A DNA stretch of 64,000 bases from Microbacterium sp. 1.5R (GTDB taxonomy: Bacteria; Actinomycetota; Actinomycetes; Actinomycetales; Microbacteriaceae): positions 3,038,001 through 3,102,000 of the forward strand of contig NZ_CP018151.1 in the NCBI RefSeq assembly GCF_001889265.1. Direction: 5' to 3'. Under the pieces are notes generated by a model that was given only the letters and a program-made list of their open reading frames with translations, ran no database searches and was not told the origin of the DNA. The translations under genes were made by a program, and so were the position numbers. Shown piece after piece: positions 1-64,000 of the stretch (within the stretch, counting starts at the first letter, position 1; each line of letters opens with the position of its first letter).

Positions 1-1248
1 ACATTCGTCGTCACCGCAGGATTCATCTCCATGGGTCTGGGCGCGCTCATCGCGGGTCGACTCTCAGACCTGCTGGGACGCAAGGCGGTGCTCGTGGCGA
101 CGACCACGCTGTTCGCCAGCGCCACGGCGCTCGGAGCAACCTCCCCGGACTTCATGGCCTTCACCGCCTGGCGGCTCCTCGCGTGTCTGGGGATGGGAGC
201 GGCGATGGCGACGAGCAGCACCCTCGTGGCCGATCTTGTTCCGCCCAGGCGTCGAGCGGCGCTGCTCGCGACTGCATATGCCGCGGTGGGGCTGGGAACG
301 ACTCTCGGCGCCGCACTCGCCGGACTGCTCCTCCCGCTGGGTGGATGGCGAGCCCTGCTGGTGGCCGGTGGTGTCATCCCCCTCGTGATCGTGCTGGTCC
401 TGGCGGCGGTCGTACCCGAATCGCCCGCCTTCTACGCTGCGCGGGGCGATCTCGTGCGGGCGCGCCGCGCTCTCGCCAGGCTGATACCGACGACGCTGAC
501 CGAATCCGTGACCTTCTCGACTCCGAAGGCGGCGGACCGCACACACGTCGTCCGCCAGCTCATCTCGCGCCGCTTCCGGATCACGACGGCACTTCTGTGG
601 GTCTTCGGATTTCTTTCGCTGGGAACTCAGCTGATGATCGTCCAATATCTGCCGACGCTGCTGCAGCAGCCGACACCCGGCCTGGACTCGGTGCAGAGCA
701 GCACAGTAGTCGGACTGTACGGACTGACCAGCGTGGCCGGGACGCTGGTCATCGGTGCGGTGCTCACGAAGGTCTCCCGTTTCGTCGCCATCGGTTCGGC
801 CCTCATCCTTTCAGCAGCCGCTGCAGTGCTGGTCGGCGTCACACCCGACCTCAGTTACGGCCAGCTGCTTCTGCTCCTCGGCATTGCCGGGTTCGTCCTG
901 CCTGCGGCGTTCGGTCCGACTCGCTCGGTGCTCGCTGCAGCCGCGTACCCCACCCGTATCCGCGGCACGGGTGTGGGTTCGACGGAGTTCAGCGCTCGGA
1001 TCGGCTCGGCCGTGGGAGGCGCGGTCGGCGGCACTCTGATCGGTGCAGGCCTGGGCCTGACGGGGCTCTTCCTGACGCTCCTGGCGCCGATCGCCGTACT
1101 GACCGCGACAGTGTTCGGCCTGGCGATGGATGCCCGTCGCCGCGGGGACGCGTCGTCGGCCGACTCGACCACGACTGCGGGATCGCGGGGAGTAGAGTCA
1201 GCCGACACGGTCGACGCGGATCGTCCTCAGCCGACTGCGGGGAAGTGA
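1..1248 (+). CDS. MFS permease (5' end outside window)
   Basis: Reading is open from base 1, so the true start lies upstream; the first in-window ATG is at 31. The visible ~415 residues carry the MFS signature between TM2 and TM3 (GRLSDLLGRKA) and about ten hydrophobic segments, so roughly the first 50 residues and TM1 are missing. A second motif at the half-way loop is weak. The C-terminal 35 residues are a hydrophilic tail rich in Ser, Thr and Asp. The family is the major facilitator superfamily, sugar/aromatic-acid transporter type; the substrate cannot be told. It converges on the ABC importer operon, and a shared hairpin lies between them. Confidence 0.85.
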   Translation, partial: TFVVTAGFISMGLGALIAGRLSDLLGRKAVLVATTTLFASATALGATSPDFMAFTAWRLLACLGMGAAMATSSTLVADLVPPRRRAALLATAYAAVGLGTTLGAALAGLLLPLGGWRALLVAGGVIPLVIVLVLAAVVPESPAFYAARGDLVRARRALARLIPTTLTESVTFSTPKAADRTHVVRQLISRRFRITTALLWVFGFLSLGTQLMIVQYLPTLLQQPTPGLDSVQSSTVVGLYGLTSVAGTLVIGAVLTKVSRFVAIGSALILSAAAAVLVGVTPDLSYGQLLLLLGIAGFVLPAAFGPTRSVLAAAAYPTRIRGTGVGSTEFSARIGSAVGGAVGGTLIGAGLGLTGLFLTLLAPIAVLTATVFGLAMDARRRGDASSADSTTTAGSRGVESADTVDADRPQPTAGK

Positions 1249-1252
1249 TCGA

Positions 1253-1292
1253 GAGCGCCACGCACGGACATCAATCGCCCTGCGTGGCGCTC
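1253..1292. terminator. bidirectional terminator hairpin
   Basis: A 12-bp perfect stem (GAGCGCCACGCA / TGCGTGGCGCTC) with a 16-nt loop lies just after the MFS stop and 43 bp from the stop of the convergent ABC ATPase gene. No long T-tract follows on either strand. Confidence 0.55.
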
Positions 1293-1334
1293 CCGTCGAG
1301 TCTCGGATCGGGAAGCTCGTGCCGCAGCCAACGG

Positions 1335-2117
1335 TCACGCTACGTCGATCGAGTTCCGCATGATCATCCGGCGGATCGTCGCCCGCAGATCCAGATAGTC
1401 AGATCGCGACTTCGTCGTGATCTGGTCGCGACCTCGTCCGAGAGGAATATCGACCGAAGCCTCGACCGAAGCGGGCCGTCCTGACAGAACGATGACCTTG
1501 TCGCCCAGGTAGACGGCTTCATCGATGTCGTGGGTAACGAGGATGATCGTCACGCCGAGTCGATCTCGGATGTCGAGCATGAGGTCTTCGAGATCGGCCC
1601 TGGTCTGGGCGTCGACCGAGGCGAACGGCTCGTCCATGATCAGCACTTCCGGACGGTACGCGAGCGACCTGGCGATGGCCGCCCGCTGCTGCATGCCGCC
1701 GGACATCTCCCACGGGTAGAGCCGCTCGGCGTGAGGGAGACCAACCTCAGCCAGCGCCTGGCGGACCCGCTCCTTCCGGTCGGACGAAGACATCCCGTAC
1801 CGCCTGAGGGGCAGCTCGACGTTCTGAGCGATGCGCATCCACGGCATCAGTGACCTGCTGTAATCCTGGAAGACCACGGAGACCTCAGCGGGTGGACGCG
1901 TAACCGGCTGGCCATTGATCCGGACCTCACCGGAATCCGCGGGACCGAGAGCCGCGAGGGTGCGCAGAAGCGTCGTCTTCCCCGTACCGGAGGGACCGAC
2001 GATGCACACGAATTCGCCGCGCGCCGCTTCGAACGACACACCTGCGAGCACTTGATTGCTGCCGAATGACTTCGTGACGGCGACTGCCTCCAGTGCCGGG
2101 ATTCGAGATTCGTCCAT
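1335..2117 (-). CDS. ABC transporter ATP-binding protein (SsuB/TauB/ThiZ type)
   Basis: A 260-residue nucleotide-binding subunit. It shows Walker A (GPSGTGKTT), the Q-loop (VFQDYSRSLMPWM), the signature SGGMQQR and Walker B (VLIMDEPFASVD) followed by the H-loop (VTHDIDEAV). The start at 2117 is chosen because AGGAGA sits seven bases upstream; longer in-frame starts would run into the permease gene. It energises the importer formed with the two permeases encoded immediately upstream, spacing 17 bp. SsuB/TauB-like ATPases serve importers of sulfonates, nitrate or thiamine precursors; sequence alone does not separate these. Confidence 0.9.
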   Translation of the reverse strand: MDESRIPALEAVAVTKSFGSNQVLAGVSFEAARGEFVCIVGPSGTGKTTLLRTLAALGPADSGEVRINGQPVTRPPAEVSVVFQDYSRSLMPWMRIAQNVELPLRRYGMSSSDRKERVRQALAEVGLPHAERLYPWEMSGGMQQRAAIARSLAYRPEVLIMDEPFASVDAQTRADLEDLMLDIRDRLGVTIILVTHDIDEAVYLGDKVIVLSGRPASVEASVDIPLGRGRDQITTKSRSDYLDLRATIRRMIMRNSIDVA

Positions 2118-2134
2118 GGTGGGCTCTCCTGAGA

Positions 2135-2896
2135 TCATGTGCGGGATTTGCGGTGCCAAGCGAGCACGTGATGCTCGATCACCATGAGGATGAGGTTGAG
2201 GGCGTAGCCGATGATTCCCAGAAGCAGCATCCCCGACCACATCTCCGGGATGGAGAACTGACGCTGGGCTTGCAGGATGAAGTAGCCGATTCCCCGGGAA
2301 GCCCCGAGAAGTTCGCTGGCGAACATCAAGATGACCGACACGGCGAGGCTCGCGCGGATGCCCGCGAAGATCTGGGGGCCGGCGTTCGGGAGCACGATCC
2401 TGAAGATCCAGTCGACGGTGCGCACGCGGTTCGACCTGGCCACGTCCACGAACGCAGGAGGTGTCCCGCGCACCCCATCGATCGTGTTGAGGAGGATGGG
2501 CCAGAGCGCGCCGAGCACGATGATCGTGATGCGCATGTCCTGGCCGATGCCGATCAACTGGATCGCGAGAGGCAGCAGAGCCACGGCGGGCAGGTATCTC
2601 AGAAACTGAAGGACCGGGCCGACGGCGGTCGCGACGTAATCACTCAGACCGATCACCACCCCGAGGGCGATTCCGAGTACGACGGAGATCCCGAGCCCGG
2701 CGAGGATCGCTTGCAGGCTCGGCACGACATGTTCGGGCACGAGCGCGAACAGCCACAACTCTCGGAACCGCCGCAGGATTGTTTCCAACGGGGGGAAGTA
2801 GAACGAGGTGCTCCCGGCGCTGGCGAACCACCAGATCGCGATCAGCGCGATCGGCACCAGAGCGGGGAGCGCGATCCGCGCGGCTCGTGCATTCAC
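2135..2896 (-). CDS. ABC transporter permease (SsuC/TauC type)
   Basis: A 253-residue inner-membrane permease with six or so hydrophobic spans starting at residue 8. It carries the EAA-type loop (LPNAGPQIFAGIRASLAVSV) that docks on the ATPase. The family is BPD_transp_1 of nitrate/sulfonate/taurine importers. The ATG at 2896 overlaps the stop of the upstream permease by four bases, so translation is probably coupled. Having two different permeases in one operon suggests a heterodimeric channel, as in several hydroxymethylpyrimidine/riboflavin-type or aliphatic sulfonate systems. Confidence 0.88.
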   Translation of the reverse strand: MNARAARIALPALVPIALIAIWWFASAGSTSFYFPPLETILRRFRELWLFALVPEHVVPSLQAILAGLGISVVLGIALGVVIGLSDYVATAVGPVLQFLRYLPAVALLPLAIQLIGIGQDMRITIIVLGALWPILLNTIDGVRGTPPAFVDVARSNRVRTVDWIFRIVLPNAGPQIFAGIRASLAVSVILMFASELLGASRGIGYFILQAQRQFSIPEMWSGMLLLGIIGYALNLILMVIEHHVLAWHRKSRT

Positions 2897-3726
2897 GCGA
2901 TCACCGTCCGATGCGCCGGGTGCCAGCTGAGCAACGCCTTCTCCATCCGGGCGAACCCTGCGTTCACCCCGACGCCGAGCAGGCCGCAGAAGACGATGTA
3001 GGAATACATCGTCGGGATGTCTCCTCCGAGCTGGCTGGTCAGGATGCTCTCACCCAGGCCCCCGGCGGGGATGACGATCTGCGCACTGATCGTGACGAGC
3101 AGGCAGATCGCGGCAGCGAGCCGGATGCCGGTTGCGATGTAAGGCAGCGCCGTGGGAACGAGCAGGAAGAGCAGTGTGTCGCCGCGGCGTATGCGAAACG
3201 ATCGGAAGGTGTCTCGCGCCACTTTGTCGACATCGTGCGCACCGTAGATCGTCTGCATGATGACCGCCCAGACAGCTGCGAAGAAGGCCAGCAGAATGGT
3301 GCTCTCCAGGCCCGATCCATACAGAAGCACCACCAGGGGTACGAGCACGAGCGCCGGGATCGTGCGGAGGAAGTCGAGGGTGAACACCGACATCCGGTAC
3401 GCGATCCGGCTCGCGCCGAGCGGAAAGCCAACGGCGACGCCGACCACAACGGCCAGAATCAAGCTCACTCCCCAGCTTGCGAGCGTCGCGCCGAGCGGGC
3501 CCCAGAGAGAACCCTCGACGACCGCGGTGATCGCGGCTGCGCCGACAGCGACCGGCGTCGGGACGGCGCCCAGATCCCCGATGGTCGCGAACAGCTGCCA
3601 CGCGACGAGGACCGCCACGACGACGACGATCTGGGCGACTCGGGAGGAAGGTAGACGCACCCGCCGCCGACCCTGGGTGCGAGACGCCGACTTCGTCGAC
3701 ATCCGGGACGCGACGTCAATCGCCAT
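2893..3726 (-). CDS. ABC transporter permease (second subunit)
   Basis: A 277-residue permease with a basic cytoplasmic N-terminus of about 30 residues and then multiple hydrophobic spans. The coupling loop reads LVPTALPYIATGIRLAAAI. The start at 3726 overlaps the end of the lipoprotein gene by 11 bp and has a modest purine-rich ribosome site; an ATG eight codons later lacks one. It pairs with the other permease of the operon. It shares the BPD_transp_1 fold but is clearly not a recent duplicate of its partner. Confidence 0.88.
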   Translation of the reverse strand: MAIDVASRMSTKSASRTQGRRRVRLPSSRVAQIVVVVAVLVAWQLFATIGDLGAVPTPVAVGAAAITAVVEGSLWGPLGATLASWGVSLILAVVVGVAVGFPLGASRIAYRMSVFTLDFLRTIPALVLVPLVVLLYGSGLESTILLAFFAAVWAVIMQTIYGAHDVDKVARDTFRSFRIRRGDTLLFLLVPTALPYIATGIRLAAAICLLVTISAQIVIPAGGLGESILTSQLGGDIPTMYSYIVFCGLLGVGVNAGFARMEKALLSWHPAHRTVIA

Positions 3727-4741
3727 CGGTCTTCCACAGAAGGTCGGACGGGTCGTAACCGGCCTCGATGAAGCCCTCCCGTTCCATCAGCTCGACGTAG
3801 TTCTCGACGTCCGCCTCGGACAGCGAGGAGTCATAGAGGGGAATGACCGAGTTCTCGATCGCCTCCGGCGAGAGAGAGGTGAACGTGGGAAGAACGGCCC
3901 GCACTGCCTCCGGGTTCTCGTTGGCGTACTCGGCCGCTCGCTGGATCGCGGTAGTGAATTTGGTGATGGTCTCGGGGTTTGCGTTCGCAAACTGTTCTCC
4001 CGCAACCCAGGTGAGCGCGGTCATGCCGCCGAGCCCCTCGGTGAAGGGCTGAGAGATCGGGACGAGCCCGGCGGCTTCGGCTTCCGAGAGGAACGGGTCG
4101 ACGACGAACGCCGCATCCACTCGATCGGACTGCAACGCCGAGACCATGTCGGGATAGGCGATCTCGACGATCTCGACATCGGCAGGATCGACTCCCGCCT
4201 CTTCCAGCACCACGCGCAGAGCGAGCTCGGGCGCGGACTTCAGACCCACAACGGCGACTGTCTTGTCAGCGAGGTCTTCCACCGACGAGACTCCACTGTC
4301 GGGAGCGGCGATGAGCGCGGTCGTGTCGCCGACCCCGTCGACTGGATATCGGTCGTTGCCGGAGGCAACGACGACCGGGAGCCCTTTCGATGCGGCAGTG
4401 ATCACCGGGACGGACGTCATCAGCGCCAGCTGAAGTTCGTCATTCAGCAGCGAAGGGATCGCGGTCGCAGCCGTTTGGATGACCGAAGGAGTCACGACGA
4501 GGCCTTCGTCGTCGAAGTAGCCCTGGTCGATCGCGATGTAGAGGTTGGCAGCGTTCGCGATCGGGGTTATGCCGACGGTGAGCTCGGTCACCTGATCGTC
4601 AGATTGTGCGGAAGAGCCCGCGCCCGCGCCCCCTTCTCCCGTGCATCCGCTCAGTACGATCATCGCGGCTGCCAGACCGGCGATAGCGATGCTTGCTTTG
4701 CTGGAAGCCGCAGACACGGCGGCGTGCAGAGGTCTCTTCAT
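3716..4741 (-). CDS. ABC transporter substrate-binding lipoprotein (NMT1/TauA-like)
   Basis: A 341-residue exported lipoprotein. A signal peptide (residues 1-32) ends in the lipobox LSGC, so Cys32 would be lipidated. The mature protein begins with a Gly/Ser-rich linker and then the periplasmic-binding-protein II fold of the NMT1/SsuA/TauA family (TVGITPIANAANLYIAIDQG, then YFDDEGL). It is the first gene of the four-gene importer operon and has a good ribosome site (GAGGAG). The ligand could be a sulfonate, nitrate or a pyrimidine thiamine precursor; no adjacent metabolic gene settles it. Confidence 0.87.
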   Translation of the reverse strand: MKRPLHAAVSAASSKASIAIAGLAAAMIVLSGCTGEGGAGAGSSAQSDDQVTELTVGITPIANAANLYIAIDQGYFDDEGLVVTPSVIQTAATAIPSLLNDELQLALMTSVPVITAASKGLPVVVASGNDRYPVDGVGDTTALIAAPDSGVSSVEDLADKTVAVVGLKSAPELALRVVLEEAGVDPADVEIVEIAYPDMVSALQSDRVDAAFVVDPFLSEAEAAGLVPISQPFTEGLGGMTALTWVAGEQFANANPETITKFTTAIQRAAEYANENPEAVRAVLPTFTSLSPEAIENSVIPLYDSSLSEADVENYVELMEREGFIEAGYDPSDLLWKTDGD

Positions 4742-4815
4742 TCGTCGACTCCTCGTTGAGTTGGCTCGCGCTGGGATGCGCGGAACGCGACTAAGAGGAC
4801 ACTACGGCGATTAGG

Positions 4816-4836
4816 TTCGATCCGTCCAGTATCGAA
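4816..4836. promoter_or_regulatory. inverted repeat upstream of ABC importer operon
   Basis: TTCGAT and ATCGAA half-sites flank a 9-bp spacer, 75-95 bp upstream of the lipoprotein start in a relatively AT-rich stretch. This may be an operator, but no regulator gene is adjacent. The rest of the gap from 4742 to 4986 shows nothing recognisable. Confidence 0.3.
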
Positions 4837-4988
4837 TAATGAGCTGAGTACTTGAAGTGCGCAGCAGGCGCGCGCTCGCGCAACGGCACCGTGGGAACAC
4901 CGCGCCGATCGTGTCGCCACGTGTAGTGGCACCGGGGCGGTTCTGCTCCCGTTACTGCTGCGTTACCGCAACCGCCGTTCAGACATGA

Positions 4989-5033
4989 CGAAGGCCCCGC
5001 ATCCCAGTGTTTCCAAGGGAGTCGGGGCCTTCG
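4989..5033 (-). terminator. terminator after tRNA-Ser
   Basis: An 11-bp perfect stem CGAAGGCCCCG / CGGGGCCTTCG encloses a 23-nt loop immediately downstream of the tRNA 3' end in the direction of transcription. Confidence 0.6.
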
Positions 5034-5036
5034 TGG

Positions 5037-5127
5037 TGGCGGTGACGGTGGGATTTGAACCCACGGTAGGGGGTTACCCTACACAACTTTTCGAGAGTTG
5101 CACCTTCGGCCGCTCGGACACGTCACC
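5037..5127 (-). tRNA. tRNA-Ser(CGA)
   Basis: On the minus strand the acceptor arms GGTGACG and CGTCACC pair, followed by discriminator G and an encoded CCA at 5037-5039. The anticodon stem CAACT/AGTTG encloses the loop CTCGAAA, giving anticodon CGA (reads UCG). A long variable arm (TGTAGGGTAACCCCCTACC region) and the T-loop GGTTCAAATCC are both present, as expected for a class II serine tRNA. Length is 88 nt plus CCA. A terminator hairpin follows. Confidence 0.95.
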
Positions 5128-5184
5128 GCGGACTAGCTTACGACAACCCGCGCCACGGCGCGAATCGAGTGGGTCAGCACCGGA

Positions 5185-6231
5185 TCACCAGGCGGCGGCG
5201 ACCTCAGCGTGCGTGCGCAGGATGCCGTCGGTCGTTCCCTCGGGGGCCCGGCCGATGCCGCACTCCGTCGCGACGCCGAACTGCGGAGCGAAGCGCTGGG
5301 CCACGGCGATCCGCCGCTCTGCTCCCTCCGCGCCGTCTTCCCGATGAACGAGCCCCAGGTACAGCTCACCGTCGTACGCGAGGTCGGCGAGGGGCGCGAA
5401 GTACGCCTCGTCATCGCGTTCGATCGGCACGGGCAGGTGCAGCCAGGTCAGCGGGCGGGCCGATGCGGCGATCACGGCGTTCGCGTAGCGGACGAGGTTC
5501 GCCGCATCCGTCGGCTCGAAGAAGTGCTTCTCGGCGACGTCTCCGTAGCAGAGGTGCACTCCGACCTCGACATCGGCCGGCACGGCGTCGATCAGTGCCG
5601 CGAGGCGCGAGACGAGACCGGGCAACGGGTCGCCCTCCCACCACACGTCCATGACCCGCCCGAACGCCGGCGCGGCCTCGATGATCCCCATCTCGCTCGC
5701 CACGTCCCACTGGATCGCGAGGTCGCCGTGCGGGATCGCCGCGAGGATGCTGTCGACCTCGCGCAGCAGCGCGGCGGTGTAGACCGGGTCGATGGCGGCG
5801 CGGTCATCGCCGAAGAAGAATGACGAGACGACCGCGACCGTCGTCGGAAGTGAGACCTGGAAGCGGGTCGCGGCAGGTACGACGCCCTCGTCTCGCAGGC
5901 GCGAGAAGATCGCATACGACTCGATCGCGGCATCCGCATATCCCAGCGGCGGGAGCTGGATGCTCGCCGCATCCACCCCGTCGGCGATGCGCAGCGGTCG
6001 AGCGTCGATGCCGGCCCTGAACGGGATGGGCTCGTCGCCGATGCGCTCGATGCCGTCGGCTTCGCCGAGCACGTCGGGCTGGAACATGATCCAGTGGAAT
6101 CGCTTGCCGACCTCACCGTCGGGGATGCGGCGGAGTCGCGGACCCAGCAGTTCGGCGGCGATGCGCATCGTGGTCTCGGCGTCGTCGAAGTTCACACTGC
6201 CCACGAGGAGGGCACCCTGCGGCTGAGTCAT
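5185..6231 (-). CDS. MetE-like (UROD/MetE superfamily) zinc protein
   Basis: A 348-residue protein with the zinc-site layout of the catalytic half of cobalamin-independent methionine synthase: HLC at residues 226-228 and a distal Cys at 324 in ATECGIGR. MetE uses HxC plus a later Cys to bind the zinc that activates the thiol acceptor. It lacks the MetE N-terminal half, so it is a stand-alone MetE-like methyltransferase or thiol-active enzyme rather than MetE itself. The acceptor is unknown. It is divergent from the oxygenase gene at 6359, and the 127-bp gap between them holds an iron-box-like palindrome. Confidence 0.6.
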   Translation of the reverse strand: MTQPQGALLVGSVNFDDAETTMRIAAELLGPRLRRIPDGEVGKRFHWIMFQPDVLGEADGIERIGDEPIPFRAGIDARPLRIADGVDAASIQLPPLGYADAAIESYAIFSRLRDEGVVPAATRFQVSLPTTVAVVSSFFFGDDRAAIDPVYTAALLREVDSILAAIPHGDLAIQWDVASEMGIIEAAPAFGRVMDVWWEGDPLPGLVSRLAALIDAVPADVEVGVHLCYGDVAEKHFFEPTDAANLVRYANAVIAASARPLTWLHLPVPIERDDEAYFAPLADLAYDGELYLGLVHREDGAEGAERRIAVAQRFAPQFGVATECGIGRAPEGTTDGILRTHAEVAAAW

Positions 6232-6289
6232 GCATCCAGGGTATCGGCGCGTGTTTTCTCCGGCACCCTCTCGGGCGAACGCCGCGCCT

Positions 6290-6308
6290 CCAAGTTAGGC
6301 TGTCCTAA
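6290..6308. promoter_or_regulatory. DtxR/IdeR iron-box-like palindrome
   Basis: The core TTAGGCTGTCCTAA (6295-6308) is a perfect TTAGG/CCTAA inverted repeat. By my alignment the 19-bp window matches the DtxR/IdeR consensus at 14 positions. It lies 50 bp upstream of the oxygenase start and 58 bp upstream of the divergent MetE-like gene, so iron could repress either or both. Confidence 0.55.
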
Positions 6309-6358
6309 AGGCATCCGTCGCAGGGTGCGCCGCGGAGTCGAGGCACGGAGGGGACGCA

Positions 6359-7162
6359 ATGGGCTTCATCACATCGGAGGCGCTGGCAGAGACCGGCTAC
6401 GTCGTGCTCGACGACCACGATCAGGCGTCCGATCCCGCGGAGTGGCTCGATCTCGAGTACATCGGCTGGCGCTCGTCGGGCGTCACCCGCTTCGCCCCGC
6501 TCGCCAGCTACGCCGGCGCGATCGAATGCAACGGCTTCTGGAACCAGACCCCTCCCCGCACCGACAAGGACGGCGTGTGGGTCGAGTCGCAGGTCGCGAT
6601 CGCCCCGACCCTGCAGCGACGCGCCCTCGAGCCGGGCGCCGGAGTCGGCCGCTGCCGCGTCATCGAACTGCAGCCCAACGACTACGCGGACGCCGTCTAC
6701 AACCTGCACCAGGACGACAACAACCGCCTCAACGAAGACGGCACCGGCTGGGTCGTGCGCGGCTACTACAACCTGTCCGATGACACGGATTCGCTGCTTC
6801 TCCTGCGCTCCGACCGCTTCGACCCGGCGACCGAGATCCGCCTGCCGTTGCGCGAGGGATCCCGCATCATCGTCGACACCCAGCGCTTCTGGCACGCGGT
6901 CTGGCATCGCGGCACGACCCCGCGGTACGCCCTCATCACCTCGTGGACGTCGGGTCCCGAGCTCGACGCCTACATCGAGGCGAACCACGGAAACCCGCAC
7001 CCGGCGACCGTCGACCTCGACCCGCAGCTCGTCGACGACGCACAGGTCGAACTCCACCGTCGCATCGAAGAGCGCCGCCGCGTCTTCGAGGCGCAGGGCA
7101 TCGTGATGGAACCGCGCGCCGACCTCAACGTCGGACCCCCGCGCTTCCTCGGTCGGGCATGA
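6359..7162 (+). CDS. Fe(II)/2-oxoglutarate-dependent oxygenase-like protein
   Basis: A 267-residue protein with the facial-triad pattern of 2-oxoglutarate oxygenases: His117-Gln-Asp119 (LHQDDNN), distal His179 (QRFWHAVWHRG) and Arg189 ten residues later, the usual 2-oxoglutarate-binding residue. No signal peptide is seen. The family would bind Fe(II) and hydroxylate a small molecule or peptide, but the substrate is unknown. The placement downstream of an iron-box-like site, and divergent from a MetE-like zinc protein, suggests an iron-responsive function. The assignment rests on motif spacing, without overall family recognition. Confidence 0.6.
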   Translation: MGFITSEALAETGYVVLDDHDQASDPAEWLDLEYIGWRSSGVTRFAPLASYAGAIECNGFWNQTPPRTDKDGVWVESQVAIAPTLQRRALEPGAGVGRCRVIELQPNDYADAVYNLHQDDNNRLNEDGTGWVVRGYYNLSDDTDSLLLLRSDRFDPATEIRLPLREGSRIIVDTQRFWHAVWHRGTTPRYALITSWTSGPELDAYIEANHGNPHPATVDLDPQLVDDAQVELHRRIEERRRVFEAQGIVMEPRADLNVGPPRFLGRA

Positions 7163-7220
7163 CGACGGAGACCCGCCCCGATAGGTCCGGCATCTGAACT
7201 CGGCCGGGCTGGCGTCCGTC

Positions 7221-7289
7221 TGCAGGACCCATGCACGTATGCAGGACCAGAACGCGGTTCTGAACCGACATCGGTGCTTCCGTCCTGCA
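7221..7289. repeat. 69-bp hairpin element, diverged copy
   Basis: This begins TGCAGGACCCATGCACGTAT and ends GTCCTGCA, exactly 69 bp, the same length and terminal sequence as three copies at 43867, 44049 and 44278. The inner stem has decayed. It lies in the 306-bp gap (7163-7468) between the convergent oxygenase and cydC genes; I see nothing else in that gap. Confidence 0.65.
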
Positions 7290-7468
7290 CACGGTCGCCG
7301 ACACGACACCGGGCGGGCCTGTCATTCCCGAACCCCGGCACGACGTCGGACTCCACCCCCGACACACCGAACGGACGAACGGATGCCAGGGCACGCCGCC
7401 CTAGACGTCCGACACTGTGCCCGGGGCTAGCGGCGAGAAGTCGCCCCTGAACCCCGACAGCCGCCGGA

Positions 7469-9142
7469 CTACTCCGCGACCGTGCGCCCGTCGTCCAACC
7501 GCACGACCCGGTCGACGGCGCCCGCGGGCGGGGCGACGTGCGAGATCAGCAGCACCGACTGCTCCCCCGCCGCGTGCAGCAGGTCGCGCAGCAACGCATC
7601 GGATGCATCGGGCTCGACACCCGCGGTCGGCTCGTCGAGCACCAAGACCGGGAAGCCCCTGAGCAGCGCGCGAGCCAGAGCGATCCGCTGCGCCTGCCCG
7701 CCGGACACGAGTCCGCCGCGGTCGCCGACCCGCGCATCCAGTCCGCCCCGCTCGCGCACCCAGGCGCCGAGGCCGACGCGGTCGAGCACCGCGAGCAGCT
7801 CATCGTCGGTCGCGGAGTCTCGGGCGAACAGCAGGTTCTGGCGGATGTCTTCGTCGAACAGCTGCGGACTCTGCTCGCACAGCCCGATCGTGCGGCGTAG
7901 CGCAGGACCCGAGAGCGCCGATGCATCCATGCCGCCGACGGAATACTCACCCTCGACCCGCAGGAATCCGACGAGCGCTGCGGCCAGCGAGCTCTTCCCC
8001 GCACCGCTCGGTCCCGACACGAGCACACGCTCGCCCGGATGCAGGTCCAGGTCGACTCCTCGGAGAGCCGGCGTCCCCCCGGGCCACCACGCGCGCACAT
8101 CACGGAGTCGCAGCGCGGGAACTCCGACGATCTCCACATCCTCGCCGTCGTCCGACCTCAGCTCGGCCGGCATCTCCGCCGGCAGCACGTCGACGATGCG
8201 CTCGGCGCTCGAACGCACGCTGCGCCAGGATGCCGCGGCGATCGGCACGGCGCCGAAGACCTCGAACACGACCATGGGAACGAGCACGGCCACGGCGAGC
8301 CAGGGTCCGTCGATCGCCCCGGTCGTCAGCCCGGGAGCCGCGACAGCCAGCGCCCAGACCGACGCCGCGCCCGCGACCGCCGACACGACGCCGGCTGCGA
8401 TCGCCTGCGCCAGGGATGCCGTGCTCACGGCGCGGCGCAGCTCGGCATCCGCCTGCCGCACCCGCTCGCGGGCCTGCGGCTCAGCTCCATAGGCGAGCAG
8501 CACATCGAGCGTGCCGAAGTAGTCGGTCAGCGCGGCGGAGAGGTCGCCGCGACGGCGGGAGACGGCGGCCTCGGCCCGAGAGCCGAACACCCACCCCAGT
8601 CCGATCGCCGCAGCGGCCGCTACCACGAGGCATGCGGAGAGAGTGAGTGCGGCCGGCAGCGACACGAACGCCAGGAATCCGACGGCGCCGAGGGCGACGA
8701 GCCCCGAGACTGCGAGCGGCTGCACGACCCGCAGCGGCAGGTTCTGCAGGTTCTCGACATCGTCGACGAGGGCCGAGAGCACGCGACCGTGGTCGGTTCG
8801 TCCGAGTCCGGCAGGCGACAGCGGAGTGAGGCGCCGCACCATGTCGGCGCGTGTCGAGGCGAGCTGACGCAGCGCCGCATCGTGGCCGCTCAGCCGTTCC
8901 AGATACCGGGTCACCGCACGAGACACCGCGAAGAACCTCACCCCGACCACCGCGATCGACAGCGGCACGAGAGAGTCGACGATCGATGCGCTGACGATCA
9001 GCCAGCCGCTCACCGCGAGCAGGCTCACCGCGGCGCCCGCCGACAGGAAACCCCAGATCGCGCCGGGGAGGAAGCGGCGCATCGGCGGCTGCGCGAGACG
9101 CAGGATGCCGCGCACACGCACGGCGGAGCTGGCGCCGCTCAC
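7469..9142 (-). CDS. cydC: cytochrome bd assembly ABC exporter subunit CydC
   Basis: A 557-residue half-transporter. Five or six membrane spans (about residues 20-285) are followed by an ABC domain with Walker A (GPSGAGKSS), signature VSGGQAQR and Walker B (VLVLDEPTAGVE). With CydD it forms the heterodimeric thiol/glutathione or heme exporter needed to mature cytochrome bd. The GTG at 9142 overlaps the cydD stop by four bases (GTGA), the expected coupled start; upstream in-frame starts would lie deep inside cydD. It is last in the cydABDC order. Confidence 0.93.
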   Translation of the reverse strand: MSGASSAVRVRGILRLAQPPMRRFLPGAIWGFLSAGAAVSLLAVSGWLIVSASIVDSLVPLSIAVVGVRFFAVSRAVTRYLERLSGHDAALRQLASTRADMVRRLTPLSPAGLGRTDHGRVLSALVDDVENLQNLPLRVVQPLAVSGLVALGAVGFLAFVSLPAALTLSACLVVAAAAAIGLGWVFGSRAEAAVSRRRGDLSAALTDYFGTLDVLLAYGAEPQARERVRQADAELRRAVSTASLAQAIAAGVVSAVAGAASVWALAVAAPGLTTGAIDGPWLAVAVLVPMVVFEVFGAVPIAAASWRSVRSSAERIVDVLPAEMPAELRSDDGEDVEIVGVPALRLRDVRAWWPGGTPALRGVDLDLHPGERVLVSGPSGAGKSSLAAALVGFLRVEGEYSVGGMDASALSGPALRRTIGLCEQSPQLFDEDIRQNLLFARDSATDDELLAVLDRVGLGAWVRERGGLDARVGDRGGLVSGGQAQRIALARALLRGFPVLVLDEPTAGVEPDASDALLRDLLHAAGEQSVLLISHVAPPAGAVDRVVRLDDGRTVAE

Positions 9143-10806
9143 ACGCCCACCCCCAGTTCGACGACCTGATCGGCCACGTCCCGTGCCGACCGGCGGTGCG
9201 AGACGAGCAGCACCGTCGCCCCGGCATCCGCCCTCGCACGCAGTGAGTTCCACAGACGCTGCTCGGTCTCCGGGTCCAAGGCACTGGACGGTTCATCGAG
9301 CGCCAGCACGGCGTCGGGGCGCTGCGCCTGGCGATACAGCGCCCGCGCGACCGCGACCCGCTGCGCCTGTCCGCCCGAGAGCCCGCTGCCCTGCACACCC
9401 AGCTCGAGCGCAGGGTCGAGGTCGTTCGCGCACGCCTCATCCAGGGCACGGCGGATGCCGTCGGCATCCGGTGCCGGATCCCCCAGCGCCACATTCGCGG
9501 CGATCGTGCCGCGACTCAGCTGAGGGCGCTGTCCGCTCCAGGCCAGCCACTCCGACGGCGCGCGACCTCGCACATCGACTCCGGCGACCGCAGCCGAGCC
9601 TTCGAACTCGACGGCACCGCGCAGAGCCGCGAGCAGACTCGACTTGCCTGCGCCGCTCGGCCCCTCGATCAGCGTGATGGTTCCCGGCTCGGCTGTGAAC
9701 GAGACCGGCGGCAGATCGCGCACGCGCAGACCGGAGACGACGAGGTCTCGCGCGTCGCCCGTTCGCAATTCAGCATGAACACGGCCAAAACCAGCGCTCA
9801 GCTCTTCTCCCGACACCGTGCCACGGTTCCGTGCTGAATTGTGAACGCCGACCTCCCGAGCCCCGGCCGCGTCGAGCACCTCGAACACATCCTCGGTCGC
9901 CGCAACCCCCTCGGCTGCCGCATGGAACTGCACTCCGACCTGGCGGATCGGCAGGAACGCCTCGGGCGCGAGCAGCAGCACGAACAGTCCGACCTCGAGC
10001 GACAGGTCGCCCGAGAGCAGCCGGAATCCGACCGCCACCGCGATCAGAGCCACCGCGATCGAAGCCAGCAACTCCATCGAGAAGCCCGAGAGGAACGAGA
10101 ACCTCAACACCTTCATGGTCTCGCGGCGGTAGTCGTCGGCCGTCTGCTCGATCTGCGCAGCGGCGCGGCGCTCGCGCCCGAACAGCCGCAGCGTCGAGAG
10201 CCCCTGCACGGTGTCGGCGAACCGCGCCGCGAGGCGCTGCAGCGTCTGCCACTGCGTGCGCTGCACCGTGCGGGTCGCGATGCCGATCAGGATCAGGAAG
10301 AGCGGGATGAGCGGCAGCGTGATGATCGCGGTGAGCCCGCTCGGCCAGTCCTGCCACCACATCACGGCCACCAGAACCGGCGTCGCGATGACCGTCAGCA
10401 CCAGCTGCGGGATGTAGCGGGCGAAGTACGAGTCGAGAGCTTCGAGCCCGTGTCCCGCGGTGACGGCGAGCTCCGCCTGATTGCGCTGCGCGAGCCAGCT
10501 CGGCCCGAGGCGACCGACGGCGCCGATCAACGCGGCGCGCAACTGCATCCCCGTCTTCGCCGCGGCACGGGTTCCGGCGGCATCCGAGGCGGCGATCAGC
10601 ACCCCACGCAGTGCCGCGAGCCCGAGCAGCCACAGCAGCGATGCCGTGACGTCGCGGCCGGCGAGCGCGCCGGTGACGGCATCCGTCAGCATCCAGGCGA
10701 AGGCGATCGTGACCGCCGTCTGCAGAACGCCGATCACACCCGACAGCAGCAGGAATCCGCGCGCCGCACTCGCGTACCGGAGCAACCGGATGTCGACCGG
10801 CTTCAC
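9139..10806 (-). CDS. cydD: cytochrome bd assembly ABC exporter subunit CydD
   Basis: A 555-residue half-transporter with membrane spans over residues 15-290 and an ABC domain near the C-terminus: Walker A GPSGAGKSS, signature LSGGQAQR, Walker B VLALDEPSSALD. It partners CydC. Unusually, the linker between the two domains (about residues 321-349) is encoded by an 86-bp palindromic insert read in frame. The ATG at 10806 lies 106 bp downstream of cydB, across a large hairpin. Confidence 0.93.
   Translation of the reverse strand: MKPVDIRLLRYASAARGFLLLSGVIGVLQTAVTIAFAWMLTDAVTGALAGRDVTASLLWLLGLAALRGVLIAASDAAGTRAAAKTGMQLRAALIGAVGRLGPSWLAQRNQAELAVTAGHGLEALDSYFARYIPQLVLTVIATPVLVAVMWWQDWPSGLTAIITLPLIPLFLILIGIATRTVQRTQWQTLQRLAARFADTVQGLSTLRLFGRERRAAAQIEQTADDYRRETMKVLRFSFLSGFSMELLASIAVALIAVAVGFRLLSGDLSLEVGLFVLLLAPEAFLPIRQVGVQFHAAAEGVAATEDVFEVLDAAGAREVGVHNSARNRGTVSGEELSAGFGRVHAELRTGDARDLVVSGLRVRDLPPVSFTAEPGTITLIEGPSGAGKSSLLAALRGAVEFEGSAAVAGVDVRGRAPSEWLAWSGQRPQLSRGTIAANVALGDPAPDADGIRRALDEACANDLDPALELGVQGSGLSGGQAQRVAVARALYRQAQRPDAVLALDEPSSALDPETEQRLWNSLRARADAGATVLLVSHRRSARDVADQVVELGVGV
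9761..9846. repeat. palindromic insert inside cydD
   Basis: The 15-bp arms GTTCGCAATTCAGCA and TGCTGAATTGTGAAC match at 14 of 15 positions when one is inverted. They enclose 56 bp containing further CACGG/CCGTG complementarity. The frame stays open and encodes about 29 residues (VHNSARNRGTVSGEEL and so on) between the transporter and ATPase domains. Confidence 0.65.
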
Positions 10807-10840
10807 CGCGCCACCCCCTCAGCCGTGGTCAGACAGGTCA

Positions 10841-10899
10841 CTCCGGTCGCAGTTCGTGCCGCTCCCCGATCAGAGAGGCGGCGCGAACTCCGACCGGAG
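10841..10899. repeat. intercistronic hairpin between cydB and cydD
   Basis: The 16-bp arms CTCCGGTCGCAGTTCG and CGAACTCCGACCGGAG pair with one mismatch, and the loop side carries further GTGCCGC/GCGGCGC complementarity. It lies in the 106-bp cydB-cydD gap. There is no T-tract downstream on the minus strand, so it looks more like a processing or stability element than a terminator. Confidence 0.55.
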
Positions 10900-10912
10900 C
10901 AGAAGTCGTGTC

Positions 10913-11935
10913 TCACGCGTGCGCCGGAGCCCCCTCGATCGAGCTGCGGGTGACGCGCTTGCGGAAGATCCAGTACGTCCAGGTCTGGTACGCGAGCACC
11001 AGCGGCAGGGCGATCAGGGCGGTCCAGCTCATGATCGTCAGCGTATACGGCGTGCTCGAGGCGTTCTCGATCGTGAGGCTGAAGGCCGGGTCGATCGTCG
11101 ACGGCATCACGTAGGGGAACAGCGCCGCGAACAGCATCACGACAGCGGATGCCACGGTGACGGCGCCCGCCGTGAAGGCCCGACCGTCACGTCCGCGCAT
11201 CGAGAAGAGCACCGACGCGATCAAAGCGAGCGCGGCGACGAGACCGCATCCGATGACCATCAGCATGAGCGGAGACTCGCGATCCCAGGCGATGCCGATC
11301 GTCCAGAGCACGGTGCCAGCGGCGGCGAGCACCGTCGGCCCGGCGGCGAGCTTGACCAGACGACGAGCGTCTGAGTGCACCTGTCCGTCGGTCTTGAGCG
11401 AGACGAACAGCACGCCGTGCAGGAAGAACAGCAGCAGCGTCGTGACGCCGACGAGCAGCGAATAGGGGTTCAGCAGTGCGAAGAACCCGCCCACGTAGAT
11501 GTGGTTCTCGTCGATCGCCACGCCCTGCACGATGTTGCCGAACGCGACACCCCACAGCAGCGCGGGCACGGCGGAGCCGATCACGATCATCCGGTCGAAG
11601 CCGCGCTTCCACTGCGCGCCCTCACGCTGGTGCCGGTACTCGAACGACACCCCGCGCAGGATCAGCGCGAGCAGGATCAGCAGCAGCGGCAGGTAGAACC
11701 CGCTGAACAGCGTCGCGTACCACTCGGGAAACGACGCGAACAGGCAGGCGCCGGCGACGATCACCCAGGTCTCGTTGAGATCCCAGATGGGGCCGATCGT
11801 GTTGATGACCTGGCGACGCGAGACGTCGTTCTTGCCGAGGAACGGCAGCGACATGCCCACGCCGAAGTCGAACCCGTCGAGCACGAAGTAGCCGACGAAG
11901 AGGAAGGCGACGATCCAGAACCACATGTATTCCAT
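10913..11935 (-). CDS. cydB: cytochrome bd ubiquinol/menaquinol oxidase subunit II
   Basis: A 340-residue membrane protein with the CydB N-terminus MEYMWFWIVAFLFVGYFVLD followed by GFDFGVGM, and eight or so hydrophobic spans. It is the structural partner of CydA in the high-affinity, non-proton-pumping terminal oxidase. The start at 11935 has AAGGGA upstream; it begins 14 bp after the cydA stop. Length is typical for actinobacterial CydB. Confidence 0.95.
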   Translation of the reverse strand: MEYMWFWIVAFLFVGYFVLDGFDFGVGMSLPFLGKNDVSRRQVINTIGPIWDLNETWVIVAGACLFASFPEWYATLFSGFYLPLLLILLALILRGVSFEYRHQREGAQWKRGFDRMIVIGSAVPALLWGVAFGNIVQGVAIDENHIYVGGFFALLNPYSLLVGVTTLLLFFLHGVLFVSLKTDGQVHSDARRLVKLAAGPTVLAAAGTVLWTIGIAWDRESPLMLMVIGCGLVAALALIASVLFSMRGRDGRAFTAGAVTVASAVVMLFAALFPYVMPSTIDPAFSLTIENASSTPYTLTIMSWTALIALPLVLAYQTWTYWIFRKRVTRSSIEGAPAHA

Positions 11936-11949
11936 GACTGATCCCTTTC

Positions 11950-13365
11950 TCAGTACACGACGGACGGCAGCTGGGCCGTCTCCTCGTGGGGCTGCTCTTC
12001 GGTGTCCGGACCCTTCTGGGCCGCACGGATGATGAGGCGGATCTCGACCACGGCGAGCGCGGCGTAGATCGCGGTGAAGGCGATCAGCGAGATCAGCACC
12101 TCGACGCCACTGACGCCCGGCGAGACGCCGTCCTGCGTGGTCATGAGTCCGAAGACGATCCAGGGCTGCCTGCCCATCTCGGTGAAGACCCAGCCCATGA
12201 TGTTGGCGACGAGCGCGAGCGGGAACGACCAGATCGCGAGCTTCCACATCCACGGCGCCGGCGGGTTCTTGGCGCCCTTGCGGGTGACCCAGAGGCCGAC
12301 CACGGCGACGAGGGCGGCGGCCATGCCGAGGCCGATCATCCAGCGGAACGCCCAGTACGTGACCCAGAGGATCGGGGCGAACTCGGTGAGTCCGGTGTCG
12401 GCGAAGGTGGTGGCGTACTCGGCGTTGAGGTCGTTGATGCCGTGCACGCACGCGTCGAACGTGTGGGTCGACAGCAGCGACAGCAGGTACGGCACGCGGA
12501 TCGAGAACAGCTCGGAGCTGCCGTCGGGGGTGCCGAGCGTGAAGAGGCTGAAGGAGGCGTCCGGCCCGCACACCGTGTTGAAGGTCGCCTCGGCGGCCGC
12601 CATCTTCATCGGCTGAGCGGCATACATCGCGAGGCCCAGCTGGTCACCCGTGAGCACGACCCCGGCGGTCGAGAAGATCATCGCCCACAGGCCGAACTTC
12701 AGCGAGATGCGCATGGTGTCGAAGTGCTGTCCGCGTGCCAGGTGCCAGGCCGAGACCGAGATCACGACGCCGGCGGCGAACATCAGTGCGCCGAAGATGG
12801 TGTGCGGGAAGGCGGCGAGCGCGACCGGGTTGGTCAGCAGCGCCCAGAAGTCGGTGAGCTCGGCGCGGTTGGTCTCGGGGTTGAAGACGTATCCGACCGG
12901 GTTCTGCATGAAGGCGTTCGCGGCGATGATGAAGTACGCCGACAGGATGCTGCCGATCGAGACGCACCAGATCGTGGCGAGGTGCAGCTTCTGCGGTAGC
13001 TTGTCCCATCCGAAGATCCAGAGGCCGATGAACGTGGCCTCGAAGAAGAAGGCGAGCAGCCCCTCGAACGCGAGCGGGGCGCCGAAGACGTCGCCGACGA
13101 AGCGCGAGTAGTCCGACCAGTTCATGCCGAACTGGAACTCCTGCACGATGCCCGTCACGACGCCCATGGCGAAGTTGATGAGGAAGATCTTGCCGAAGAA
13201 CCGGGTGAGGTGCAGGTACTGCACCTTGCCGGTGCGCACCCACGCGGTCTGGAAGATCGCGGCGACGAGCGCCATGCCGATCGTCAGCGGCACGAACAGG
13301 TAGTGATAGACGGTCGTGAGACCGAACTGCCATCGAGACAGGACCAGCGGGTCCAACCATTCCAT
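11950..13365 (-). CDS. cydA: cytochrome bd ubiquinol/menaquinol oxidase subunit I
   Basis: A 471-residue heme-bearing subunit. His21 in the first span (VYHYLFVPLTIG) matches the heme b595 ligand of the family, and GRQPWIVFG lies in the conserved quinol-side region. The Q-loop is short, as in actinobacteria and Bacillus. It reduces O2 to water using menaquinol and is favoured at low oxygen. The ATG at 13365 is preceded by AAGGAG. It is first gene of cydABDC, and a motif shared with the adjacent regulator's own upstream region lies 71-83 bp before it. Confidence 0.95.
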   Translation of the reverse strand: MEWLDPLVLSRWQFGLTTVYHYLFVPLTIGMALVAAIFQTAWVRTGKVQYLHLTRFFGKIFLINFAMGVVTGIVQEFQFGMNWSDYSRFVGDVFGAPLAFEGLLAFFFEATFIGLWIFGWDKLPQKLHLATIWCVSIGSILSAYFIIAANAFMQNPVGYVFNPETNRAELTDFWALLTNPVALAAFPHTIFGALMFAAGVVISVSAWHLARGQHFDTMRISLKFGLWAMIFSTAGVVLTGDQLGLAMYAAQPMKMAAAEATFNTVCGPDASFSLFTLGTPDGSSELFSIRVPYLLSLLSTHTFDACVHGINDLNAEYATTFADTGLTEFAPILWVTYWAFRWMIGLGMAAALVAVVGLWVTRKGAKNPPAPWMWKLAIWSFPLALVANIMGWVFTEMGRQPWIVFGLMTTQDGVSPGVSGVEVLISLIAFTAIYAALAVVEIRLIIRAAQKGPDTEEQPHEETAQLPSVVY

Positions 13366-13435
13366 GAGCCACTCCTTCTTCCGTGCCCTGGGTGCCACGC
13401 TAACGACGGGCCTGCCGCCCCCGATGGGCCGCCGA

Positions 13436-13448
13436 CCGTGAATAAGGC
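13436..13448 (-). promoter_or_regulatory. shared 13-bp motif upstream of cydA
   Basis: CCGTGAATAAGGC on the plus strand, 71-83 bp upstream of cydA. It matches at 12 of 13 positions with CCGTGAATAATGC at 14184-14196, upstream of the neighbouring regulator. It could be a common operator or a common core-promoter sequence. Confidence 0.45.
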
Positions 13449-13458
13449 AGATGCGCGC

Positions 13459-14139
13459 CTAGGCGGCGGACATCTCCGTCAGACGCAGCTGCACGGTGCA
13501 GTCCGCCGGCAGGGCGGAGGTGCGAACGGCCTCGGCGGCGAGCGGCCCACCGGCTTCGGTGAGCACCCCCTGCATGAGGCCGAGGTGCACGGAGCACAGC
13601 ATCGGACGGTCTTCGGCGCGACCCGCGGCATGGGGGCACGGGCTGAGATCGACGGTGAGCTGCTCGTCATCGACGACGGGCTCGAAGCCGCTCTCCTCCA
13701 AGTGTTCGATCAGGGCGTCCAGCTGGTAGGTCGCATCGCGACCGAGAGAGGATGCCGACGCAGGCAGGACCCGACGCAGCAGATCGCCGCGGACGGCGGC
13801 CGCCTTCGCCTTGTCGCGGGCTATGGGACTCGAGGCATCCGCCGCACCGGTCACTGCGCTGTACAGCGTGCGCGGACGACCGCGAGTGGTGCGGCGCTCA
13901 CTGGCCTGGATGACGTAGCCGCCTTCGATGAGGCGCTGCAGGTGCTCGCGAACCGTGTTGGGATGCAGGCCGGTGGCCTCGCACAGCTCGCCGATCGTGC
14001 GCTCCCCGCGGGTCCGCACGGGTCCGCCGTCGTGCTCGGCGTCGCCATCGATGCGGGGGCCGCCTTCGAACAGCGCGTGCAGGATCTGCACTCGCGAGAA
14101 GGTCGAGATCGGCCCGCAGACGGGCCCGCCGTTGGCCAT
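13459..14139 (-). CDS. HTH regulator with C-terminal Cys cluster (SufR-like)
   Basis: A 226-residue regulator. A winged-helix domain with an HTH (TIGELCEATGLHPNTVREHL) lies at residues 48-67. A C-terminal domain places Cys168 (SPCPH), Cys182 (LCSVH) and Cys214 (PADCTVQL) in the arrangement of SufR-type regulators, which hold an Fe-S cluster. It ends 93 bp before the cydA start on the same strand, so it probably controls cydABDC in response to oxygen, redox or Fe-S status and regulates itself. The ATG at 14139 has no clear ribosome site. Fe-S binding is inferred from Cys spacing. Confidence 0.75.
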   Translation of the reverse strand: MANGGPVCGPISTFSRVQILHALFEGGPRIDGDAEHDGGPVRTRGERTIGELCEATGLHPNTVREHLQRLIEGGYVIQASERRTTRGRPRTLYSAVTGAADASSPIARDKAKAAAVRGDLLRRVLPASASSLGRDATYQLDALIEHLEESGFEPVVDDEQLTVDLSPCPHAAGRAEDRPMLCSVHLGLMQGVLTEAGGPLAAEAVRTSALPADCTVQLRLTEMSAA

Positions 14140-14183
14140 GGATCCAGTATCCCGCGGGGGCTCGGCGCCATGGGGTGGTTCGG

Positions 14184-14196
14184 CCGTGAATAATGC
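14184..14196 (-). promoter_or_regulatory. shared 13-bp motif upstream of the SufR-like regulator
   Basis: CCGTGAATAATGC, 45-57 bp upstream of the regulator start; see the near-identical copy at 13436-13448. It also lies within the 100-bp gap before the divergent radA gene. Confidence 0.45.
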
Positions 14197-14239
14197 CCCA
14201 GGCGATAGGGATGTCTGATCTCGGCGATAGCCTGGCTGC

Positions 14240-15607
14240 ATGGCCACCCGAAAACCCGCCCCTCCTGCGTACGTCTGCACCGAATGCGGGTGGACGACCG
14301 CCAAGTGGGTGGGTCGCTGCGCCGAGTGCCAGCAGTGGGGAACCGTGCAGGAGCAGGGCACCCAGACGGGCATCCTGAGCCGGATCACGCCGCTCGCGCC
14401 GACCGCGGCGAAGGCCGCGCGACCCATCACGCAGATCACCACCGAAGACGCTCCACGTCGCACGAGCGGGGTCGGCGAGTTCGACCGCGTGCTCGGCGGG
14501 GGCATCGTTCCCGGCGCGGCGATCCTGCTCAGCGGAGAACCCGGTGTGGGCAAGTCGACGCTGCTGCTCGAGGTCGCCGCTCAAGCCGCCCGCTCCGGCC
14601 GTCGGGTGCTCTATGCGAGCGCCGAGGAGTCTCCGGCGCAGGTGCGCCTGCGCGCCGAGCGCACAGGCGCGCTGCACGACGAGCTCTACCTGGCGAGCGA
14701 GACCGACCTCGCGACGATCCTCGGCCACATCGACGAGGTCGCCCCGCAGCTCGTGATCGTCGACTCGGTGCAGACCGTCTCGTCGTCGCTCATCGACGGC
14801 GCGGCCGGTCAGCCGAGCCAGGTCCGAGAAGTGGCGGCCACGCTGATCCGCGTCGCGAAGGACCGCGGGCTGCCCGTCATCCTCGTCGGGCACGTGACGA
14901 AAGACGGCACCGTCGCCGGGCCGCGCGTGCTCGAGCATCTCGTCGACGTCGTCTGCCACTTCGAGGGCGACCGTCAGACATCGCTGCGTTTCATCCGCGC
15001 GCTGAAGAACCGCTTCGGTCCCACCGACGAGGTCGGCTGCTTCGAGATGACGGGTGCGGGCATCTCCGAGGTGCCCGACCCGTCCGGTCTCTTCCTCTCG
15101 CAGGGTGCCACCGAGCCGGGAACCTGCGTCGCGATCTCGCTCGAGGGCCGCAGGGCGCTGCCGGTCGAGGTGCAGGCGCTGACGATCACCACCACCGCGC
15201 CGAATCCCCGTCGAGTGGTGCACGGACTCGACTCGTCGCGTGTGGCGATGGTGCTCGCGATCCTCGAACGCCGCGCCGGCATCAAGACGAGCAACCTCGA
15301 CGTCTACGTCTCGACCGTCGGCGGGGTGCGTTTCACCGAGCCTGCGGCCGACCTCGCGATCGCGATCGCCGTGGCGGGGTCGATCCAGCAGATCTCGGTG
15401 CCTCGCACGGTCGCCGCCGTCGGAGAGCTCAGCCTCGCCGGCGAGATCCGCCCCGTCACCCAGTCGGCGCAGCGTCGGTCCGAGGCGTCGCGGCTCGGCT
15501 ACGACCAGGTGGTCGACGACCGCTCGAAGACGCTGCGTGCGGCGCTCAACGACGTGCGTGCGCGGAACACGAGCAGGCGCAGCGAAGCCGACATCCCTCC
15601 GTTCTGA
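14240..15607 (+). CDS. radA: DNA repair protein RadA (Sms)
   Basis: A 455-residue recombination ATPase. The N-terminal C4 zinc finger uses Cys13, Cys16, Cys27 and Cys30. The RecA-like core has Walker A GEPGVGKST (99-107) and the RadA-specific KNRFG motif (256-260). The C-terminal third is the Lon-protease-like domain lacking the catalytic Ser-Lys pair. RadA drives branch migration during homologous recombination and, in some bacteria, transformation. It is transcribed away from the SufR-like gene and converges on the SseB-like gene across a repeat array. Confidence 0.95.
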   Translation: MATRKPAPPAYVCTECGWTTAKWVGRCAECQQWGTVQEQGTQTGILSRITPLAPTAAKAARPITQITTEDAPRRTSGVGEFDRVLGGGIVPGAAILLSGEPGVGKSTLLLEVAAQAARSGRRVLYASAEESPAQVRLRAERTGALHDELYLASETDLATILGHIDEVAPQLVIVDSVQTVSSSLIDGAAGQPSQVREVAATLIRVAKDRGLPVILVGHVTKDGTVAGPRVLEHLVDVVCHFEGDRQTSLRFIRALKNRFGPTDEVGCFEMTGAGISEVPDPSGLFLSQGATEPGTCVAISLEGRRALPVEVQALTITTTAPNPRRVVHGLDSSRVAMVLAILERRAGIKTSNLDVYVSTVGGVRFTEPAADLAIAIAVAGSIQQISVPRTVAAVGELSLAGEIRPVTQSAQRRSEASRLGYDQVVDDRSKTLRAALNDVRARNTSRRSEADIPPF

Positions 15608-15648
15608 GCCGGCGGCGATGAGCGCCTGTCCCGCGCTCAGCCGGGTCG

Positions 15649-15960
15649 AACACCGTCAAGCAGGGCCACTTCCGCACCGCACCGCAAGCGGGGCCAGTTC
15701 CGCACCGCACCGTCAAGCGGGGCCACTTCCGCACCGCACCGCACCGCACCGCGGGGCCATTTCCCCACCGCACCGTCAAGCGGGGCCACTTCCGCACCAC
15801 ACCGCCAAGCGGGGCCACTTCCGCACCACACCACCAAGCGGGGCCACTTCCGCACCCCAAACGGGCGATCAGCATGCGAAAGCGACCCCGCAGAGATCAT
15901 CCAGGGCGAAAGTCACCCCGCACAGATCATCCGATGCGAAAGTGACCCGGCACGGACCGC
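15649..15960. repeat. tandem array of GGGGCCACTTCCGCACC units
   Basis: Seven direct copies of CAAGCGGGGCCACTTCCGCA or close variants; intervals are 29 bp at 15685-15714 and at 15777-15806-15835. The middle is lengthened by a CGCAC microsatellite. After 15857 come inverted, degenerate copies (GCGAAAGCGACCCCGC, GGCGAAAGTCACCCCGC, GCGAAAGTGACCCGGC). It fills most of the gap between convergent radA and the SseB-like gene and belongs to a family seen at four other sites. Confidence 0.8.
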
Positions 15961-16004
15961 GGGGCCTGCGCCGGTCGCGAGAGCACGCGAGCTCGCACCG
16001 GTAC

Positions 16005-16415
16005 TCAGGCGTCGAGGGCCTTGAGCAGCTCTTCGGGCGAGGCCTGCATCGGGTGCGGTCCCGCGATGTCGAGGAACACCGTGGTGATCGGGTGCGCGCC
16101 GAGGAACTTCCGCAGCCACTCAGCGCTGTAGATGCCGACCCCCGGCGGGAGGTTCGCCGGCTTGTTCTTGGCATCGCTGAACAGCAGCAGCGCCAGATCG
16201 CCCGAGTTGGGGTCGCGATAGGTCCAGACCTCGCCACTGTCGAGAGGATTGTCGCGGGCGCCGGGCTTCACGAGCGGCACGACGGTGGTGCCGTGGCGCA
16301 GTGCGAGAGCGACCGCCGCGATGTCCTGCTTCTCCAACGCCTGGGCGAGGGCATCCGACCGGAAATCCTCAGGTGCGGGCTTGCTCTTCGCGGATTTCGA
16401 CTTCTTCGCTGCCAT
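16005..16415 (-). CDS. SseB-like domain protein
   Basis: A 136-residue cytoplasmic protein. The start at 16415 is chosen as the first ATG giving a sensible N-terminus (MAAKKSKSAKSKPAPEDF), after which the SseB N-terminal-domain pattern appears (GTTVVPLVKPGA, DLALLLFSDAKNKPANLPPG, GPHPMQASPEELLKAL). The lysine-rich first 12 residues are probably disordered. SseB-family domains are widespread in actinobacteria and have no settled function. It reads toward the repeat array. The SseB call is moderate. Confidence 0.6.
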   Translation of the reverse strand: MAAKKSKSAKSKPAPEDFRSDALAQALEKQDIAAVALALRHGTTVVPLVKPGARDNPLDSGEVWTYRDPNSGDLALLLFSDAKNKPANLPPGVGIYSAEWLRKFLGAHPITTVFLDIAGPHPMQASPEELLKALDA

Positions 16416-16467
16416 GCATCCAGCATATTCAGCGGATGCCGCAGCGCGGTCCGAAACCGAGCCGGGA

Positions 16468-16610
16468 GAAGAAAGGGGCCCTCTCGAGTCATCCATTGGG
16501 GACTGGGGTACTCGAGAGGGCCCACGGACCCTCGGGCGGCATGTCGAAGCGCTGGGGACGCTGTGCTCGACGCCACTGGGGATGGCATGCGCCGCAAGTC
16601 TGCGAGGGTC
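16468..16610 (-). ncRNA. candidate small RNA with UCCCCAG hairpin loops
   Basis: The predicted transcript starts at about 16610, seven bases after a good -10. Its 5' GACCCTCG (16610-16603) pairs perfectly with CGAGGGTC (16534-16527), closing a multi-branch domain. Inside are hairpin A, GCCA-TCCCCAG-TGGC (16586-16572), and hairpin B, AGCG-TCCCCAG-CGCT (16562-16548), with an outer GTCGA/TCGAC clamp. The two loops are identical. A 14-bp terminator stem follows, and its loop again holds ACCCCAG and TCCCCAA. C-rich loops of this kind pair with G-rich ribosome sites in other sRNAs, and actinobacterial 6C RNA has a similar layout; identity with 6C is unproven. No open frame fits. Confidence 0.65.
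16469..16523 (-). terminator. intrinsic terminator of the candidate small RNA
   Basis: A perfect 14-bp stem, GGGCCCTCTCGAGT / ACTCGAGAGGGCCC (16523-16510 with 16489-16476), has a 20-nt loop and is followed on the minus strand by CTTTCTTCTC, a modest U-rich tail. Confidence 0.75.
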
Positions 16611-16616
16611 ACTCCA

Positions 16617-16645
16617 ATGGTATCCCAAAGAAACAGCAGTGTCAC
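16617..16645 (-). promoter_or_regulatory. sigma70-type promoter of the candidate small RNA
   Basis: The -35 is GTGACA (16645-16640), the spacer is 17 bp, and the -10 is TACCAT (16622-16617). The predicted +1 at 16610 is the first base of the closing stem. Confidence 0.65.
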
Positions 16646-16694
16646 CCGAAACTGAGTGCAGGACTGTATTCAAGACCTTTGGCTAGTTTTTACC

Positions 16695-17354
16695 TCAATA
16701 GAGGAGGATCTGCTTCGTCGTCGTGCCCTTGAAGCCGCCGATCTCGACAGCGACGTGATACGACGCTCCGCCGCCGGGAGCTCGCGGCCGATTCTCGTCC
16801 GCGCAGGTCTCGACGCTCGACCGCGTGCGGTCCCAGGTGACCGGCACCTTGCTCGTCACGGTCGCGCCGGCGGTGAGCGTGGCGACCATGCTGCTCGGGT
16901 TCTCCTGGCAGTCGGTCGACGTCCACCAGACATCGGTGCCGCTCGAAACCGTCATCCGCTGAGTCGTTGACCCCACATCGATCGCGCAGTCGGTCGACCC
17001 GCGGTTCGTCAGCGATATCGACAGCTGCGGCAGCACCCCGGGATCGTACGAATCGGCATCCGTCACGGCAGCCACCTCGACGTCCGTGGCCTCGCACGCG
17101 ACGATCCCGGGCGTCTCATCGGCCGACGGCTCAGGAGACGGCGACTCGGCTGCGGGTGGCTCGGAGGTCGTGGCATCCGGCGACGGGGATCCCGAGGCCG
17201 AGGCACTCGGCGAGGGCGTCGCCTCGGCGGCGCTGGCCCACGGGCGTGCCAGGAGCAGCCACACCGCGGCACCGATGACGGCGACGAGCAGGATCGCCGC
17301 GACGAGGGTCACCAATCGTCGGCGACGATAGACGGCGGCGGAGTGGCGAGGCAT
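16695..17354 (-). CDS. membrane-anchored extracytoplasmic protein, conserved hypothetical
   Basis: A 219-residue protein. A short basic N-terminus (RRRRL) leads into one membrane span at residues 14-37, then a low-complexity Pro/Ser/Ala/Glu linker (about 45-83), then a compact globular domain with six cysteines or fewer (ACEATDVEV, TDCAIDVG, STDCQENP, ETCADENRP). The layout fits an exported, tethered beta-rich domain resembling DUF4232-like proteins; I do not recognise a function. It lies 9 bp downstream of the argA-like gene and may share its transcript. Confidence 0.7.
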   Translation of the reverse strand: MPRHSAAVYRRRRLVTLVAAILLVAVIGAAVWLLLARPWASAAEATPSPSASASGSPSPDATTSEPPAAESPSPEPSADETPGIVACEATDVEVAAVTDADSYDPGVLPQLSISLTNRGSTDCAIDVGSTTQRMTVSSGTDVWWTSTDCQENPSSMVATLTAGATVTSKVPVTWDRTRSSVETCADENRPRAPGGGASYHVAVEIGGFKGTTTKQILLY

Positions 17355-17363
17355 TGATTCAGG

Positions 17364-17867
17364 TTAGTTGAGGCTCTTCAGCATCCTGGTGTTGCCGAGC
17401 GTGTTCGGCTTGACATGCGCGAGATCGAGGAACTCCTCGACACCTGCGTCGCCGCTGCGCAGCAGCTGAGAGTAGACGTCGGGGTCGACGACCTGTTCGC
17501 CGATGATCGAGTATCCGCGGCGACCGAAGAAGTCGACCTCGAAGGTCAGGCAGAACAGTCGGCTGAGCCCGAGCTCGCGAGCCTGCTCTTCGAGCGCGCC
17601 GACGATCGCGCCGCCGACGCCGTGGTGCAGCCAGTCCCCGCGGACCATGAGGGTGCGCACCTCGCCGAGGTCCTCCCAGAAGACGTGCAGCGCACCGCAT
17701 CCGATCAGCTCGCCGTCGGCTTCGGCCACGACGAACTCCTGCACGGCGCCGTAGAGCACAGCGAGATCCTTGCCGAGCAGGATGCGCTGCTCGACCATCG
17801 GCTGCAGGAGGTTCCGGATGCCGATGATGTCGGCGCTGCGCGCAGGCCGGACGATGTACTCGCTCAC
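17364..17867 (-). CDS. argA: GNAT acetyltransferase, short-form N-acetylglutamate synthase-like
   Basis: A 167-residue GNAT protein: MSEYIVRPARSADIIGIRNL, then VRTLMVRGDWLHHGVGGAIV (acetyl-CoA pyrophosphate loop) and RLFCLTFEVDFFGRRGYSII. This resembles the small stand-alone N-acetylglutamate synthase of actinobacteria (the Rv2747 type), which starts arginine synthesis from glutamate and acetyl-CoA. The GTG at 17867 gives this family N-terminus; longer frames extend into the clpC terminator region. No other arginine gene is nearby, so substrate identity rests on sequence resemblance. Confidence 0.7.
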   Translation of the reverse strand: MSEYIVRPARSADIIGIRNLLQPMVEQRILLGKDLAVLYGAVQEFVVAEADGELIGCGALHVFWEDLGEVRTLMVRGDWLHHGVGGAIVGALEEQARELGLSRLFCLTFEVDFFGRRGYSIIGEQVVDPDVYSQLLRSGDAGVEEFLDLAHVKPNTLGNTRMLKSLN

Positions 17868-17948
17868 ACCGTCAAGCCTAGAACCCCTCCCCTCCCCAGA
17901 CCCTGAGCGAGCCCGGAATGCCGGAGTGCTGGAGTCCCCCGTACACGC

Positions 17949-17982
17949 AGAAGGGGCGGATGCCGCAGCATCCGCCCCTTCT
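17949..17982 (-). terminator. clpC terminator
   Basis: A perfect 15-bp stem AGAAGGGGCGGATGC / GCATCCGCCCCTTCT has a 4-nt loop, 10 bp after the clpC stop. Its tip is the inverted heptamer pair CGGATGC/GCATCCG, as in the terminator at 22729. Confidence 0.8.
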
Positions 17983-17991
17983 GTGATCAGG

Positions 17992-20517
<2,526 letters not shown>

Positions 20518-20673
20518 GCTGTGACTCCTTATTCGCACGTGTTGTTCGACACTGGCGAAGACGCGTGAAGCGCTTGTACATCGAGAGTAACCACCGTGCG
20601 CAGGCAGTATGCCCGTGTTCGCCGTCGGCATAGTGCCGTGACCGCCGGTGACGCGTCTCCTGGACCACCGGGG

Positions 20674-20702
20674 TTGACGGACTTATCGACAGTCGTTATG
20701 TT
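20674..20702 (+). promoter_or_regulatory. promoter of the two-membrane-protein/XRE operon
   Basis: The -35 is TTGACG (20674-20679), the spacer is 17 bp and the -10 is TATGTT (20697-20702). The predicted +1 is near 20709, 35 bp before the first start codon. Confidence 0.65.
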
Positions 20703-20733
20703 AACGATTATCGGTAATAACGACTCTCGATAA
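20683..20733. promoter_or_regulatory. 17-bp inverted-repeat operator over the promoter
   Basis: The arms TTATCGACAGTCGTTAT (20683-20699) and ATAACGACTCTCGATAA (20717-20733) are complementary at 16 of 17 positions. A further TTATCG sits between them at 20708. The left arm covers the promoter spacer and -10; the right arm runs up to the ribosome site. It is a likely binding site for the XRE regulator encoded last in the operon. Confidence 0.55.
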
Positions 20734-20743
20734 GGAGTGGACG

Positions 20744-21364
20744 ATGACCTCGACGAAGGACCGCACGATCTCTCGCGGCGATTCCGGAGCCCTGATCGGC
20801 TTCTGCATCGCAGGAGCACTGATCGCCGCCTACATCACGGTGTTCTCGATCATCCGCATCATCGAACTGGCTCGCGGGGTCGACGTGCCCGTGCTGGTCG
20901 AGTTCGTCGGCTCGACGGCGCCTGTCGAGCTGCCCCTCAGCACCGGCGACTCCATCACGGTCGGTCTCGACAGTGCGATCATCACCGCCCCGCAGCTTCC
21001 GGCGATCGCCGCCGTGCCCGGCATCATCGGGCAGGTCGCGCAGATCCTCACGATCGTCCTCGTCATCGGATGCCTGATCCTGCTGGCGCGGAGCGTGCTG
21101 ACCGGCCGCGTCTTCAGCCGCCGCAACACCGCTCTCGTCGCGACCGCCGGGATCGCCGGCCTGGTCGGGTTCGCCACCGTGCGCTTCTTCGACAACATGC
21201 TGGCCAACGCGACGGTCGCCAGGATCACCGACAACGGGGTGGACAACGCCGTGATCAGCGTCGAGCCGTTCACGTTCGTCCTCGGGGCGTTCGTCATCGC
21301 CCTCATCAGCACGGTCTTCGTGATCGGCGACCGGCTGCAGCGCGACACGGACGGGCTCGTCTGA
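20744..21364 (+). CDS. DUF2975-like membrane protein
   Basis: A 206-residue integral membrane protein with four predicted spans (about residues 17-40, 97-120, 130-150 and 178-198) and a short cytoplasmic tail ending RDTDGLV. Its layout and its pairing with a small YozG-like XRE regulator match DUF2975 operons. It has a good ribosome site (AAGGAG). The stop overlaps the start of the next membrane protein. Function is unknown. Confidence 0.65.
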   Translation: MTSTKDRTISRGDSGALIGFCIAGALIAAYITVFSIIRIIELARGVDVPVLVEFVGSTAPVELPLSTGDSITVGLDSAIITAPQLPAIAAVPGIIGQVAQILTIVLVIGCLILLARSVLTGRVFSRRNTALVATAGIAGLVGFATVRFFDNMLANATVARITDNGVDNAVISVEPFTFVLGAFVIALISTVFVIGDRLQRDTDGLV

Positions 21365-22002
21365 TGATGAGCACGACCACCGCGACACGTTCGCAGACCG
21401 CGGATGCGATCACCGTGATCCTCTTCGGCGCAGCCGCTCTGGTCGTGACCGCGATCAGCACCGTCCTCCGCGTGCTTGGAACCTTCCGAGATCAAGGTAT
21501 CGCGTGGTCCATTCCGATCGACGAGCAGCCGATCGACGCGACCGTCGGCTCAGGATCCGCGTCGGTCGAGGGGATCGCTCGGGAGGCGATGGTGTTCGCC
21601 ACCGGGGTGGACGCCGCTTCGACCGCAGCGATCATCGGCTCTCTCGTCCTCTGGGCGCTCGCCCCGCTGATCGTCATCGTCGGCGTGATGCTCGTCGCCT
21701 GGAACTTCCTCCGCGGACGCTTCTTCGTGCGGAGCAACGCACGGGCCTTCGACGCGATCGGCTGGACCCTCGTGCTCGCTCCGATGTTCATCGTGCTGCT
21801 CGAGAAACTGGGGCTGAACGGGGTGTCCGCCGCGGTGGGCATCGGCTCGGGCGAGCCGGTGCATCCGATCGAGTTCTGGTCCATCGTCCCGATCTTCGCG
21901 ACCGGCGTCGCGGTGGGCCTCATCGCAGCAGCGTTCCGTCAGGGCATCCGCCTGCAGCGCACGAACGCGGCCCTCGAGGATGAGACTCGGGGTCTCGTAT
22001 GA
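21364..22002 (+). CDS. membrane protein, second gene of XRE operon
   Basis: A 212-residue protein with about four spans (residues 17-38, 89-112, 130-150, 175-197). The ending ETRGLV echoes the RDTDGLV ending of its upstream neighbour, so the two may be ancient paralogues. The ATG at 21364 lies within the upstream stop (TGATG), implying coupled translation. The gene overlaps the regulator gene by four bases. It is not a family I can name, although DUF2975 is the likely superfamily. Confidence 0.65.
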   Translation: MMSTTTATRSQTADAITVILFGAAALVVTAISTVLRVLGTFRDQGIAWSIPIDEQPIDATVGSGSASVEGIAREAMVFATGVDAASTAAIIGSLVLWALAPLIVIVGVMLVAWNFLRGRFFVRSNARAFDAIGWTLVLAPMFIVLLEKLGLNGVSAAVGIGSGEPVHPIEFWSIVPIFATGVAVGLIAAAFRQGIRLQRTNAALEDETRGLV

Positions 22003-22229
22003 GCCCGGCGGAGAACGACGACGAGCTCACCGGCATCCACTGCCGACTCGACGAGCTGCTCGCCGAGCGAGGGATGACGCTGACCGAGCTGAGCGCACGC
22101 GTCGGGGTGAGCATCGTCAACCTGTCGGTGCTCAAGAACGACCGCGCGCGGGCGATTCGGTACTCGACCCTGCGCGCGATCTGCGACGCGCTCGACTGCG
22201 AGGTCGGCGACCTGCTGGTGCTCGCGTAG
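21999..22229 (+). CDS. small XRE-family regulator (YozG-like)
   Basis: A 76-residue protein made almost entirely of one Cro/C1-type HTH: residues 13-70, with MTLTELSARVGVSIVNLSVL as the helix-turn-helix and AICDALDCEVGDLLVL closing it. It overlaps the upstream membrane gene by ATGA. Proteins of this size accompany DUF2975 membrane proteins and are thought to control the shared operon; the inverted repeat at 20683-20733 is the obvious target. Confidence 0.8.
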   Translation: MSPAENDDELTGIHCRLDELLAERGMTLTELSARVGVSIVNLSVLKNDRARAIRYSTLRAICDALDCEVGDLLVLA

Positions 22230-22370
22230 GGGGGACCGCGATGCGCGGCTCCGGTTCCGATGACCGCCCTTGGTGACGGACGTGGATGACGGCCGCGGGA
22301 CAGCATCACGGACGGCACGCTCAGCGCAACCCCTTCTATGAATCTCCTGTGGGTCGATAGCGTTGACGGC

Positions 22371-22709
22371 ATGAAGCTCAACGACCGGAACCTGCGCACA
22401 CCCTCCCGCATCCTCATGGCTCTGCCCATCGCCGCACTCGCCTTCTCGCTGGCCGCCTGCGGAGGAACGTCCCGCCCCGCGGTCGACGACGTCGCCGACG
22501 GCATCCAGAAGGTCTACGAAGAGCAGGGACTCGGTGATGTCGTGACGGACGACGTCGCGACCTGCTTCGCCGACGCCCTCGTCGACTCCGACCTGAGCAA
22601 CGAGACCCTCACCTACATCGCCAACGGCGAGGACAAGCAGTCCAGCGAAGAGGACAAGGCACTCACCACGCAGATCCTCACCGACAACCTGGAGAAGTGC
22701 GCGGGCTGA
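22371..22709 (+). CDS. small secreted lipoprotein, hypothetical
   Basis: A 112-residue protein. A signal peptide ends at the lipobox LAAC (Cys about residue 30), followed by a short acidic globular domain (DDVADGIQKVYEEQGLGDVV) with two further cysteines (ATCFADAL and EKCAG) that could form a disulfide. The start at 22371 is preferred over an ATG 33 bp upstream because it gives a normal basic signal N-terminus. No family recognised. A strong terminator follows. Confidence 0.65.
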   Translation: MKLNDRNLRTPSRILMALPIAALAFSLAACGGTSRPAVDDVADGIQKVYEEQGLGDVVTDDVATCFADALVDSDLSNETLTYIANGEDKQSSEEDKALTTQILTDNLEKCAG

Positions 22710-22728
22710 CCCCCGCCGGGCCGACCCC

Positions 22729-22764
22729 GAAGGATGACGGATGCTGCGGCATCCGTCATCCTTC
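22729..22764 (+). terminator. terminator after lipoprotein gene
   Basis: A perfect 16-bp stem GAAGGATGACGGATGC / GCATCCGTCATCCTTC has a 4-nt loop, 20 bp after the stop. The stem tip is again CGGATGC/GCATCCG. Confidence 0.75.
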
Positions 22765-22853
22765 GTCATCTCCGCCTCCGGTCGCGGGCGCGGCTCCTAG
22801 CGTGGACGGATAGCGCGCACACGGCGCGCACCGATTCTGGAGTCCCCGATCCA

Positions 22854-24281
22854 ATGAGCACCACCGTCCGCGCCACGAAGGCGCCAGACACCCGCGGTCC
22901 CGTCCGGAAGCTGCTGACGTCGTTCGGCTTCCAGATCCTCGCCGCACTCGTCCTCGGCATCGCCGCCGGCCTGATCGCCCGTCAGCTCGGAGCGACCGGC
23001 GACGAGCCGAACGGCCTCTCGGCCACCCTCGACACGATCGGCAGCTCGTACGTCACGCTGCTGCGCACGGCCGTCGTGCCGCTGATCTTCACCGCGATCG
23101 TGGCGAGCATCTCGAACCTGCGGCGGGTGCAGAACGCCGCACGCCTGGCCGGCCAGACGCTGCTGTGGTTCGCGATCACCGCGTTCATCGCCGTGAGCAT
23201 CGGCATCGTGCTCGGACTCGTGATCCAGCCCGGGTCGCGCGCCGGCGACGACCTCGCCCCGAGCGCGCCCTACACCGTGGGCACCTGGTGGAACTTCCTG
23301 CTCGGTCTGATCCCGCAGAACTTCCTCGGCCTCAGCGTCAGCACCAACCCCGGCGCGACCGAGGGCACGTTCTCCTCGAGCGTCAACTTCAACATCCTGC
23401 AGGTCATCGTGATCGCGGTCGCCGTCGGCATCGCGGCGCTCAAGGCCGGCAAGAAGGCCGAGCCCTTCCTCGCGTTCACGGAGTCGCTGCTCAAGGTCAT
23501 CCAGCGCGTGCTGTGGTGGATCATCCGCATCGCCCCCATCGGCACCTTCGGCCTGATCGGCGCCGCAGTCGTCGAGTACGGCTGGGAGAAGCTCGCCTCG
23601 CTCGGCTGGTTCGCGATCGCCGTGTACATCGGTCTCGCTCTGGTGCTCTTCGTCGTCTACCCGGTGCTCGTGAAGACCAACGGCCTGTCGATCAGGCAGT
23701 ACTTCTCGGGCGTCTGGCCCGCCGTGCAGCTGGCGTTCGTCAGCCGCTCGTCGATCGGCACCCTGCCCCTCACCGAGCGCGTGACCGAGCGCAACCTCGG
23801 CGTTCCCCGCTCGTACGCCTCCTTCGCCGTGCCGTTCGGCGCGACCACCAAGATGGACGGCTGCGCCGCCATCTATCCGGCCATCGCCGCGATCTTCGTC
23901 GCGCAGTTCTTCGGCATCGAACTCACCCTCGTGCAGTACCTGCTGATCGTGCTCGTCTCGGTCGTCGGCTCGGCGGCCACCGCGGGCACCACGGGAGCGA
24001 CCGTGATGCTCACCCTGACGCTGTCGACGCTCGGCCTGCCGCTCGAGGGCGTCGGCCTGCTGCTCGCGATCGACCCGATCCTCGACATGGGCCGCACCGC
24101 GGTCAACGTCGCGGGCCAGGCGCTCGTGCCCACCATCGTCGCCAAGCGCGAGGGGATCCTCGACGAGGAGCTCTACAACGCGCCCCGCGAGGGCCTGCCG
24201 TTCGCCGACGACTCGGCCGACGACGACGCACCCGAGGAGGATGCCGCGGCATCCGAGACCGAGCCGGCCAGCACCCGCTGA
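22854..24281 (+). CDS. dicarboxylate/amino acid:cation symporter (DAACS)
   Basis: A 475-residue membrane carrier of the GltP/DctA family. The re-entrant-loop Ser motif appears as SRSSIGTLP, and the TM7 region as GATTKMDGCAAIYPAIAAIF, matching the family NMDGT-type element. An acidic C-terminal tail (DDSADDDAPEEDAAA) follows. It imports glutamate, aspartate or C4-dicarboxylates with protons or Na+. The ATG at 22854 follows a CTGGAG ribosome site; earlier in-frame codons overlap the terminator of the preceding gene. Confidence 0.9.
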   Translation: MSTTVRATKAPDTRGPVRKLLTSFGFQILAALVLGIAAGLIARQLGATGDEPNGLSATLDTIGSSYVTLLRTAVVPLIFTAIVASISNLRRVQNAARLAGQTLLWFAITAFIAVSIGIVLGLVIQPGSRAGDDLAPSAPYTVGTWWNFLLGLIPQNFLGLSVSTNPGATEGTFSSSVNFNILQVIVIAVAVGIAALKAGKKAEPFLAFTESLLKVIQRVLWWIIRIAPIGTFGLIGAAVVEYGWEKLASLGWFAIAVYIGLALVLFVVYPVLVKTNGLSIRQYFSGVWPAVQLAFVSRSSIGTLPLTERVTERNLGVPRSYASFAVPFGATTKMDGCAAIYPAIAAIFVAQFFGIELTLVQYLLIVLVSVVGSAATAGTTGATVMLTLTLSTLGLPLEGVGLLLAIDPILDMGRTAVNVAGQALVPTIVAKREGILDEELYNAPREGLPFADDSADDDAPEEDAAASETEPASTR

Positions 24282-24344
24282 CCTCTCTCCGTCACCGCCC
24301 GAGCGCCTCGTCCCTTCCGGGGCGGGGCGCTCGTCCGTCTCCCG

Positions 24345-26075
24345 CTATGCGCGACCCTGCTGGCGGGTGGCACCGCGGGTGTCGAGCGCGAGCTCCTCGG
24401 CATCCATCGCCGTCATCAGCTCGCGCATGAGCTCTTCATCGAGGTTGCCCGCGTCCCTCTCCGCGAGAAGGATGTCGCGGCGCACCTGCAGCCATCCCCG
24501 GCTCAGGGCAGCCAGGTCGTCGAAGGACGGGCGAGCTGCGGCATCCTCGACCTGCTGCGCGTCGTCGGTGTCCTTCTCGACGCGGGTCATGCGCTTCGTG
24601 AACGCATCGAACACTCCCAGGTCGACCTCGCCGTACTTGGCCTCCCACTCGACGCGCTTCTCGGCCAGGAACGCCTTGCCGGCCTCTCGGCTCTTCTCCC
24701 GCACCGCGGCGAGCGCACGCTGGTCGTCGTCGTGATCGACGTCTCCCTCGATCCCGAGGCGGCGGATCAGCATCGGCAGCGTGAGCCCCTGCAGCAGCAG
24801 CGTGCCCACGGTCACCACGAACGCCACCACGACGATCGCGTGCGAGGCCTCCTCGTCGAGCGTCGCGAGATCGGCGGCCGCGAGAGCGATCGCGAGCGTC
24901 ACGACGCCGCGCATACCGGCCCATGAGATCACCGCGCTGTCCTTCCAGGTCAGCTGCAGCCCGGCCATCTGGTCGCGCACGATGTGCGTGCGCAGCTCGT
25001 CGGCCGTGAACTGCCCCCACCGCCGGGACTTCTCATGACGTTTCTCGAACTCCCCGCTCTCGACGCCGCGATCCCAGCGCTGAAGGCGCTTGCGGTCCTG
25101 GAAGTTCGCCCACGCGCTCGTCGGATAGATGTACAGCGGACGCACCACGAGCACGACCAGCAGCACGATGCCCGACAGCACGAGGATCTGCTCGACGGAC
25201 TCGCTGCCGAGGTCGCGGAGCACCCGGGGGAACTGCAGACCGATGTACGCGAAGACGAAGCTCTCGAGCAGCAGATCGGCCGACAGCCAGAGCGGCTTCT
25301 CCTGCTGGCGGGTCGTGTAGTCGGTGCGAGGCGAGTTGTATCCGACGTACAGGCCCATCGCGACGACCGCGAGCACTCCGGAACCCAGCAGGTGCTCGGC
25401 GATCGCATAGGCGCCGAACGGTGCGAGCAGGCCGAAGGTCCCGATCACGACCGCATCGTTGATCCTCATGCGGAGCTGATGCAGCAGGATGCCGAAGACG
25501 AGTCCGATCGCGACACCCACGGCGACGGCCAGCAGGAACTGCCCCACGCCGCCCCACACCGACACGGTCGCGCCCGCGAGGATCGCCGCGAACACGCGGT
25601 ACAGCGTCAACGAGGTCGCATCGTTGATCAGACTCTCGCCCGAGAGCACCGTCATGATGCGGCGCGGCAGACCGAGCTTGCGGCCGATCGCGGCGGCCGA
25701 CACCGCATCCGGCGGCGCCACGATCGCGCCGAGCAGCAGGGCGCCCGGCAGGGTCAGCGACGGCATGATCCACCAGGCCACGAACCCCACCGCGAGCGCC
25801 GTGAGCAGCACGAGCCAGATGCCGAGCCGGCGGATCTGCGGGAGGCTGCGCTTGAAGCCGACGAACGAGACGTCCAGGGCCGCCGAATAGAGCAGCGGCG
25901 GCAGCACGAGGTTCAGCAGCAGATGGCCGTCGATCTCGACATCCGGCACGAAGGGCAGGAAGGATGCCGCGAGCGCCACGACAGTGACGAGGAGCGGCGC
26001 CGGCCAGCCGCGCCATCGGGCGATCGCGGCCACCACGACAGCACCGACGAGCACGTAGAAGATCTCGGCATCCAT
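24345..26075 (-). CDS. Na+/H+ antiporter, CPA1 family
   Basis: A 576-residue protein with ten to twelve spans in residues 1-400 and a charged cytoplasmic C-terminal domain of about 150 residues. Family motifs are GAIVAPPDAVSAAAIG (ion-binding Asp) and ESLINDATSLTLY. It exports Na+ (or K+/Li+) for protons and supports pH and salt homeostasis. The ATG at 26075 begins directly with the first span. It converges on the symporter gene; no strong hairpin separates them. Confidence 0.9.
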   Translation of the reverse strand: MDAEIFYVLVGAVVVAAIARWRGWPAPLLVTVVALAASFLPFVPDVEIDGHLLLNLVLPPLLYSAALDVSFVGFKRSLPQIRRLGIWLVLLTALAVGFVAWWIMPSLTLPGALLLGAIVAPPDAVSAAAIGRKLGLPRRIMTVLSGESLINDATSLTLYRVFAAILAGATVSVWGGVGQFLLAVAVGVAIGLVFGILLHQLRMRINDAVVIGTFGLLAPFGAYAIAEHLLGSGVLAVVAMGLYVGYNSPRTDYTTRQQEKPLWLSADLLLESFVFAYIGLQFPRVLRDLGSESVEQILVLSGIVLLVVLVVRPLYIYPTSAWANFQDRKRLQRWDRGVESGEFEKRHEKSRRWGQFTADELRTHIVRDQMAGLQLTWKDSAVISWAGMRGVVTLAIALAAADLATLDEEASHAIVVVAFVVTVGTLLLQGLTLPMLIRRLGIEGDVDHDDDQRALAAVREKSREAGKAFLAEKRVEWEAKYGEVDLGVFDAFTKRMTRVEKDTDDAQQVEDAAARPSFDDLAALSRGWLQVRRDILLAERDAGNLDEELMRELMTAMDAEELALDTRGATRQQGRA

Positions 26076-26150
26076 GCCCCTAAAGTACTGCCCTCCCGCG
26101 TCGGTCGCGGGGCGCAGCCGCGTCGGTCACGGGGCGCAGCGGGCCGCGGA

Positions 26151-26435
26151 TCAGGGGCGATCGTCGGCGAGCTCGTCGCGGAGGCCGGCGTTCTCGTCCT
26201 CCAGATCGAGCACGCGACGGATGCCGACGATGTTGATGCCCTCGACGCGGAGCCCGGTCACCCGGCGGATGCGCTCGAGGTCGTCATCGCTGTAGCGGCG
26301 CGTGCCGCCCTCGCTGCGCGCGGGCGTGACCAGCCCCTTCGCCTCGAAGAGTCGGAGGCTGGCCTCGGGGACCCCGCTGAGCTGCGCGGCGACGGCGATG
26401 CCGTAGACCGGCATGCTCGGATCACGATCACCCAT
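26151..26435 (-). CDS. hspR: MerR-type heat-shock regulator, HspR-like
   Basis: A 94-residue MerR-fold protein: HTH GIAVAAQLSGVPEASLRLFE, wing GGTRRYSDDDLERI, and the HspR-type segment GLRVEGINIVGIRRVLDLED, with a short coiled coil at the end. HspR represses dnaK, clpB or hsp20 genes at normal temperature. Divergent placement with hsp20 (124-bp gap) fits. It has a strong ribosome site (GGGAGG). The classic CTTGAGT-type HAIR sequence is not visible; a different palindrome is present at 26504. Confidence 0.8.
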   Translation of the reverse strand: MGDRDPSMPVYGIAVAAQLSGVPEASLRLFEAKGLVTPARSEGGTRRYSDDDLERIRRVTGLRVEGINIVGIRRVLDLEDENAGLRDELADDRP

Positions 26436-26503
26436 GGGCACCTCCCTCTCGACGCACTTGCATTCTATCTCGCGTTGTTCTATAAAAAATCTATAGCAAC
26501 GAT

Positions 26504-26518
26504 TGCAGATAATCTGCA
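26504..26518. promoter_or_regulatory. perfect palindrome over the hsp20 promoter
   Basis: TGCAGATAATCTGCA is a perfect 15-bp palindrome overlapping GATAAT, a near-consensus -10 for hsp20. An AT-rich stretch with CTATA/TATAG half-sites lies just upstream at 26480-26496. Confidence 0.5.
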
Positions 26519-26558
26519 CCGGAGAACGCCCGCTCGGGCCACACGAAAGGAGACACTC

Positions 26559-26981
26559 ATGGCCATGTCCTTCGATCCGTTCAGTCAGCTCGACCGCTTC
26601 GCTGCGAGCGTGCTGGACTCCGTCCGCGCACCGCGTCTCATGCCGGTGGACCTCTACCGCGACGGCGACAGGTACATCCTGCACGCCGACCTCCCCGGCA
26701 TCGATCCGGGCTCGATCGACGTCGACCTCGACGGCGGACAGCTCACGATCCGCGCGCAGCGCACGGCCGACGGTCGCGAAGGCGTCCGCTGGCTCGCACG
26801 CGAACGCGGCGCGGGCTCGTTCCTCCGCCAGTTCTCGCTCGGCGACGGCGTCGACCTCGACGCGATCAGCGCCTCGTACGAGAGCGGCGTGCTCTCGGTG
26901 ATCATCCCGGTCAGCGAGCGCGCGAAGCCCCGCAAGATCGAGGTCGAGTCGAGCGACAACCGACAGTCGATCACCGCCTGA
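26559..26981 (+). CDS. small heat-shock protein Hsp20
   Basis: A 140-residue alpha-crystallin chaperone. The short N-terminal arm (FDPFSQLDRF) precedes the crystallin domain (about residues 27-130, VDLYRDGDRYILHADLPGID to GVLSVIIPVSERAKPRKIEV). The C-terminal anchoring IxI-type motif is weak. It holds unfolded proteins in an ATP-independent manner. The ribosome site AAAGGAGA lies nine bases before the ATG. It is divergent from the HspR-like gene and followed 64 bp later by a DUF2795 gene. Confidence 0.92.
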   Translation: MAMSFDPFSQLDRFAASVLDSVRAPRLMPVDLYRDGDRYILHADLPGIDPGSIDVDLDGGQLTIRAQRTADGREGVRWLARERGAGSFLRQFSLGDGVDLDAISASYESGVLSVIIPVSERAKPRKIEVESSDNRQSITA

Positions 26982-27045
26982 CCCTTCGGTGGGCCGGGGC
27001 GCACACCCCGGCCCACCCCGCTCTCCCTTCGGAAAGGACGATCCC

Positions 27046-27282
27046 ATGCGCCCCTCTTCTGCTCTCGACCGGTTCCTCCGCGGCATGGAGTACCCGGCGA
27101 CACGAGACGACCTGCTCCGCGAAGCAGCCCGCGACGGCCTCGGCCCCGATGACCGAACGGCCCTCGCCCAGCTTCCCGAGCAGAGCTTCAGCGCCGCCTG
27201 GCACATCCGCTATCACCTCACGCGACGCGCGCTCACCGAGGAGTTCGCGCCCTCGGCATCCGCAGGTCTCGTCGCTGTCTGA
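27046..27282 (+). CDS. DUF2795 domain protein
   Basis: A 78-residue protein consisting of one DUF2795 domain (FLRGMEYPATRDDLLREAAR followed by a second helix pair, QLPEQSFSAAWHIRYHL). The domain is common in actinobacteria and cyanobacteria next to stress genes and has no known activity. The ribosome site GAAAGGAC and the position 64 bp after hsp20 suggest co-transcription in a heat-shock unit. Confidence 0.8.
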   Translation: MRPSSALDRFLRGMEYPATRDDLLREAARDGLGPDDRTALAQLPEQSFSAAWHIRYHLTRRALTEEFAPSASAGLVAV

Positions 27283-27345
27283 GACGCACCGGCGACGATG
27301 GGGCGGACGGGAATGCCCCGCCCGCCCCCGCCGTTGCATTCGGGG

Positions 27346-28386
27346 ATGACTTCCACCGCGCTCTCCGTCCTCGACCTCGTCCCGGTTCGCACCGGCCAGA
27401 CCAGTGCCGAGGCGATCTCCTCCTCCCTCGATCTCGCCGCGACCGCCGACCGGCTCGGCTACCGCCGCTACTGGTTCGCCGAGCACCACAACATGCCGGC
27501 CGTGGCATCCACCACTCCTCCGGTGCTGATCGCCGCCGCCGCGATGCGCACGACGCAGATCCGTCTCGGATCCGGCGGAGTGATGCTCCCCAACCATGCA
27601 CCGCTCATCGTCGCCGAGCAGTTCGCCGCCCTCGAGGCCATCGCGCCCGGACGCATCGACCTCGGCCTCGGTCGCGCCCCCGGCAGCGACCCCGTCATCA
27701 CCCAGCTGCTGCGTGGATCGGGCACGACCAGCGACGTCGAGCAGTTCCCGCGCAACGTGCAGGACATCGCCGCACTCATCTCGGGCGAGGGCGCCACCGT
27801 GCGCTTCACCTCGGGTGGCGAGTACACGGTGCACGCGACCCCGGCCGCCACCGGAAGCCCCGAGGTGTGGTTGCTCGGATCGAGCGACTACTCGGCGCAG
27901 CTCGCGGCATCCCACGGCCTGCCCTACGTCTTCGCCAACCACTTCTCGGGACAGGGCCTCGAGCGCGCGCTCGACCTCTACCGCACCGGCTACCAGCCGA
28001 GCGAAGAGCACCCCGAGCCGCGGACGTTCCTCACGGTCAACGTCGTCGCCGCGCCGACGCAGGAAGAGGCCGAGGCGCGCGCCCTTCCGCAGCTGCGCAT
28101 GATGTCGCGCCTGCGCCTCAACAAGCCGCTCATCGCACTCGAGACCGTCGAAGAGGCCCTCGCCGCAGAATCGGATGCCGCGACCGACCAGGTCGTCGAA
28201 GCCGCCCGCTCGCGCTGGTTCGTCGGCACCGGCGAGTCGGTCGCCGCCGAGGTGCGCGCGTTCGCCGAGAAGTACGGCGTCGACGAGGTCATGCTGTCGC
28301 CCGTCGCCGGTGCATACGAGTCCGAGCCTCGTGACGCCGCCGCCGGCCGCGCCCAGACGCTCGAGCTCATCGCCGCCGCCCTGTAG
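27346..28386 (+). CDS. luciferase-like flavin monooxygenase (MsnO8/LLM type)
   Basis: A 346-residue TIM-barrel protein of the bacterial luciferase-like family. Landmarks are YWFAEHHNMP near residue 45, RLGSGGVMLPNHAPL, and RIDLGLGRAPGSDP. It would use reduced FMN or F420; the actual substrate of this subgroup is rarely known. The ATG at 27346 has little ribosome-site support and may be leaderless. The gene is monocistronic, with a repeat cluster downstream. Confidence 0.88.
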   Translation: MTSTALSVLDLVPVRTGQTSAEAISSSLDLAATADRLGYRRYWFAEHHNMPAVASTTPPVLIAAAAMRTTQIRLGSGGVMLPNHAPLIVAEQFAALEAIAPGRIDLGLGRAPGSDPVITQLLRGSGTTSDVEQFPRNVQDIAALISGEGATVRFTSGGEYTVHATPAATGSPEVWLLGSSDYSAQLAASHGLPYVFANHFSGQGLERALDLYRTGYQPSEEHPEPRTFLTVNVVAAPTQEEAEARALPQLRMMSRLRLNKPLIALETVEEALAAESDAATDQVVEAARSRWFVGTGESVAAEVRAFAEKYGVDEVMLSPVAGAYESEPRDAAAGRAQTLELIAAAL

Positions 28387-28436
28387 GCGCCGCGGGCGCC
28401 GCTCGCGCTTGTCGCCGCGCGCGCTCGCGCACGCGA

Positions 28437-28580
28437 GCGGGGCCACTTCCGCATCCCGCCGCCAGGCGGGGCCACTTGTGCATCCGAAACGCCGGTTTCA
28501 GATGCAGAAGTGGCCCCGCTCGCGGCACCCGATGCAGAACTGGCCCCGCTCGCGGCACCGGATACAGAAGTGGCCCCGCC
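28437..28580. repeat. GGGGCCACTT element cluster, inverted halves
   Basis: Two direct copies (28437-28456, 28466-28485) read GCGGGGCCACTTNNGCATCC. Then comes the perfect centre GAAACGCCGGTTTC (28486-28499), and then three inverted copies at exact 30-bp intervals (28501, 28531, 28561; GATGCAGAAGTGGCCCCGCT and variants). It lies in the 308-bp gap between the monooxygenase and DUF559 genes. The remainder of the gap (28581-28694) has two DnaA-box-like nonamers but nothing else recognisable. Confidence 0.8.
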
Positions 28581-28694
28581 CCACGCCGGAAGAACGCGGC
28601 GCTCAATCTGTCCACAGGCGCGACTTGTCCACATCTCTCGGGATCTCGCGGTCATCAGGCCCGGAAGACGCATCCGACCAGCGAGCCTGATGGG

Positions 28695-29615
28695 ATGCGC
28701 CATCGGATACTCCTGCCCGACGAACTCGGGCACCATTTCTCCGTGCGGCAGGCCGCGGCCGCCGGTGTCGGTCGGGGTCGCGCATCCGCGCGCGATCTCG
28801 ACAGGCCCTTCCGCGGGGTGCGTTCGGTCACGGCTGCGGAGACACCACTCGATCGCGTCGTCGCCCTCGCGCCCCTCCTGCACCGTGGTCAGCTCATCGG
28901 CGGGGAGACGGCGATGCGGGTGTGGGGGTATCCGCATCCCGGCATCTGGAACGTCGAGACAGCGATTTTCGTGGTCGTGACGACGGGTTCGGCGCGCGTC
29001 CGCAGCCGCGGCGTCACCGGCCGACGCCTGGCAGAGGGACGGGCCCATCCCTGGCGAATCGGTGGAATTCCGGTCGTCGATCCGGCCGCGGCTCTGTTCA
29101 TGTGCGCCGCGACGATGACCGACGACCATGTGGTCATCGCCCTCGACGCAGTGCTGAGCACGGCCGACAACTATCCCGGGCTGCGTCAGGGGCGCCCTCC
29201 CCTGACAGAGACCGACATCGAACAGCGCCTGCAGGCCTGGGGCCGCTTCCCCGGCTCTCGACGAGTCCGTGACGCGCTGTCCCGTGCGCGCGAAGGAGTG
29301 GAATCGCCCAAGGAGACCGAGACGCGGTTGCTCATCGTCGCGGGAGGTCTTCCTGAACCCGTCGTGCAGTACGAGATCCACGAGAACGGACTCCTCATCG
29401 CGCGCAGCGACATGGCCTATCCCGACCTCAGGATCTCGATCGAGTACGAGGGCGACGGCCACCGCACGAGTCGCGATCAGTGGCGCCGCGACATCCAGCG
29501 GCAGCGAGATCTCGAGGACCTCGGCTGGATCGTCATCCGCGTGACTCAGCTCGACCTGGACGACGGGCGACCGCTGATGGACCGCATCCGTCGCGCGATG
29601 GCATCCCGTCGCTGA
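28695..29615 (+). CDS. DUF559 / Vsr-like endonuclease-fold protein
   Basis: A 306-residue protein. The C-terminal third has the DUF559/very-short-patch-repair fold: Glu in SPKETETRLL, Asp and Glu in ARSDMAYPDLRISIEYEGDG followed by H, and a Q/R-rich helix (RDIQRQRDLEDLGW). These acidic residues match a PD-(D/E)xK site. The N-terminal 200 residues resemble AbiEi-type or HTH-containing partners often fused to this domain in actinobacteria. The start at 28695 (GATGCGCC context) gives MRHRILLPDELG. It is flanked on both sides by the same intergenic element family. Confidence 0.7.
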   Translation: MRHRILLPDELGHHFSVRQAAAAGVGRGRASARDLDRPFRGVRSVTAAETPLDRVVALAPLLHRGQLIGGETAMRVWGYPHPGIWNVETAIFVVVTTGSARVRSRGVTGRRLAEGRAHPWRIGGIPVVDPAAALFMCAATMTDDHVVIALDAVLSTADNYPGLRQGRPPLTETDIEQRLQAWGRFPGSRRVRDALSRAREGVESPKETETRLLIVAGGLPEPVVQYEIHENGLLIARSDMAYPDLRISIEYEGDGHRTSRDQWRRDIQRQRDLEDLGWIVIRVTQLDLDDGRPLMDRIRRAMASRR

Positions 29616-29661
29616 CGCTCGCACATCTCTGCGTCCCGCCCCACCCCTCCCACGCCCGCAG

Positions 29662-29744
29662 GCGGGGCCATTTCCGCATCCGGCGTCCAGGCGGGGCCAG
29701 TTCCGCATCCGGATCATCCGTTTGCGATGCACAACTGGCCCCGC
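29662..29744. repeat. GGGGCCA-TT element cluster
   Basis: Direct copies at 29662-29681 and 29691-29710 (GCGGGGCCANTTCCGCATCC) and one inverted copy at 29726-29744 (GATGCACAACTGGCCCCGC) lie just downstream of the DUF559 gene. The centre GGATCATCCGTTTGC differs from the GAAAC centre of other clusters. Confidence 0.75.
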
Positions 29745-29843
29745 ATCGCCGGCGCCATGTGGCGAAAGCCGCCAAGACTCCGCGTCAGGGGCTGGTATTC
29801 CGGTGCGCCGGGGCGTAGGGTCACCCGCAACGGAAGGGGTTCG

Positions 29844-30056
29844 ATGATGAGCACTACCAAGACCCTGGCCCTCTGGGTGGCGTACGGCACGAACGGCGTC
29901 GTCGGCAGCATCCGACATGACGACGAGGGATACACCGTCGTCATGGCCGGATCCGATGCGGCGACAGGCACGTACCCGACCTTGGAATCGGCGAAGGGCG
30001 CGTTGCATTCGCACATGCTGCCGGGCAGCGGTTGGCCGATGTTCCGCGAGCACTGA
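29844..30056 (+). CDS. small hypothetical protein
   Basis: A 70-residue protein (MMSTTKTLALWVAYGTNGVV onward) with a possible ribosome site GGAAGGGG eight bases upstream. It looks like a compact alpha/beta domain with a conserved-looking end (GALHSHMLPGSGWPMFREH). No signal peptide or membrane span is present. No family recognised; codon bias matches neighbouring real genes. Confidence 0.55.
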   Translation: MMSTTKTLALWVAYGTNGVVGSIRHDDEGYTVVMAGSDAATGTYPTLESAKGALHSHMLPGSGWPMFREH

Positions 30057-30132
30057 CTTTCGAACGGGGAAACAAGGGGCAGAGGGGCGGCGCGGTCGCG
30101 GGGCATCCCCGCGACCGTCGTACGCTGACTGC

Positions 30133-30171
30133 ATGCGAATCACCACTCCCCTCGCTCCTCCGGCATGCTGA
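30133..30171 (+). other. possible leader peptide overlapping moeA start
   Basis: A 12-codon frame MRITTPLAPPAC begins six bases after TACGCT, a -10-like hexamer, and stops at 30171, overlapping the moeA ATG (30165) in another frame. It could be a leaderless upstream peptide coupling translation to moeA, or chance. Confidence 0.25.
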
Positions 30172-31397
30172 CGGTCGAGGAGCAGCGGGCGAAGGTGATC
30201 GCCGCCACCCGACCGCTGGATGCCGAATCGGTGCCGCTCGCACGGGCGGCGGGCCGCGTCCTCGCCACGACCGTGCACGCTCGGGTCGATGTGCCGGTGT
30301 TCGACAACTCGGCGATGGACGGATATGCGGTCCTGTTCACCGACGTCGAGTCGGCCACGGCCGTGCACCCCGTCGAGCTCGCGGTGGTCGCCGACCTCCC
30401 GGCGGGGTCAGCCGACGAACCCGAGCTGCGTGAGGGACGAGCCGCACGCATCATGACCGGCGCCCCTGTGCCGCACACGGCCACCGTCGTCGTGCCGTTC
30501 GAGCACACCCGCGACGGCCTGCAGGCGTGGGACGCGCCTGCGATCGTGGTCACCGCGCCGACTCGCGCGGGTGCCAACATCCGCCGCCGCGGCGAGGAGC
30601 TGCGCGCCGGAGCCGTCGTCGCGACAGCGGGCACCACCCTCGGCCCGCTCCAGCTCACGGCCATCGCGGCCACCGGCATCGACACGGTGCCGGTGCATCG
30701 TCGTCCTCGCGTCGCGGTCATCTCGACCGGCAGCGAGCTCGCCGACCCCGGCGCCGACCTCGCCCGCGGGCAGATCCCCGAGTCGAACTCGGTGCTGCTC
30801 GCTGCGCTGTGCGCGGAGACGGGCGCTGACGTCGTCTCGGTCGACACGGTGACAGACGAGGATGCCGCCTTCACCGCACTCCTCGATCGCGCGCTCGTCG
30901 ATGCGCGCGTCGATGTCGTGGTCACGTCCGGCGGAGTCAGCGCCGGCGCCCACGAGGTCGTGAAGAACGTGCTGCGCGATCGCATCGAGTTCGTGGCGGT
31001 CGCCATGCAGCCGGGCAGGCCTCAGGCTTTCGGACGCCTCGGCGACGCGCTGGTGTTCGGACTGCCCGGCAATCCGGCGAGCGTCGCCGCGTCGTTCGAG
31101 GCCTTCGTGCGGCCGGCGCTGCTCGCCCTCCAGGGTCGCGCAGGCCTGCAGCGCCCGATGCTCCGCCTCGCCAGCACCGCAGCGTGGCGCAGCCCGGTGG
31201 GACGACAGCAGTACGTGCCCGTCGCCCTCGACCGATCCGACCCGGCCGCCTGGTCGGTGCGCCCGGCGGCCGCCGACGGGTCATCGGGCGCGCATCTGGC
31301 GGCAGGACTCGCCAGAGCGGATGCCTATGCCGTCGTGCCCGCCGACGTATCAGCCGTCGCAGCAGGCGACCTGGTCGATGTGATGCTGCTCTCATGA
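30165..31397 (+). CDS. moeA: molybdopterin molybdenumtransferase MoeA
   Basis: A 410-residue enzyme that inserts molybdate into adenylylated molybdopterin. It shows the N-terminal motif VPVFDNSAMDGYAV, the MoCF domain (ISTGSELADPG, TSGGVSAGAHEVV) and the LPGNPASV loop, with a C-terminal beta-barrel domain from about residue 330. The start at 30165 lacks a good ribosome site and may depend on the short upstream frame. It heads an operon in which each downstream gene overlaps or closely follows the last, leading to nitrate reductase, the likely user of the cofactor. Confidence 0.94.
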   Translation: MLTVEEQRAKVIAATRPLDAESVPLARAAGRVLATTVHARVDVPVFDNSAMDGYAVLFTDVESATAVHPVELAVVADLPAGSADEPELREGRAARIMTGAPVPHTATVVVPFEHTRDGLQAWDAPAIVVTAPTRAGANIRRRGEELRAGAVVATAGTTLGPLQLTAIAATGIDTVPVHRRPRVAVISTGSELADPGADLARGQIPESNSVLLAALCAETGADVVSVDTVTDEDAAFTALLDRALVDARVDVVVTSGGVSAGAHEVVKNVLRDRIEFVAVAMQPGRPQAFGRLGDALVFGLPGNPASVAASFEAFVRPALLALQGRAGLQRPMLRLASTAAWRSPVGRQQYVPVALDRSDPAAWSVRPAAADGSSGAHLAAGLARADAYAVVPADVSAVAAGDLVDVMLLS

Positions 31398-32131
31398 CAG
31401 GGACGCGCACGACCGAGACACCGGACGCCGCGACACCGGCGTCCGGGCCGACTGCCGCGATCATCCTCGCCGGCGGGCGGGCCTCACGACTCGACGGGAC
31501 TGCCAAGCCGTTGCTCGAGGTCGGCGGCCGCACCCTGCTCGACCGCGCCATCGCCGCCGTCGACGGCTGCGACCCCATCGTGGTCGTAGGTCCGCCGGCG
31601 CCGACCCGTGTTCGCGTCGTATGGACCCGGGAGACCCCGGAGTTCGGCGGACCGGTCGCCGGCATCGCCGCAGGCCTCGCTCTCGTCGACACCGCCGACG
31701 TCCTGCTGCTGGCGGCCGACCTGCCGAACGCCGAAGGCGCCGTGGCGCTGCTGCACCGGCATCCGCCCCTCTCCGCCGACGCCGACGGCAAAATCGGCAA
31801 GGCCGACGCCGACGGCAAAATCGGCAAGGCCGACGCCCCCAGCACGAATGGTGCGCACGGCATCGACGGCGTCTGCCTGATCGACGCGTCGGGACGCATG
31901 CAGTGGCTCGTCGGCCGCTACCGCACCGATGCCCTGCGATCCGCCGCCGCGGCTCTCCCCGACGGCGGCCGCAACGCGTCGTTGCGATCGCTGCTGGCGC
32001 GCCTGCGCATCAGCGCGATTCCGGCGGGAGACCTGGCAACGGATGTCGACACGTGGGACGATCTCGAACGGGCCCGCGCCGCGGCACCGATGCCCCCGCG
32101 CGACGGAGCACCAGACGAGGAGACGACATGA
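31394..32131 (+). CDS. mobA: molybdenum cofactor guanylyl/nucleotidyltransferase, MobA-like
   Basis: A 245-residue nucleotidyltransferase with the signature LAGGRASRLDGTAKPLLEVG, and GGPVAGIAAGL and LLLAADLPNA for Mg-nucleotide binding. It attaches a nucleotide to the Mo-cofactor to form the dinucleotide form used by DMSO-reductase-family enzymes such as the nitrate reductase encoded downstream. The ATG overlaps the moeA stop by four bases. An internal 27-bp tandem duplication adds two ADADGKIGK units in a loop at about residues 128-145, foreign to the family and with lower GC. Confidence 0.85.
   Translation: MTGTRTTETPDAATPASGPTAAIILAGGRASRLDGTAKPLLEVGGRTLLDRAIAAVDGCDPIVVVGPPAPTRVRVVWTRETPEFGGPVAGIAAGLALVDTADVLLLAADLPNAEGAVALLHRHPPLSADADGKIGKADADGKIGKADAPSTNGAHGIDGVCLIDASGRMQWLVGRYRTDALRSAAAALPDGGRNASLRSLLARLRISAIPAGDLATDVDTWDDLERARAAAPMPPRDGAPDEETT
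31775..31828 (+). repeat. perfect 27-bp tandem duplication within mobA
   Basis: Two identical 27-bp copies (31775-31801, 31802-31828) keep the frame and encode ADADGKIGK twice; a partial third copy (GCCGACGCC) follows. Confidence 0.9.
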
Positions 32132-32412
32132 CCGACAAGCCGCAACACCTTCCGGTCGAAGCCCTGGACGACTGGACCACGGCGGTCTGCAGCGCGCTCG
32201 GGATCGATCGCGAGTCCGTCGATGTCGCCCTGCTCCTGGATCTCGCCCGGGATGTCGCGCACGGCGTCGCCCGCCCGGCCGCACCGCTCAGCGCCTACCT
32301 CGCCGGCCTCGCCGCAGGTCGCGCGGGCGGCAGCCGCGAGGACACCGCTGCGGCGGTCGCCACCATCACCGAGCTGGCCGGGGAATGGCGCGCCGACGAA
32401 CAGGATTCCTGA
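32128..32412 (+). CDS. DUF6457 domain protein
   Basis: A 94-residue, mostly helical protein (LDDWTTAVCSALGIDRESVD, then ARDVAHGVARPAAPLSAYLA). DUF6457 proteins follow MobA genes in actinobacteria, and in some genomes the domain is fused to MobA, so it probably assists cofactor nucleotidylation. The ATG overlaps the mobA stop by four bases. It is the last gene before a 125-bp gap containing a candidate nitrogen-control site. Confidence 0.8.
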   Translation: MTDKPQHLPVEALDDWTTAVCSALGIDRESVDVALLLDLARDVAHGVARPAAPLSAYLAGLAAGRAGGSREDTAAAVATITELAGEWRADEQDS

Positions 32413-32450
32413 AGTTCTCTCATCGCCCACCTCGCCGATGTGATCGAGAA

Positions 32451-32468
32451 GTAATCGTCCGGTAATCG
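32451..32468 (+). promoter_or_regulatory. GTAATC direct repeat upstream of narK (GlnR-like)
   Basis: GTAATCG at 32451 and again at 32462, 11 bp apart. The spacing matches the two half-sites of actinobacterial GlnR operators (GTnAC-n6-GnAAC), although T replaces C in both. A TACGTT -10-like hexamer at 32499 has no -35, as expected of an activator-dependent promoter. Confidence 0.35.
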
Positions 32469-32537
32469 CACTCGTGCGGCCCTGCAACATCCGCCGCCTA
32501 CGTTCAGAGCATTCACCTCTCGAACGCAGGAGCCGCG

Positions 32538-33929
32538 ATGTCCCAGATCACCGGAAGAAGCAGCGTCGACACCCCCGCCGTGACCCTCACGCGCCGCCCC
32601 GGCCGGTGGATCGACGGCTGGAACCCCGAGGATTCGGCCTTCTGGGCCACCGAGGGCAAGGCGATCGCCCGCCGCAACCTCGGCTGGTCGATCTTCGCCG
32701 AGTTCCTCGGGTTCATCATCTGGCAGCTCTGGAGCATCGTTGTCGTGCTGCTCCCCGCCGCCGGGTTCACGCTGAGCACCACCGAGTCGTTCTGGCTGAT
32801 CTCGCTGCCGAGCCTCGTCGGCGCGACGCTGCGGTTCCCGTACACGTTCCTCGTCGCCCGCTTCGGCGGACGCAACTGGACCATCGTCTCGGCGCTGCTG
32901 CTGCTGATCCCCGCCGTCCTGCTCGGCATCGTCGTGCAGGATCCCGAGACCCCGTTCGGCGTGCTGCTCGCCGTCGCGGCTCTCGCCGGTTTCGGCGGCG
33001 GCAACTTCGCCAGCTCCATGGCGAACATCACCTACTTCTTCCCGCAGAAGGAGAAGGGCTGGGCGCTCGGGCTCAACGCCGCCGGCGGCAACCTCGGCAC
33101 CTCGGTCGCCCAGCTCGCGGTGCCGATCGTCGTGTCGATCACCGCCGCGTCGACCTTCAGCCTGTCGTTCGCCGGCTGGATGTGGGTGCCGCTGATCCTC
33201 GTGGCCGTGTGGGGAGCATGGCGCCACATGGACAACCTGTCGTCGGCCAAGGCGGACTTCGCCGGGGCCGCCGCCGCACTGCGCGAACCGCACCTGTGGG
33301 TGCTGTCGCTGCTGTACATCGGCACGTTCGGATCGTTCATCGGCTTCTCGAGCGTCTTCCCGAAGCTCATCGCCGACACCTTCCCCGAGTTCTCGACGTT
33401 CCAGATCGGCAGCGCCTCACTGTCGCTGGCCTTCCTCGGAGCCCTCGTCGGCTCGCTCGCCCGCCCCTACGGAGGAAAGCTCGCCGACCGCTTCGGCGGA
33501 GCACGGATGACGATCGCCGCGTTCTCGCTCATGATCGTCGGCGCCCTGTCGCTGCTCGTCACTCTCGAGGCGAACAGCTTCGCGCTCTTCCTCGGATGCT
33601 TCCTGCTGCTGTTCGTCGCGGCGGGCGTCGGCAACGGCGCGACCTACCGGATGATCCCCAACGTCTTCGCCGCACGCGGTGCCGCGACCGCGGGCGACGC
33701 GCTCGCTGTCAGCACCCAGCGCAAGGGTGCGGCCGCCCTGGGGCTGATCTCGGCAATCGGCGCCTACGGCGGATTCGTGATCCCGCAGGTTCTCGCGGCG
33801 GCGAAGAGCGGCACAGGTTCGTACGCTCCGGCATTCGGCGGATTCGTCGCCGCCTACATCGTGCTGCTCCTCATCACGGTCTTCGTCTATCTGATGCCTC
33901 GGCCCTCGCTCGCCGGACACCGGATCTGA
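32538..33929 (+). CDS. narK: nitrate/nitrite transporter NarK
   Basis: A 463-residue MFS protein of the nitrate/nitrite porter family with 12 spans. Both glycine-rich nitrate signatures are present: FGGGNFASSMANITYFFPQK and the second-half equivalent AAGVGNGATYRMIPNVFA. A ~35-residue N-terminal cytoplasmic segment (GRWIDGWNPEDSAFW) is typical of the actinobacterial type. The ribosome site GCAGGAG is good. It imports nitrate for the reductase genes that follow after two bases. Confidence 0.93.
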   Translation: MSQITGRSSVDTPAVTLTRRPGRWIDGWNPEDSAFWATEGKAIARRNLGWSIFAEFLGFIIWQLWSIVVVLLPAAGFTLSTTESFWLISLPSLVGATLRFPYTFLVARFGGRNWTIVSALLLLIPAVLLGIVVQDPETPFGVLLAVAALAGFGGGNFASSMANITYFFPQKEKGWALGLNAAGGNLGTSVAQLAVPIVVSITAASTFSLSFAGWMWVPLILVAVWGAWRHMDNLSSAKADFAGAAAALREPHLWVLSLLYIGTFGSFIGFSSVFPKLIADTFPEFSTFQIGSASLSLAFLGALVGSLARPYGGKLADRFGGARMTIAAFSLMIVGALSLLVTLEANSFALFLGCFLLLFVAAGVGNGATYRMIPNVFAARGAATAGDALAVSTQRKGAAALGLISAIGAYGGFVIPQVLAAAKSGTGSYAPAFGGFVAAYIVLLLITVFVYLMPRPSLAGHRI

Positions 33930-33931
33930 CC

Positions 33932-35476
33932 ATGACCGAGCGCATCGTCGTCATCGGCGCGGGGCCTGTCGGCATCCGCTTCACCGAAGAGCTCCTGCCG
34001 CTCGTGGCAGGGGGTCGGGCGACGGTCACCGTGCTGGGCGCCGAGACGGCGGATCCGTACAACCGGGTGCTGCTCGCGGAATACGCCGTGGGCGAGGCCT
34101 CGTCCGACGAGCTCACTCTCGCCACTGCCGCGAGCCTCACCGGTGTGGATCTGCGGCTGGGGGCGCGAGCGGTGCGGATCGATCGGGATGCGCGGGTCGT
34201 CGAGCTGGTCGACGGATCGACCGTCGGGTATGACCGCCTGGTGCTCGCGACCGGCGCGCGATCGATCGTCCCGTCGCTCGAAGGCCTCGAGACGCTCGGT
34301 CCGGACACCACCGGCCTCGACAGCAGTCTGACCACAGGGGTCTGCGTGCTCCGCGATCTGTCGGATGCCGAGCAGGTGCGCGCCGTGGTCGCACGCGGCG
34401 GCCGGGTCGTGGTGCTCGGAGCCGGCGTGCTGGGGATCGAGCTCGCCATGCTGCTCGCTGACGCCGGCGCCGTGCCCTCCGTGGCCCACTTCGGTCCGAT
34501 GCCGATGCCCCGCCAACTCGACCGGGGGTCGGCGAGCATCCTCTCGACCGCTCTCGCCTCGGCCGGCGTCACGCTGGTGCCGCACACCCGAGCCGAGGGA
34601 GTGATCGGAGTCGAGGGCGACGACGGCATCCGCCGGTTCCGTGCACTCGCGAGCTCCGACGGCAAGCGCATCGAGGGCGATCTGCTCGTGCTGTCGTGCG
34701 GCGTCAGGGCGCGCACCGAGCTCGCCGAGGCCGCGGGACTCCGCGTCGGCAACGGCGTGCTCGTCGACGGCGCACTGCGCTCGTGGTCGGATCCGCGCAT
34801 CCATGCGATCGGGGACTGCGCCCACATCGCCGACCCCGCCGAGTTCCTGCACGACCGCCAGGTGCCGGGCGGACCGCACGGCCTCGTCGGCCCCGGCTGG
34901 CGTCAGGCGAGCTGGCTCGCCGCGGCCATCGCCGCCGAGCTCGACAGTGCCGACGACCACCCGGGCGAGTTCGCCGACGAGCACCCCGGCGTCGTCGTGC
35001 TCAAGGGCGAGCTGGTCGACATCGCATCCGCGGGCGACGTCTCGGCCGACCCCTTCGCCCCTGTCCCGGCCGGTGAGGATGCCCCCGGCATCGCCGTCTG
35101 GGCCGACCCCGAGCACGGCACCTACGTGAAGATGGCGACGCGCGACGGCATCCTCACCGGATTCGTGGCGGTCGGGATGCCGCGGGCCGCCGCCGAACTG
35201 AGCGTGCTGTACCTGCGCGGCGGCGAGCTGCCCGCCGACCGCTCGCTGCTGCTGCGTCTCGATGATCCTGACGCTGATGCGATCGCACCGGCCGGTCGTG
35301 ACGCGACCCTCTGCATCTGCAACGCCGTCACCGTCGGCCAGATCGAGGACGCGATCGACGACGGCTGCTCGTCGGTGGCTGCGGTCGGCGAGTGCACCCG
35401 CGCCGGCACCGGATGCGGAGGATGCCGCGCCCGCATCACCGAGATGCTGCACGCCCACGCGGGGGCCGTCGCATGA
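33932..35476 (+). CDS. nasB: assimilatory nitrate reductase electron-transfer subunit (FAD, [2Fe-2S])
   Basis: A 514-residue flavoprotein. FAD binds at IVVIGAGPVGIRF (residues 4-16), NAD(P)H at VVVLGAGVLGIELAM, and IHAIGDCAHI is the closing FAD motif. The C-terminal 50 residues are a BFD-like [2Fe-2S] domain (CICNAVTVGQIEDAI, then GTGCGGCRARI). This is the layout of NasB and of the N-terminal half of NirB, without any siroheme domain. It passes electrons from NAD(P)H to the catalytic subunit, whose start overlaps its stop by four bases. Confidence 0.85.
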   Translation: MTERIVVIGAGPVGIRFTEELLPLVAGGRATVTVLGAETADPYNRVLLAEYAVGEASSDELTLATAASLTGVDLRLGARAVRIDRDARVVELVDGSTVGYDRLVLATGARSIVPSLEGLETLGPDTTGLDSSLTTGVCVLRDLSDAEQVRAVVARGGRVVVLGAGVLGIELAMLLADAGAVPSVAHFGPMPMPRQLDRGSASILSTALASAGVTLVPHTRAEGVIGVEGDDGIRRFRALASSDGKRIEGDLLVLSCGVRARTELAEAAGLRVGNGVLVDGALRSWSDPRIHAIGDCAHIADPAEFLHDRQVPGGPHGLVGPGWRQASWLAAAIAAELDSADDHPGEFADEHPGVVVLKGELVDIASAGDVSADPFAPVPAGEDAPGIAVWADPEHGTYVKMATRDGILTGFVAVGMPRAAAELSVLYLRGGELPADRSLLLRLDDPDADAIAPAGRDATLCICNAVTVGQIEDAIDDGCSSVAAVGECTRAGTGCGGCRARITEMLHAHAGAVA

Positions 35477-37539
35477 CCGACACCCACTGCCCCTACTGCG
35501 CGCTGCAGTGCGCGATGACGCTGACCCCGACCGTGGGCGCACCGCTGCCGGTCACCGTCGCCGGACGCGACTTCCCGACAAACCGCGGCGGGCTGTGCAA
35601 GAAGGGGTGGACCTCGGCCGAGCTGCTCGCCGACGCCGGTCGCCTCACCACTCCCCTGGTGCGCGGGACCGACGGCGAACTGCACCCGGCGGACTGGGAC
35701 GTGACTCTCGATCTGATCGCCGCGCGGCTGCGTCTGATCGCCGAGGAGGACGGCCCCGATGCGGTCGGCGTCTTCGGCGGCGGCGGGCTCACGAACGAGA
35801 AGGCGTACCAGTTGGGCAAGTTCGCCCGCATCGCGCTGCGCACGTCGCGCATCGACTACAACGGCCGCTTCTGCATGTCATCCGCTGCGGCCGCCGCCAA
35901 CCGCTCCTTCGGAATCGACCGCGGCCTGCCGTTCCCGCTGACCGACCTCGACACCGCCGAGACGGTGCTGCTGCTGGGATCGAACGTCGGCGACACCATG
36001 CCGCCGTTCGTCTCGCATCTGCAGGGCGCCAGGGCCCGCGGCGGTCTCATCGTCGTCGATCCTCGCCGCAGCTCGACGGCACGATTGAGCGCCGACGGCG
36101 CCGGGATCCACGTGCAGCCGGTGCCCGGCACCGATCTCGCGCTGCTGCTCGCAGTGATCCATGTCGTGATCGCCGAGGAGCTCTACGACGACGGCTATGT
36201 GCGCCAGCGCACATCGGGCTTCGACGCCCTCCGCCAGTCGGTGTCGGCGTGGTGGCCCGAGCGCGCCGAGACCGTCACCGGGGTGGCGGCGCGCAGCATC
36301 CGCGATCTGGCACGCAGACTGGCGGACTCCGACTCGACCTACATCCTCACCGGCCGCGGCGTCGAGCAGCATGTCGACGGCACCGACACCGCCACGGCCG
36401 CCATCAACCTCGCACTGCTCCTGGGTCTTCCGGGGACACCGGGGTGCGGCTACGGCACGCTGACCGGGCAGGGCAACGGCCAGGGCGGACGCGAGCACGG
36501 ACAGAAAGCCGACCAGCTTCCGGGGTACCAGTCGATCAGCGACCCGGCCGCCCGCGCCTCGGTCGCGGCCGTGTGGGGCGTCGACCCCGACGACCTTCCC
36601 GGGCCCGGCATCCCCGCGGTCGAGCTGCTACAGAGCGCCGGACTCCCGGGCGGCGTGCGAGCGCTGCTCGTGCACGGCTCGAACGTGTTCGTGTCGGCGC
36701 CGAACGTGTCGACCGTGCGCGAGGCCCTGGGCCGGCTCGATCTGCTCGTCGTCTCGGACTTCTTCCTCTCGGAGACCGCGAAGGCCGCCGACATCGTGCT
36801 CCCCGTGCTGCAGTGGGCCGAGGAGGAGGGCACGATGACCAACCTCGAGGGCCGCGTGCTGCGTCGCCGCCGAGCGGTCGACGCCCCCGCCGGCGCCCGC
36901 AGCGAGCTGTGGATCATGGCCGAGCTCGCCCGTCGCCTCGACGCCCCCGGCACCTGGAGCCTTGTGCCGTCGGAGGTGTTCGGCGAGCTGGCCCGCGCCT
37001 CCGCCGGCGGCCGCGCCGACTACTCCGGCCTCAGCCACGAGCTGCTCGACCTCGGCATCGAGGCGCACTGGCCTTTCCCGATCGGGAGCCTCGGCACCCC
37101 TCGACTGTTCGCCGACCGCTTCGCGCACGCCGACGGGCGCGCGAAGCTCGTCGCCGTGCGGGCTCGGGAGCATCCGACGGCGAGCGCCGACCGGCTCACC
37201 CTGATCACCGGGCGCCTGCTCGAGCAGTACCAGAGCGGAGCGCAGACCCGCCGCATCCCCGAGCTCACCGAGAAGCGGCCCGATCTCGTCGCGCAGCTGC
37301 ACCCTGCGACCGCGCGTCGTCATGGGATCGGCGAGGGCGACGGCATCCGTCTCTCGAACTCCCGCGGCACCCTGCGGGCGCGGGCCGAGCTGACGCACGA
37401 CATCAGGCCCGACACGGTGTTCCTGCCGTTCCACTACGCGGATGCCGAGAGCGCCAATCTGCTCACCGACGACCGGGTCGATCCGCACTCGGCGATGCCC
37501 GAGTTCAAACGGGCTCTGGTCGAGCTCCGAGCCGTCTGA
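35473..37539 (+). CDS. nasC: assimilatory nitrate reductase catalytic (molybdopterin) subunit
   Basis: A 688-residue enzyme of the DMSO-reductase family. It has a [4Fe-4S] site at the N-terminus (HCPYCALQC, then GLCKKGW), Mo-bisMGD domains (NGRFCMSSAAAAANRSFGID; GSNVGDTMPP; TGQGNGQGG; HGSNVFVSAPN) and the C-terminal cofactor-binding barrel from about residue 570. NapA/NasC/NarB members reduce nitrate to nitrite in the cytoplasm; there is no Tat signal, supporting an assimilatory role. It is last in the operon, with 15 bp to the convergent pheA. Confidence 0.9.
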   Translation: MTDTHCPYCALQCAMTLTPTVGAPLPVTVAGRDFPTNRGGLCKKGWTSAELLADAGRLTTPLVRGTDGELHPADWDVTLDLIAARLRLIAEEDGPDAVGVFGGGGLTNEKAYQLGKFARIALRTSRIDYNGRFCMSSAAAAANRSFGIDRGLPFPLTDLDTAETVLLLGSNVGDTMPPFVSHLQGARARGGLIVVDPRRSSTARLSADGAGIHVQPVPGTDLALLLAVIHVVIAEELYDDGYVRQRTSGFDALRQSVSAWWPERAETVTGVAARSIRDLARRLADSDSTYILTGRGVEQHVDGTDTATAAINLALLLGLPGTPGCGYGTLTGQGNGQGGREHGQKADQLPGYQSISDPAARASVAAVWGVDPDDLPGPGIPAVELLQSAGLPGGVRALLVHGSNVFVSAPNVSTVREALGRLDLLVVSDFFLSETAKAADIVLPVLQWAEEEGTMTNLEGRVLRRRRAVDAPAGARSELWIMAELARRLDAPGTWSLVPSEVFGELARASAGGRADYSGLSHELLDLGIEAHWPFPIGSLGTPRLFADRFAHADGRAKLVAVRAREHPTASADRLTLITGRLLEQYQSGAQTRRIPELTEKRPDLVAQLHPATARRHGIGEGDGIRLSNSRGTLRARAELTHDIRPDTVFLPFHYADAESANLLTDDRVDPHSAMPEFKRALVELRAV

Positions 37540-37554
37540 TCGTGGAGGCGGCGC

Positions 37555-38496
37555 TCAGTCGTCCGGCTCGCCGCTGAGGATGCCGCGCAGCCAGTCGCGC
37601 GCCTCGACGAAGATGTCGTCGGAGTAGCGCTCGGGATACTGCACGATCTGCCGGTCGGCTCGCGGATACGACCCGAGGAACACCACGCGCGGGCTGAAAC
37701 GGCGGATGCCGAGCAGGGCGTCGGCCATGCGCTCGTGCTCGATGTGGCCGTCGGCGTCGATCACGAACCGGTAGCGGCCGAGCTCGTCGCCGATCGGACG
37801 CGACTGGATCAGCGAGAGGTTGATGCCGCGGGTCGAGAACTGCTCGAGCATCTCGAGCAGGGATCCGGGATGATCGTTCGGCAGCTCGACGATCAGCGAG
37901 GTCTTGTCGGCCCCGGTCGGCGCCGGCGCCGTGGTGGTGCGGGTCACGAGCACGAAGCGGGTGACGGCCTGGGCGTTGTCGCCGATGTCCTCGGCCAGCA
38001 CGTCGACGTCGAGGTGCTTCACGACGCCCGGGGCGGCGATGGCCGCCTGGGCGGGAAGGCCGCCGTCGAGCATGCCGATCGCCGACGCGACGTTGCTCGC
38101 CGCAGGCACATGCGAGTGCCGGGGCAGGTGCTCCCCGAGCCAGCCGTGGCACTGGGCGTAGGCGACCGGGTGAGCGGCGATCACGCTGATGTCCGCCAGG
38201 GTCGTGCCCCGAGGCGCCACGAGCACGAAGTTCACCGGCACGAGGTACTCGCCGATGATCCGCAGGCCCGGCAGAGTGGCCAGCGCATCCTGCGTGGTCG
38301 AGACGCCGCCCTCGATCGAGTTCTCGATCGCGATCATCGCGGCGTCGCTGCGCCCCTCGAGCACATCCGCGAGGGCTTCTCCGACGTTGTGCACGGCACG
38401 CCAGTCCTGACCCCGTGCTTCAGCGACCTGTTCGAGCGCCGCTTCGGTGAATGTTCCGGCGGGGCCGAGATAGCTGTAGGTGCGGCGTTCAGTCAC
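37555..38496 (-). CDS. pheA: prephenate dehydratase
   Basis: A 313-residue enzyme making phenylpyruvate in phenylalanine synthesis. Residues 1-185 form the catalytic domain (YLGPAGTFTEAAL, IENSIEGGVSTT, and the TRF motif in AVTRFVLV). Residues 200-280 form the ACT regulatory domain (NDHPGSLLEMLEQFSTRGIN, SLIQSRP) that binds phenylalanine. The GTG at 38496 is chosen because AAGGTG lies six bases upstream. No chorismate mutase domain is present. Confidence 0.95.
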   Translation of the reverse strand: MTERRTYSYLGPAGTFTEAALEQVAEARGQDWRAVHNVGEALADVLEGRSDAAMIAIENSIEGGVSTTQDALATLPGLRIIGEYLVPVNFVLVAPRGTTLADISVIAAHPVAYAQCHGWLGEHLPRHSHVPAASNVASAIGMLDGGLPAQAAIAAPGVVKHLDVDVLAEDIGDNAQAVTRFVLVTRTTTAPAPTGADKTSLIVELPNDHPGSLLEMLEQFSTRGINLSLIQSRPIGDELGRYRFVIDADGHIEHERMADALLGIRRFSPRVVFLGSYPRADRQIVQYPERYSDDIFVEARDWLRGILSGEPDD

Positions 38497-38567
38497 GCGT
38501 TTCACCTTAGGGCACCGGCACACGCCCAGAAGATGCGCGGATGCCGAGATGGGGGCAGACTGTCTGC

Positions 38568-40211
38568 ATGACGAGCCGCGCCGGCCTCCCTGCCGAGGAA
38601 TCTGATCTGATCGATGTCGACGAGCTGATCGCCGCTTACTACGACCGCGTGCCCGACCCCGGGGTCGCCGCCGAGCGGGTCGCGTTCGGCACCAGCGGTC
38701 ACCGCGGGTCGTCGCTGACCAAGAGCTTCAACGAGAACCACATCCTGGCGACCACCCAGGCGATCGTCGACTACCGTGCGAGCCAGGGGATCACCGGTCC
38801 CCTGTTCCTCGGCCGCGACACCCACGCGCTCTCGCTGCCCGCCGAGCGCAGCGCCATCGAGGTGCTCGTGGCCAACGGCGTCGACGTCCGCGTCGACTCG
38901 CGCGACGCCTGGGTGCCGACGCCCGCGCTCAGCCACGCGATCCTCACCTTCAACCGCGACCTCGCGTCGGATGCCGCCGGCCGCGCCGACGGCATCGTCG
39001 TCACCCCGTCGCACAACCCGCCTCGCGACGGCGGCTTCAAGTACAACCCGCCGCACGGTGGACCGGCCGACACCGACGCGACCGGCTGGATCGCCGACCG
39101 CGCCAACGAGCTGATCGCCGGCGGTCTCGTCGACGTCAAGCGCGAGCGGTTCGCCGACATCGACTGGGACGCGCTTCCGGGGTACGACTTCCGTGACGCC
39201 TACGTGCGCGACCTGACGACGATCATCGACATCGACGCCATCCGCACCGCCGGCGTGCGCATCGGCGCCGACCCGCTCGGTGGCGCATCCGTCGAGTACT
39301 GGGCGCTCATCAAGGAGGTCTACGACCTCGACCTGACCGTCGTGAACCCCGAGGTCGACCCGACCTGGCGCTTCATGACACTCGACTGGGACGAGAAGAT
39401 CCGCATGGATCCGTCCTCCCCGTCGGCCATGGCCTCGCTCGTCGCCAAGAAGGGCGACTACGACGTGCTGACCGGCAACGACGCGGATGCCGACCGCCAC
39501 GGCATCGTCACCCCCGACGCCGGGCTCATGAACCCGAACCACTACCTCGCGGTCGCGATCGACTACCTGTTCTCGCACCGCTCCGAGTGGCCGCGCGACG
39601 CCGCGATCGGCAAGACCCTCGTGTCGTCGATGATCATCGACCGGGTCGCCGAATCGCTCGGACGCCGCCTCCTCGAGGTGCCGGTGGGCTTCAAGTGGTT
39701 CGTGCCCGGTCTGCTCGACGGCTCGGTCGCGTTCGGCGGCGAGGAGTCTGCCGGAGCATCGTTCCTCCGCAAGGACGGCACCGTCTGGTCGACCGACAAG
39801 GACGGCATCCTGCTGTGCCTGCTCGCGGCCGAGATCATCGCGGTCACCGGCAAGACGCCGTCGGAGCGGTATGCCGAGCTGGAGCAGGCCTTCGGCTCGT
39901 CGGCCTACCAGCGCGTCGACGCCCCGGCGACGCCCGCGCAGAAGGCGACGCTGGGCAAGCTCGCTCCGGATGCCGTCTCGGCGACGACCCTCGCGGGTGA
40001 GGAGATCACCGCCAAGCTGTCGCACGCTCCCGGCAACGGTGCGGCGATCGGCGGCCTCAAGGTGCAGACCGAGCACGCCTGGTTCGCCGCCCGCCCCTCG
40101 GGCACGGAAGACGTCTACAAGCTGTATGCCGAGAGCCTGCGCGGCCCGGAGCACCTCGCCGAGGTGCAGGCCGAGGCGCGAGCCGTGGTGTCCGCCGCCC
40201 TCGGGGGCTGA
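38568..40211 (+). CDS. pgm: phosphoglucomutase (alpha-D-glucose phosphate-specific)
   Basis: A 547-residue phosphohexomutase that interconverts glucose-1- and glucose-6-phosphate. The start region has [11 protein letters not shown], the phosphoserine loop is [13 protein letters not shown], the metal loop is [10 protein letters not shown], and [15 protein letters not shown] is the sugar-binding loop. It links the galactose pathway encoded later in the window (glucose-1-phosphate product) to glycolysis. The start gives [12 protein letters not shown]; there is little ribosome-site sequence. Confidence 0.95.
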
Positions 40212-40234
40212 TCCCCGCGTCCTTCGGGCTGTTC

Positions 40235-40269
40235 TTCTGCCCCCGCACGTCGCCCGTGTGGGGGCAGAA
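40235..40269. terminator. terminator-like hairpin after pgm
   Basis: TTCTGCCCCCGCAC pairs with GTGTGGGGGCAGAA (one wobble) around a 7-nt loop, 23 bp after the pgm stop. No T-tract follows. Confidence 0.5.
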
Positions 40270-40294
40270 GTGCATCCGGACCGGAACGCTTTCG

Positions 40295-40342
40295 TGGCGG
40301 AACGCCCCCGTGGCGGAACGCCCGCGTGGCGGACTGCCCCAC
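40295..40342. repeat. 16-bp tandem repeat
   Basis: Three consecutive 16-bp units TGGCGGAACGCCCCCG, TGGCGGAACGCCCGCG and TGGCGGACTGCCCCAC follow the pgm hairpin. Confidence 0.6.
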
Positions 40343-40360
40343 GGCATCCCCTCCTTGTGC

Positions 40361-40590
40361 GTGCGGGGTCAATTACGCACCCGAAACGGCTGATCCCGAT
40401 GCGAAAGTGGCCCCGGCTGGCGTCCGCGATGCGAAACTGACCCCGACTGGCGGGCGAAAATGCCCTCGCGTCCCCTATCTCGCCGCCCCTGCGTGTGCGG
40501 GGTCAGTTACGCATCCGAAACGGCCATCCCCGGTGCGAAAGTGGCCCCGGCTGGCGAGCCGGCTGCGAAAGTGGTCCCGACTGGCTGGCG
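40361..40590. repeat. two copies of a composite GGGGTCA...GTGGCCCC element
   Basis: The copies start at 40361 and 40494 (133 bp apart). Each runs GTGCGGGGTCANTTACGCA, then CCGAAACGG, then GTGCGAAAGTGGCCCCGGCT or similar, then a second inverted half (GCGAAACTGACCCCGACTGG or GCGAAAGTGGTCCCGACTGG). With the hairpin and 16-bp repeats they occupy most of the 490-bp gap between convergent pgm and glycerate kinase. The last 110 bp (40591-40701) show nothing. Confidence 0.75.
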
Positions 40591-40701
40591 GGCGGATGCT
40601 GCGGGGGGCGGGGCAACCCGGGCGGAAGAATGCGGACGAATGCGGACGGATGCTGCGCACCAGCGACCCCACCGTGGGCCGACGCGCGCCGAGGCGATGC
40701 G

Positions 40702-41802
40702 TCAGACCGAGCGGGCGAGCAGGGCTCCGGCCTCGCGCAACCAGCGGGCGGGGTCGGCGAGCGCGGCATCCGACGATCCGGCGATCTCGGTGAGCGACGC
40801 GGATGCCGTGAACAGCGCGGTGTCGGAGTCGGCCGTGATGCGTCCGGCGGCGAGCAGGGCGGTCGCACCGGTCGTCGACGCGAGGCCGGCGATGAACGAG
40901 GGCACCTTGCCGTCTCCGGACTGACCGTCGTACGACCCCTCCCCTGTGATGACATGGTCGGCGTCGGCGATCGCGTCGGCGAGGCCGATCAGGTCCGCCA
41001 CCTCGGCAGCGCCCGGGGCGAGCGTCGCACCCCAGACGACCAGCGCACCGCCCGTGCCACCGGCGGCTCCGGTGCCCGGCAGTGCGGAGTCGAGGCCGAG
41101 CAGTTCGGCGAGGCCCGCTAGTCCGGCATCCACTTCGGCGAGCTCCGGGCCGACGAGACCCTTCTGCGGTCCGAACACGGCGGCGGCGCCCCGCGGGCCG
41201 ACGAGGGGATTCGTGACGTCGGTGAGCACGCGCACCTGCGGCGCCGTGCGCAGGCCGCTCAGGTCGACGGAGGCGATGTCGGCGAGACCGCGGGCTCCTC
41301 GCGCGACCGGCTCACCGGCGTCATCGAGGAATCGCGCACCGAGGGCGGTCAGCATCCCGGTGCCGCCGTCGGTCGACGCGCTCGACCCGATGCCGACGAC
41401 CAGTCGCGTGACGCCGTGGTCGAGGGCGGCGGCGATCGCCTGACCGAATCCGGTGGTGTCGGCATCCCACGGACGCAGTTCGTCGAGCAGTTCGATGCCC
41501 GAGGTCGACGCGAGGTCGACGACGGCGGTCCCCCCGGGAGAATCCCCCGAGACGGGAAGCAGCAGCCAGCTCGTCTCCAGCGGCAGCCCCGCGGGTCCGT
41601 CGACGACGACCGGCATGCGTCGCGCTCCCGGCACGGCCGCCTCGAACGCGGCGACGGTGCCCTCGCCGCCGTCAGCCATGGGACGGTGCACGAACGTCGC
41701 GGTCGGCTCGACCGATGACCAGCCTTCGGCGAGCGATGCCGCCGCATCCGCCGCGGTGATCGTGCCCTTGAAGCTGTCCGGCGCCAGCACCACGCGGGTC
41801 AT
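40702..41802 (-). CDS. glxK: glycerate kinase (GarK/GlxK family)
   Basis: A 366-residue kinase phosphorylating D-glycerate. Family landmarks are the N-terminal VVLAPDSFKGTITAADAA, RPMADGGEGTV, GIGSSASTDGGTGML and ITGEGSYDGQSGDGKVP. The product, 2- or 3-phosphoglycerate, enters glycolysis. Its ATG overlaps the stop of the LacI regulator gene by four bases, so the two form one transcript and the regulator probably senses a sugar-acid intermediate. Confidence 0.92.
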   Translation of the reverse strand: MTRVVLAPDSFKGTITAADAAASLAEGWSSVEPTATFVHRPMADGGEGTVAAFEAAVPGARRMPVVVDGPAGLPLETSWLLLPVSGDSPGGTAVVDLASTSGIELLDELRPWDADTTGFGQAIAAALDHGVTRLVVGIGSSASTDGGTGMLTALGARFLDDAGEPVARGARGLADIASVDLSGLRTAPQVRVLTDVTNPLVGPRGAAAVFGPQKGLVGPELAEVDAGLAGLAELLGLDSALPGTGAAGGTGGALVVWGATLAPGAAEVADLIGLADAIADADHVITGEGSYDGQSGDGKVPSFIAGLASTTGATALLAAGRITADSDTALFTASASLTEIAGSSDAALADPARWLREAGALLARSV

Positions 41803-42857
41803 CGGGTGAGTCCGGGGGTGCTCGCCCGCACGATGACCTCGAGCGGAAGCGGAGCCTGCTGCCAGTCGGCGTCGACCGTCGCACGGAAGGCCTGATATCC
41901 GACCTCGCTGAGCGGCACGCGCACGGTGGTGAGCGCCGGGGTGACATCGCTGCTCGAGGGCACGTCATCGAAGCCGCAGACCGCGATGTCGGCACCGACC
42001 TCACGACCGGCCCCGCGGATCGCCGCCATCGCTCCGATCGCGACCACGTCGCTCATGCCGAACACGAGGGTGCCGGGTTCGACGCCGTCGGAGAGGGCCG
42101 CCGTCATCGCCTGCGCACCCGATTCGCGGCGGAAGTCGCCGCGGATCACCCGCCCGATCGCCCCGCCGTCGGTCTCGAAGCCGGCGCGGAATCCGGCGAG
42201 ACGCTCGTCCGACGTCAGCACTCCCTCGGCCGCGCCGATCGCGATGGCGGAGCGGTATCCGAGAGACGCCATGCGGCGACCGAGCGCTTCGGCGCCGGCG
42301 CGGTTGTCGATCTCGACGTGGCGGTTGTCTGCGCTGCCGGCGCCGAACGTGACCACGCGTCCACCGAAGCGGGCGTACTCCGCGAGCTCGCGTGAGGTGT
42401 CGGAGTCCGTCGGCTCGTTCGTGCGCGATGCGGCGAGGATCAGGCCCTGGGGTCGCTGCCCACGGAGGGCCCGCACGATGCGCGCCTCGCGTGCCGGATC
42501 TCGCTCGGTGATCGCGATCGTCACGACCAGGCCCTGTTCGTCGGCTCCGCGAGCGACACCGGCCGCGATGAGTCCGAAGTAGGGGTCGGCGATGTCGGCG
42601 ACCAGCAGTGCGATGACGGGCGAGCTTCCTCGGGCGGTCGCCTGCGCCGATGCGTTCGCCGTGTAGCCCAGTTCGGCGGCCGCCTGCTCGACGCGCTCAC
42701 GGAAGGACTCGGCCACCTTGCGCTCGGATCCGTTGAGAACACGGGATGCCGTGGCGAGCGAGACCCCGGCCTCACGGGCGACGTCGTGCAGGGTCGGGGC
42801 CGCGCCCCGCGAATGCCGCGGCTGACGCACGCGGGAAGGGCTTTCCTGCTGACTCAT
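41799..42857 (-). CDS. LacI-family transcriptional regulator
   Basis: A 352-residue regulator with an HTH at residues 22-45 (TLHDVAREAGVSLATASRVL), the hinge-helix segment SAQATARGSS, and a periplasmic-binding-like effector domain (VIALLVADIADPYFGLIAAG). An N-terminal extension of ~20 residues is disordered. It is co-transcribed with glycerate kinase. No clear 14-bp LacI operator stands out in the 71-bp gap before it. Confidence 0.9.
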   Translation of the reverse strand: MSQQESPSRVRQPRHSRGAAPTLHDVAREAGVSLATASRVLNGSERKVAESFRERVEQAAAELGYTANASAQATARGSSPVIALLVADIADPYFGLIAAGVARGADEQGLVVTIAITERDPAREARIVRALRGQRPQGLILAASRTNEPTDSDTSRELAEYARFGGRVVTFGAGSADNRHVEIDNRAGAEALGRRMASLGYRSAIAIGAAEGVLTSDERLAGFRAGFETDGGAIGRVIRGDFRRESGAQAMTAALSDGVEPGTLVFGMSDVVAIGAMAAIRGAGREVGADIAVCGFDDVPSSSDVTPALTTVRVPLSEVGYQAFRATVDADWQQAPLPLEVIVRASTPGLTR

Positions 42858-42928
42858 GCCCTGAGCATACTGCGCGGTGAGGGCGATGCCGGGGAGGGTC
42901 CGGCAACCGGGCTGCGGGGGCGCATGGC

Positions 42929-43687
42929 TCAGAGGGAGAGGTAGGCGCGCAGCGTCGCCGCCTCGCCACGCAGCAGCGTCGGATCATCGCCGGGTACGAA
43001 CTCGAGCAGCGCATCGCGGGGCGGAGTCGTCGCGGACAGCGCATCCGCGAAGAAGCGGGTCCACAGGGCATCCCTCGCCCGCAGCGGAAGCCTCTCGTGA
43101 TCCGGCCACCACGAGAACACGTGCGCGGCGCTGACCCGGTCGGCGACCGCGCGGTACTCGTCGAGCACCGCATCGACCGTGGCACCGACCGTCGGCTGCC
43201 AGTACGAGCTGAGCGTCGGCCGAGCCACCTCATCGAGCACCCGCAGCGTCGTCGGGGCGGTGTCGGCGAGCGTCCCGGAGTGGAACTCGAGCGCGAGCGA
43301 GATTCCCCGGGCGGCGGCCTCATCGACAGCATCCTGCAGTCGGGCGATCGTCGACGCCCAGTCCTGCGGCGACGCCTCGTCGGAGCCGATCGGCCCAGCC
43401 CAGACGCGCACGCGATCGACACCGAGCGCCTCGGCGGTGTCGAGCACGGGGGTGATCGGCTCGTCGGCACCGGCACGGAAGTACGAGCCGTAGGAGCACG
43501 CGACGAGCCCGGCATCCGTCGTGAGTGTCGCCACCCTCGCGGCCTGCTCGACGTCGCCGGGCAGCACATGCGAATCGGCTCCCCACTCGATGACCTCGAG
43601 TCGGGCGTCGGCGGCGAGGTCGACCACCTGGTCGGCGCTCAGCGACCGGAAGGTCACCGAGCAGAGCCCTGGGCGGATCTTCGTCAT
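42929..43687 (-). CDS. sugar phosphate isomerase/epimerase (AP endonuclease 2 fold)
   Basis: A 252-residue TIM-barrel protein of the xylose-isomerase-like superfamily: VIEWGADSHVLPGD near the N-terminus, LALEFHSGTLADT with the metal-binding Glu and His, and HVFSWWPDHERLP near the C-terminus. Such enzymes isomerise or epimerise sugars or inositol intermediates. It lies upstream of the LacI-glycerate kinase pair on the same strand, which suggests a shared sugar-acid pathway. The true reaction is not predictable. Confidence 0.82.
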   Translation of the reverse strand: MTKIRPGLCSVTFRSLSADQVVDLAADARLEVIEWGADSHVLPGDVEQAARVATLTTDAGLVACSYGSYFRAGADEPITPVLDTAEALGVDRVRVWAGPIGSDEASPQDWASTIARLQDAVDEAAARGISLALEFHSGTLADTAPTTLRVLDEVARPTLSSYWQPTVGATVDAVLDEYRAVADRVSAAHVFSWWPDHERLPLRARDALWTRFFADALSATTPPRDALLEFVPGDDPTLLRGEAATLRAYLSL

Positions 43688-43866
43688 GACGTCATCCTCT
43701 CAATCGTTCGGCGGGGTGTCTCGGGGCTTGCGCCGTGCGCGACCGCCGCGTACAGGTGGGCGGTTCCCGGGTGGGGATCCGGTCTTCGGCGGCGTTCTGT
43801 ACGTCCGGTCTTTTCCGGTCCGGTCCGGTCCCGTCGGACGAGAAGACCGCCGTCCCCCGTCCCATC

Positions 43867-43935
43867 TGCAGGTCCCAGGCACGGATGCAGGACAGAAACC
43901 GTGTTACGGCCCTGCATCCGTGCTCGGGTCCTGCA
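43867..43935. repeat. 69-bp hairpin element, copy 1
   Basis: The left arm TGCAGGTCCCAGGCACGGAT and the matching right arm ending GTGCTCGGGTCCTGCA pair over about 25 bp with few mismatches. The loop is ACAGAAACCGTGTTACGG. Confidence 0.8.
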
Positions 43936-44048
43936 CGTGCTCCGGCGAACGGTCCGGTCCGGTTCCGGCGAACGGTCCGGTCTTTTCCGGTCCGGTCTTT
44001 TCCGGTCCGGTCCCGTCGGACGAGAAGACCGCCGCACCCCCTCCCATC

Positions 44049-44117
44049 TGCAGGACGCAGACACGGATGCAGGACAGAAACGGTGCCACGGCCCTGCATC
44101 CGTGCTCGAGTCCTGCA
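44049..44117. repeat. 69-bp hairpin element, copy 2
   Basis: Begins TGCAGGACGCAGACACGGAT and ends CGAGTCCTGCA; loop ACAGAAACGGTGCCACGG. Same length as the other copies. Confidence 0.8.
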
Positions 44118-44277
44118 CGTGCTCCGGCGAACGGTCCGGTCCGGTTCCGGCGAACGGTCCGGTCCGGTTCCGGCGAACGGTCCGGTCCGGTTCCGGTTCC
44201 CTCGGCCGGTCCGGTTCGGTCTTGTCTTGTCTGGTCCGGTCCGGTCCGACGAGAAGACCGCCGCACCCCGTCCCACC

Positions 44278-44346
44278 TGCAGGACCCAGGCACGGATGCA
44301 GGACAGAAACGGTGTCACGGCCCTGCATCCGTGCTCGAGTCCTGCA
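44278..44346. repeat. 69-bp hairpin element, copy 3
   Basis: Begins TGCAGGACCCAGGCACGGAT and ends CGAGTCCTGCA; loop ACAGAAACGGTGTCACGG. It is the copy closest to a consensus and to the diverged copy at 7221. Confidence 0.8.
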
Positions 44347-44428
44347 GACGGTAGAAGCGTGGCCCACTCGCGGACGTTCGCGGCCGGTGCCCGAGCGAAA
44401 CCCGACCCCGACCGGATCCCGGCGGCCG

Positions 44429-45292
44429 TCAGCGCAGGTGCGGCGAGATCGCGATGCCGAAGGTCTCGGCCGTCCGACGGACGACGTGCTCGGGAGCGTC
44501 CGCCCAGATGTCGGCGTTGAAGATCTCGACCTCGATGTCACGGTCGTATCCGGTGTCGATCACGGCTCGCGTGAGCGAGCCGAAGTCGATCACGCCGTCA
44601 CCCGTGTAGTGCCGCGACAGCAGCACATCGGCGGCGAGCGGGGTCTTCCAGTCGCACACCTGGTACGTCGCGATGCGCCCTTCGCGACCGGCGCGCGTGA
44701 TCTGCTCGAGCACCTGCGGATCCCACCAGATGTGGAACGTGTCCACCGCCGCGCCCACGACGTCGGCATCGAAATCGGCCGCGATGTCGAGCGCCTGCCC
44801 GAGCGTCGAGACGACCGCGCGGTCGGAGGCGTACATCGGATGCAGGGGCTCGATCGCGAGCGTCACGCCCGCCGCTTTCGCGTCGGACGCGAGCACGCCG
44901 ATCGCGTCGCGCACACGCTCGCGTGCGCCGATCAGATCGCGCGATCCCACCGGGATGCCGCCGGCCACGAGCACGAGAACGGCCGTCGATCCGTCGGCGC
45001 CCGCGGCGGCGAGGGTCGCGGTCTCCTCGATCGCTCGGCGGTTGTCGTCGAGCGCAGCAATGCGATCCGGCCCCTCCGGAAGGGTGAAGAAACCACCGCG
45101 GCAGTGGGTCGTGAAGCGCAGCCCCGAATCGGCGAGCATCTGCGCGGCGACGTCGAGCCCGACCTCGTTCACGGGCTCGCGCCACAGGCCGATCGCCTGG
45201 ATGCCGGCATCCGCCGTCACCCGCAGCGCCGTCGCGAGGTCTGCGTGCTTGATCGTGGCCTGGTTGATCGACAGGCGCGGGTCGACGGTCAC
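44429..45292 (-). CDS. sugar phosphate isomerase/epimerase (TIM barrel)
   Basis: A 287-residue member of the AP-endonuclease-2 superfamily: GIQAIGLWREPVNEVG, TLAIEPLHPMYASDRAVVST with the metal Glu and His, VDTFHIWWDP, and DIEVEIFNADIWA. It is the last gene of a catabolic operon with DUF993 and a Gfo/Idh/MocA dehydrogenase; the GTG at 45292 overlaps the DUF993 stop by four bases. In related clusters the dehydrogenase oxidises a sugar or inositol, and these partners rearrange the keto product. Confidence 0.85.
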   Translation of the reverse strand: MTVDPRLSINQATIKHADLATALRVTADAGIQAIGLWREPVNEVGLDVAAQMLADSGLRFTTHCRGGFFTLPEGPDRIAALDDNRRAIEETATLAAAGADGSTAVLVLVAGGIPVGSRDLIGARERVRDAIGVLASDAKAAGVTLAIEPLHPMYASDRAVVSTLGQALDIAADFDADVVGAAVDTFHIWWDPQVLEQITRAGREGRIATYQVCDWKTPLAADVLLSRHYTGDGVIDFGSLTRAVIDTGYDRDIEVEIFNADIWADAPEHVVRRTAETFGIAISPHLR

Positions 45293-46461
45293 AGGTCCAC
45301 TCCGTTCAGGCGGAGCATCCCGTGCCAGCGCTCGCGTGCGAGTTCGGGATTCTCGAGGGCGAGCGACGCGTTCGCCAGCTCGACGATGCGGCTGAGGTGC
45401 GGAAGGCTGCGCGCCGAGTGCAGTCCGCCGACCATCTGGAACGCGGGCTGGTGCCCGTTGAGCCAGGCGAGGAAGGCGACACCGGTCTTGTAATAGAAGG
45501 TCGGCGCGGCGAACACCTGGCGGCTGAGCTCTTCGGTCGGGCCGAGTATCTCGAGGTAGAGCTCGGGGTCCCCGGCATCGAGCGCCTGGATCGCCGCGGA
45601 GGCGACCGGGGTGATGGCGGCGAACGCGCCGAGCAGCGCGTCGGAGTGCCCGTCACCCTGCCCCACGGTGTCTCCGCCGATGAGGCCGACGTAGTTGAAG
45701 TCGTCGCCGGTGAACATGCGCACACCCTGCGGCAGTCGCTCGCGCACCGAGATCTCCGACTCGGCGTTCAGGAGGCTCATCTTCACGCCGGCGACCTTGT
45801 CGGGGTTCTCGGCGATCACGTCGAGCAGCACAGCGGATGCCGTCTGCCAGTCGTCCGCTCCGAAGTACCCGGCGAGCTCGGGGTCGAAAGCCGTGCCGAG
45901 CCAGTGCAGCACGACCGGGACGGTGGCCGCCGAGAGCACCTCGCGATAGACGCGACGGTAGTCGTCGGCGTTCTCAGCGACACGGGCGAGGTGGCGAGAG
46001 GCCATGAGCACCGGGCCCGCCCCCTGCTCCTCGGTGAAGTGCAGCTGCTCCTTGTAGGCGTCGATCACCTGGTCGAGCGAGATGTGCGACTCGGCGACGT
46101 GATCGGTGTTGACGCCGACCACGACCGAGCCGCCCTCCTCGCGGGCGACCTCGGCGCTGCGCGCGATGAGCTCGCGCGTCGCCGCGGCATCCAGCCCCAT
46201 GTTCCGCTGAGCGGTGTCCATGGCGTCGGCGACGCCCAGACCCCACGAGTACACGTTGCGGCGGAACGCCAGAGTCGAGTCCCAGTCGATGTCGGCGGGC
46301 TGCCCCGGGGTGTTGTCGGCGTGCACCTTCGGCACGACGTGGGCTGCGGCGTACGCGACGCGGCTCTGCAGCGGAGAGGCCGGACGCGTATACCCGCCGC
46401 CCTCGCGCAGCTCGGCATCCGTCACCGCGCCCGCGGCGTCGAGAAGTCGGAGAGTGGTCAT
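45289..46461 (-). CDS. DUF993 protein (dihydrodipicolinate-synthase-like aldolase fold)
   Basis: A 390-residue TIM-barrel protein of the DUF993 family. Recognisable blocks are VYSWGLGVADAMDTAQRNMG, VVVGVNTDHVAESHISLDQV, VVLHWLGTAFDPELAGYFG and VAGVKMSLLNAESEISVRER, the last containing the Lys expected for a Schiff base in the N-acetylneuraminate-lyase-like fold. It probably acts as a retro-aldol enzyme or hydrolase on a keto-sugar. The start at 46461 is two bases after the dehydrogenase stop region. Confidence 0.82.
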   Translation of the reverse strand: MTTLRLLDAAGAVTDAELREGGGYTRPASPLQSRVAYAAAHVVPKVHADNTPGQPADIDWDSTLAFRRNVYSWGLGVADAMDTAQRNMGLDAAATRELIARSAEVAREEGGSVVVGVNTDHVAESHISLDQVIDAYKEQLHFTEEQGAGPVLMASRHLARVAENADDYRRVYREVLSAATVPVVLHWLGTAFDPELAGYFGADDWQTASAVLLDVIAENPDKVAGVKMSLLNAESEISVRERLPQGVRMFTGDDFNYVGLIGGDTVGQGDGHSDALLGAFAAITPVASAAIQALDAGDPELYLEILGPTEELSRQVFAAPTFYYKTGVAFLAWLNGHQPAFQMVGGLHSARSLPHLSRIVELANASLALENPELARERWHGMLRLNGVDL

Positions 46462-46463
46462 GC

Positions 46464-47627
46464 TCAGCCCAGCGTCAGCGGGGTGAGCGCGACCTTGCGG
46501 CCTTCGGCGCTGGAGGTCAGCCCCGCCTCGGCGAACTGCACGCCGCGGGCGCCCGAGAGCAGGTCGAAGGGGTACTTCGTGCCCTCGACGAACGAGACCA
46601 GGTACTCCTCCCACTGCTGACGGAAGCCGTTGAGGAAGACGTCGTTGGTCGGGACGTTCTGCCAGTCGGCGTCGTAGTCGTGGCTGTCTTCGAGGTCGGG
46701 GTTCCAGACCGGCTTCGGAGTCGCGTTGCGGGGCTGGATCTTCGCGCCGAAGAGTCCGACGACCGCGGATCCGTGGGTGCCGTCGACCTGGAACTCGACG
46801 AGCTCGTCGCGGTTGACGCGCACCGTCCAGCTGGAGTTGATCTCGGCGACGATGCCGCCCTCGATCTCGAAGATGCCGTACGCGGCGTCCTCGGCGGTGG
46901 CGGTGTAGTGCTCGCCGTTCTCGTCCCAGCGGTCGGCGATGTGCACGGCGGCCTGCGCGTAGACGCTCTTGACCTCGCCGAACAGGTTCTCGAGCACGTA
47001 GTTCCAGTGCGGGAACATGTCGACGATGATGCCGCCGCCGTCTTCGGTGCGGTAGTTCCAGCTGGGGCGCTGCGCGGGCTGCCAGTCACCCTCGAAGACC
47101 CAGTACCCGAACTCGCCGCGCACCGAGAGGATGCGGCCGAAGAAACCGGAGTCGATGAGGCGCTTGAGCTTCTGCAGGCCCGGCAGGTAGAGCTTGTCGT
47201 GTACGACGCCGGTCTTGACGCCGGCCTCGTCCGCGAGACGCGCGAGCTCGAGGGCCTCGTCGAGCGACTCGGCGGTCGGCTTCTCGGTGTAGATCGCCTT
47301 GCCGGCCGCGATCGCCTTGCGCAGGGCCGAGGCGCGGGCCTTGGTCACGAGGAAATCGGCGTAGATCTCCCACTTCGGGTCGGCGAGCGCTGCGTCGAGG
47401 TCGGTCGTGTAGTCGTCGATGCCGTGCTTCGCGGCGAGCTCGGCGAGCTTGGCCTCGTTGCGGCCGACAAGCAGCGGCTTGACCGTGATGCGGGATCCGT
47501 CGGGCAGCTCGATGCCGCCCTGGTCGCGGATCGCGAGGATCGACCGCACGAGGTGCTGCCGGTAGCCCATGCGCCCGGAGACGCCGTTCATGATGATCCC
47601 GATCTCGCGGGGTGTCGCCTGTGACAT
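46464..47627 (-). CDS. Gfo/Idh/MocA-family oxidoreductase
   Basis: A 387-residue NAD(P)-dependent sugar dehydrogenase-like protein. The N-terminal Rossmann region reads IGIIMNGVSGRMGYRQHLVR, unusual in having GVSGRMG like dihydrodipicolinate reductase. IYTEKPTAESLDEAL holds the family EKP Lys. The C-terminal half is the substrate domain (GGIIVDMFPHWNYV with conserved Asp and His). It is first in the operon with DUF993 and an isomerase. LacI-type operator sequences lie 47-115 bp upstream. Confidence 0.87.
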   Translation of the reverse strand: MSQATPREIGIIMNGVSGRMGYRQHLVRSILAIRDQGGIELPDGSRITVKPLLVGRNEAKLAELAAKHGIDDYTTDLDAALADPKWEIYADFLVTKARASALRKAIAAGKAIYTEKPTAESLDEALELARLADEAGVKTGVVHDKLYLPGLQKLKRLIDSGFFGRILSVRGEFGYWVFEGDWQPAQRPSWNYRTEDGGGIIVDMFPHWNYVLENLFGEVKSVYAQAAVHIADRWDENGEHYTATAEDAAYGIFEIEGGIVAEINSSWTVRVNRDELVEFQVDGTHGSAVVGLFGAKIQPRNATPKPVWNPDLEDSHDYDADWQNVPTNDVFLNGFRQQWEEYLVSFVEGTKYPFDLLSGARGVQFAEAGLTSSAEGRKVALTPLTLG

Positions 47628-47673
47628 TGCTGGTCCGTTCTGTGGGAAGCCGGTGCGCCGGTCGCCCGATGTG

Positions 47674-47687
47674 GGTAAGCGCTTTCC
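47674..47687. promoter_or_regulatory. LacI-family operator upstream of the dehydrogenase operon
   Basis: GGTAAGCGCTTTCC fits the TGnAAGCGCTTnCA-type LacI consensus with a perfect AAGCGCTT core, 47 bp upstream of the dehydrogenase start. Confidence 0.6.
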
Positions 47688-47728
47688 GTCAGCATGCCAC
47701 GACTCCGTCGGGCGCGCAAGCGGCGGGT

Positions 47729-47742
47729 GGAAACCGCTATCC
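47729..47742. promoter_or_regulatory. second LacI-type operator-like site
   Basis: GGAAACCGCTATCC matches the site at 47674 at 11 of 14 positions and lies 55 bp further upstream, a spacing that could allow cooperative binding. Confidence 0.4.
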
Positions 47743-47778
47743 GGGTTCGCGGGGCGGTGGCGTGGCCGCCCCTGCCGC

Positions 47779-47836
47779 GTGCGTGGTCACAAACGCATCC
47801 GAAAGGCGCGATTCAGGTGCGTTTCTGGCCACGCAC
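47779..47836. repeat. long hairpin related to the GGGGCCA element family
   Basis: The arms GTGCGTGGTCACAAACGCATC and the complement of GGTGCGTTTCTGGCCACGCAC agree at about 18 of 21 positions, around the centre CCGAAAGGCGCGATTCA. It is the same design as the other clusters, with GTGCGTGG in place of GCGGGG. It lies between the LacI gene stop and the dehydrogenase promoter region. Confidence 0.65.
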
Positions 47837-47886
47837 CGTAGGGGGCGGGGCCGGGGTGCGGGGGCAGAGGGTGCGGGCGGCGCGGC

Positions 47887-48927
47887 TCAGCGCGTGCTGG
47901 AGCGTTCGACCAGAAGCGTCGGCACGACGACAGCGGATGCCGCACCGCCCGCGGCACCCTCGATCTCGGCGACGAGCAGGCCGACCGCCCGGTGGGCGAG
48001 GGCGGTGAAATCCTGACGGATCGTCGTCAGCGGTGGGCGGTAGTTGGCGGCATCCGGCACGTCGTCGAAGCCGATGACGCTGACGTCCTCGGGAACCCGC
48101 CGCCCCGACTCGGCGAGCGCACGGAGGAGCCCGAGCGCCATCTGGTCGTTGGCGCAGAAAACGGCGGATGCTGCTCGCAGCGCCTCGCCCGCGGCGAACC
48201 CTGCCTCGGCGGTCCAGTCGCCGCGGACGACCTCGGTCGCCTCGACCCCGACCTCCGCGAGCGCCTTCCGCCATCCGCGCTCGCGCTCGGCGGCCGCGAA
48301 CGAGTCGGCAGGCCCGGCGAGGTGGTGCACCGTCTCGTGTCCGAGGCCCAGCAGGTGAGCGGTCGCCGCAGCGGCGCCTCCGACATGGTCGCTGTGCACG
48401 ACGGCGAGATCCGCAGACCCCGGGGCGTCGACGACCACGAGGCGCAGTCCCGGCGGCCGATCGGCTGCGGGTACCAGCGCCGACGCCTCGTTCAGCACGA
48501 TCGCGCCGTCGACCTCCTGCTCGGCCAGGCGCTCGAAGGCGTCGGCCACGCTGTCGCCCGCGGTGACGAGGGTGAGGGCGTAGCCGCGTTCAGCCGCGGC
48601 CTCGGCGGTGGCCTGCAGCATCCGCGAGTTGCCGACCGTCGCGAGAGTGGTGACGACGAGTCCGATGGTCTGCGAGCGTCCTGTGCGCAGAGCGCGCGCT
48701 GCGCGGTGGGGGCGGTAGCCGAGCTCGGCCATCGCGGCTTCGACGCGCCGGCGGGTCGCGGGGTCGACGCGAGGGCTGTCGTTGACGACGCGCGACACGG
48801 TCTGACCCGAGACGCCGGCACGGGAGGCGACCATCGCCATCGAGACACGACCGGACGGGGCCTGGCGGCGGCGCGGGCGCGCGGCGCCGCGACGCAGATC
48901 ATCGTCGCGCAGCAGCTCGTCGTCCAC
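47887..48927 (-). CDS. LacI-family transcriptional regulator
   Basis: A 346-residue regulator with HTH MAMVASRAGVSGQTVSRVVN, the minor-groove helix HRAARALRTGRSQ, and a sugar-binding-type effector domain (TIGLVVTTLATVGNSRM to SVIGFDDVPDAANYRPPLTT). The GTG at 48927 follows AGAGAGGG. It is divergent from galT, whose promoter carries two operator-like sites, and upstream of the dehydrogenase operon with its own LacI-like site. It may control one or both. Confidence 0.9.
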   Translation of the reverse strand: MDDELLRDDDLRRGAARPRRRQAPSGRVSMAMVASRAGVSGQTVSRVVNDSPRVDPATRRRVEAAMAELGYRPHRAARALRTGRSQTIGLVVTTLATVGNSRMLQATAEAAAERGYALTLVTAGDSVADAFERLAEQEVDGAIVLNEASALVPAADRPPGLRLVVVDAPGSADLAVVHSDHVGGAAAATAHLLGLGHETVHHLAGPADSFAAAERERGWRKALAEVGVEATEVVRGDWTAEAGFAAGEALRAASAVFCANDQMALGLLRALAESGRRVPEDVSVIGFDDVPDAANYRPPLTTIRQDFTALAHRAVGLLVAEIEGAAGGAASAVVVPTLLVERSSTR

Positions 48928-48959
48928 GGGCACCCTCTCTACGCGCTCACAACTCCGGA

Positions 48960-48974
48960 ATGTTGACGTTACCA
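48960..48974. promoter_or_regulatory. galT upstream operator
   Basis: ATGTTGACGTTACCA overlaps the galT -35 and matches the downstream site at 48991 at 12 of 15 positions. The centres are 31 bp apart, three helical turns. Confidence 0.55.
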
Positions 48975-48992
48975 CGGCGCTGTGCGTACCAT
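48963..48992 (+). promoter_or_regulatory. galT promoter
   Basis: The -35 is TTGACG (48963-48968), the spacer is 18 bp and the -10 is TACCAT (48987-48992). Seven bases after the -10 is the G of the GTG at 48999, so the transcript is probably leaderless. Confidence 0.65.
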
Positions 48993-49005
48993 GTTTACGT
49001 GAACA
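48991..49005. promoter_or_regulatory. galT downstream operator over the start codon
   Basis: ATGTTTACGTGAACA contains the TGTTnACGTnAACA palindrome typical of LacI/GalR proteins, and spans the end of the -10, the start site and the GTG codon. Confidence 0.6.
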
Positions 49006-50219
49006 CGCCCGAATCTCCCGAGTTGCGAACCGAGACCCTCTCCGCCGGCATCGTCAAGCGCGCGACGACGCTCGCCGACGGCCGCGAACTGATCTACTTC
49101 GACGATCCCGACACGACGCTCGGCGCCGACCGCGCCGTCGACAGCCGCACGCTCGACGCCCGCGGCGAGACCGCCACGATGCGCCTCGATGTGCTGACCG
49201 GCGACTGGATCACGGTCGCCGCCAACCGGCAGAACCGGGTGATGATGCCGAGCGCCGATGCCGACCCGCTCGCTCCGCAGTCGCCGACCAACCCGTCTGA
49301 GGTGCCGTCGCTCTACGACGTCGCCGTCTTCGAGAACCGCTCGCCCGCGTTCGGCCCCGCTCTCGCCGAAGCCACCGGCACCGCCCCCGCAGCGAGCAAC
49401 CCTCCGCGCGGGCTCGACGACCTCAGCGCCCTCGGACTCGGCCGCACCCGCACCTCGGTCGGACGCTGCGAGGTCGTGTGCTTCAGCCCCGAGCACACCG
49501 GCTCGTTCGGCACCCAGTCGGTGACGCGCGCCCGCACGGTGATCGAGGCCTGGGCCGACCGCACCGCCGCCCTCTCGAAGCTGCCGGGCATCCAGCAGAT
49601 CTTCCCGTTCGAGAACCGCGGCGAGGCCATCGGCGTCACGCTGCCCCACCCCCACGGCCAGATCTACGCCTACCCCTACGTGACGCCGCGCACCACGCGC
49701 CTGCTCGACTCGATCGACCGCACCGCGCCCGACCTGTTCCAGCACATCCTCGAGTCCGAGCAGGCGTCCGAGAGGGTCGTCTTCCGCGGGGAGCACTGGA
49801 CGGCGTTCGTGCCCTTCGCCGCCCGCTGGCCGCTGGAGGTGCACCTCATGCCGCACCGCCACGTTCCGGACTTCGCCGAGACGACGGATGCCGAACGCGA
49901 CGAGCTCGCGCCCCTCTACCTGCGACTGCTCCGCGGTGTCGACGCGCTCTACGACACCCCGACGCCCTACATCGCCGCCTGGCACCAGGCCCCGGTGAAC
50001 GTCGGCCGAGACAGCGTGCGCCTGCACCTGCAGCTGACCAGCCCCCGCCGGGCGGTCGACAAGCTCAAGTTCCTCGCGGGATCCGAGGCCGCGATGTGGG
50101 CCTGGGCCGCCGAGGTCACCCCCGAGCAGGGTGCGGCCCGCATCCGCGAGGCCATCGCGAAGGCCGACGCCGCACACACCGCATCCGCAGACCAGAACGC
50201 AGACGAGGCATCCGCATGA
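48999..50219 (+). CDS. galT: galactose-1-phosphate uridylyltransferase
   Basis: A 406-residue enzyme that swaps UMP between UDP-glucose and galactose-1-phosphate. The catalytic HPH motif lies in GVTLPHPHGQIYAYPYV, and the metal/nucleotide segment in ENRSPAFGP and WAAEVTPEQGAARI. The GTG at 48999 is chosen over in-frame upstream codons because it coincides with the predicted +1 of the promoter. It begins galT-galK, with galE 94 bp after galK. Confidence 0.94.
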   Translation: MNTPESPELRTETLSAGIVKRATTLADGRELIYFDDPDTTLGADRAVDSRTLDARGETATMRLDVLTGDWITVAANRQNRVMMPSADADPLAPQSPTNPSEVPSLYDVAVFENRSPAFGPALAEATGTAPAASNPPRGLDDLSALGLGRTRTSVGRCEVVCFSPEHTGSFGTQSVTRARTVIEAWADRTAALSKLPGIQQIFPFENRGEAIGVTLPHPHGQIYAYPYVTPRTTRLLDSIDRTAPDLFQHILESEQASERVVFRGEHWTAFVPFAARWPLEVHLMPHRHVPDFAETTDAERDELAPLYLRLLRGVDALYDTPTPYIAAWHQAPVNVGRDSVRLHLQLTSPRRAVDKLKFLAGSEAAMWAWAAEVTPEQGAARIREAIAKADAAHTASADQNADEASA

Positions 50220-51412
50220 CCACCACCCAGGACGCCGCGCGCGCACTCTTCACCGACCTCACCGGTCGCACCCCCGAAGGCGTCTGGTCGGCGCCGGGGC
50301 GCGTGAACCTGATCGGCGAGCACACCGACTACAACGACGGATTCGTGCTGCCCTTCGCCATCCCGCATCGCACAGTCGCCGCCGTGGGAATCCGTGACGA
50401 CCGCCGCATCCGCGTCGCCTCGACCTTCGCCGACGAGCCGGTCGAGGTCTCCCTCGACGACCTCGACGAGCTGTTCCCGACCCCGACCGGCACCGCGCCG
50501 CGCGTGCCCGAGTGGGCCGCCTACCCCCTCGGCGTCGCGTGGGCGCTGCGCCAGGCCGACGGTGTCGCTCCGTCCGCGGCCACCGGTTCAGGACTCGACA
50601 TCGCCATCGCGTCCGACGTGCCCGTGGGTGCGGGGCTCTCGTCGTCGGCGGCGATCGAGGGTGCCACGGCATCCGCGCTCAACGACCTCTGGGCCGCCGG
50701 GCTCGACCGCGTCGCCCTCGCCCGTGTCGGCCGGAAGGCCGAGAACGAGGCGGTCGGCGCACCGACCGGCATCATGGACCAGATGGCGTCGGTGCTCGGC
50801 GAGCCGGATGCCGCGATCTTCCTCGACTGCCGCTCGCTCGATGCGAACCTCGTGCAGGTCGGCATCGCCGAGGCCGGCCTCGCGATCCTCGTGATGGACA
50901 CCCGGGTCAAGCACGCGCACTCCACGGGCGGATACGGCGAGCGCCGTGCGGCCTGCGAGCGCGGTGCCGCGATCATGGGCGTGCCGAGCCTGCGCGACGT
51001 CTCGGTCGACGACCTGCCCCGCGCCGAGGAGCTCATGGACGACGTGACGTTCCGCCGCGTGCGGCACGTGGTCACCGAGAACCAGCGCGTGCTCGACACC
51101 GTCGTGGTGCTGCGCGAAGACGGTGCCCGTGCGATCGGCGACCTGCTCGTGGCCTCGCACGCCTCGATGCGCGATGACTTCGAGATCTCGGTCCCCGAGC
51201 TCGACACGGCGGTCGAAACGGCCATCGCGGCCGGCGCACTCGGTGCTCGCATGACCGGCGGAGGCTTCGGCGGTGCGGCGATCGCGCTGATCGAGCAGGA
51301 CTCGGTGCAGCAGGTGACGGATGCCGTGTCGGCGGCGTTCGCCGCATCCGGTTTCACCTCCCCCGTGATCTTCACCGTCACGCCGTCGGCCGGAGCGCAT
51401 CGCGACGCGTGA
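50216..51412 (+). CDS. galK: galactokinase
   Basis: A 398-residue GHMP kinase phosphorylating galactose at C1. It has the galactokinase signature GRVNLIGEHTDYNDGFVLP, the ATP loop VGAGLSSSAAIEG, the GIMDQMASVLG segment with the catalytic Asp region, and the C-terminal MTGGGFGGAAIAL. The ATG overlaps the galT stop by four bases. The start at residue MTTTQDAARALF is unambiguous. Confidence 0.95.
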   Translation: MTTTQDAARALFTDLTGRTPEGVWSAPGRVNLIGEHTDYNDGFVLPFAIPHRTVAAVGIRDDRRIRVASTFADEPVEVSLDDLDELFPTPTGTAPRVPEWAAYPLGVAWALRQADGVAPSAATGSGLDIAIASDVPVGAGLSSSAAIEGATASALNDLWAAGLDRVALARVGRKAENEAVGAPTGIMDQMASVLGEPDAAIFLDCRSLDANLVQVGIAEAGLAILVMDTRVKHAHSTGGYGERRAACERGAAIMGVPSLRDVSVDDLPRAEELMDDVTFRRVRHVVTENQRVLDTVVVLREDGARAIGDLLVASHASMRDDFEISVPELDTAVETAIAAGALGARMTGGGFGGAAIALIEQDSVQQVTDAVSAAFAASGFTSPVIFTVTPSAGAHRDA

Positions 51413-51506
51413 CCGCTGCCCGCTCGACCACGTCGTGAACGAGCGGCCTCAGAGTCCGCCGATCGCGACCTGAGATACTGAACACTTCCCCACCCTGAGG
51501 AGCACA

Positions 51507-52484
51507 ATGTCCTGGATCGTGACCGGCGGCGCCGGCTACATCGGCTCGCACGTCGTTCGCGCACTGGCGGATGCCGGGCTCACGCCCGTCGTCCTCGACG
51601 ACCTCTCGAGCGGCGTCGCATCGTTCGTGCCCGAAGGCGTGGCTTTCGTGCAGGGCAGCATCCTCGACCGTGAACTGGTCGAGAAGGCGCTGCGCGATCA
51701 CAACGCCGAGGGCGTCATCCACGTCGCCGGATACAAGTACGCCGGCGTCTCGGTGCAGCGTCCGCTGCACACCTACGCGCAGAACGTCGAGGGCACTCGG
51801 GTGATCCTCGAGGCGATGGATGCCGCGGGCGTCACCAACATCGTGTTCTCGTCGTCGGCGGCCGTGTTCGGCACTCCCGATGTGGCGCTCGTCGTCGAGG
51901 AGACCGCCAAAAAGCCGGCGAGCCCCTACGGCGAGTCCAAGCTCATCGGCGAGTGGCTGCTCCGCGACCAGGCGATCGCGACCGCCGACTCCGACAAGCC
52001 GCTGCGTCACACCTCGCTGCGCTACTTCAACGTGGTCGGCTCGGCCGACCCGTCGGTCTATGACGTGAGCCCGCACAACCTCTTCCCGATCGTGTTCGAG
52101 AAGCTCATCGCCGGCGAGACCCCCCGCATCAACGGCGACGACTACGACACCGAGGACGGCACCAACGTGCGCGACTACGTGCACGTCGGCGACATCGCCG
52201 CCGCCCACGTCGCGGCAGCGAAGCGTCTCGCCGGTGGCGAGCCGATCGAGGCCGCGTACAACCTCGGCTCGGGCGACGGCCTCAGCGTGAAGCAGATCAT
52301 GGACGCGGTCGCACGCGTCACGGGCATCGACTTCACCCCTGAGATCGGCCCTCGGCGTCCGGGAGACCCCGACCGCATCGTCGCGACCGGCGAGCTCGCC
52401 GCGCGTGACCTCGACTGGAAGATGCGATACACGGTCGACGAGATGGTGCGCACGGGCTGGGAGGCCCGTCGGGCCGCGTCCTGA
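51507..52484 (+). CDS. galE: UDP-glucose 4-epimerase
   Basis: A 325-residue short-chain dehydrogenase-type epimerase. NAD binds at VTGGAGYIGSHVVRAL, and the catalytic Tyr-Lys pair lies in SPYGESKLIGEWLL. DYVHVGDIAAAHV and NLGSGDGLSVKQI are family blocks. It completes the Leloir pathway with galT and galK; pgm at 38568 can take the glucose-1-phosphate on to glycolysis. It has a good ribosome site (TGAGGAG) and its own 94-bp gap after galK, possibly with a separate promoter. Confidence 0.94.
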   Translation: MSWIVTGGAGYIGSHVVRALADAGLTPVVLDDLSSGVASFVPEGVAFVQGSILDRELVEKALRDHNAEGVIHVAGYKYAGVSVQRPLHTYAQNVEGTRVILEAMDAAGVTNIVFSSSAAVFGTPDVALVVEETAKKPASPYGESKLIGEWLLRDQAIATADSDKPLRHTSLRYFNVVGSADPSVYDVSPHNLFPIVFEKLIAGETPRINGDDYDTEDGTNVRDYVHVGDIAAAHVAAAKRLAGGEPIEAAYNLGSGDGLSVKQIMDAVARVTGIDFTPEIGPRRPGDPDRIVATGELAARDLDWKMRYTVDEMVRTGWEARRAAS

Positions 52485-52490
52485 CGTCGG

Positions 52491-53816
52491 TCAGAGATCG
52501 CGCGTGCGGATCGGGTAGAGCCAGAAGCACAGCCACGCGAGGGCGGCGAAGACGAGCGGGACCACCGCGACCATGACGCGGATCCCGCCGTCGACGGCCT
52601 CCGGCTGCGCATCTCCGAGCGAGGCGTCGAAGCCGGATGCCGTGAGCACCACCGCCGCCACGACGGCCTGCAGCACGACCGAGCCGCGCACGACGAAGCC
52701 GTTCACCCCGAAGTACGCGCCCTCGCGTCGATGACCGGTGCGCGTGGCGTCCTCGTCGATGATCTGGGCGAGCACGACCTCGAGCAGCTGCAGCAGACCG
52801 CCGACGCCGACGCCCACCGCGACGCCGATGAGCGCCGCGGCGAGCACGGTCGACGGCAGCAGGTAGCCGAGCACGGAGATCCCGAACACGGCGACGCTCC
52901 ACAGCAGCGCGGCGCGGGGTGAGGTGCGGCGCACGATCGCGCTCCACAGCACGATCGACGGGATGGCTGTGACGAAGATCGCCCCCAGCAGCAGGCTCGC
53001 CTCTCCCTCGGCGGCGCCCAGCGAGTAGCGCACGTAGAACGGCAGCGCCGCGAGGATGACGGCGATCGAGGTCTGGATGAACAGCGAGCCGAGCACGTAG
53101 GGCACGAACGCCCGGTTCGCGAACGTGTACTTCAGCTGGTCGCCCCAGCGCATCGCCTCGGATGCGGCCTCGGGCACTCGACGCTCGATCATGCCGCCGA
53201 AGAACGACCAGACGAGCAGCACGAGGCAGACCGCCGAGAGCACGAGGGCCATTCCCGGCCAGCCGATCGAGTCGTACAGCGCAGGGGCACCCGCGGTGCC
53301 GAGCACCATGCCGAGGATCGCGAAGATCTGCCGGGGCACGTTGCCACGCGCCCGCTCATCGGTGGTGCGGAAGATCTCGGGGAACAGCGCCGAGATGTTC
53401 AGCACGACCACGACGAAGGCGATGTCGTACACCGCCACCACGATCAGGAACCAGACGATCAGCCCGGCGGTCGGCAGCTCAGGCGGCATCCACACCAGCG
53501 CGAAGGCGACCACGAGCGGCACGATGCCGAGACCGATCCACGGGATGCGGCGGCCCCACGGCGTGCGGATGCGATCGGACAGCGCCCCGACGACCGGGTT
53601 GAGCACCGCGTTCAGCACGCCGTGCGCGATCATCGCCGCGGCCACCCACGCTGGCGCGACACCGAGGTGGGTGACGTAGAAGTAGACGACGAACGCCGAG
53701 AACGTCTGCGCCATGAGCTGGGTCGGGAACCCCGATGCTCCGAACGCGATGGCCTGAGCCCTCGTGGGGGCGGCGTCGAGTCGTCGGTCGCGCAGCCGCG
53801 TCGTCAACGAGGTCAT
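52491..53816 (-). CDS. GPH-family glycoside/cation symporter (MFS)
   Basis: A 441-residue transporter with 12 spans. The GPH-type first motif is NPVVGALSDRIRTPWGRRIP, with GAIFVTAIPSIVLWS and GVGVGGLLQLLEVVLAQIID in the second half. It imports glycosides or sugars with H+ or Na+. The ATG at 53816 overlaps the deacetylase stop by four bases. The operon with a ChbG/YdjC deacetylase and a ROK regulator suggests uptake of an N-acetylated or amide-linked sugar. Confidence 0.87.
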   Translation of the reverse strand: MTSLTTRLRDRRLDAAPTRAQAIAFGASGFPTQLMAQTFSAFVVYFYVTHLGVAPAWVAAAMIAHGVLNAVLNPVVGALSDRIRTPWGRRIPWIGLGIVPLVVAFALVWMPPELPTAGLIVWFLIVVAVYDIAFVVVVLNISALFPEIFRTTDERARGNVPRQIFAILGMVLGTAGAPALYDSIGWPGMALVLSAVCLVLLVWSFFGGMIERRVPEAASEAMRWGDQLKYTFANRAFVPYVLGSLFIQTSIAVILAALPFYVRYSLGAAEGEASLLLGAIFVTAIPSIVLWSAIVRRTSPRAALLWSVAVFGISVLGYLLPSTVLAAALIGVAVGVGVGGLLQLLEVVLAQIIDEDATRTGHRREGAYFGVNGFVVRGSVVLQAVVAAVVLTASGFDASLGDAQPEAVDGGIRVMVAVVPLVFAALAWLCFWLYPIRTRDL

Positions 53817-54721
53817 GCGCGTCGGCTCCGCTGCAGATCGCGCAGATCGCGCCATCCGAGCCGCACCAGTCCCTCGTCGTCGAACACCTGCAGCACCTCG
53901 GGGTCGGAGAGCAGGCGAAGCTCGTGCCCGCGTTTGGCCGCACCGAAGTCGACGGCCGCGCGCAGCTCGTCGTCGTCGACCATCGGATGCAGGTAGATCT
54001 CGGTCACTCCGGCCGGAACCGCGCGCAGCAGCGCGATGAACCCGTCGCGCACCTGTTCGTACGACTCGTCCGGCGCCTCTTCGAACGGGTGGCTCCACAG
54101 CCGATCGATGATCTCGACGCCGAGCGCGTCGGCGGCGGCCGAGGCCTCGGCGAGCTTCGCCTGCAGGGCGGCGTCGTCGCCGGTCCCGTCCATGCTGCGC
54201 GGCAGCCGGAACGGCAGGCCGTTGCGGGCGGCGAGCTCGAACACCGGGCCGAGGAAGTCCCGCCCGGTCAGCAGACCGTAGACAGACCCCATGTGGTTGT
54301 CGAGATGCGTCACGTCGACCCCGGCATCCAGCGCCGTCTGCAGCTGTGCGGCGATCTCGGCGGTGACGTCGTCGACCGACGCGAGCTCTTCGATCGCGAG
54401 AACGCCGGCGGGAAAGTACCCCGCGTCGTCGACGAGGGTGGTGTCGGTGCCGGTCAGGGGCCGCCAGCGGTAGTCGGTCCACTCGCTCGTGAGCACGAGG
54501 TGCACGCCGACGTCGAGGTCGGCGCGCGAGGCCGCGAAAGCGAGCGCCTCGGGTGCCCACGCGCACGGCACCATGAGCGTCGTCGAGTCGATGTGCCCCG
54601 CATCGAGCAGCTGCATGATCGCCGTGTTGGCCGCGTGGCACATGCCGAAGTCGTCGGCGTTGATGATCACGCCCCTGGCTCCGGGCGCAAGGCCGAGGCG
54701 ATCCGCGAGGTCCGAGGTCAT
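53813..54721 (-). CDS. ChbG/HpnK-family carbohydrate deacetylase (YdjC)
   Basis: A 302-residue protein with the YdjC-type metal site: INADDFGMCHAAN (tandem Asp) near residue 21, GVHLVLTSEW, and HLDNHMGS with the metal histidines. ChbG removes the acetyl group of diacetylchitobiose, and related proteins act on other N-acetyl glycosides. It is in one transcript with the ROK regulator upstream (4-bp overlap) and the symporter downstream, supporting a small amino-sugar oligomer route. Confidence 0.88.
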   Translation of the reverse strand: MTSDLADRLGLAPGARGVIINADDFGMCHAANTAIMQLLDAGHIDSTTLMVPCAWAPEALAFAASRADLDVGVHLVLTSEWTDYRWRPLTGTDTTLVDDAGYFPAGVLAIEELASVDDVTAEIAAQLQTALDAGVDVTHLDNHMGSVYGLLTGRDFLGPVFELAARNGLPFRLPRSMDGTGDDAALQAKLAEASAAADALGVEIIDRLWSHPFEEAPDESYEQVRDGFIALLRAVPAGVTEIYLHPMVDDDELRAAVDFGAAKRGHELRLLSDPEVLQVFDDEGLVRLGWRDLRDLQRSRRA

Positions 54722-55899
54722 CGCCGACTCCTGTCCGATGCGGGAAGCAACCGCGAGAAGACGGTCGCGCGAAGAGCGGATGCCGCCTCACCGACCGCCC
54801 CGACCAGCGGCGCCTCTGGGCCGAACGACGAGACGAGGAGGGTGAGCGGGAGCTGCGGGGCGAGCTCTTCGGCGAAGGCGACCGCCGCTCGGGCCAGCGC
54901 CGGGTGGGCGGCCGTGCCGCTGAGGAGGAACGCCTCGGGGTCGAGCACGAGCGCGATGCTGCCAGCGATCAGGGTGAGTCTGCGTCCCATCTCGGCGGCC
55001 ATGGCGAGTGCGGCCGGATCGCCGGCGGAGGCGGCGTCGAGATGCTGGTCGATCGTCTCGTCCGGGTCACGCCCGTTCGCCAGGGCGAGGTCGCGCACGA
55101 CGGCGTCACCGAGCACGGGAGCGCCGATCGGCAGCGGACTCTGCGGCAGATACATGACCTCGCCGGCCACGCCCGAGAAGCCCCGGTGCAGGGAGCCGTC
55201 GATCACGATGCCGGCGCCGAGTCCGTCGTCGAGGAGCAGCAGCGCGAAGCTGCTGAGCGCCGCGCCGGCGCCCTCGGAGAGCTCGGCGAGCGCCGCGAGG
55301 TTGACGTCGTTCTCCACCCGCACCGGGCAGCCGAGGCGCGTCGACAGGGCGTTCTTGAACGCGCCGCCGTCGGGACCCTGATCATCGCGGATGCCCCCGT
55401 CGGCGGTGACGATGCCCGGGATGCCGACGACCGCCAGCAGCAGCGGACCGGCCACCGCCCTCTGACAGGCATCGATGAGGCCGGCGATGTGCTGCACGCG
55501 GTCCCCGCGCACGGGGAAGGCGGCGTGGCTCTCGGCCCGCACGGCTCCGGTGGGGTCGACCAGCGCGACGTGGGCGGCGTGGGCGTCGACGTGCACTGCC
55601 GCGGCGAGTCCGAGATGAGGATGCAGCGAGACGCGCCCTGCTGCCGGTCCCCGCGTGTCACGGTCGACGCCCGCAGCGGCGACCGCCGACGATGATTCGA
55701 GCATCCGCAGCACCTGCGTCACCGCAGTGCGCGAGAGACCGGTCTCGGCGACCAGTTCGGCGCGGGTGAGCGGGCCTCGGCGCGCGAGCGTCTCGAGGAT
55801 CGCGCGGCCGTTGAGTGTTCGGAGCAGGGTCTGGGGCCCCGCAAGTGGTCGTGCCAAGTTGATCCCCCCGGATTCGACGTCCGCCCCAGCTTGACACAT
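54718..55899 (-). CDS. ROK-family transcriptional regulator
   Basis: A ~393-residue regulator. The N-terminal winged helix (RAILETLARRGPLTRAELVA, ETGLSRTAVTQVLRML) is followed by the ROK sugar-kinase-like domain (VVGIPGIVTADGG, VENDVNLAALAE, LGAGIVIDGSLHRGFSGVAG). The usual ROK zinc-finger CxCGxxGC is missing, so it may not bind zinc. The ATG at 55899 has no ribosome site; a TTG at 55857 following GGGGGG is an equally good start. It probably controls the deacetylase and symporter genes downstream. Confidence 0.87.
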   Translation of the reverse strand: MCQAGADVESGGINLARPLAGPQTLLRTLNGRAILETLARRGPLTRAELVAETGLSRTAVTQVLRMLESSSAVAAAGVDRDTRGPAAGRVSLHPHLGLAAAVHVDAHAAHVALVDPTGAVRAESHAAFPVRGDRVQHIAGLIDACQRAVAGPLLLAVVGIPGIVTADGGIRDDQGPDGGAFKNALSTRLGCPVRVENDVNLAALAELSEGAGAALSSFALLLLDDGLGAGIVIDGSLHRGFSGVAGEVMYLPQSPLPIGAPVLGDAVVRDLALANGRDPDETIDQHLDAASAGDPAALAMAAEMGRRLTLIAGSIALVLDPEAFLLSGTAAHPALARAAVAFAEELAPQLPLTLLVSSFGPEAPLVGAVGEAASALRATVFSRLLPASDRSRR

Positions 55900-56014
55900 C
55901 GCGTCATACGTGTCGAGAGATCCGGACCCTGATCCGCGTCATGATCCACGGCCGTGCGCGTCTTGCTTCAGGGAGCCACCGCGGCCCCGTACGACCACAG
56001 GGAGGAGGCATCCG

Positions 56015-56302
56015 ATGCGACCGACCATCCCGCACCGACTCGACCGACGTCCGTCGTCGCGCATCGACACTCCGACCCCGGCCGTGTACCCCTATGAGGT
56101 GACGGCCCTGCTCGAGCGCGGATGGTGGGTGCTGCACGTCGCCGACCTCGACGTGCGCGGCGTCGCCGCGACGCTCGCCGAGGTCAGATCGGCCGCCGAG
56201 CTGCTGCTCGCGCGAGCGCTCGATGCCCCCGTCGGCAGTGTGCCGATGACGATCTCGGTGGTGCGGTTCACGCGAGGGTCGCTCATCCGCTCGCGCTGGT
56301 AG
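56015..56302 (+). CDS. small protein, HicB-antitoxin-like fold (tentative)
   Basis: A 95-residue protein with a strong ribosome site (GGGAGGAGG). After a basic 30-residue N-terminus comes a segment like HicB or other partial RNase-H-like antitoxins (YPYEVTALLERGWWVLHVAD, then LDVRGVAATLAEVRSAAELL). No HicA toxin gene is adjacent, so a toxin-antitoxin role is unlikely here. It is convergent with the aldehyde dehydrogenase, 14 bp apart. Confidence 0.6.
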   Translation: MRPTIPHRLDRRPSSRIDTPTPAVYPYEVTALLERGWWVLHVADLDVRGVAATLAEVRSAAELLLARALDAPVGSVPMTISVVRFTRGSLIRSRW

Positions 56303-56316
56303 CCCGAGACCCTGTC

Positions 56317-57759
56317 TCAGTCCAGCGCGGACATCACGTGCTTGATGCGCGTGTAGTCGTCGAAGCCGTACTGCGAGAGGTCTTTGCCGTAGCCCGAGTG
56401 CTTGAAACCGCCGTGAGGCATGTCGGAGACGAACGGGATGTGGGTGTTGATCCACACGCAGCCGAAGTCGAGGTCGCGCGAGAAGCGCATCGCGCGGGCA
56501 TGATCGGTGGTCCACACCGAGGATGCGAGGGCGTAGGGCACGTCGTTCGCCATCTCGAGCGCCTGCTCCTCGGTCTCGAACGACTGCACGGTCAGCACCG
56601 GGCCGAAGATCTCGCCCTGCACGGCCTCGTCGTCCTGATGCAGACCCGACACGATGGTCGCCTCGAAGAAGTAGCCCTTCTCACCCTGACGCGCACCGCC
56701 GGTCTCGATCGAGGCGTGTGCAGGCAGGCGGTCGACGAAGCCCTGCACCTGAGCGAGCTGGGCAGCGCTGCTGAGAGGACCGTAGAGCACGCCCTCCTCG
56801 TGCGGGGCGCCCGTGCGGGCATCCGTCTTCGCCTTCGCGACCAGCGCGGCGACGAACTCGTCGTGCACAGACGAGTGCACGAGCACGCGGGTGGCCGCGG
56901 TGCAGTCCTGTCCGGCGTTGAAGAACGCGCCGGTGACGATGCCGGATGCCGCCTTGTCGAGGTTCGCATCGGGGAAGACGATCGCGGGCGCCTTGCCGCC
57001 GAGCTCGAGGTGCACCCGTTTGACGTCGTTCGCCGCGGATCGCGCGACGGCCATCCCGGCGCGCACGGATCCGGTGATGGCGACCATCTGCGGCGTCGGA
57101 TGCTCGACCAGCGCCACGCCGGTGTCGCGGTCGCCGAGCACGACGTTGAGCGTGCCGGCGGGCGTGTGCAGCGCGACGATCTCGGCGAGCAGCAGGGTGG
57201 TCAGGGGCGTCGACTCGGCGGGCTTCAGCACCACCGTGTTGCCTGCGGCGAGCGCCGGGGCGATCTTCCACACGGCCATGTTCAGCGGATAGTTCCAGGG
57301 GGTGACCTGTCCGATCACGCCGATCGGCTCGCGTCGCACGAACGAGGTGTGGCCGGCGAGGTACTCCCCCGCCGCGCGTCCTTCGAGACTGCGGGCGGCT
57401 CCGGCGAAGAAGCGCAGCTGGTCGATCGACTGCAGGATCTCGTCGGCCACGAGGCTGGCACGCGGCTTGCCGGTGTCCTTCGACTCGAGGTCGGCGAACT
57501 CCTCGGCGCGGGTCTGCATCTCATCGGCGATGCGGAACAGCGCGAGCTGGCGATCGGCGGGAGTGGTGTCGCGCCAGATCGGGAACGCGGCGGATGCGGC
57601 GGCATAGGCGGCGTCCACGTCGGAGGCGTCCGAGACCGGCAGCTCGCCGTAGGCCTCCTCGGTCACCGGGTCGATCAGCGGCATCCGCTTCTGTCCGCTC
57701 AGGGGAACGTACTGCCCGCCGATGAAGTTCTGAAGGAGTTCTGTGGCCATGCTCGCCAT
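56317..57759 (-). CDS. aldehyde dehydrogenase (aminobutyraldehyde type)
   Basis: A 480-residue NAD(P)-dependent enzyme. It has the catalytic Cys in FFNAGQDCTAATRVLV, the general-base Glu in HLELGGKAPAIVFPD, the NAD loop ITGSVRAGMAV, and EIFGPVLTVQSF near the C-terminus. It resembles gamma-aminobutyraldehyde/PuuC-type dehydrogenases, consistent with the divergent Lrp regulator and the amine oxidase downstream of that. A second ATG three codons in (57750) is equally possible. Confidence 0.88.
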   Translation of the reverse strand: MASMATELLQNFIGGQYVPLSGQKRMPLIDPVTEEAYGELPVSDASDVDAAYAAASAAFPIWRDTTPADRQLALFRIADEMQTRAEEFADLESKDTGKPRASLVADEILQSIDQLRFFAGAARSLEGRAAGEYLAGHTSFVRREPIGVIGQVTPWNYPLNMAVWKIAPALAAGNTVVLKPAESTPLTTLLLAEIVALHTPAGTLNVVLGDRDTGVALVEHPTPQMVAITGSVRAGMAVARSAANDVKRVHLELGGKAPAIVFPDANLDKAASGIVTGAFFNAGQDCTAATRVLVHSSVHDEFVAALVAKAKTDARTGAPHEEGVLYGPLSSAAQLAQVQGFVDRLPAHASIETGGARQGEKGYFFEATIVSGLHQDDEAVQGEIFGPVLTVQSFETEEQALEMANDVPYALASSVWTTDHARAMRFSRDLDFGCVWINTHIPFVSDMPHGGFKHSGYGKDLSQYGFDDYTRIKHVMSALD

Positions 57760-57850
57760 GCTAGCGACCGGATCACGAATACAGAAGAGTGAAGTGACCT
57801 TAACGATGGAATCAGTTGCCAGGGAGCGCCGATCCTGTCAATATCGACAC

Positions 57851-58318
57851 ATGAGCACCACGCCGAAGCAGCCCGTGTTGGACGACATCTCGAAGCGGAT
57901 CGTCGAGCTGCTGCAGGAGGACGGTCGACGGCCCTATGCCGAGATCGGCCGAGAGGTGGGGCTCAGCGAGGCGGCGGCGCGTCAGCGCGTGCAGCGGATG
58001 ACCGAGGCGGGCATCATCCAGATCGTCGCGGTGACCGACCCGATGCAGCTCGGCTTCAACCGCATGTCCATGATCGGCATCCGCGTCACGGGCGACCCGC
58101 GGCTGATCGCGGAGGAGCTGACGAAGATCACCGAGCTCGCGTACGTCGTCGTCACGCTCGGCACGTTCGACATCCTCGTCGAGGCGGTGTGCGAGAGCGA
58201 CAGCCACCTGCTCGATCTGATCGCGACCCGCATCCGTACGATCCCCGGCATCACGCACACCGAGAGCCTGCTCTACGCAGGGCTCTACAAAGACCTCTAC
58301 AACTGGGGCACGCGCTAA
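57851..58318 (+). CDS. Lrp/AsnC-family regulator
   Basis: A 155-residue feast/famine regulator with an N-terminal HTH (KRIVELLQEDGRRPYAEIGR, then LSEAAARQRVQRMTEAGIIQ) and a C-terminal RAM effector domain (AYVVVTLGTFDILVEAVCES). The start codon lies close behind an AT-rich -10-like stretch (CAATAT), so the transcript may be leaderless. It is divergent from the aldehyde dehydrogenase and 28 bp before the oxidase gene, so it probably regulates amine breakdown in both directions. Confidence 0.9.
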   Translation: MSTTPKQPVLDDISKRIVELLQEDGRRPYAEIGREVGLSEAAARQRVQRMTEAGIIQIVAVTDPMQLGFNRMSMIGIRVTGDPRLIAEELTKITELAYVVVTLGTFDILVEAVCESDSHLLDLIATRIRTIPGITHTESLLYAGLYKDLYNWGTR

Positions 58319-58346
58319 GGCGCGGGTCCGGAACCAGGAGAACACC

Positions 58347-59753
58347 ATGGGAACCACGGTCTTCGAACGTCGCCGCCCCGCGGATGCCGTGATCGATGCC
58401 TCGCTGCGCAACACTGCGTTCAGCGTGTTCTGGCTCGATGATGTCGAGCGCGTCTCGCACCCCGCGCTCACCGACCGCATCACCGCCGACCTCGCCATCG
58501 TCGGCGGGGGCTATGCCGGCCTGTGGACCGCCGTGCGCGCGAAGGAGCGCGATCCTCAGCGCAAGGTCGTGCTGCTCGAGGCGTCGCGCATCGCGTGGGC
58601 GGCGTCGGGCCGCAACGGAGGGTTCTGCGAGGCGAGCATCACGCACGGACACGAGAACGGCCTCACGCGCTGGCCCGACGAGATCGACCGCCTGGAAGAG
58701 CTGGGGATCGAGAACCTCGACGGCATCGAAGAGACCGTGAAGCGGTACGGCATGGATGCCGACTTCGAGCGCACCGGTCAACTCGCCGTGGCCGTCGAGC
58801 CGCACCAGGTGGAGTGGCTGCGCGAGGAGGAGGGATTCCTCGACCGCGAGGCCGTGCAGGCCGAGGTGCATTCCGACACGTTCCTCGCCGGCGCCTGGGA
58901 GCGCGATGCCTGTGCGCTCGTGCACCCCGCCAAGCTCGGTCTCGAGCTGGCGCGCGTCGCGGTCGAACTCGGGGTCGAGATCTACGAGCAGTCGCTCGTG
59001 CGCGAGGTCATCGGCGACGGATCGAGCGCGATCACGCTCGTCACACGTGACGGCGGGCAGGTGCGAGCGGATGCCGTGGCTCTCGCCACGAACGTCTTCC
59101 CCTCGCTGCTCAAGCGCAACCGCCTGATGACCGTTCCCGTCTACGACTACGTGCTCATGACCGAGCCGCTGACCGACGAGCAACTGGCGTCGATCGGGTG
59201 GTCGAACCGCCAGGGCCTGGCCGACAGCGCCAACCAGTTCCACTACTACCGCCTCACCGCCGACAATCGCATCCTGTTCGGCGGATACGACGCGGTCTAC
59301 CATTTCGGCGGCAAGGTGCGACCCGAGTACGAGGATCGCGCCGAGAGCCACCGCAAGCTCGCCTCGCACTTCTTCACGACGTTCCCCCAGCTCGAGGGGC
59401 TGCGCTTCACGCATCGGTGGGCGGGGGCGATCGACTCGTCGAGTCGCTTCTGCGCGTTCTTCGGCACCGCCCGCAAGGGACGCGTGACCTACGCGACCGG
59501 GTTCACCGGGCTCGGCGTCGGCGCCGCGCGCTTCGCCGCCGACGTCATGCTCGACAAGCTGTCGGGCGAGCCGACCGAGCGCACCGAGCTCGCGATGGTG
59601 CGCGAGAAGCCGATCCCGTTCCCGCCCGAGCCCGTCGCCTCGATCGGCGTCAACCTCGTGCGAGCCGCGATGAACCGGGCCGATCACAACGAGGGCAAGC
59701 GCAACCTGTTCCTCAAGACGCTGGATGCCGTCGGCATGGGCTTCGACTCGTGA
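58347..59753 (+). CDS. FAD-dependent amine/amino acid oxidase (PuuB-like)
   Basis: A 468-residue DAO-family flavoprotein. FAD binds at LAIVGGGYAGLWTAVRAKER (residues 49-68), with GRNGGFCEAS after it, as in gamma-glutamylputrescine oxidases, and the C-terminal FAD loop is TYATGFTGLGVGAARFAADV. It would oxidise an amine such as a putrescine derivative to an aldehyde for the neighbouring aldehyde dehydrogenase. The ribosome site CAGGAG is good. The substrate is inferred from context. Confidence 0.86.
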   Translation: MGTTVFERRRPADAVIDASLRNTAFSVFWLDDVERVSHPALTDRITADLAIVGGGYAGLWTAVRAKERDPQRKVVLLEASRIAWAASGRNGGFCEASITHGHENGLTRWPDEIDRLEELGIENLDGIEETVKRYGMDADFERTGQLAVAVEPHQVEWLREEEGFLDREAVQAEVHSDTFLAGAWERDACALVHPAKLGLELARVAVELGVEIYEQSLVREVIGDGSSAITLVTRDGGQVRADAVALATNVFPSLLKRNRLMTVPVYDYVLMTEPLTDEQLASIGWSNRQGLADSANQFHYYRLTADNRILFGGYDAVYHFGGKVRPEYEDRAESHRKLASHFFTTFPQLEGLRFTHRWAGAIDSSSRFCAFFGTARKGRVTYATGFTGLGVGAARFAADVMLDKLSGEPTERTELAMVREKPIPFPPEPVASIGVNLVRAAMNRADHNEGKRNLFLKTLDAVGMGFDS

Positions 59754-60112
59754 GCGAGCTCGCGCCGGGCGAGCTCGCGCCGGGAACCGGAGTGGATGCC
59801 GCGGCGCTGCCGCTGATGCACGAACCGCTGCCCGTGGAGGACGTGCTCATCGGTCGCCCGACGACGGCGGCGCAGGCGTTGGGGACTCTGGGTGAGGTCG
59901 AGATCGGCATCTGGGAGATGACGCCCGGCACGGCATCGGACACCGAGGTCGACGAGGTGTTCGTCGTGCTGACCGGTCAGGCGCGGATCGAGTTCGTCGA
60001 CCCCCCGCTGCCCGCCGTCGAGGTCGGCCCCGGGTCGGTCGTGCGCCTCGCCGCGGGGCAGCGCACCGCGTGGACGGTCACCGAGACGCTGCGGAAGATC
60101 TATATCGCCTGA
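59750..60112 (+). CDS. cupin-domain protein
   Basis: A 120-residue single-domain cupin (DUF861-like): GEVEIGIWEMTPGTASDTEV followed by DEVFVVLTGQARIEFVDPPL and GPGSVVRLAAGQRTAWTVTE. Metal histidines are largely absent. The GTG overlaps the oxidase stop by four bases. Small cupins of this kind accompany polyamine and amine-oxidase operons; their role is unknown. Confidence 0.82.
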   Translation: MSELAPGELAPGTGVDAAALPLMHEPLPVEDVLIGRPTTAAQALGTLGEVEIGIWEMTPGTASDTEVDEVFVVLTGQARIEFVDPPLPAVEVGPGSVVRLAAGQRTAWTVTETLRKIYIA

Positions 60113-60142
60113 GGAGTGACGGGGTCGCGCGAGCGCTTCCCC

Positions 60143-60922
60143 TCAGGCGCTCGCTGGCGCTGTCGACCTCGCTGCGGCGACCGGCTTCTCATCCGTGCCT
60201 TTGATCACCCAGTAGACGACGGCGACAGCGAGGATGCCGATCACCGGGCTCAGGAACGCGGCCCACGCCGTGCCGAGCGGGGCGAACCCGACCGCGAACA
60301 CCGAGACATCCCAGAGGCCGTGCAACGCCATCGCCCAGATGAGCGACCCGGTCACTCGACGCACGATGTAGAAGCAGGTGCCCGACATCGCGGCGAGCAC
60401 CACCTGTCCGAGCGTGGGCCCGACGGGGGCGCCCAGCGCGGCATTGATGATGTGCATCCCGCCGAAGAGCAGGGAGGTGAGCAGCCACACCCATACCTCA
60501 GAGAGGCGCGAGCGGAGGGCAGTCAGCAGGAGTCCTCGCGACATCAGCTCTTCGCAGAATCCGACGGCGAGCCCGAGGGCGAGCAGCGACAGCAGGAACG
60601 ATGCGTCGAACTTCGACCAGTCGGTGTTGAGCAGGTTCACGACAGCGACGACGAGCATGATCGCGGGCACGAAGATCGGCCACTTGTGGTGCGAGCGCGT
60701 GCGCTCGAACAGCGCGGGCCTCCACCACCCCAGAAGCCAAGTGGTGATGGCGAGCAGCACGGCGCCGACTGCGAGGTCGAGTACCGCTCCTCGCCAGGTG
60801 AACTCGGCCGAGGTCCCGATCTCGGTGTAAGCCACCCCGCTCAGTTTCGATACGACGAAGATGACTGCGACATAGCCGACGTAGATCGCGAGGCCGATCC
60901 AGACCCGAGGGGTGACGCGCAT
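60143..60922 (-). CDS. CPBP-family intramembrane metalloprotease
   Basis: A 259-residue membrane protein with about eight spans. The CPBP/Rce1 motifs are present: GFCEELMSRGLLL (EExxxR), LFGGMHIINA and a final ALHGLWDV. Homologues cleave prenylated proteins or support bacteriocin self-immunity; the target here is unknown. The start at 60922 is chosen for GGAAGG upstream; an ATG at 60967 has no ribosome site. Confidence 0.83.
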   Translation of the reverse strand: MRVTPRVWIGLAIYVGYVAVIFVVSKLSGVAYTEIGTSAEFTWRGAVLDLAVGAVLLAITTWLLGWWRPALFERTRSHHKWPIFVPAIMLVVAVVNLLNTDWSKFDASFLLSLLALGLAVGFCEELMSRGLLLTALRSRLSEVWVWLLTSLLFGGMHIINAALGAPVGPTLGQVVLAAMSGTCFYIVRRVTGSLIWAMALHGLWDVSVFAVGFAPLGTAWAAFLSPVIGILAVAVVYWVIKGTDEKPVAAARSTAPASA

Positions 60923-61032
60923 GAGGTTGTGCCTTCCGTCGGCGAGGGGGTTCCGATCACCCAACATATCGGTGGACAGGGTGGAGATGGTGACGCCGGA
61001 GCGGCCACCATTCTCGCGCTCGTCACGATCAG

Positions 61033-61701
61033 CTACGTGGGGTCCGCATCGAGGACTATCCCGAGTCTGCTGGCGACATCACGCGACCGCCTCTCAGCGT
61101 CGGCTGCTGTGCGTTCGAGGCCGGGCAGGTCCTCCGGGCGGAAGTACCAGGTCGACCGGTCACCAGGGGAGACGTATCGTTCTTCGTCAGTGAGCTGCGC
61201 ATCGGCGCGGGCCTTCCGGAGGTCGGCCTCGGCACGGTCCCGCTCGTCGAGCACCCGCGACGCGAGCATGATGTCTCCAGCTGGCAGATCTGCCGGGGCC
61301 CCGGCCTCCACAAGAGGATGGATCAGCACGGACGGCAGGGGCTTCGGGATGGAGGTGGCCGGTCGCGCACGCGAGGCGATGACCGCGGTCACTACCGCAC
61401 CCAGGACGAACAGCAACCCGACGGCGATGGCCGCGCCTCGAAACGACAGTCGGAGCGACGCGATCACCACGCCGGCCACGGCCGCGAGCAGGAGACCTCC
61501 GGCGATCGGGACGACGCACCCGATCGCATCCCTCTTGCCGCGGGCAGCTCGCACTCGCCGATGGCTCTCGATGATCGCCGACGCGTCGGTCTCGCTGTCC
61601 GGCGGCACGAGGTGCAGCTGATCCGGGTGCGTCCGGATCGCCGCGGCATCGACGGCCGGCAGGAGGAAGCAATCCGGGCGGTCGGAGGAGATCGGCACCA
61701 C
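61033..61701 (-). CDS. hypothetical membrane protein
   Basis: A 222-residue protein. The N-terminal ~60 residues are hydrophilic, two spans (about 61-82 and 88-110) form a hairpin, and the C-terminal 100 residues are charged and probably helical (DERDRAEADLRKARADAQLT). No family recognised. Both termini would be cytoplasmic by the positive-inside rule. Confidence 0.6.
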   Translation of the reverse strand: MVPISSDRPDCFLLPAVDAAAIRTHPDQLHLVPPDSETDASAIIESHRRVRAARGKRDAIGCVVPIAGGLLLAAVAGVVIASLRLSFRGAAIAVGLLFVLGAVVTAVIASRARPATSIPKPLPSVLIHPLVEAGAPADLPAGDIMLASRVLDERDRAEADLRKARADAQLTDEERYVSPGDRSTWYFRPEDLPGLERTAADAERRSRDVASRLGIVLDADPT

Positions 61702-61812
61702 CCCATCCTCTCGTGCCGGGGCCCTGTATCGGCCCGTCGCGGAAGCAACGTGACCGACGGCGACCCGAGCTCGCGTCCACCGTTCCCGCCGAAAACGATC
61801 GATAGCCGCCGA

Positions 61813-62670
61813 CTATTTCGGCGCAGGCGTGGCATCTCGCCAGATCCATCGGAGCGCGTCCGGCAGCAGGACGCCGCCGTGGTTAGCGCTGTGGCCGCCG
61901 TCTCCGAGCACCAATCGGAAGTCGTAACCCGCTTTGGCCAGAGCGGCGGCGACTTCGAGGTTCTCGGCGAGCCAGTTCATCTCGGGCTGGTTCCAGCCGT
62001 CGTCACGGTGAGCCGCCTGCATGAAGATCGTCAGTGGCCTGCGGGGTTCAGACATCAGTAGCCGGGGGTACGGGTTTCCGTCGGGCATCTGCGAGAAGCT
62101 CGACAGGTACGCGATCACGCGCCTGAAGGCGTCTGGCCGTTCCCAGGCCGCGGTGAAGGCCGCGTTTCCTCCTGAGCTTCCTCCGCAGATTCCTCGCATG
62201 TCGGGGTCCGACGAGACGCGGAACCGGGCGGTGACGACCGGTAGGACTTCGGTGAGCAGGAACGACGCATAGCGGTCGTCGAATGCGTCGTACTCCGCGT
62301 TCCGATTCTTCGGGTTGTCAGCGCCTGGGAAGACACCCGGATCGACGAACACACTGACAGTGACCGGCATCTCACCGCGGTGAATGAGGTTGTCGAGAAC
62401 GATGCCACCGCGAACGTCACCGTCAGGATCCAAGTACCACCAGCCGTCGTTGAAGACCATCAACGCCGCCTCGCCCTGCGGGTCGTAACCAGCGGGCACA
62501 TGGATCCAGCACCGTCGGGTGGTGCCGGGATAGACGACGCTGTCATCGATCGTGAATTCCGTGATCTCTCCCGGTGTCACATCGGCTTGACGCTCGGAGT
62601 CCGGGCCGAACCGGTACGTCACATCATCGAGCTCGGCGGGCAGCTCGCGGTACGGGATCTCGGTGGCCAT
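61813..62670 (-). CDS. alpha/beta-hydrolase esterase (enterochelin-esterase-like)
   Basis: A 285-residue cytoplasmic esterase of the PF00756 group. It has RRCWIHVPAGYDPQGEAALM at the domain start, an oxyanion/nucleophile region ICGGSSGGNAAF where the Ser lies in GGSSGG, and the catalytic His in GDGGHSANHGGVLLPD. There is no signal peptide. Fes-like proteins hydrolyse siderophore or other esters; no siderophore genes are nearby. The start at 62670 is chosen for MATEIPYREL; a second ATG at 62682 adds four residues. Confidence 0.83.
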   Translation of the reverse strand: MATEIPYRELPAELDDVTYRFGPDSERQADVTPGEITEFTIDDSVVYPGTTRRCWIHVPAGYDPQGEAALMVFNDGWWYLDPDGDVRGGIVLDNLIHRGEMPVTVSVFVDPGVFPGADNPKNRNAEYDAFDDRYASFLLTEVLPVVTARFRVSSDPDMRGICGGSSGGNAAFTAAWERPDAFRRVIAYLSSFSQMPDGNPYPRLLMSEPRRPLTIFMQAAHRDDGWNQPEMNWLAENLEVAAALAKAGYDFRLVLGDGGHSANHGGVLLPDALRWIWRDATPAPK

Positions 62671-62705
62671 CCACGACACCATAGCGACTCAGGCATACTC
62701 GGGGA

Positions 62706-63254
62706 ATGCCTGAAGTCCGCGACCCCACAGAGCCGTCCTGCATCATCGTGACCGGCATGCCCGGTGCCGGGAAGTCCACCGTCACCGAACTCATTGCGAA
62801 GAGCCTGCCGCGAGCAGCGCGACTCAGCGGCGACGAGGCATCCGGCATGATTCGCTCCGGACGAGTATGGGCTCTCGGCAGCCCCCGTGATGAAGCCGAG
62901 CGACAGATCCAGCTGATGCTCCGCAATGTGGCGGCTCTGGCGAACAACATGGCGGCGGCACGTTTCACCGCGGTTGTCGACGTGGTGCTCGAGTCGCCGG
63001 CAGAGCTCGCGACTCTGACGGATGCACTCGTGTGCGCCTGGGACCTCGTCGTCCTCGCACCGGGTGCCCAGGTATGTCGAGATCGCAATGCTGCGCGCGA
63101 CATCGACGACCGATGGGACTTCACCGGCTACGACCGGCTCGACCTGAAGATGCGCGAGAGCTTCAGCGACAACAGCCATTGGATCGACACGTCGAACCAC
63201 ACCGCGGAAGAGTCCGCAGCCGACGTTCTCCGACGGGTCCGCGTCGGGAGCTGA
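62706..63254 (+). CDS. P-loop kinase-like protein (AAA_33)
   Basis: A 182-residue protein with Walker A VTGMPGAGKSTVTE (residues 15-28) and a lid-like Arg/Asp region (CRDRNAARDIDDRWDFTGYD). This is the layout of small nucleotide or antibiotic kinases (chloramphenicol phosphotransferase-like, gluconate-kinase-like). The substrate is unknown. It stands alone, divergent from the esterase gene with a 35-bp gap. Confidence 0.75.
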   Translation: MPEVRDPTEPSCIIVTGMPGAGKSTVTELIAKSLPRAARLSGDEASGMIRSGRVWALGSPRDEAERQIQLMLRNVAALANNMAAARFTAVVDVVLESPAELATLTDALVCAWDLVVLAPGAQVCRDRNAARDIDDRWDFTGYDRLDLKMRESFSDNSHWIDTSNHTAEESAADVLRRVRVGS

Positions 63255-63281
63255 GGGCCGCCGCGCGCACGACGCGGAAGC

Positions 63282-63851
63282 TCAGAGCGCGGCGAGCAGC
63301 GTCTCGACGGCGCGGCGCACCCGGGCAGTGCGGACCTCGTCGGGGTTGAAGTCGCCCATGAAGACGTTGCCGAGCGCGGCCGAGAGCGTGCCGTCGGCGA
63401 CGAGCTCGCAGGTCGCGGCATCCGCCTTCGGGTACTCAGCGGCGGCGAGCTCGGCCAGGGTCGTGCGAGTGTGGCCGTATGCCTCCGTGAGCACCTCGGC
63501 GATCGGCGGGTTGGTGCGCGAGAGCTCGACGAACCCGAGGACGACCGCATTCTCGGTGTCTGATCGGGTGAACTCCTCGCCGAACAGGTAGTCGAGCGCA
63601 TCGGTGAACGTCACCAGCGTCGACGGCAGGATCGTCAGGGTGCCCGTCTCGTCGGCGAAGACGTGCCGCGCGGTGTCGGCGAGCAGCTGATCGCGGTTGC
63701 CGACGAAGTGGCGCACATGTCCGCGCGACATGCCGGCGGCTTCCGCGATGCGATCGAGAGAGGTGCCGGCGATGCCGTGTTCGGCAATCGTCTCGAGCGT
63801 CGCTTCGATGATCTGGTCGCGGCGCTCAGCGGCCACGCTCGGACGTGCCAT
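63282..63851 (-). CDS. TetR-family transcriptional regulator
   Basis: A 189-residue repressor with an N-terminal HTH (IIEATLETIAEHGIAGTSLD, then RIAEAAGMSRGHVRHFVGNR) and an all-helical ligand domain. It has a good ribosome site (GAAGGGGG). Its upstream region holds a 21-bp operator overlapping a divergent promoter, so it probably represses the gene that starts just beyond the window end. Confidence 0.92.
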   Translation of the reverse strand: MARPSVAAERRDQIIEATLETIAEHGIAGTSLDRIAEAAGMSRGHVRHFVGNRDQLLADTARHVFADETGTLTILPSTLVTFTDALDYLFGEEFTRSDTENAVVLGFVELSRTNPPIAEVLTEAYGHTRTTLAELAAAEYPKADAATCELVADGTLSAALGNVFMGDFNPDEVRTARVRRAVETLLAAL

Positions 63852-63902
63852 CGTTCCCCCTTCACCCCTGCATCTGCAGGATACATAGATGTTACAAGTT
63901 TT

Positions 63903-63923
63903 TAGTCTAGTCAGACTTGACTA
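63903..63923. promoter_or_regulatory. TetR operator-like palindrome
   Basis: A 21-bp near-palindrome, 18 of 21 positions symmetric, built from repeated TAGTC / GACTA half-sites. The inner TAGTCA-n4-TGACTA is perfect. It overlaps the -35 of the divergent promoter. Confidence 0.65.
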
Positions 63924-63945
63924 TTAACTTCCACGGACTTACGTT
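63917..63945 (+). promoter_or_regulatory. divergent promoter for a gene beyond the window
   Basis: The -35 is TTGACT (63917-63922), the spacer is 17 bp and the -10 is TACGTT (63940-63945). A ribosome site AAGGAG at 63989-63994 lies just before the window ends, so the start codon of the gene is at or just past base 64000. Confidence 0.65.
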
Positions 63946-64000
63946 GTGATTCATCGAGCCGCGCGGCCTCCCCGGCGCCGAGGTTCAGAAGGAGAGTCAT

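Follow-up and report, generated by a model that had tools for sequence, protein, structure and literature searches.

C-loop RNAs of Microbacterium, complementary G-loop RNAs and a shared candidate operator suggest a little-explored RNA control circuit

The P1 locus, its fold and its neighbors

Does the interval between two minus-strand genes of Microbacterium sp. 1.5R encode an independent RNA, and what would such an RNA recognize? An earlier note, made from the DNA letters, had proposed a small RNA there with repeated UCCCCAG loops. We analyzed this locus within a window of 64,000 nucleotides (the whole stretch of DNA examined) and in related genomes. Both a real, conserved RNA and its structure are well supported: P1, of ~135 nt, lies on the minus strand (16610-16476, 135 nt plus a short tail). 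Its parts and neighbors, in window coordinates, are as follows.

16695..17354, minus strand: upstream gene, encoding a 219-aa protein (open reading frame; no Pfam match)
16640..16645, minus strand: -35 element GTGACA (promoter scan); GACA stands here in 12 of 16 P1-class loci (by eye)
16617..16622, minus strand: -10 element TACCAT after a 17-nt spacer (promoter scan); GATACC is retained in 15 of 16 P1-class loci
16476..16610, minus strand: small RNA P1, a C-loop RNA (fold z, -5.49; covariation; 118.4 bits with covariance model R1, a score that is not independent because P1 is one of the 21 sequences used to build R1)
16603..16610, minus strand: 5′ arm of the closing stem, GACCCUCG (fold; both-side changes at 3 of 8 pairs among 11 orthologues)
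16572..16586, minus strand: hairpin 1, GCCAU-CCCCA-GUGGC (fold; compensated stem variation between sub-classes)
16548..16562, minus strand: hairpin 2, AGCGU-CCCCA-GCGCU, within a longer stem, 16571-16543 (fold; covariation)
16527..16534, minus strand: 3′ arm of the closing stem, CGAGGGUC (fold; pairs with the 5′ arm)
16476..16523, minus strand: terminator hairpin, 14-bp stem with CCCCAGUCCCCAAUGG in the loop (fold; stem and loop recur in own-genome paralogues)
16005..16415, minus strand: downstream gene, encoding a 136-aa protein (MAAKKSK...); TANNCT just 5′ of the ATG

Promoter and terminator scans covered the 321-nt stretch from 16400 to 16720. The sole promoter-like site (shuffle mean, 0.1) was GTGACA-17-TACCAT at 16645-16617 on the minus strand, the promoter that the earlier note had read, and +1 falls where the note had put it, at 16610, the opening base of the 8-bp closing stem GACCCUCG/CGAGGGUC. 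The segment 16610-16460 had a minimum free energy of -73.2 kcal/mol, compared with -52.2 ± 3.8 kcal/mol for 200 dinucleotide shuffles, none of which was as low. Two hairpins carry the sequence UCCCCAG as proposed, but not as a 7-nt loop; in the fold, the loop of each is CCCCA (5 nt), with a U·G wobble as its closing pair. The 14-bp terminator stem (GGGCCCUCUCGAGU/ACUCGAGAGGGCCC) and the two further CCCCA motifs inside it are likewise present, the first motif being partly paired (CCA/UGG) in the fold. As fold and covariation show, the sequences exposed by P1 are thus CCCCA, in each of two hairpin loops, and GUCCCCAA, in the loop of the terminator. The U-tract behind this long, strong stem is weak (CUUUCUUCUC), and a simple terminator scan of 16400-16720 did not call the terminator. 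Sequence predictions show P1 with a sigma-70-type promoter and a terminator hairpin of its own, from which we infer that it is transcribed.

The earlier labels of the neighbors, SseB-like and DUF4232-like, could not be upheld, as neither the 136-aa nor the 219-aa protein had a Pfam match at E ≤ 0.01. A downstream gene on the same strand adjoins both P1 and P3 loci (P3 is a paralogue described below), with a strong hairpin between RNA and gene, as might be seen if P1 were a cis-acting leader or attenuator of that gene. We consider such a role very unlikely. Among 19 loci viewed by eye, a start was found in 17 (at L002 and L004 none was found within 90 nt), and in 17/17 TANNCT lies a few nucleotides before the ATG, 3′ of the terminator. 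This arrangement suggests that the downstream gene has a separate, leaderless promoter of its own, which makes it unlikely that P1 serves as its leader. The P2 and P4 paralogues adjoin other genes, and no alternative antiterminator was noticed.

Conservation, paralogues and the relation to 6C RNA

A blastn search with 206 nt gave matches in 19 of 58 genomes (own genome included), 18 of them within the genus; the match outside it (G043) spans 26 nt. Of 16 P1-class loci, 14 have two or more copies of UCCCCAG and 2 have one, and the terminator-loop sequence AGTCCCCAA is retained in 15 of 16. Across 11 P1 orthologues, the hairpin stems are nearly invariant; changes on both sides affect four pairs, of which three belong to the closing stem and one to the inner stem, and the P1 orthologues alone show little covariation in the two hairpins.

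Terminator matches elsewhere led to further RNAs of like build. The genes flanking P2 are, by Pfam, shikimate dehydrogenase-like on one side and cold-shock on the other; P3 occupies the P1 position in other species, and P4 is located elsewhere and has a CCCCCC loop. Alignment A6 combined P1, P2, and P3 (21 sequences); three P4 sequences were left out of A6, and of R1, because MAFFT misplaced the first hairpin of P4. A6 had 91.4% paired cells (81.4% ± 0.9% when shuffled; 33 to 50% in slid controls), 84 both-side-changed cells (36.6 ± 5.4 when shuffled), and a covariation of 0.372 (0.201 when shuffled), a value reached in 0 of 500 shuffles. The loop letters were invariant or almost so while the stems covaried. 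The earlier note's proposal of an independent small RNA stands, with stems and loops conserved in relatives and a fold z of -5.49.

The terminator stem is almost identical among the paralogues, as it would be if the element were a mobile repeat of palindromic form or no more than a repeated terminator. Such a reading has next to no chance of being right, as orthologues stay in place, the stems differ with compensation, and the promoters are conserved.

At E ≤ 0.01, R1, built from the three sub-classes P1, P2, and P3, detected members in 37 of 59 genus genomes, some of which had been used in building it. Among 199 family genomes, two matched R1 at E ≤ 0.001, and these were Microbacterium as well; since R1 is tuned to Microbacterium, absence elsewhere holds at its sensitivity only. 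Weak R1 matches on the other strand are echoes, produced by the palindromic terminator. The P1 class is a multi-copy RNA family with several paralogues per genome. A further candidate from the model search, P5 (own genome, C1:1152621; 21.6 bits, E = 0.045), has GUCCCCAGC loops twice and is, by its score, a weaker candidate member. At L082 (G017 C11:131000-133500), L085 (G012), and L080 (G074), two to three C-loop RNAs lie within ~1.2 kb, on partly opposite strands.

6C RNAs are defined by two hairpins whose loops have at least six C residues. The earlier note had suggested that P1 is a divergent member of this class, and the two are built on the same principle, combining C-rich loops with a C-loop terminator; a CCCCCC loop is present in P4, and a 6C-like RNA (28.3 bits, under the cut-off of 47) lies ~85 nt downstream of P2 on the same strand. 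In the Rfam scan, however, RF01066 did not match 16300-16800 at E ≤ 10 and gave nothing at gathering in the whole window (where the sole Rfam match at gathering is a tRNA gene at 5040-5127, minus strand). P1 falls short of the 47-bit threshold of the 6C covariance model, and its loops (CCCCA, CCCCA, GUCCCCAA) have four C residues each, not six. RF01066 was above cut-off in 3 of 39 genus genomes; at E ≤ 1, matches were present in 30 of the 39. The eight genus RF01066 loci viewed (L068 to L075) are away from P1 and, where readable, beside acs. We take the 6C RNA of the genus to lie beside acs, with a tadA-like gene on its other side. In the own genome, too, a 6C-type hairpin pair (loops CCCCC and CCCCCC) is visible by eye upstream of acs, where RF01066 at E ≤ 1 does not call it. 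With a 6C-type locus separate from P1, it is quite unlikely that P1 is a divergent 6C RNA: the P1 family would work like 6C but does not belong to it. At L026:1634-1694, a 6C-like short RNA with a CUCCCCCCG loop lies between P2 and the cold-shock gene, with the palindrome described below over its -35 region.

A shared candidate operator and the G-loop RNAs

The palindrome TGTCCCC-N6-GGGGACA precedes the promoter of several family members. The operator test took 60 of 104 matches listed (echoes and terminator-only matches left out; the window's own match is L001). When one mismatch was allowed, 14 of the 60 had the palindrome within 110 nt, 12 of them at -50 to -53. At L082 minus and L085 minus it stands at -85/-86 and is the neighbor's site. 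No best match under three mismatches was found in 368 gene upstreams, and no site with two or fewer mismatches was found in 464 kb of the own genome.

As TGTCCNCCNNNNGGNGGACA, this candidate operator was present in 55 of 59 genus genomes (131 sites), compared with 1 genome for the reversed control. The own genome has exactly two exact copies, C1:56272-56291 and C1:2264799-2264818, which precede the 6C-like RNA beside P2 and a G-loop RNA; P1 and P2 themselves have no such operator upstream. We found no open-licence report of such RNAs in Microbacterium or of the palindrome TGTCCNCCNNNNGGNGGACA.

Among the 72 of 131 operator sites that were viewed, 11 precede 6C-like RNAs (-10 at 18 nt), 8 precede G-loop RNAs (-10 at 14 nt; 7 orthologous to the own-genome one, that one included), and 7 precede C-loop RNAs (-10 at 20 to 22 nt). 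Other G-loop transcripts behind the operator are those of L186, L193, L197, and L199, and 41 of the 72 sites had no C- or G-loop RNA recognized by the criteria used. TGGGGA occurred 61 times around operators versus 7.4 expected, a count that we gave no weight because ~24 occurrences, at nine sites, are probably the antisense of P2-type RNAs. U-GGGG-A hairpins numbered 7 versus 0.28 expected; those at L139 and L158 are antisense of P2, which leaves 5. Outside the genus, TGTCCNCCNNNNGGNGGACA was found in 26 of 148 genomes (control, 0). Four of the 18 extra-genus operator loci viewed (L321, L324, L327, and L328, in other Microbacteriaceae genera) pass a loose C/G-motif flag and the other 14 do not, so the system looks largely genus-bound.

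Two further arrangements were seen. L186 (G001 C5:3206287 onward) comprises the operator, a leader with four TGGGGA motifs, a lipoprotein-like gene (MMIARTSVSIAALALCVSLVACSGG), and a PKD/laminin-G relative (L268). At L147, L149, L152, and L173, operator-like palindromes adjoin a strong terminator and what appears to be the 3′ end of a gene, presumably pnp-like.

The G-loop RNA of the own genome (C1:2264749-2264999, apparently plus strand; L119/L205) lies behind the palindrome and has orthologues in nine relatives. All nine carry P1; since these genomes are close relatives, the co-occurrence may be mere kinship. In the G-loop loci a conserved -10 (TATTCT, TACTCT, or TACCCT) follows the operator, and the RNA is expected to start at GUAGCGGGG. 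Both sides are changed at 2 of 51 predicted pairs; because this covariation is weak, the probable strand was argued from the conserved -10. The RNA has a hairpin GUAGC-GGGG-GCUAC (AUAGC in two), a CUGGGGA hairpin in 9 of 10 loci (absent in G022), and UGGGG in the terminator in 10 of 10. CUGGGGA is the exact complement of UCCCCAG, giving a perfect 7-bp duplex of -11.9 kcal/mol, and the loops hold several copies of the target motif (GGGG, CUGGGGA, and UGGGG), as the loops of a CsrB-type sponge would. G074 has a C-loop RNA and a G-loop RNA that appear convergent on one terminator. A second own-genome locus (L210 minus, C1 near 123.9 kb), with two CUGGGGA and a terminator-like hairpin containing AGAGGGG, was rejected as a G-loop RNA for its unconvincing fold; it has no operator.

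Candidate targets, a possible mechanism and known systems

The earlier note had expected the C-rich loops to pair with G-rich Shine-Dalgarno (SD) sequences. In a first anti-SD test on 464 kb of the own genome, GGGG was enriched at SD positions and TGGGGA stood at 3 of 361 starts (-20..-11), a result that speaks against broad anti-SD action and turned attention to a narrow target set. The sample was enlarged to 1.264 Mb, with 1,094 usable gene starts from codon-usage gene calls. TGGGGA then lay at -22..-4 of 6 of the 1,094 starts, compared with 0 at -62..-44, so that matching G-rich sites at start codons do exist as expected while the extension to SD sequences in general fails. Enlarging the sample added three TGGGGA genes, none with YTGGGGA.

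The three genes with YTGGGGA encode two adjacent PKD plus laminin-G proteins (1,702 and 1,790 aa) and a 193-aa protein that seems to have a signal peptide; by inspection, all three look secreted. Automatic calls, by a heuristic that missed one clear signal peptide, gave 2 of 6 TGGGGA genes (P = 0.08, not significant) and 2 of 3 YTGGGGA genes (P = 0.019). One YTGGGGA gene has AAUUCAUU-GGGG-AAUGAAUU, an 8-bp hairpin directly before the ATG. Of the U-GGGG-A hairpins (at least 4 bp) in the sample, 2 of 21 lie at starts and most lie elsewhere; eight other loop sequences tested alike gave none at a start in five cases and one in three.

Fifteen of 39 genomes contained related PKD/laminin-G genes. 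Twenty loci were fetched and five dropped because the match started inside the protein; one of these, L261, has TGGGGA before two possible starts. In 10 of the 15 loci retained (9 if L255, whose start is far upstream, is dropped), TGGGGA precedes a possible start by 3 to 26 nt, compared with 6 of 1,101 sampled genes. The P value of 3e-17 is overstated, since the target idea arose from the three genes seen first, 2 of the 15 loci are among them, and some others are near relatives. The remaining 5 of 15 lack TGGGGA at a start. A U-GGGG-A hairpin of at least 4 bp is present in 7 of 15, on varying stems (GACU/AGUC, GGCU/AGUC, UCAUCU/AGAUGA, and GUCU/AGAC). The leader of the 193-aa gene reads UUCU-GGGG-AGAA, and [CT]TGGGGA is kept in 41 of 42 relatives, a count that says little on the motif alone because the whole leader is conserved. 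Few candidate targets were found.

Several findings are those expected of a trans-acting C-loop sRNA: by sequence, P1 has its own promoter and a terminator (with a weak U-tract), it carries conserved C-rich apical loops on covarying stems, and candidate targets with a complementary G-motif at the start codon exceed background. We consider it fairly probable that P1 is such an RNA, pairing with GGGG hairpins at ribosome-binding sites, and that the G-loop RNAs act as target mimics. The C-loops would pair with UGGGGA at the ribosome-binding sites of few mRNAs, where a U-GGGG-A mini-hairpin often presents it in its loop. To judge from complementarity, position, and recurrence, pairing would block translation, mainly that of the 193-aa secreted protein and of large surface proteins with PKD/laminin-G domains. 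The CUGGGGA-loop RNAs behind the shared palindromic operator, switched on by a putative regulator, probably titrate the C-loop RNAs. By analogy with B11 and sX13, which repress via G-tracts (see below), this pairing model would be the simplest.

In the CsrA/CsrB system, hairpin sites at the ribosome-binding site are combined with a multi-hairpin sponge RNA. The candidate system described here has a similar layout, and the main rival to C-loop pairing is that a protein reads the UGGGGA hairpins as repressor sites and the G-loop RNAs as a sponge, with the C-loop RNAs being separate or binding another protein. Mini-hairpins with a fixed loop at ribosome-binding sites, RNAs with multiple motif copies, and the presence of CsrA (PF02599) in the own genome would fit. 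We nevertheless regard a protein reader as unlikely, as the C-loops would be left unexplained as exact complements. The core of a CsrA site is A(N)GGA, and UGGGGA lacks it. CsrA itself is a doubtful reader: it is present in 5 of 13 genus genomes, uncorrelated with the RNAs, and is not found in G004, G005, or G012, which carry C- or G-loop RNAs.

Under the preferred reading, the reader would be an RNA with complementary loops and not the CsrA protein. The whole may then, more tentatively, be an RNA-only counterpart of Csr, a possibility that we put at somewhat below even: C-loop repressors, U-GGGG-A hairpins at surface-protein starts, G-loop sponges, and one regulator which, via TGTCCNCC-N4-GGNGGACA, would control C-loop and G-loop RNAs and, in G001, the four-UGGGGA leader before the lipoprotein-like gene and PKD relative, thereby setting which surface proteins are displayed.

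Other C-loop RNAs offer partial parallels. GsrN of Caulobacter is reportedly a C-rich loop sRNA with a G-rich target, like P1 in its loop but from another phylum and from a single gene. sX13 of Xanthomonas is described, in the portion of the report cited, as having three stems with apical C-rich loops and repressing mRNAs with GGGG near the start codon; the position and flanks of this 4G motif are not conserved (PMC3771888). Compared by description and across phyla, P1 is like sX13 in its C-rich apical loops and the GGGG near candidate start codons. Several candidate motifs of the P1 family, in contrast, lie in a ribosome-binding-site hairpin, and a mirror RNA is absent from the sX13 account as cited.

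The closest comparison is with B11/6C of Mycobacterium, whose C-rich loops, in the cited parts of the reports, pair with G-tracts at ribosome-binding sites and repress (PMC10470900, PMC12395582). Within those parts, C-loop repression in actinobacteria has so far meant this one RNA. P1 resembles it in its C-rich loops, one of them in the terminator. Unlike 6C/B11, which has two loops with six or more C residues, P1 has three (CCCCA twice and GUCCCCAA), belongs to a family with several paralogues per genome and a complementary G-loop RNA, has no RF01066 match, and has an apparent target that is often a U-GGGG-A mini-hairpin. Here, a multi-member family, a mirror RNA, a short candidate-target motif, and a specific operator are all readable from sequence and testable in soil bacteria. 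If the proposal is true, CCCC-GGGG hairpin recognition would serve as a network that includes a sponge of the same pattern, and the operator would provide a handle on the putative regulator. The most unusual features of the family are the complementary G-loop RNA and the shared operator.
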